From Streptomyces sp. NRRL F-5122 (lineage in GTDB: Bacteria; Actinomycetota; Actinomycetes; Streptomycetales; Streptomycetaceae): a DNA stretch of 13,479 nucleotides. The position numbers and the translations under genes are program-made. Each line of letters begins with the position of its first letter. The stretch's first letter is position 1. The stretch spans positions 1 to 13,479 of the forward strand of contig NZ_LMWH01000312.1 of NCBI RefSeq assembly GCF_001507435.1, in the 5' to 3' direction. Below, piece after piece: positions 1-13,479 of the stretch. Below the pieces are notes generated by a model. That model had not been told where the DNA came from, did no database searches, and was given only the letters and a program-made list of their open reading frames with translations.

Positions 1-231
1 CTCTTCAACGACCTGTCCCGCATCTGTCCTCGGAATTCCAGGTGGCTCCACACGTGGTCCGGACCCGCCACCGGAGGCGCGGCAAGCGTGGCGGCTTCGA
101 TTCCGGACGATGGCGAAGAAATCGGGTGCAGTTCCTCTGAAAGGAGGGGCCGAGCTGGGGATCTCTGCGCGGGTGTCTCTGACGCTGAAGATTGAACGCG
201 CTGGTCAAAGGGCTCTCGTTAGCATTGGCGG
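1..231. other. left edge, no recognisable gene
   Basis: No convincing gene was found before position 232. A plus-strand frame stays open from the left edge to a TGA at about 192, so it could hold the last ~60 residues of an upstream gene, but the peptide resembles no family I know. A second plus-strand frame open to 298 overlaps the next gene and is also unrecognised. Confidence 0.3.
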
Positions 232-636
232 ATGGCTCGCAGCGATAAGAGGGCACGACGTCTCGTGGTCGATGGGGAGAACTTCCTCTGGACCTTGAGC
301 CACACACACCGTGCCCTGGGCAACGGCCGATACGAGGACTGCTGCGAAACCCTCGTCATCCGTCAGTTCAAAGCGAGGGGGCACCTCTGCATCGTCTTCC
401 AGGCAGGCTCCGACAGGCTTGTCGCTGACGGGTACAGGTACCTCATGCCATCCAGAGCCGTCGGCACGGAGCTCGGCAGAACCTTGAACCTGCACGAGCC
501 GGGCACTGTCAGGGCCCTGCTCGACGTAGCCCTGAAACGCGGTTGGCGTACCGACGACCCCGTGACTGAAGAGATCGATGGCTGGAGCATCTTCGATGAG
601 GTGGTCCAGTACCACGGCGCAACTTCGCCCGACTGA
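232..636 (+). CDS. conserved-type small hypothetical protein (134 aa)
   Basis: Function unknown. The protein starts with a basic stretch (MARSDKRARR), followed by a compact alternating strand/helix region. It contains a Cys-Cys pair at residues 37-38, a third Cys at 53, and an N-terminal VVDGENFLWTL segment reminiscent of small actinobacterial proteins whose role I do not know. The C-terminal half (LNLHEPGTVRALLDVALKRGW) looks like an amphipathic helix ending in a turn. Codon use is typical of a real high-GC gene. No strong ribosome binding site precedes the ATG; a purine stretch lies about 20 nt upstream. It stands alone, followed by broken genes. A weak 6-bp inverted repeat and a short T-run at 680-710 may be its terminator. 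I am fairly sure it is coding and cannot assign a role. Confidence 0.6.
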   Translation: MARSDKRARRLVVDGENFLWTLSHTHRALGNGRYEDCCETLVIRQFKARGHLCIVFQAGSDRLVADGYRYLMPSRAVGTELGRTLNLHEPGTVRALLDVALKRGWRTDDPVTEEIDGWSIFDEVVQYHGATSPD

Positions 637-769
637 GCTGTCCGCACGGTCGGCTGGTTCTGATCGTCCGCGCTTCCGGTCAACCCTCAGCGGCAAACGG
701 TTGAGCTTTTGAGTCGTCGGGCAGCGGGGCTGTGTTCGGAGTTTCTCGTCTCTACCGTGGTGGTAGCGG

Positions 770-1090
770 ATGGCCTCGCTGTTCGAGGAGTTGGAAGCGC
801 GCGAGGCAGCCGCCCGGCTCCGGGGGAGGAGCTGGAAGCCGAGGTCGCCGAGCTGTCGGGAAGCTGGAGTTGGCCAGGGCGGGGCTAGAGCGTCTCCGGA
901 TCACGCGGCAGACAGTCGCTGAAGTGCTGCTGGAGATGACGCCGGAGAAGCAGGCTGTCGCGATCGATGCCGGCCAGTCGATCGAGGGTGGACCGGTGGT
1001 GTCGGCGTATGCGGGGGCCGAGAGGCAAATCATCGGGGTGCTGACGGTGCCGAACTGGCAGCCGGGGATGGGGGCGCGACCTGTACCGTC
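770..1090 (+). pseudogene. frameshifted remnant of a coiled-coil Streptomyces protein
   Basis: The ATG at 770 begins MASLFEELEAREAAARLR, a heptad-rich opening I associate with small Streptomyces proteins often found near insertion sequences. The frame then breaks: one base is missing near 825 (the expected EELEAEVAEL continues in another frame) and a second near 855. The third frame carries GKLELARAGLERLRITRQTV and runs to VPNWQPGMGARP, where similarity ends near 1085. Two independent single-base losses make this a clear pseudogene. The family link comes from memory of the N-terminal pattern, not from a search. Confidence 0.55.
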
Positions 1091-1460
1091 CGGCGCCGCT
1101 GCCTGTCCCCCTGGCCGTCACATCCGGCCCCCTGCCCGGACAAACCGGCACGGTCACAACATGTGCTGAACTCCTGGGCGCGTCGCCGGGCGAACGCCTA
1201 GTGGTCACCGGCCCGAGAGGGTCCGGCAAGACCACCTGCGCCATGCTGCTCGTCGAAGCACTTCTGAAGGAGCCGCGCCCAGGCACACCCGTCCCGATCC
1301 TGCTCTCCTTGTCATCCTGGGACCCGGAAGCGGAGGAGTCGCGCAGTTGGGTCGCCCGCCGGATCACCGAGGACTACCCCGGGGCCCTGCATTCCACACG
1401 TGGGCAAGGCAACGCGCGATCATTGTCGGAGCTCCCGTGTCTGACGCGTGCCTCCACACC
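1045..1460 (+). pseudogene. truncated NACHT-family NTPase fragment
   Basis: The frame reads DLYRPAPLPVPLAVTSGPL, then GERLVVTGPRGSGKTT. The latter is a perfect Walker A (P-loop) at 1210-1236. It is followed by PVPILLSLSSWDP (the strand after the P-loop helix) and WVARRITEDYPGAL. This order is that of the first part of a NACHT ATPase domain, as in STAND signalling and anti-phage proteins. The expected Walker B segment (LPVLDGLDELP-like) never appears. After about 1395 the similarity shifts to another frame (RAIIVGAPVSDACL) and then stops. With no N-terminal effector, no Walker B and no sensor region, the fragment cannot be functional. A small plus-strand overlap with the preceding remnant near 1045-1090 suggests that the two were joined by deletion. 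Confidence 0.6.
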
Positions 1461-2091
1461 GACAGTGCACCCGGACAGGCACGGAGAAGCCCCAGTCGGG
1501 ACTGCGCGTCTCCGCTGGGGCTTCTCCTGCAGGGGGCGACTCCAGAGCACCGGTAGCCGCCCTGCCGCCCTGGCTCGACACGGCGAGGAGGTCACCAGGA
1601 CTGTTCAATAGCGCCGGTCTGATGGGGAGTCTTACGCCAGGTCGAAGATATTCGATGACCTGGCAACGCTGTGTCCAAATCTTCATCGGGTGGTCTTGCG
1701 GGCACGGAACCCGGTATGACGCAGCCTGTCGTCCGGTCCACCAGGCGTGACCGACGTAGACACCGGGCCTGGGCCACCTGGTCACACCGGCCGGACCGAG
1801 CGTCAACTGGTTCACGACCAGGTCGTCAGTTTCGGACTCCAGAGAGATGCCGGTGTGGCCCTCAGCTCCTGGAGGAGGATCCTGAGGGCCGTCCCATACT
1901 CGGATGGCGACCTCCACGCCCAGGTCGGGCTGCAGGGTGTGGAGGTACACGTGGTAGCCGTTGCCGGCGACCACCTCAGCGCGAGCCCTGACAGCCGCCT
2001 CGCGGTCAGCTTCGTAGTCGTCGGCATCATAGATCTCCACAATGCCGCGGTCCGGCAGCGCTGTGGTGCGGTACTCCGCGATGAGCGACAT
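1420..2091 (-). CDS. hypothetical protein, probably with a foreign C-terminal tail
   Basis: The first ~125 residues look like a genuine protein. They contain EYRTTALPDRGIVEIYDADD, an Arg/Ala helix, a YHVYLHTLQPDLGVEVAIRVWD strand pair, and LVVNQLTLGPAGVTRWPRPG. The pattern is mainly beta-sheet and resembles actinobacterial hypothetical proteins. The ATG at 2091 is preceded by GGGAGG about 11 nt upstream. From about residue 128 (position ~1708) the character changes abruptly: the next ~100 residues are Arg/Pro/Gly-rich, cross two hairpins (1637-1663 and 1483-1527) and look like translated non-coding sequence. I infer that the natural 3' end was replaced by a rearrangement and that the frame stays open by chance to 1420. 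Function unknown. The intact part may still be expressed. Confidence 0.5.
   Translation of the reverse strand: MSLIAEYRTTALPDRGIVEIYDADDYEADREAAVRARAEVVAGNGYHVYLHTLQPDLGVEVAIRVWDGPQDPPPGAEGHTGISLESETDDLVVNQLTLGPAGVTRWPRPGVYVGHAWWTGRQAASYRVPCPQDHPMKIWTQRCQVIEYLRPGVRLPIRPALLNSPGDLLAVSSQGGRAATGALESPPAGEAPAETRSPDWGFSVPVRVHCRCGGTRQTRELRQ
1483..1527. terminator. 13-bp perfect inverted repeat, terminator-like
   Basis: GGAGAAGCCCCAG (1483-1495) and its exact reverse complement CTGGGGCTTCTCC (1515-1527) enclose a 19-nt loop. This is one of the strongest hairpins in the window. No long T-run follows on either strand, so it would be a GC-rich Streptomyces-type terminator at best. It lies just past the NACHT remnant and inside the 3' part of the minus-strand open frame that ends at 1420. 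It could be the original terminator of either lost gene, or an insertion-sequence feature. Confidence 0.4.
1637..1663. repeat. 7-bp inverted repeat with internal palindrome
   Basis: CCAGGTC (1637-1643) and GACCTGG (1657-1663) flank TCGAAGATATTCGA-type internal symmetry. It lies in the ~100-bp stretch (about 1605-1708) that differs in composition from both sides. It may be an insertion-sequence end or an old regulatory or terminator element. No transposase is attached to it. Confidence 0.3.
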
Positions 2092-2412
2092 GGTTGTGTC
2101 TGCCTCCCGTGCTACGGAACGACTTTGACGGAGAAGGCGTCACCATCAAGCATGCGAGTTTGCGTGTACGTGCTATTCAGGCCGGTCGCCCGCCCCCCGA
2201 CCCGGCCCAGCGGGCGCCCTCTCCCCGCCTCCGTCGCGGACGCTTCAACTGGCAGTTGCTCCTGCTCCGCCACTGGAGCCGCTGAACAATTCTCGCTTCG
2301 CCCGCCACTGTCATGCCGGCTGAAGCGAGAACGTATCGCCGGATGAGTCTTCGCTCTTCTCGGGCAGGGCCTCGGGGACGTCCCATGGAAGGGAGGGCTG
2401 CCTTGGGGCAGT
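2092..2412. other. intergenic, no gene seen
   Basis: This stretch lies between the start of the minus-strand hypothetical gene and the stop codon of the GntR regulator. No frame resembles a protein on either strand. It should hold the promoter of the hypothetical gene, for which I see no clear -35/-10 pair. It also holds a hairpin at 2290-2331 downstream of the regulator. Confidence 0.5.
2290..2331 (-). terminator. candidate terminator of the GntR regulator gene
   Basis: TTCTCGCTTC (2290-2299) pairs perfectly with GAAGCGAGAA (2322-2331), giving a 10-bp stem and a 22-nt loop. Read on the minus strand, the stem is followed by TTGTTC, a modest T-rich tail. It lies about 80 nt downstream of the regulator's stop codon, which fits a terminator for that gene. 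Confidence 0.45.
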
Positions 2413-3105
2413 TCAGGCGCGGACAGCGTGAGTTGCGGACCTCGTTGGCTCCGTGACGGGCGTGGCTCGCAGCTCCTCGATGACGCTGTCGAGGTGGGCG
2501 CGGGCTGCGGCCTCCGCGGCGTGTCCGTCGCCGGTGACGATCGCCTCGATGATGGCGAGGTGCTGCGGCAGCGACTTGGCGGGGCGGCCCGGGCGCAGGG
2601 CGAGGCGGAACTGGTAGCGGACCATCTGGCCCTTGAGTCGGTCGAGCAGCCCGCCCGCGACCTTCTGGCCGCTCATCTCTGCGATGAGGGCGTGGAGTTC
2701 GCGGTTGAGGGCGGAGTAGGTGTTAAGGTCGCCGTCCGCGACCGCCTCCCGCATGCGGGCGCCGATCTCGCGGAGACCCTCGCGCTGCTCCGCCGAGGCG
2801 TGCTGGGCGGCGCGGCGGGCGCACAAGCCCTCAAGGGCGGCACGGCACTCGGTGATCTGGATGGCTTCTTCGACGGAGACCACGCGGACGCGGGCGCCGC
2901 GGCGCGGCACCAGCTCGACTAGGCCCTCGGCCGCGAGGTCCTGGAGCGCCTCGCGGACGCAGTTGCGGGTCGCGTGGAGGCTCTCAGACAGCTCCTGCTC
3001 GACGAGGCGCTGGCCCGGCACGAGGTCGCCTGCGGAGAGCGCCCGGCGGATCGCCGTACTCACGAGGCGGCGCCCCTCCTGACCGGTCACCCGGTTGTCC
3101 GCCAC
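2413..3105 (-). CDS. GntR-family transcriptional regulator, FadR/FCD type
   Basis: Probable local regulator of the adjacent PDC-catabolism operon. From the GTG at 3105 it is 230 aa, a normal FCD-regulator length. The N-terminal ~70 residues form a winged helix-turn-helix: AIRRALSAGDLVPGQRLVEQELSE, then ATRNCVREALQDLAAEGLVE, then the wing LVPRRGARVRVV. The rest is a mostly helical FCD effector domain (ECRAALEGLCARRAA; later ALNRELHALIAEMSG; QHLAIIEAIVTGDG; ARAHLDSVI). The acidic and His residues in those last three segments are where FCD proteins bind metal or carboxylate ligands. The frame extends to an ATG at 3168, but the GTG at 3105 has a strong GGGAGGA site 6 nt upstream (3112-3118), so I prefer it. 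The gene is divergent from ligU, and the shared spacer carries a palindrome. By family precedent it would be a repressor relieved by a pathway acid; which acid is inference. Confidence 0.88.
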   Translation of the reverse strand: MADNRVTGQEGRRLVSTAIRRALSAGDLVPGQRLVEQELSESLHATRNCVREALQDLAAEGLVELVPRRGARVRVVSVEEAIQITECRAALEGLCARRAAQHASAEQREGLREIGARMREAVADGDLNTYSALNRELHALIAEMSGQKVAGGLLDRLKGQMVRYQFRLALRPGRPAKSLPQHLAIIEAIVTGDGHAAEAAARAHLDSVIEELRATPVTEPTRSATHAVRA

Positions 3106-3183
3106 GCGTCGTCCTCCCGGCTCCGGGGCCCGTCCTCCGGGCCGCATGTCATCGCAGTCTATCCACACTTCGACACGACGACT

Positions 3184-3216
3184 ATTTCGTCGGAACTATT
3201 GTCAACAATTTCGTCG
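3184..3216. promoter_or_regulatory. candidate GntR operator in the divergent spacer
   Basis: The core is ATTGTCAACAAT at 3198-3209, a 5-bp inverted repeat (ATTGT/ACAAT) around two central bases, the size and shape of an FCD-type GntR site. It is bracketed by two direct copies of ATTTCGTCG (3184-3192 and 3208-3216), 24 bp apart. The first copy is also part of an inverted pair CGACGA/TCGTCG at about 3177-3192. The palindrome covers the -35 of the proposed ligU promoter, so binding would block transcription. Confidence 0.55.
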
Positions 3217-3227
3217 ATGGTTATGTT
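3199..3227 (+). promoter_or_regulatory. proposed promoter of the ligU-ligJ-ligK-ligI operon
   Basis: A -35-like TTGTCA (3199-3204) and a -10-like TATGTT (3222-3227) are separated by exactly 17 bp. Transcription would begin near 3234, giving a leader of about 24 nt that contains AGGGGAG (3246-3252), 5 nt before the ligU ATG. The -35 lies within the ATTGT-N2-ACAAT palindrome. On the minus strand the same palindrome reads TTGACA but lacks a convincing -10 at 17 bp; TAGACT (3156-3161) is the only -10-like sequence seen for the regulator. Confidence 0.5.
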
Positions 3228-3257
3228 GACGGCCAGCACCAGCGAAGGGGAGAGCAA

Positions 3258-4430
3258 ATGACGCAACCCACGACGGTCCAACACGTGGACGTGTCCCGGC
3301 CACCGCCACCGGGCGGGCAGACGGCGATCCCCTGCTGGTTCCTACGCGGCGGCACCTCGCGCGGCCCCTTCTTCCGCGCGGCCGACCTGCCCACCGACAC
3401 CACGGGCCGTGACGCGGTCCTGCTGGGCGTGATGGGCTCGCCCGACCCTCGCCAGATCGACGGGCTCGGCGGGGCACACCCGCTCACCAGCAAGGCCGGG
3501 ATCGTGGACCGCAGTGCGCGAGCCGGCATCGACCTGGAGTTCCTGTTCTGCCAGCTGCAGCCCGACAGCGACCTCGTGGACACCACGCCCAACTGCGGCA
3601 ACATGCTCGCCGCCGTCGTCCCGTTCGCCGTCGAATCCGGGCTGCTCACGCCCTCCGGCGACGAGACCACGGCCCGCGTGCTCACACTGAACACCGGGCT
3701 GACCGCCGAGATCACCATCAGGACCCCGCTCGGCCCTGACGGCCGCCGCTTCGTCGCGTACGGGGGCGACGCCAGGATCGACGGCGTCCCCGGCACCGCG
3801 GCGCCCGTCACCATCAACTTCCTCGACACCGCGGGCTCGGTCTGCGCGTCTCTGCTGCCCACCGGGCAGGTGCGGGACCGCGTCGAGGTCGCGGACGTGG
3901 GCCCCGTCGACGTGACCTGCATCGACAACGGCCAGCCCCTGGTGATCGTGGCCGCCGCCGACCTGGGCCGCACCGGCTACGAGACCGCGGCGGAGCTCAA
4001 CACCGACGACGAACTCAAGGCCCGCGTCGAGGACCTTCGGCTGACCTGCGGGAAGCTGATGGGCCTCGGGGACGTGACCGCGAAGAACTACCCCAAGATG
4101 ACGCTCGTCGCGCCGCCCGCGCACGGCGGCACCCTGAGCACCCGCAGCTTCATCCCGCGCGTGTGCCACGAGTCGATCGGCGTGCTCGCGGCCGTCACGG
4201 CGGCCACCGCCTGCGTGCTCGAAGGGAGCGTCGCCCACGCGATCGCCGGTGTTCAGGCGGCGCCGGACGCCGACGTCACGGTCTCCGTCGAGCACCCGTC
4301 CGGCGAGTTCAGCGTGGCGCTGGGCCTCGACCCCGATGACCCGCAGCGGGTCACCAAGTCCGCGCTGCTGCGCACTGCCCGTCTGATCATGGCGGGTGGC
4401 GCCATGGTCCCCAACAAGGAACAGCGATGA
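3258..4430 (+). CDS. ligU: 4-oxalomesaconate tautomerase (PrpF-like, LigU/GalD)
   Basis: Cytoplasmic PrpF-superfamily isomerase of 390 aa. In this pathway the family shifts a double bond of 4-oxalomesaconate to give the substrate that LigJ hydrates. Diagnostic segments are the N-terminal IPCWFLRGGTSRG (residues 24-36), GVMGSPDPRQIDGLGG (57-72), TSKAGIVD with Lys79, the nucleophile-region motif PNCGN (111-115, Cys113), YPKMTLV with Lys280, and the C-terminal EHPSGEF (345-351) and GGAMVP. Lys79 corresponds to the general-base lysine described for LigU. The protein carries about 20 extra N-terminal residues before the conserved IPC motif. It starts at ATG with a strong site 5 nt upstream and its TGA overlaps the ligJ ATG by 4 nt. 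PrpF and methylitaconate isomerases share the fold; the neighbouring ligJ, ligK and ligI favour LigU/GalD. Confidence 0.87.
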   Translation: MTQPTTVQHVDVSRPPPPGGQTAIPCWFLRGGTSRGPFFRAADLPTDTTGRDAVLLGVMGSPDPRQIDGLGGAHPLTSKAGIVDRSARAGIDLEFLFCQLQPDSDLVDTTPNCGNMLAAVVPFAVESGLLTPSGDETTARVLTLNTGLTAEITIRTPLGPDGRRFVAYGGDARIDGVPGTAAPVTINFLDTAGSVCASLLPTGQVRDRVEVADVGPVDVTCIDNGQPLVIVAAADLGRTGYETAAELNTDDELKARVEDLRLTCGKLMGLGDVTAKNYPKMTLVAPPAHGGTLSTRSFIPRVCHESIGVLAAVTAATACVLEGSVAHAIAGVQAAPDADVTVSVEHPSGEFSVALGLDPDDPQRVTKSALLRTARLIMAGGAMVPNKEQR

Positions 4431-5452
4431 TCCTCGACTGCCACGGCCACTACACCACAGCACCGCCCGCGCTCGGCGCCTGGCGGGAGCGGCAGATCGC
4501 CGGGCTCACCGACCCCTCGGCCGTACCGGACGCCGCAGACCTGCGCATCAGCGACGACGACATCCGCGAGAGCATCGAGCGGAACCAGCTGCGGATGATG
4601 GATGAGCGCGGCATCGACGTCACGCTGTTCTCGCCCCGCGCCTCCTTTATGGCCCACCATATCGGTGACTTCACCACCTCCTCCCGTTGGGCCGCTATCT
4701 GCAACGAGCTGTGCGCCCGCGTCGCCACCCTCTACCCGGAGCGCTTCGTGCCCGCCGCGATGCTCCCCCAGTCACCCGGCGTCGACCCGGTCACCTCGGT
4801 GCCCGAGCTCGAACGGTGCGTCAAGGAGTACGGTGCGGTCGCCGTCAACCTCAACCCGGACCCGTCGGGGGGGCACTGGACGACGCCGCCGCTGACCGAC
4901 CGGTCCTGGTACCCGCTGTACGAGAAGCTCGTGGAGTACGACCTCCCGGCGATGGTGCACGTCAGCACCAGCATCAACCCGGCCTTCCACACCACGGGCG
5001 CGCACTACCTCAACGCCGACACGACCGTCTTCATGCAGCTCATCCAGGGCGACCTGTTCAAGGACTTCCCCACGCTGCGCCTGGTGATCCCGCACGGCGG
5101 CGGAGCCGTCCCTTACCACTGGGGCCGCTTCCGCGGCCTCGCGATGGCGCTCAAGAAGCCAGAGCTGGAGGAGCACGTGCTCGGCAACGTCTTCTTCGAC
5201 ACCTGCGTGTACCACCAGCCCGGCATCAACCTGCTGCTCGAGGTCGTGCCCCGCCGCAACGTTCTCTTCGCCTCCGAGATGATCGGCGCCGTCCGGGACA
5301 TCGACCCCTGCTCGGGCCACCACTTCGACGACACCCGCCGCTACATCGAGTCCGCGGGACTGAGCGCCACGGCCCTGGCCGAGATCCAGGAACACAACGT
5401 CCGCGCCGTCTACCCGCATCTCGACACCCTGCTCAGGCAGCAGGGCCGTTGA
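4427..5452 (+). CDS. ligJ: 4-oxalomesaconate hydratase (amidohydrolase superfamily, LigJ)
   Basis: The enzyme adds water to the isomerised oxalomesaconate to form 4-carboxy-4-hydroxy-2-oxoadipate. It is 341 aa and opens MILDCHGHYTTAPPALGAWR, the LigJ signature. The metal-binding HxH is His6/His8. Other barrel ligands are likely His178 (MVHVS) and His223 (IPHGGG), with Glu284 in SEMIG. Many amidohydrolases have an Asp at that last position, and the Glu is a trait of the LigJ branch. Further markers are NLNPDPSGGHW (141-151) and GAHYLNADTT with Tyr194. No signal peptide; cytoplasmic. The start overlaps the ligU stop (ATGA), with AAGGA at 4416-4420 inside ligU. It is unrelated to the GalB-type hydratase, so the operon follows the lig style here. 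Confidence 0.88.
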   Translation: MILDCHGHYTTAPPALGAWRERQIAGLTDPSAVPDAADLRISDDDIRESIERNQLRMMDERGIDVTLFSPRASFMAHHIGDFTTSSRWAAICNELCARVATLYPERFVPAAMLPQSPGVDPVTSVPELERCVKEYGAVAVNLNPDPSGGHWTTPPLTDRSWYPLYEKLVEYDLPAMVHVSTSINPAFHTTGAHYLNADTTVFMQLIQGDLFKDFPTLRLVIPHGGGAVPYHWGRFRGLAMALKKPELEEHVLGNVFFDTCVYHQPGINLLLEVVPRRNVLFASEMIGAVRDIDPCSGHHFDDTRRYIESAGLSATALAEIQEHNVRAVYPHLDTLLRQQGR

Positions 5453-5472
5453 CGCAGAGGGAGCACAGAACC

Positions 5473-6177
5473 ATGTACGAACTGGGAGTCGTCCACCAGG
5501 ACATCAGCCGCGCCTCCCGCACTGACGTCGAGACGCTCACGCCGCTCGGCGTCAGCACCATCCACGAGGCGATGGGCCGCACCGGCCTGATGCGCCCCTA
5601 CATCCGGCCCGTCTACCACGGCGCCGCCTTCTGCGGGACCGCCGTGACCGTGCTGCTCCAGCCCGGGGACAACTGGATGCTGCACGTCGCCGTCGAGCAG
5701 ATCGGACCGGGCGACGTGCTCGTGGCCGCCTGCACCACGGAGAACGAGGACGGCTTCTTCGGCGAGCTGCTCGCCACCTCGGCCCGCGCCAAGGGCGCGG
5801 TCGGCCTGGTCATCGACGGCGGCTGCCGGGACGTGGCCGCGCTGGAGAAGATGGACTTCCCCGTCTTCAGCCGCGCGGTCAACGCGAAGGGCACCGTCAA
5901 GGCAACCCTCGGCTCCGTCAACATCCCCGTCGTCTGTGCGGGCGCGTTGGTGCGCCCAGGGGACGTCGTCGCTGCCGACGCTGACGGCGTCGTTGTCGTG
6001 CCGGCCGAACAGGCCGCCGAGGTCGCGGCCGCCGGCCGCAAGCGGGAGGAGAACGAGGACGGCAAGCGGGAGCGGTTCGCTGCAGGCGAGCTCGGCCTCG
6101 ACATGTACGGTATGCGCGAGCCCCTGCGGGCCGCAGGACTGCGCTACGTCGGCGGCAAGCAGGGAGAACAGGCATGA
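5473..6177 (+). CDS. ligK: 4-carboxy-4-hydroxy-2-oxoadipate aldolase (RraA-like, LigK/GalC)
   Basis: A class II pyruvate aldolase of 234 aa that cleaves 4-carboxy-4-hydroxy-2-oxoadipate to pyruvate and oxaloacetate, and often also 4-hydroxy-4-methyl-2-oxoglutarate. It has the RraA fold. The family motif is seen as GELLATSARAKGAVGLVIDG (97-116) followed by CRD, with Arg119 and Asp120 as the expected substrate-binding Arg and Mg2+/Mn2+-anchoring Asp. GTAVTVLLQPGDNWMLHVAV and PGDVVAADADGVVVVP are also typical. The ATG at 5473 is 20 nt after the ligJ stop with GAGGGAG (5457-5463) in between; the frame is open far upstream through ligJ, but nothing there is real. Its TGA overlaps the ligI ATG by 4 nt. 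RraA-type RNase E inhibitors share the fold, but the C-terminal extension and context support the aldolase. Confidence 0.9.
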   Translation: MYELGVVHQDISRASRTDVETLTPLGVSTIHEAMGRTGLMRPYIRPVYHGAAFCGTAVTVLLQPGDNWMLHVAVEQIGPGDVLVAACTTENEDGFFGELLATSARAKGAVGLVIDGGCRDVAALEKMDFPVFSRAVNAKGTVKATLGSVNIPVVCAGALVRPGDVVAADADGVVVVPAEQAAEVAAAGRKREENEDGKRERFAAGELGLDMYGMREPLRAAGLRYVGGKQGEQA

Positions 6178-7094
6178 GCGGACCGTTCATCAAGACGCCC
6201 GGGTGGCTCGACTGGTACCGGAATCCGTCCGCCCCGGCCTTCACCCTGCCCGAGGGCACCGTCGACGCGCACTGTCACGTATTCGGGCCGGGCGCGGAGT
6301 TCCCCTATGCACCGGAGCGCAAGTACACGCCCTGCGACGCGGGCAAGGACGAGCTGTTCACGCTCCGCGACCACCTCGGCGTCAGCCGCAACGTCATCGT
6401 GCAGGCCACCTGCCACGGCGCCGACAACAGCGCCATGGTCGACGCCGTACGGGCGTCCGGCGGCCGGGCGCGCGGCATCGCGACCGTACGGCCCGACATC
6501 ACCGACGCCGAGCTGGCGGAGCTGAACGCGGCCGGTGTGCGCGGAGTGCGGTTCAACTTCCTGAAACGCCTGGTCAACGCCGCGCCCAAGGAGGATCTCG
6601 CGGCGATCGCCGAGCGCATCGCGCCGCTCGGCTGGCATGTGGTCATCTACTTCGAGGGCGAGGACCTCGCCGACCTCGAAGGCTTCTTCACCGCGCTGCC
6701 CACCCCGCTTGTCGTGGACCACATGGGTCGCCCCGACGTGACGAAGCCTGTGGACGGGCCCGACTTCACGCGGTTCCTGCGGTTCGTGGAGCGCAGCGGC
6801 GTATGGGTCAAGGTGACCTGCCCCGAGCGGCTCACCGTCACGGGCCGCCCCGCCCTCGACGAGGAGCGCGAGCCGTACTCCGACGTGGTGCCCTTCGGCA
6901 GGAAGGTCGTCGAGGAATTCCCGGATTCCGTCCTGTGGGGCACCGACTGGCCGCACCCGAACCTCACGGACCACATGCCGGACGACGGACTGCTGGTCGA
7001 CTACGTGCCCCGGGTGGCCGTAACCGCCGCGATGCGGCAGAAGCTGCTGGTTGACAATCCGATGCGGCTCTACTGGCCCGGCGAAAACGCCTGA
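6174..7094 (+). CDS. ligI: 2-pyrone-4,6-dicarboxylate lactonase (LigI)
   Basis: Amidohydrolase-superfamily lactonase of 306 aa, close to the usual ~300, that hydrolyses PDC to 4-oxalomesaconate in the cytoplasm. It differs from LigJ in having VDAHCHVFGPG (30-40; His33, His35), then YAPERKYTPCDA (45-56), a signature of PDC lactonases. Other active-site elements are GVRGVRFNFLKR (121-132; likely carboxylate-binding Arg/Lys), VVDHMGRPD (His183), CPERL and GTDWPHPN with catalytic Asp258. LigI enzymes work without a bound metal, so the histidines and Asp act directly. The start overlaps the ligK stop, with AGGGAG at 6161-6166. The TGA forms one edge of a 9-bp stem-loop leading into the transporter gene. 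Confidence 0.92.
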   Translation: MSGPFIKTPGWLDWYRNPSAPAFTLPEGTVDAHCHVFGPGAEFPYAPERKYTPCDAGKDELFTLRDHLGVSRNVIVQATCHGADNSAMVDAVRASGGRARGIATVRPDITDAELAELNAAGVRGVRFNFLKRLVNAAPKEDLAAIAERIAPLGWHVVIYFEGEDLADLEGFFTALPTPLVVDHMGRPDVTKPVDGPDFTRFLRFVERSGVWVKVTCPERLTVTGRPALDEEREPYSDVVPFGRKVVEEFPDSVLWGTDWPHPNLTDHMPDDGLLVDYVPRVAVTAAMRQKLLVDNPMRLYWPGENA

Positions 7095-7130
7095 GCCCCT
7101 TCCGCACCCACAACGACGAAAAAGGGGCTC
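7093..7130 (+). promoter_or_regulatory. stem-loop spanning ligI stop and transporter RBS
   Basis: GAGCCCCTT (7093-7101) and AAGGGGCTC (7122-7130) are perfect inverted repeats with a 20-nt loop. The left arm begins inside the ligI TGA (7092-7094). The right arm contains the AAGGGG ribosome binding site of the MFS gene, whose ATG is at 7134. When folded, the site is hidden; a ribosome finishing ligI would open the stem. No T-run follows, so translational coupling or attenuation of transporter expression is more likely than full termination. Confidence 0.5.
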
Positions 7131-7133
7131 CCC

Positions 7134-8489
7134 ATGCTGCACTCCAACGCGAAGAACCGGCTCGACCGGCTACCGATCTCCAGATTCCACAAGATAACCC
7201 TGATGGCGGTGGCCTTCGCCTACTTCTTCGAATTCGCGGACATCAACAGTTTCGCGGTGACGGCACCCCGGCTGATCAAGCTCTGGGGCGTCACCGTGAA
7301 CCAGGTGGCGTACGTCACCTCGCTGTCGTTCGTCTGTATGTTCCTCGGGTCCGTCGTCGCGAGCTGGATGGCCGACAGGTGGGGCCGCAGGACGGCGCTC
7401 AACCTCACCACCGTGTTCTTCAGCGTCTTCTCGCTAGCCTCGGCATTCTCCTGGGACATCGTCTCCCTCGGCGTCTTCCGGGCGCTGACCTCCACGGGCC
7501 TCTCCGCGATGACCGTCGTCGCCGTGATCTACGTCAGCGAACTCTTCCCCTCCGCGCTGCGCGGAAAATTCCAGGCGTACGCGATCGTCATCGGCATCTG
7601 CGGCACACCTGTCACCAATTTCGTCGCGAGCGCCCTCGTCCCGATCAACGACTGGTCATGGCGGTTTGTGTACCTGTGGGGCGCACTCGGCATCGTCTAC
7701 CTCTTCTTCGCGCGACACCTCAAAGAATCTCCCCGCTGGTACGAAAGCAGGGGCGAGCACGCCAAGGCCGACGCAATCCTGACGGAACTCGAAACGCAGA
7801 TCACCGCGGAGAAGGGCCCGCTCCCGTTGCCAGCGCCTCCCTTGGACCCGCCAGTCCTGAAGAAGGCGCCGCTGCGCATCCTATTCCAGAAGAAATACCT
7901 CCTGCCTACCCTGCTGCTCACCGTGGTCTGGGTCACCCAGACCATCGGATTCTTCGGCTATTCCAGCTGGGCTCCGACACTGCTCGCGAAAGAGGGCTTC
8001 AGCGTCGAGAAGTCCGTCTTCTACGTGGCACTCAGCACAGCGGGCGCGCCGCTCGGCTCGTACATCGCTGCCCTCGTCACCGACCGGTTCGAGCGCAAGT
8101 GGTGCCTGGTGGCCTTCGGCGCGATCATCGCCGTGTGCGGCCTGCTGTACGGGCTGACGTTCAACCCGGCCCTGATCATCGTCTTTGGGTTCCTGGTGAA
8201 CCTGTTCGAGCGCGGCTATACGGCGCTCGGGTACGCGTACTCACCCGAGCTGTTCGACACCCACGGCAGGTCACTCGGTACTGGCGTCTCGTACGGCCTT
8301 GGCCGACTCTCCAACGCCGTGGGACCACTGGTCATCGCTGGCTTGTACAACGGCTCGGGCTACAAGAGCGTCTTTTTCTTCATCGCTGGCACCTGGCTGT
8401 TCGGCGCCGTCATCTTGGCTGTCTTCGGCCCCAGAACGAAGCAGACCGTGTTGACGCTGGCCCGGCCGAAGGATCCGGTCAGCGCCTGA
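7134..8489 (+). CDS. MFS transporter, probable aromatic-acid/PDC-type carboxylate importer
   Basis: Integral membrane protein of 451 aa with about 12 hydrophobic segments and a central cytoplasmic loop rich in Pro/Ala/Glu (about 205-245). Family marks are the loop 2-3 motif ADRWGRR (80-86), its second-half counterpart DRFERK (317-322), ELFPSALRG (136-144) and KESPRWYESRG (197-207). Acidic residues Glu33 and Asp36 in the first helix are placed like the proton-coupling acids of organic-acid:H+ symporters. It is the last gene of the operon, 39 nt after ligI, with AAAGGGG 6 nt before its ATG. Since the operon encodes everything from PDC to central metabolites but nothing upstream, uptake of PDC or a similar tricarboxylate is the natural guess. 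Import of gallate or protocatechuate is the alternative. The substrate is inference. Confidence 0.82.
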   Translation: MLHSNAKNRLDRLPISRFHKITLMAVAFAYFFEFADINSFAVTAPRLIKLWGVTVNQVAYVTSLSFVCMFLGSVVASWMADRWGRRTALNLTTVFFSVFSLASAFSWDIVSLGVFRALTSTGLSAMTVVAVIYVSELFPSALRGKFQAYAIVIGICGTPVTNFVASALVPINDWSWRFVYLWGALGIVYLFFARHLKESPRWYESRGEHAKADAILTELETQITAEKGPLPLPAPPLDPPVLKKAPLRILFQKKYLLPTLLLTVVWVTQTIGFFGYSSWAPTLLAKEGFSVEKSVFYVALSTAGAPLGSYIAALVTDRFERKWCLVAFGAIIAVCGLLYGLTFNPALIIVFGFLVNLFERGYTALGYAYSPELFDTHGRSLGTGVSYGLGRLSNAVGPLVIAGLYNGSGYKSVFFFIAGTWLFGAVILAVFGPRTKQTVLTLARPKDPVSA

Positions 8490-8680
8490 GTGCCGGTGTA
8501 CGGCCAATACGCAAGTGAGCCTTTTCCAACCTGATCGCTGAACCCGCCTCGCACTGCTCGCATCGAGTAGCCGGTCACCTTCAACTGCCACAGCGGGCCT
8601 GGACGGGGGCCACCACTCGCCCACTCAGCGTCTGGCATCAACATCGTGAAGTCGCCGCGGGCTCAGCTCGTTGGCTGCGT

Positions 8681-8896
8681 CTACCCCTTGAACCAGGTCA
8701 TGAAGCGCGTGCGGTCTTCACCGCACCGGCCGTTGCCGGAGACTTTCACGCTGCTTGAGCTGAAGGTGGAGCCATACGGTCCGGAGGTAAGCGTGCAAGT
8801 TTCCCGTACGGGCTGCAGAGCGTAGTAGCCGAAGGCAACCAGTGCCACGACCAGCAGTGTCGTCAGCACGTAGTGGCGGGCTCTCGGGGAGGACAT
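8681..8896 (-). CDS. small membrane-anchored hypothetical protein (71 aa)
   Basis: Basic N-terminus (MSSPRARHY), then one hydrophobic helix (about residues 9-26, VLTTLLVVALVAFGYYAL) and a ~45-residue extracytoplasmic tail with two cysteines (Cys34, Cys58) that could form a disulfide. The tail is Ser/Gly-rich. An AGGA sequence lies about 8 nt before the ATG. No known family was recognised. It converges with the MFS gene and lies immediately left of the IS5-family element. The pattern of a single anchor and a small Cys-containing outside domain supports a genuine gene more than chance. Confidence 0.55.
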   Translation of the reverse strand: MSSPRARHYVLTTLLVVALVAFGYYALQPVRETCTLTSGPYGSTFSSSSVKVSGNGRCGEDRTRFMTWFKG

Positions 8897-8945
8897 GCTG
8901 TGATCCTATCGGCGCTTCACCCGCACTGGCGCTCTGCCAACTTAC

Positions 8946-9822
8946 CGCTGAAGGTCATTGGTTGGTTCGACACAAGGGTGAAGCCCCTGGTAGGCGGGTT
9001 CACGACCAAGATCACCCGGTATCCCTCAGAGGCTTCGCGTGCTTGTCTACCCGTGCGGACTAGACGTGTCCAGTCGGTCCATGTCCTTCCTCGCTGCTCG
9101 TCTGCGTGAACACCGTCGTCGGATCGGGAGCCGTTGGCGCCGGCTCTCGACCGGACGTCAAGCCTTGCTGGTGCTGGCTCATCTGCGTAACGGGACCACG
9201 TACGCCCAGCTCGCAGCAGGTTTCGAGGTCGGGACGAGTACGGTCTACCGCTACATCAGCGAGGCCGTCGACCTGCTGGCCGCACTCGCCCCGACCCTCA
9301 ACGAGGCTGTCCGGGCTGCCTCGGCGAAAGCGTACGTCTTGCTCGACGGGACACTTCTGCCGATCGATCGGATCGCGGCCGACCGGCCCTACTACTCAGG
9401 AAAGCACAAGAAGCACGGCGTGAACGTGCAGGTCATCGCCGATCCGTTCGGTCGGCTCCTATGGGCCTCGCCCGCACTGCCAGGGGCCGTCCACGACATC
9501 CGCGCAGCCCGCGAACACGGCATCATCGATGCCCTCGAACAGGCCCACATCCCCTGCTGGGCAGACAAGGGCTACCAGGGCGCCCGCGGCACAGTCCGGG
9601 TGCCGATCCGTGGCCGATGGGAGGCGCTATCCACCGGTCAGCAGGCCGTGAACCGATCTCAGGCCAAGCTCCGTGCTCTGGTCGAACCAGCCATCGCCGC
9701 CCTCAAGACCTGGCGGCTCCTCCGCAAACTTCGCTGCTCGACCACCCGCATCACAGGCATCGTCCAAGCAATACTCACCCTCCATCACGCCAGCTCAACC
9801 GGAGGTTGAAAACGCCTCAGTG
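8946..9822 (+). mobile_element. IS5-family insertion sequence (ends tentative)
   Basis: The transposase gene is complete. The proposed ends are CGCTGAAGG (8946-8954) and GCCTCAGTG (9814-9822, reverse complement CACTGAGGC), which agree at only 6 of 9 positions. The resulting size of about 0.88 kb is normal for one-gene IS5 relatives. No convincing target duplication was seen, so the ends may be off or the element may be old. Confidence 0.4.
9039..9809 (+). CDS. IS5-family DDE transposase (DDE_Tnp_4 type)
   Basis: Transposase of 256 aa, apparently full length. The N-terminal helix-turn-helix region includes RHRLxx-like basic helices (REHRRRIGSRWRRL), LAHLRNGTTYAQLAAGF and VGTSTVYRYISEAV (64-77). 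The RNase-H-like domain carries LLDGTLLPIDR (Asp103), SGKHKKHGVNVQVIADP, ALPGAVHDIRAAR (Asp153), ADKGYQGA (Asp176) and VEPAIAALKTWRLLRKLRC (Glu216). Thus the DDE residues are all present. The start is a GTG at 9039; the following LVYPCGLDVSS matches the usual beginning of this Streptomyces transposase group, so I prefer it to later ATGs. No frameshift or internal stop. It may still be active. Confidence 0.88.
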   Translation: MLVYPCGLDVSSRSMSFLAARLREHRRRIGSRWRRLSTGRQALLVLAHLRNGTTYAQLAAGFEVGTSTVYRYISEAVDLLAALAPTLNEAVRAASAKAYVLLDGTLLPIDRIAADRPYYSGKHKKHGVNVQVIADPFGRLLWASPALPGAVHDIRAAREHGIIDALEQAHIPCWADKGYQGARGTVRVPIRGRWEALSTGQQAVNRSQAKLRALVEPAIAALKTWRLLRKLRCSTTRITGIVQAILTLHHASSTGG

Positions 9823-9972
9823 ACGTGCAAAGCATCGAGCGTTCACGCACTCGCCATTCGACACTGCTCGGCAAATCAAGCTGCTCAACGAACCTCCCTG
9901 ATTTAGCAGCAATTGTGACGGGAACCACCCATGAGCTGCCTGCTTTGGGCCAGCGTCTGCGATCAGCCCATC

Positions 9973-10007
9973 GGTGGCATACCAGCGCCATCCAGGCGCT
10001 GGCCACC
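9973..10007. repeat. strong bulged hairpin
   Basis: The inner stem CCAGCGCC/GGCGCTGG (9982-9989 and 9995-10002) has a 5-nt loop. An outer stem GGTGG/CCACC (9973-9977 and 10003-10007) continues it after a 4-nt bulge. It lies in unassigned sequence between the IS5 element and the IS110 remnant and may be an old IS end or terminator. Confidence 0.4.
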
Positions 10008-10034
10008 TGCTGCCAGCGAAGGAAATCGCATCAA

Positions 10035-10415
10035 ACCGCAGTTTGAGCTCGATAGCGGCTTCGTCGCCGGGGCGGCTGGGCCGCAGGTCGCGACACATCC
10101 TGGCCTGGTCGGCGATGACGTAGGGGTCTCGGGCGTCGGTCTTGCCCTGGTCTTGCCCTCGCCGCGGTAGCCGTCGGAGGCCCGGTTCACCAGGCGGCCG
10201 GGCATGTAGAGGACCTCCCGCTGTGGGTTGACCAGCAGGGCCAGCAGCAGCGCGGGCTCGCCGCCGGTCATGTCAACCCAGCTGACCTGACGGCCGTCGG
10301 CCAGGTCCAGGACGTCGCCGATCAGCTTCAGCAGCTCGGGCTCGTCATTGGTGGCCCTCCGCGACAACAGTGTCGTGCCGTCGGCGGCCACCGCGAGGCC
10401 GTGGTGGTCGCCCTG
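10035..10415 (-). pseudogene. IS110-family transposase, N-terminal fragment with frameshift
   Basis: Read on the minus strand it gives GDHHGLAVAADGTTLLSRR, then DEPELLKLIGDVLDLADG, EPALLLALLVNPQREVLYMPG and RLVNRASDGYRGEGKT. This is the order of the DEDD domain of IS110 transposases. The preceding strand with the first catalytic Asp is missing. After GEGKT the frame breaks at an 11-bp tandem duplication (10138-10159). Skipping one copy restores DARDPYVIADQARMCRDLRP and RPGDEAAIEL, after which similarity stops near 10035. The C-terminal catalytic region with the conserved serine is absent, so this is a dead fragment. Confidence 0.78.
10138..10159. repeat. 11-bp tandem duplication
   Basis: GGTCTTGCCCT occurs twice with no gap (10138-10148, 10149-10159). 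It lies in the IS110 remnant and accounts exactly for the reading-frame shift there. The two copies are identical, so the duplication is either recent or under no selection. Confidence 0.85.
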
Positions 10416-10424
10416 TAGGGGCGG

Positions 10425-10830
10425 CCTCGGCCGCCACGAACGGTGGCAGGAGTGGCGAGGCGACGCCGGCCGCCCCGCCGGGGCGGCCGGTCCTGGCGGC
10501 ACCGATGCCTCGCGCCGCTGCGGTCTGCCCCTTATCGTGCGAGGAGTCGCCCCTGCCCACCGCCGTCACCCTCACCGGCGCTCTCACGATCGAGATGCTC
10601 TCCGGCCTCGTGCCCGCCTGCGCTAGCCAGCGGTGCGAAGACGCCGGCGTCGGGAGACGTCGCGAAGGTCTGCGCGTAGTTGATGGCGGTCTGCAGCGCA
10701 TCCTTCAGCGTGGCGATGTCCCGTGCGACCTGGGCGACGAGGGTGCCGCCCTGGAGGGCCGCAAGGAGCAGCGTGGCCAGTTGTGTGGGATCCCCCTCGG
10801 CGCTGATGCGACCGACGACGGGGGCGCGTC
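10425..10830 (-). repeat. segmental repeat copy A (TetR 3' region)
   Basis: This ~400-bp stretch resembles 12940-13330 in the same orientation. The shared parts are the TetR C-terminal codons, a less conserved downstream spacer, and a patch near GGAGTGGCGAGG/GGAGTAGCGAGG and CCGGGGC...GGTCCTGG. Copy A is cut off at both sides, by the IS110 remnant on the left and unrelated sequence on the right. Confidence 0.6.
10655..10813 (-). pseudogene. truncated TetR-family regulator, C-terminal fragment
   Basis: The minus strand reads GRISAEGDPTQLATLLLAAL, QGGTLVAQVARDIATLKDAL, QTAINYAQTFATS. This is the last 53-residue block of a YxaF/LmrA-type TetR ligand domain. It matches the regulator at the right edge at about 41 of 53 residues. 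No DNA-binding domain or CxLGSLA motif precedes it, and the stop codon found after FATSQAS in the other copy is lost. It is a decayed paralogue or a duplicate, not a working regulator. Confidence 0.7.
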
Positions 10831-11172
10831 GCACCTGCGAGGAGTGCGGCAGGGGCCGTAAGGGCTCCTGTGCGGGCCGTGTTCCGTGTACTGGGAGCGG
10901 GCGGAGAGAGCGCGGCAGCGACTACTGGCGCGTACGTTCGTGGGCCGCGGTGCAGTGAAGGTTGGTCGCGTCAGTGTGTGTCGTGTCAGACGGCGTTCGA
11001 CGCGAAGTAGAAGCGGTGCTGGGCGGTGAGTCAGCCCGGTTCGAGTGGCCGTGCTCGTCGCCGCATGGGGAGGTTCTCTTCGACACGCTTCTGAATCTGG
11101 GTGTCCCCGGGCCACATGCCTTGAACGTAGCCAAGGCTGGCGACACTGGTACCAAGTAGGTACCATTGAGGG
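10831..11172. other. intergenic, no firm gene
   Basis: A GTG-started plus-strand frame at 10962-11159 (65 aa) is open but has no recognisable domain and ends inside the toxin-antitoxin promoter. I do not accept it as a gene. The right end carries the GGTACCA repeats and the promoter of the toxin-antitoxin pair. Confidence 0.4.
11147..11172 (+). promoter_or_regulatory. toxin-antitoxin operator and likely leaderless promoter
   Basis: Two identical GGTACCA copies (11148-11154 and 11159-11165) are 11 bp apart, one helical turn. Each contains the self-complementary GGTACC. The second overlaps a TANNNT -10 hexamer, TACCAT (11161-11166), whose expected start point falls on or next to the antitoxin ATG at 11173. 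The GAGGG just before the ATG is too close to act as a ribosome site. Both facts fit a leaderless mRNA repressed by its own antitoxin. No good -35 was found. Confidence 0.5.
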
Positions 11173-11412
11173 ATGCCATCACTGAACGTGTCCTTCTCCG
11201 ATGACGAAATGGAAGGCGTGCGTGCCGCCGCTGCTGCTGAGGGCAAGAGTCTGAAGCAGTACCTGCATGATCTCGGCGTGCGCGAGATGCATCGCAAGCG
11301 GTTCGTCGCCGGCGCCGCTGTCTGGGCCGACAGGCTTCGCGGCGAGTTCGACGAGGCGTTCCCTGAGGAGATTCCTCCCTCTCAGCGTGGCGACGGGGCT
11401 GCGGCTGCCTGA
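11173..11412 (+). CDS. antitoxin of a Doc-like type II toxin-antitoxin pair
   Basis: Protein of 79 aa. The N-terminal half (LNVSFSDDEMEGVRAAAAAE, then GKSLKQYLHDLGVREMHRKR) predicts a strand and two helices, as in ribbon-helix-helix DNA-binding antitoxins. The C-terminal half (DRLRGEFDEAFPEEIPPS) is acidic and probably wraps around the toxin. It overlaps the downstream toxin gene by one base (TGATG), the classical coupled order with antitoxin first. It should neutralise the toxin and, with it, repress the promoter at the GGTACCA repeats. Assignment rests on size, architecture and partner. Confidence 0.72.
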   Translation: MPSLNVSFSDDEMEGVRAAAAAEGKSLKQYLHDLGVREMHRKRFVAGAAVWADRLRGEFDEAFPEEIPPSQRGDGAAAA

Positions 11413-11789
11413 TGGCTCTGTATATCGATGTCGCCTGGCTGCTCGATGTCCAGGAGGCGGCCCTCGGGCGCGAGGACATGACAGTGGCTGACTACTCGGC
11501 ACTGGTGGCGGCCACCGCGCGCCACAAGACCAAGATGCCGACGCTTGAAGCGTCCGATCCGGATGCTGCATGGCGGGCCGCTGCTCTTTTGCATACGATC
11601 GTGAATCTTGAGCCGCTTCCATATCGAAATAGTCTTTTTGCTGCTTTTGTGACTGCTCAGTACATGGACCAGTCAGGCGAGGGGATCGATCCGCCTTACG
11701 GTGCTGTGTCCGATCTCGTGCGGAAGGTTCGGGATAGTCGCTTGCGTATCTATGCCGTCGCTGAGGTGTTGCGTTCCTGGCGGATCTGA
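11412..11789 (+). CDS. Doc/Fic-like toxin with degenerate active-site motif
   Basis: Protein of 125 aa, the size of Doc. It begins LYIDVAWLLDVQEAALG and contains VADYSALVAATARHKTKMP and DAAWRAAALLHTIVNLEPLP, followed by RNSLFAAFVTAQYMDQSGEG. The helix arrangement matches Doc toxins, which phosphorylate elongation factor Tu. However, the Doc active-site loop (HPFxDGNKR) reads EPLPYRNSL here (residues 67-75): the catalytic His is Glu67 and only the Asn (Asn73) is kept. Streptomyces genomes carry such degenerate Fic-family toxin components, so this is probably the family's normal state. Activity may be altered or lost. Codons around 11585-11660 are clearly AT-richer than the rest, hinting at separate origin. 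It starts within the antitoxin stop. Confidence 0.72.
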   Translation: MALYIDVAWLLDVQEAALGREDMTVADYSALVAATARHKTKMPTLEASDPDAAWRAAALLHTIVNLEPLPYRNSLFAAFVTAQYMDQSGEGIDPPYGAVSDLVRKVRDSRLRIYAVAEVLRSWRI

Positions 11790-11988
11790 CGCCGCTTCGT
11801 GGCGAGCAGCGTCGCGGTCATCGCCAGCAAGGTCCCGCACACGCCCACCGCGGCGACACCGACCTGCGGCGCGACACACGACATGCAGCTTCGCACGTGG
11901 TGACGGGGCTGCGCGACCGACGGCCGACACTAGCGCGGCACGGCTGACGAACGGCGCATCTTCCCTTCGGAAGCCGGGCGACGCGGGG

Positions 11989-12143
11989 TTACATCTCGTC
12001 GATGGGGTGCAGGACAACGGTGCGGCGTACGCGCCCCCCGTGTTGAACAGGGTGGCCAGCGCCTCGGTCTGCCACCGGGTGGCACCCGCCGCGGCCTCGT
12101 GGGCGGTGGCGAACTCCTCCATCGCCGATATTCGGCGGGCCAT
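11989..12143 (-). pseudogene. small helical hypothetical gene with G-run frameshift
   Basis: From ATG at 12143, preceded by the very strong site GGGGGAGAGGGG, the minus strand reads MARRISAMEEFATAHEAAAG, ATRWQTEALATLFNTGG. A run of six G (about 12034-12039) then shifts the frame. Adding one G would give RVRRTVVLHPIDEM and a TAA at 11989, a 51-aa product. Without it the frame runs on as Arg/Pro-rich sequence into the toxin gene. Either the gene is broken or the G-run is miscounted. No family recognised. Confidence 0.4.
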
Positions 12144-12939
12144 TGGCCCCTCTCCCCCGCCTGTTGGGCATCGGACACAGAGGCGGGAGCCTTGGGACCA
12201 GCGAAACGCGCGACAGACAAGCGTGGCGGGTCAAGAGACCTGTGTTGCAGACCGGAAAGCGACAAAGCCACGCTGCGGCGACAGTCCTCGCTCTCACTCC
12301 TGACGTCCCTGTTCACCGTGTCGGACTCGCCCGTGCGGAGGGATACCAGCGCCGCTGGCCTACCTCCGCACGATCAACGGCTGATCAGGGGTTGACGACG
12401 GACAGTCATGATACGCGACGGAATGCGGCAGCCGGGCCCCACGTCGCGCCGTAATCCGTTCCGCGAACCGGGTTGAACGCGATGGCGTTGCAGGCCGCCC
12501 ATGTCTGAGCAGCAGGCCGCCCGGACCATCGGCGACGTCGTCACGGCATCGGCCGTGGGCCGTGCTCGCCGCCCTGTTGCTGGCCTTGGGCGAGGGCAGC
12601 CACCGGCTCAGCATCGTTGTCGAGCACGCGAACGGCAGGACCGTCACGGCCGGCCTGTCTGTCGGAGTTGCACTGGGTGTGTGGCCGACCACACCCAAGG
12701 AGTACCTGCGGTTCCTTGGGTTGCTGACGTGCGTCCGGAGTACGGCACGGTGGGTCACACCGTTGTGGTTGCTATCGCCGACGAGCCCTTTGCCCGTGCA
12801 CGCAACTGGGCCGTGTGGATGCATCCACTGGAGCGCGCTTGGCGCCATCAATGCCCGTGCGACAAGTCCACGAGGTCTCCCACCTGCACAGCTGCCGCAT
12901 GGCGAAGTGCCCATTCGGCAGAAAGACGTCCCTCACCGG
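12144..12939. other. about 0.8 kb without a recognisable gene
   Basis: No frame on either strand gives a convincing protein. Plus-strand frames at 12501-13154 and 12562-12948 overlap each other. Each has a short protein-like patch (LAALLLALGEGSHRLSIVVE; VRPEYGTVGHTVVVAIADEP) that could be two pieces of one decayed gene, but neither patch identifies a family. A hairpin TGGGTGTG/CACACCCA lies at 12674-12697 (8-nt loop). Confidence 0.45.
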
Positions 12940-13330
12940 CCGTGGTGACCTCCGCCGCCACGAGCAGCCGCAGGAGTAGCGAGGCAATGCCGTTCGTCCC
13001 ACCGGGGCCGATGGCTGGTCCTGGTCAGCCGGCGACCCTGCGTCGCCCTCGCCCGCCCTATCGCGCGAGGAGCCGTCCATGCTCACGGCGGACGCTCTCA
13101 CGGTCGGGATGCCCTCGGTCTCGTGCACGCCACTGCCAGCGTGCGGGGCTATGACGCTTGGGACGTTGCGAAGGTCTGCAGGTAGTCGATGGCTGTCTGC
13201 AGCGCATCTTTCAGCGGAGTGACGTTCCGTGCAACCTGGGCAAGGAGTGTGCCGCCCTGGAAGGCGGCAAGGAGCAGGTTGGCCAGCCGTGCGGGGTCTG
13301 CCTCGGCGCTGATGCGGCCGAGTTGCTGCA
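12940..13330 (-). repeat. segmental repeat copy B (TetR 3' region)
   Basis: Counterpart of 10425-10830 in the same orientation. It includes the 3' end of the TetR gene and about 200 bp downstream of it. The coding part is best conserved; the downstream part aligns in patches such as GCAGGAGTAGCGAGGC and GGTCCTGG. The two copies bracket the toxin-antitoxin pair. Confidence 0.6.
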
Positions 13331-13478
13331 TGCGCTCGATTCCCTCGCGGAAGGTGTCCCTCCACTGGTCGAACGCATTTGCGAGCTGGTCGTGGACGTC
13401 GAGGTCCGTCTTGACGATCTCGCTCGCCAGGGAGCCGAGGCTGCAGCCTTCCTGGTAGACGTGCTCGTAGCCGATGTA
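13149..13478 (-). CDS. TetR-family regulator, YxaF/LmrA type (5' end outside window)
   Basis: Only the C-terminal 109 residues are present; the DNA-binding half lies beyond the right edge. The visible part begins YIGYEHVYQEGCSLGSLASE. The GCxLGSLA motif is typical of the YxaF/LmrA group of TetR ligand domains. Then come the helices DQLANAFDQWRDTFREGIER, MQQLGRISAEADPARLANLL and LAAFQGGTLLAQVARNVTPL, ending QTFATSQAS and TAG. Members usually repress a divergent or neighbouring exporter or oxidoreductase in response to small hydrophobic molecules; the partner gene is not visible here. No disruption is seen in the part present. Confidence 0.85.
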   Translation of the reverse strand, partial: YIGYEHVYQEGCSLGSLASEIVKTDLDVHDQLANAFDQWRDTFREGIERMQQLGRISAEADPARLANLLLAAFQGGTLLAQVARNVTPLKDALQTAIDYLQTFATSQAS

Positions 13479-13479
13479 G

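Follow-up and report, generated by a model that had tools for sequence, protein, structure and literature searches.

A ligU-ligJ-ligK-ligI operon with a linked MFS transporter gene in Streptomyces: a candidate unit for the uptake and breakdown of external 2-pyrone-4,6-dicarboxylate

Why would a Streptomyces carry the lower part of a protocatechuate 4,5-cleavage pathway with no recognised ring-opening gene beside it? The question is raised by a window of 13,479 nucleotides from Streptomyces sp. NRRL F-5122, the whole stretch of DNA analysed here, in which positions 2413-8489 hold a GntR/FCD regulator gene divergent from the run ligU-ligJ-ligK-ligI-MFS. The run is compact: LigU and LigJ, and likewise LigK and LigI, overlap by 4 bases, and the remaining intergenic gaps are 20 and 39 bases. 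LigI, LigJ and LigK, the lower enzymes of the protocatechuate 4,5-cleavage operon (lig/pmd/pcm), are all present. A preliminary description had located the same six genes, which profile and structure-sequence matches confirm, and had read them as a self-contained unit that takes up and burns 2-pyrone-4,6-dicarboxylate (PDC) released by other organisms.

The first gene of the run (3258..4430, + strand) encodes a LigU/GalD-type 4-oxalomesaconate (OMA) tautomerase, scoring 495 bits against the NF033377 cut-off of 440 and 368 bits with 6p3j. LigJ (4427..5452, +; Amidohydro_2) drew no match in the NCBIfam profile search and is related over its full length to solved OMA hydratases (571.7 bits over residues 1-341 with 2gwg, 475 bits with 6dxq). 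LigK (5473..6177, +) passes the profile of the LigK/PcmE-type 4-carboxy-4-hydroxy-2-oxoadipate (CHA) aldolase (TIGR02798, 374 bits against 304.5) and scores 251 bits with 3noj. The solved sequences nearest to LigI (6174..7094, +) are three PDC hydrolases at 350-354 bits (4d8l, 354 bits). All ten positions that we take to be the active site of Sphingobium SYK-6 LigI have the same residues in the window LigI, in agreement with the preliminary description, and they are invariant in 56/56 rows of LigI linked to an MFS gene and in 55/55 rows linked to a dioxygenase gene. Sequence relationship and active-site residues together point to LigI as a PDC hydrolase.

The last gene (7134..8489, +) encodes an AAHS-related transporter that passes the MFS_1 cut-off (PF07690) and falls short of that of the AAHS family (TIGR00895, 216.8 against 418.55 bits). 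An MFS gene follows LigI in 27 of 29 actinobacterial loci without a pcm dioxygenase in the genome-contig search set. In 29 same-genus loci (L102-L130), which span only about 1.5 kb on each side of LigI, the next gene is MFS in 25 and PcmA in 4. Judged by this linkage, the cargo of the transporter would be PDC.

The regulator (2413..3168, - strand, start codon uncertain) belongs to the GntR/FCD family, with PF00392 (55.6 bits) and PF07729 (106.5 bits) both over cut-off. The gap between it and the operon contains a palindromic putative operator, TTGTCAACAA, at 3199..3208, inside ATTGTCAACAAT at 3198-3209. At no more than 2 mismatches to this 12-mer, the window holds 3 matches against 0.14 expected, two of them being the two strands of the operator site itself. 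The form TTGTnnACAA was found in the same gap in 17/17 loci examined whose operon has its own ligK (type A), as TTGTCAACAA in 15 and TTGTAAACAA in 2; the 17 loci stand for as many of the 19 genomes of this type, L014 (G013) and G083 being outside the count, the latter available as a short locus only. The fetched loci, 2.24 Mb in all, contain 58 TTGTnnACAA sites, operon sites included. Such sites are also present in L014.

We propose, at a probability of roughly 0.6, that the operon is a self-contained unit for the uptake and breakdown of external PDC, possibly of OMA too, with the PDC coming mainly from neighbours. The MFS protein would import PDC. From homology to characterised enzymes, LigI would open the pyrone ring to give OMA, LigU would tautomerise OMA, LigJ would hydrate the tautomer to CHA and LigK would cleave CHA to pyruvate and oxaloacetate. 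The FCD regulator is predicted to bind the conserved palindrome and to be released by a pathway intermediate, and the supply would be mainly PDC leaking from neighbours engaged in 4,5-type catabolism. Wild-type Comamonas testosteroni KF-1 secretes PDC (PMC10154247, accessible text). Since PDC enzymes and a partner transporter occur together with no ring-opening enzyme, Streptomyces with this operon probably feed on PDC, which is left over when bacteria digest lignin and is released as a by-product by other microbes.

The genome of the strain (10.16 Mb in 311 contigs, 99.99% complete) was searched for enzymes that could supply PDC internally. Searched with the protocatechuate 4,5-dioxygenase of Arthrobacter keyseri (PcmA), the whole genome gave nothing at E 1e-3; for LigC (CHMS dehydrogenase) it gave weak partial Gfo/Idh matches alone, the best at E 3e-16. 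Identical searches of two control genomes, G030 and G031, recovered the dioxygenase at 72-91% and LigC at 69-86%. Neither LigAB/DesB-type nor LigC genes were detected in the genome or in the window, for which their absence had been claimed. A conventional LigAB/DesB gene was sought elsewhere in the genome; the single LigB-family match (PF02900) is DOPA-dioxygenase-like, its sole NCBIfam match being 4,5-DOPA dioxygenase at 180 bits against a cut-off of 233. The VOC dioxygenase that stands beside ligU and ligK in relatives was also considered as the missing enzyme, and it has no match in the genome at E 1e-3. A PcaH gene is present (C258:352-1023), in keeping with the supposition that Streptomyces degrades protocatechuate by the beta-ketoadipate route. 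Because PcaHG of Pseudomonas putida is reported to form PDC from gallate, with small amounts also arising in Acinetobacter baylyi (PMC12481942, accessible text), this PcaH means that the absence of LigAB and LigC does not prove an outside source; the uptake-and-burn unit of the preliminary description stands as the best-supported reading, on comparative grounds.

Those grounds are the separate grouping of MFS-linked LigI, the lack of any locus with both an MFS gene and a dioxygenase gene, the TAXI units described below and five genomes without each of the ring-cleavage routes tested. A tree of 116 LigI rows (109 different) splits 58/58 with support of 100/98. One half holds 56 MFS-linked rows and 2 with neither partner, the other 55 dioxygenase-linked rows and 3 with neither. 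In gene maps built from tblastn rows, with matches covering less than 40% of the query dropped, an MFS gene and a ring-cleaving dioxygenase gene occur together at LigI in 0 of 115 loci. Of the five rows that lack both partners, L010 breaks off 10 bases past LigI, and L011, L040, L070 and L081 do not; L011, from Sinomonas, has a LigI of the MFS-linked group and no MFS gene. The unit of the window is not unique: LigI without a pcm-type dioxygenase occurs in 28 of 246 sampled same-genus genomes, its own included, and the LigI-MFS pair is also found in Arthrobacter, Pseudarthrobacter, Amycolatopsis, Nocardia and Actinomycetospora among the best 80 of 581 relatives, which were those taken.

Operons with their own ligK (type A, 19 genomes) were compared with operons lacking ligK (31 genomes). 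Type A operons have ligJ and ligK next to ligI, mostly together with ligU. A close VOC ring-cleavage gene (at least 62% identity; Arthrobacter genomes scored as lacking it have 30-34% matches) is present in 2/19 genomes with an operon ligK vs 28/31 without, and among Streptomyces alone in 1/13 vs 21/24, with operon types and VOC labels assigned by hand and with genomes of identical coordinates or sequence (G060=G025, G232=G026, G063=G018, G045=G016, G076=G007, G254=G017) counted once. The genome with L010 (G009), where an MFS gene would fall off the contig, was scored as type A, and that with L011 (G010) lies outside the count. Five of the 19 type A genomes (G008, G052, G058, G103 and G276) have neither a close VOC gene nor PcaH over threshold nor a close match to LigAB. 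Their LigB-family matches are DOPA-dioxygenase-like, 48-85% to the one in the genome of the window; G058 has one more, MhpB-like from its neighbours as judged by eye. G007 and G123, also of type A, have a separate LigB-type dioxygenase gene. Across the 246 genomes (thresholds of E 1e-100 for VOC, 1e-60 for PcmA and 1e-80 for PcaH), genomes with LigI and no pcm-type dioxygenase more often have VOC (15/28 vs 42/211) and separate LigB-type dioxygenases (4/28 vs 4/211); the Fisher tests do not allow for shared ancestry.

In ten loci, all from Streptomyces, a unit of TAXI binding protein, kinase and regulator is divergent from the LigI-MFS pair (9 of 29 genome-contig loci, and 1 of 11 others). Nine TAXI N-termini were read, and 8 of them have, as judged by eye, a stretch resembling a twin-arginine export signal. 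An apparently exported binding protein facing LigI-MFS implies an outside signal, which suggests that these units sense outside ligands. We give even odds to the wider proposal that LigI and its MFS partner form a module by which soil actinobacteria scavenge PDC, and which is dedicated to that task. Its LigI would be a separate branch of the family. Control would lie either with a cytoplasmic FCD repressor or with a TAXI sensor-kinase unit of extracytoplasmic type, and the remaining pathway steps would be supplied by the module's own operon or by a VOC ring-cleavage operon.

As a rule PDC is regarded as an intermediate inside the cell and as a building block for polymers. If the module exists as proposed, PDC would count as a public good that is traded while lignin decays. 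Import of PDC by the MFS protein would offer engineers a transporter together with a sensor, would explain why many actinobacteria have lower-pathway genes without ring cleavage, and would make PDC cross-feeding in lignin decay directly testable. We found no report of a PDC transporter among the titles listed in the literature searched, which mostly excluded subscription papers. In the accessible text of a bisphenol A community study PDC is not seen as a traded substrate, and that of a Streptomyces lignin study yielded nothing on LigI. Literature on TAXI proteins and kinases likewise contributed nothing to the argument.

The main rival explanation, which we consider unlikely, places the source inside the cell. 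The organism's own PcaGH would turn gallate, which VanAB could supply from syringate or which could derive from tannins, into PDC or OMA, the operon would clear the product, and the MFS protein would import gallate or another aromatic acid. The PcaHG chemistry and the pcaH gene described above speak for it, as does VanAB of Streptomyces NL15-2K, which converts syringate to 3-O-methylgallate and gallate (PMC9867520, accessible text); PcaH, moreover, is found in 24/28 non-pcm LigI genomes vs 0/7 pcm genomes. However, PcaH is below threshold in 4 of these 28 and in G008, and the only TTGTnnACAA within the 15 kb read around the strain's own pcaH is 12 kb away, on a contig that begins 351 bases before the pcaH match. 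Near the VOC gene, 7 of 10 loci have an AAHS-type transporter other than the LigI-linked MFS, so that the latter is probably not their aromatic-acid importer, and the outside signal implied by the TAXI units likewise argues against an internal source. A smaller chance still attaches to a co-regulated dioxygenase of unrecognised type elsewhere in the genome that makes OMA or PDC, such as the double-cupin protein of the C277 locus or a member of some other family. A candidate locus on contig C277 (L086) has a second ligJ and ligK (ligJ2, ligK2), a 4,5-dihydroxyphthalate decarboxylase-like gene, and Rieske oxygenase, reductase and double-cupin genes, and in Arthrobacter globiformis (L014) a VOC dioxygenase gene lies between the FCD gene and ligU of an operon otherwise like that of the window. 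The C277 cluster, however, is phthalate-type-like, has lower enzymes of its own and shows no TTGTnnACAA in 19 kb; it was set aside as the ring-cleavage source and kept as a possibility. The null VOC search also argues against such a partner.

It is very improbable that the substrate of the LigI homologue is a different lactone and the cargo of the MFS protein a different acid. The sole NCBIfam match of LigI is indeed 4-sulfomuconolactone hydrolase (NF042924), but at 224 bits it is far below the cut-off of 500, and the nearest solved sequences, the active-site residues kept in both LigI groups and the adjoining ligJ and ligK genes all favour PDC. Least probable of all, and scarcely to be expected, is a detoxification unit in which the MFS protein expels an overflow intermediate: sequence cannot tell the direction of an MFS carrier, but with a full route to pyruvate and oxaloacetate alongside, export would throw carbon away, and the TAXI units suggest that outside ligands are sensed. 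Counted against the uptake of external PDC were the possible PcaH-type source in the same genome, the VOC and LigB enrichment, the LigB-type genes of G007 and G123, the motif sharing in L012 and L020 (below), the MFS score under the AAHS cut-off, Sinomonas L011 and L086.

The lig genes of Sphingobium SYK-6 and the pmd genes of Comamonas encode the same LigI, LigU, LigJ and LigK chemistry as the window, from PDC and OMA to pyruvate and oxaloacetate, but these organisms make their own PDC by LigAB/PmdAB and LigC/PmdC. The pcm operon of A. keyseri 12B (plasmid pRE1, NZ_AF331043; L083) is likewise actinobacterial and lines up its LigJ, LigK and LigI homologues as the window does, the LigI proteins being about 70% identical. 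In the pcm operon the genes after LigI encode a fused protocatechuate 4,5-dioxygenase and a Gfo/Idh (LigC-like) protein, and the regulator is of LysR type, whereas the window has MFS, FCD and LigU in place of the dioxygenase, LigC-like and LysR genes. The galTAP/galBCD genes of P. putida KT2440 resemble it in GalD, GalB and GalC, which lead from OMA to pyruvate and oxaloacetate, and in the linked transporter GalT, but include the gallate dioxygenase GalA and the LysR regulator GalR; the accessible text does not name LigI (PMC12314914). A 4,5-type lower pathway in an actinobacterium, which the preliminary description called notable, is already known from the pcm operon and from Pseudarthrobacter phenanthrenivorans (PMC8431788, accessible text), and the PcaH route of the strain is as it supposed.

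Also close is an actinobacterial FCD-ligK-ligU-VOC operon (L012, L087, L089 and L098), which has the FCD regulator, LigU and LigK in common with the window (LigU 46% and LigK 53% identical in L012). It differs in its type I extradiol (VOC) dioxygenase, in a different AAHS-type transporter, present in most of these loci, and in having no LigI. The palindrome of the window occurs in L012, L089 and L098 and is absent from L087. In two Amycolatopsis loci, L012 and L020, this motif precedes both the VOC operon and a ligJ-ligI-MFS run, so that the LigI-MFS pair there may serve ring cleavage.

The window is the complete contig C311 (13,479 bases) of a 10.16 Mb genome in 311 contigs that is 99.99% complete. 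Streptomyces is the likely genus, given that the LigI of same-genus genome G076 is identical to the one at locus L008 of S. sulfonofaciens. As the preliminary description had claimed, an FCD regulator, LigU, LigJ, LigK and LigI homologues and an MFS transporter form one unit: a GntR/FCD regulator gene (2413-3168, minus strand) diverges from a compact plus-strand run of ligU, ligJ, ligK, ligI and the MFS gene (3258-8489), with intergenic distances of -4, 20, -4 and 39 bases and a GC content at codon position 3 of 0.87 to 0.94. LigU and LigK both exceed their curated NCBIfam cut-offs; LigJ matches a solved 4-oxalomesaconate hydratase over its full length (572 bits; 475 bits to the LigJ entry 6dxq), and LigI scores 354 bits against the solved 2-pyrone-4,6-dicarboxylate (PDC) hydrolase 4d8l. 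The ten residues that we take to form the LigI active site are invariant in all 56 MFS-linked and all 55 dioxygenase-linked sequences. The MFS protein shows kinship to aromatic-acid symporters, yet reaches only 217 bits against a family cut-off of 418.55, and its closest solved relatives are remote (top score 55 bits).

The claimed absence of a LigAB/DesB dioxygenase and of LigC was borne out by genome-wide searches. PcmA, the protocatechuate 4,5-dioxygenase of Arthrobacter keyseri, finds no match in it and gives 72-91% in two control genomes carrying the pcm operon; the sole PF02900 match is DOPA-dioxygenase-like, and a LigC query returned nothing beyond weak partial Gfo/Idh matches. The genome does encode PcaH, the entry to the beta-ketoadipate route (C258:352-1023), in agreement with the expected use of that route for protocatechuate in Streptomyces.

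Gene order in actinobacterial relatives links LigI with the transporter. Among the best 80 of 581 loci in the genome_contigs set, 29 actinobacterial loci (L002-L028, L032, L038) have no pcm-type dioxygenase beside LigI, and LigI is followed by the same MFS protein (68-81% identical) in all but two; of these 2 of 29 exceptions, L010 stops at a contig edge and L011 lacks the MFS gene. LigI is present at E 1e-90 or better in 35 of 246 sampled same-genus genomes (our own included), seven of which have a pcm-type dioxygenase, and the gene after LigI in 29 fetched same-genus loci is MFS in 25 and PcmA in four. A maximum-likelihood tree of 116 LigI sequences splits 58/58 with support of 100/98, one half holding 56 sequences with MFS and two with neither partner, the other 55 with PcmA and three with neither. 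Since none of 115 loci has both MFS and PcmA beside LigI, the MFS-accompanied LigI, judged from this tree and these neighbourhoods, is a distinct branch.

Two architectures can be recognized among the relatives: type A, the window's arrangement, has its own ligK beside ligI, and type B consists of ligJ-ligI-MFS or just ligI-MFS. A VOC (type I extradiol) dioxygenase of at least 62% identity is common in type B and rare in type A genomes (28/31 vs 2/19; Fisher p = 1.6e-8; within Streptomyces only, 21/24 vs 1/13, p = 2.8e-6; both uncorrected for shared ancestry). It accompanies ligU and ligK homologues (L012:2940-3896, L014:5895-6959, L087:9104-10123 and L096:11581-12537), mainly as FCD-ligK2-ligU2-VOC, with an AAHS gene nearby in 7 of 10 loci. 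At E 1e-100 the VOC gene is found in 57 of the 246 same-genus genomes, and it is enriched in LigI genomes without a pcm-type dioxygenase (15/28 vs 42/211 LigI-negative; p = 2.7e-4). We read the contrast between types A and B as a constant pair for putative uptake and hydrolysis, with the lower enzymes supplied by its own operon in one type and by the VOC operon in the other. The VOC protein is a possible gallate-type ring-cleaving enzyme with no relation to LigAB/GalA; titles from a literature search named no such enzyme.

The palindrome TTGTnnACAA lies between regulator and operon in all 17 type A loci examined (TTGTCAACAA in 15, TTGTAAACAA in 2), against a background of 58 sites in 2.24 Mb of all fetched loci combined; the window copy (3199-3208) sits within a perfect 12-mer (3198-3209). 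In Amycolatopsis L012 and L020 the same motif precedes both ligJ-ligI-MFS and the VOC operon, so the two are probably co-regulated there. Ten type B loci (L013, L017, L019, L021, L022, L024, L025, L027, L028, L136; nine of the 29 genome_contigs loci among the best 80 of 581, and one of 11 further loci) instead carry, divergent from the pair, a three-gene unit encoding a TAXI binding protein, a histidine kinase and a response regulator. The palindrome is absent from all ten, and lies ahead of ligJ or ligI in 8 of the 9 remaining type B loci of that best-80 set. By eye and hydropathy, eight of nine TAXI N-termini inspected have a twin-arginine export-like stretch (L013 is the exception), and in the kinase of L013 a likely outside domain lies between two hydrophobic segments; together these features point to an extracellular signal.

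As the main alternative, the strain could make PDC itself from gallate. PcaHG of P. putida is reported to convert gallate to PDC, with small amounts formed in A. baylyi (PMC12481942), and VanAB of a Streptomyces to convert syringate to 3-O-methylgallate and gallate (PMC9867520), which makes self-made PDC possible. PcaH occurs in 24 of 28 LigI genomes without a pcm-type dioxygenase vs 127 of 211 LigI-negative ones (p = 0.011), and in none of seven pcm genomes (p = 0.001 vs the rest). The PcaH-free LigI genomes and the TAXI units nevertheless argue that an internal route is not the full explanation. Five type A genomes (G008, G052, G058, G103, G276) have neither a close VOC gene nor PcaH above threshold, and their LigB-family matches are DOPA-like except one of two in G058, which its neighbours, by eye, mark as MhpB-like; going by gene content, internal PDC in these five is explained by none of the tested routes. 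Separate LigB-type dioxygenases in two other type A genomes (G007, G123), like the VOC enrichment noted above, do count against an absence of ring cleavage. Such genes, 51-54% identical to PcmA and apart from the ligI operon (L092:5852-6700, L091, L093, L099), occur in eight of the 246 sampled same-genus genomes as well as in one Amycolatopsis, with a ligK homologue nearby in L092 and L093, and are enriched in LigI genomes without a pcm-type dioxygenase (4/28 vs 4/211 LigI-negative; p = 0.008). Internal and external sources are compatible.

External PDC would be taken up by the MFS protein and, going by homology, converted by LigI, LigU, LigJ and LigK to pyruvate and oxaloacetate; the FCD protein would act as a repressor at the palindrome and be released on binding an intermediate. 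An extracellular supply is realistic: wild-type Comamonas testosteroni KF-1 on 4-hydroxybenzoate secretes 0.46 mmol PDC per g dry weight per hour (PMC10154247). The earlier reading of the operon as a unit importing and degrading external PDC is partly supported: it is strengthened by the separate LigI-MFS branch, the genomes lacking PcaH and the TAXI units, and the PDC source and transporter cargo stay putative. A 4,5-type lower pathway is already known in actinobacteria, from A. keyseri pcm (L083) and P. phenanthrenivorans (PMC8431788); in the literature searched, which took in few subscription papers, no PDC transporter or PDC-only operon was found.

An IS5-family transposase gene (9039-9809) lies about 550 bases 3' of the operon, and mobility would fit the operon's patchy distribution. 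By eye, the right-hand portion of the contig appears decayed, and two short, mutually similar frames in it (10532-10834 and 13149-13479, minus strand) resemble C-terminal fragments of a TetR-type regulator. Elsewhere in the genome, locus L086 (C277:157000-176000) carries ligJ and ligK once more (58% and 56% identity to the copies in the window), together with a 4,5-dihydroxyphthalate decarboxylase-like gene, an alcohol dehydrogenase, a Rieske oxygenase, a reductase and a double-cupin gene; a ligJ-ligK pair recurs in L090 and L094 with flanking genes equal in size to those of L086.
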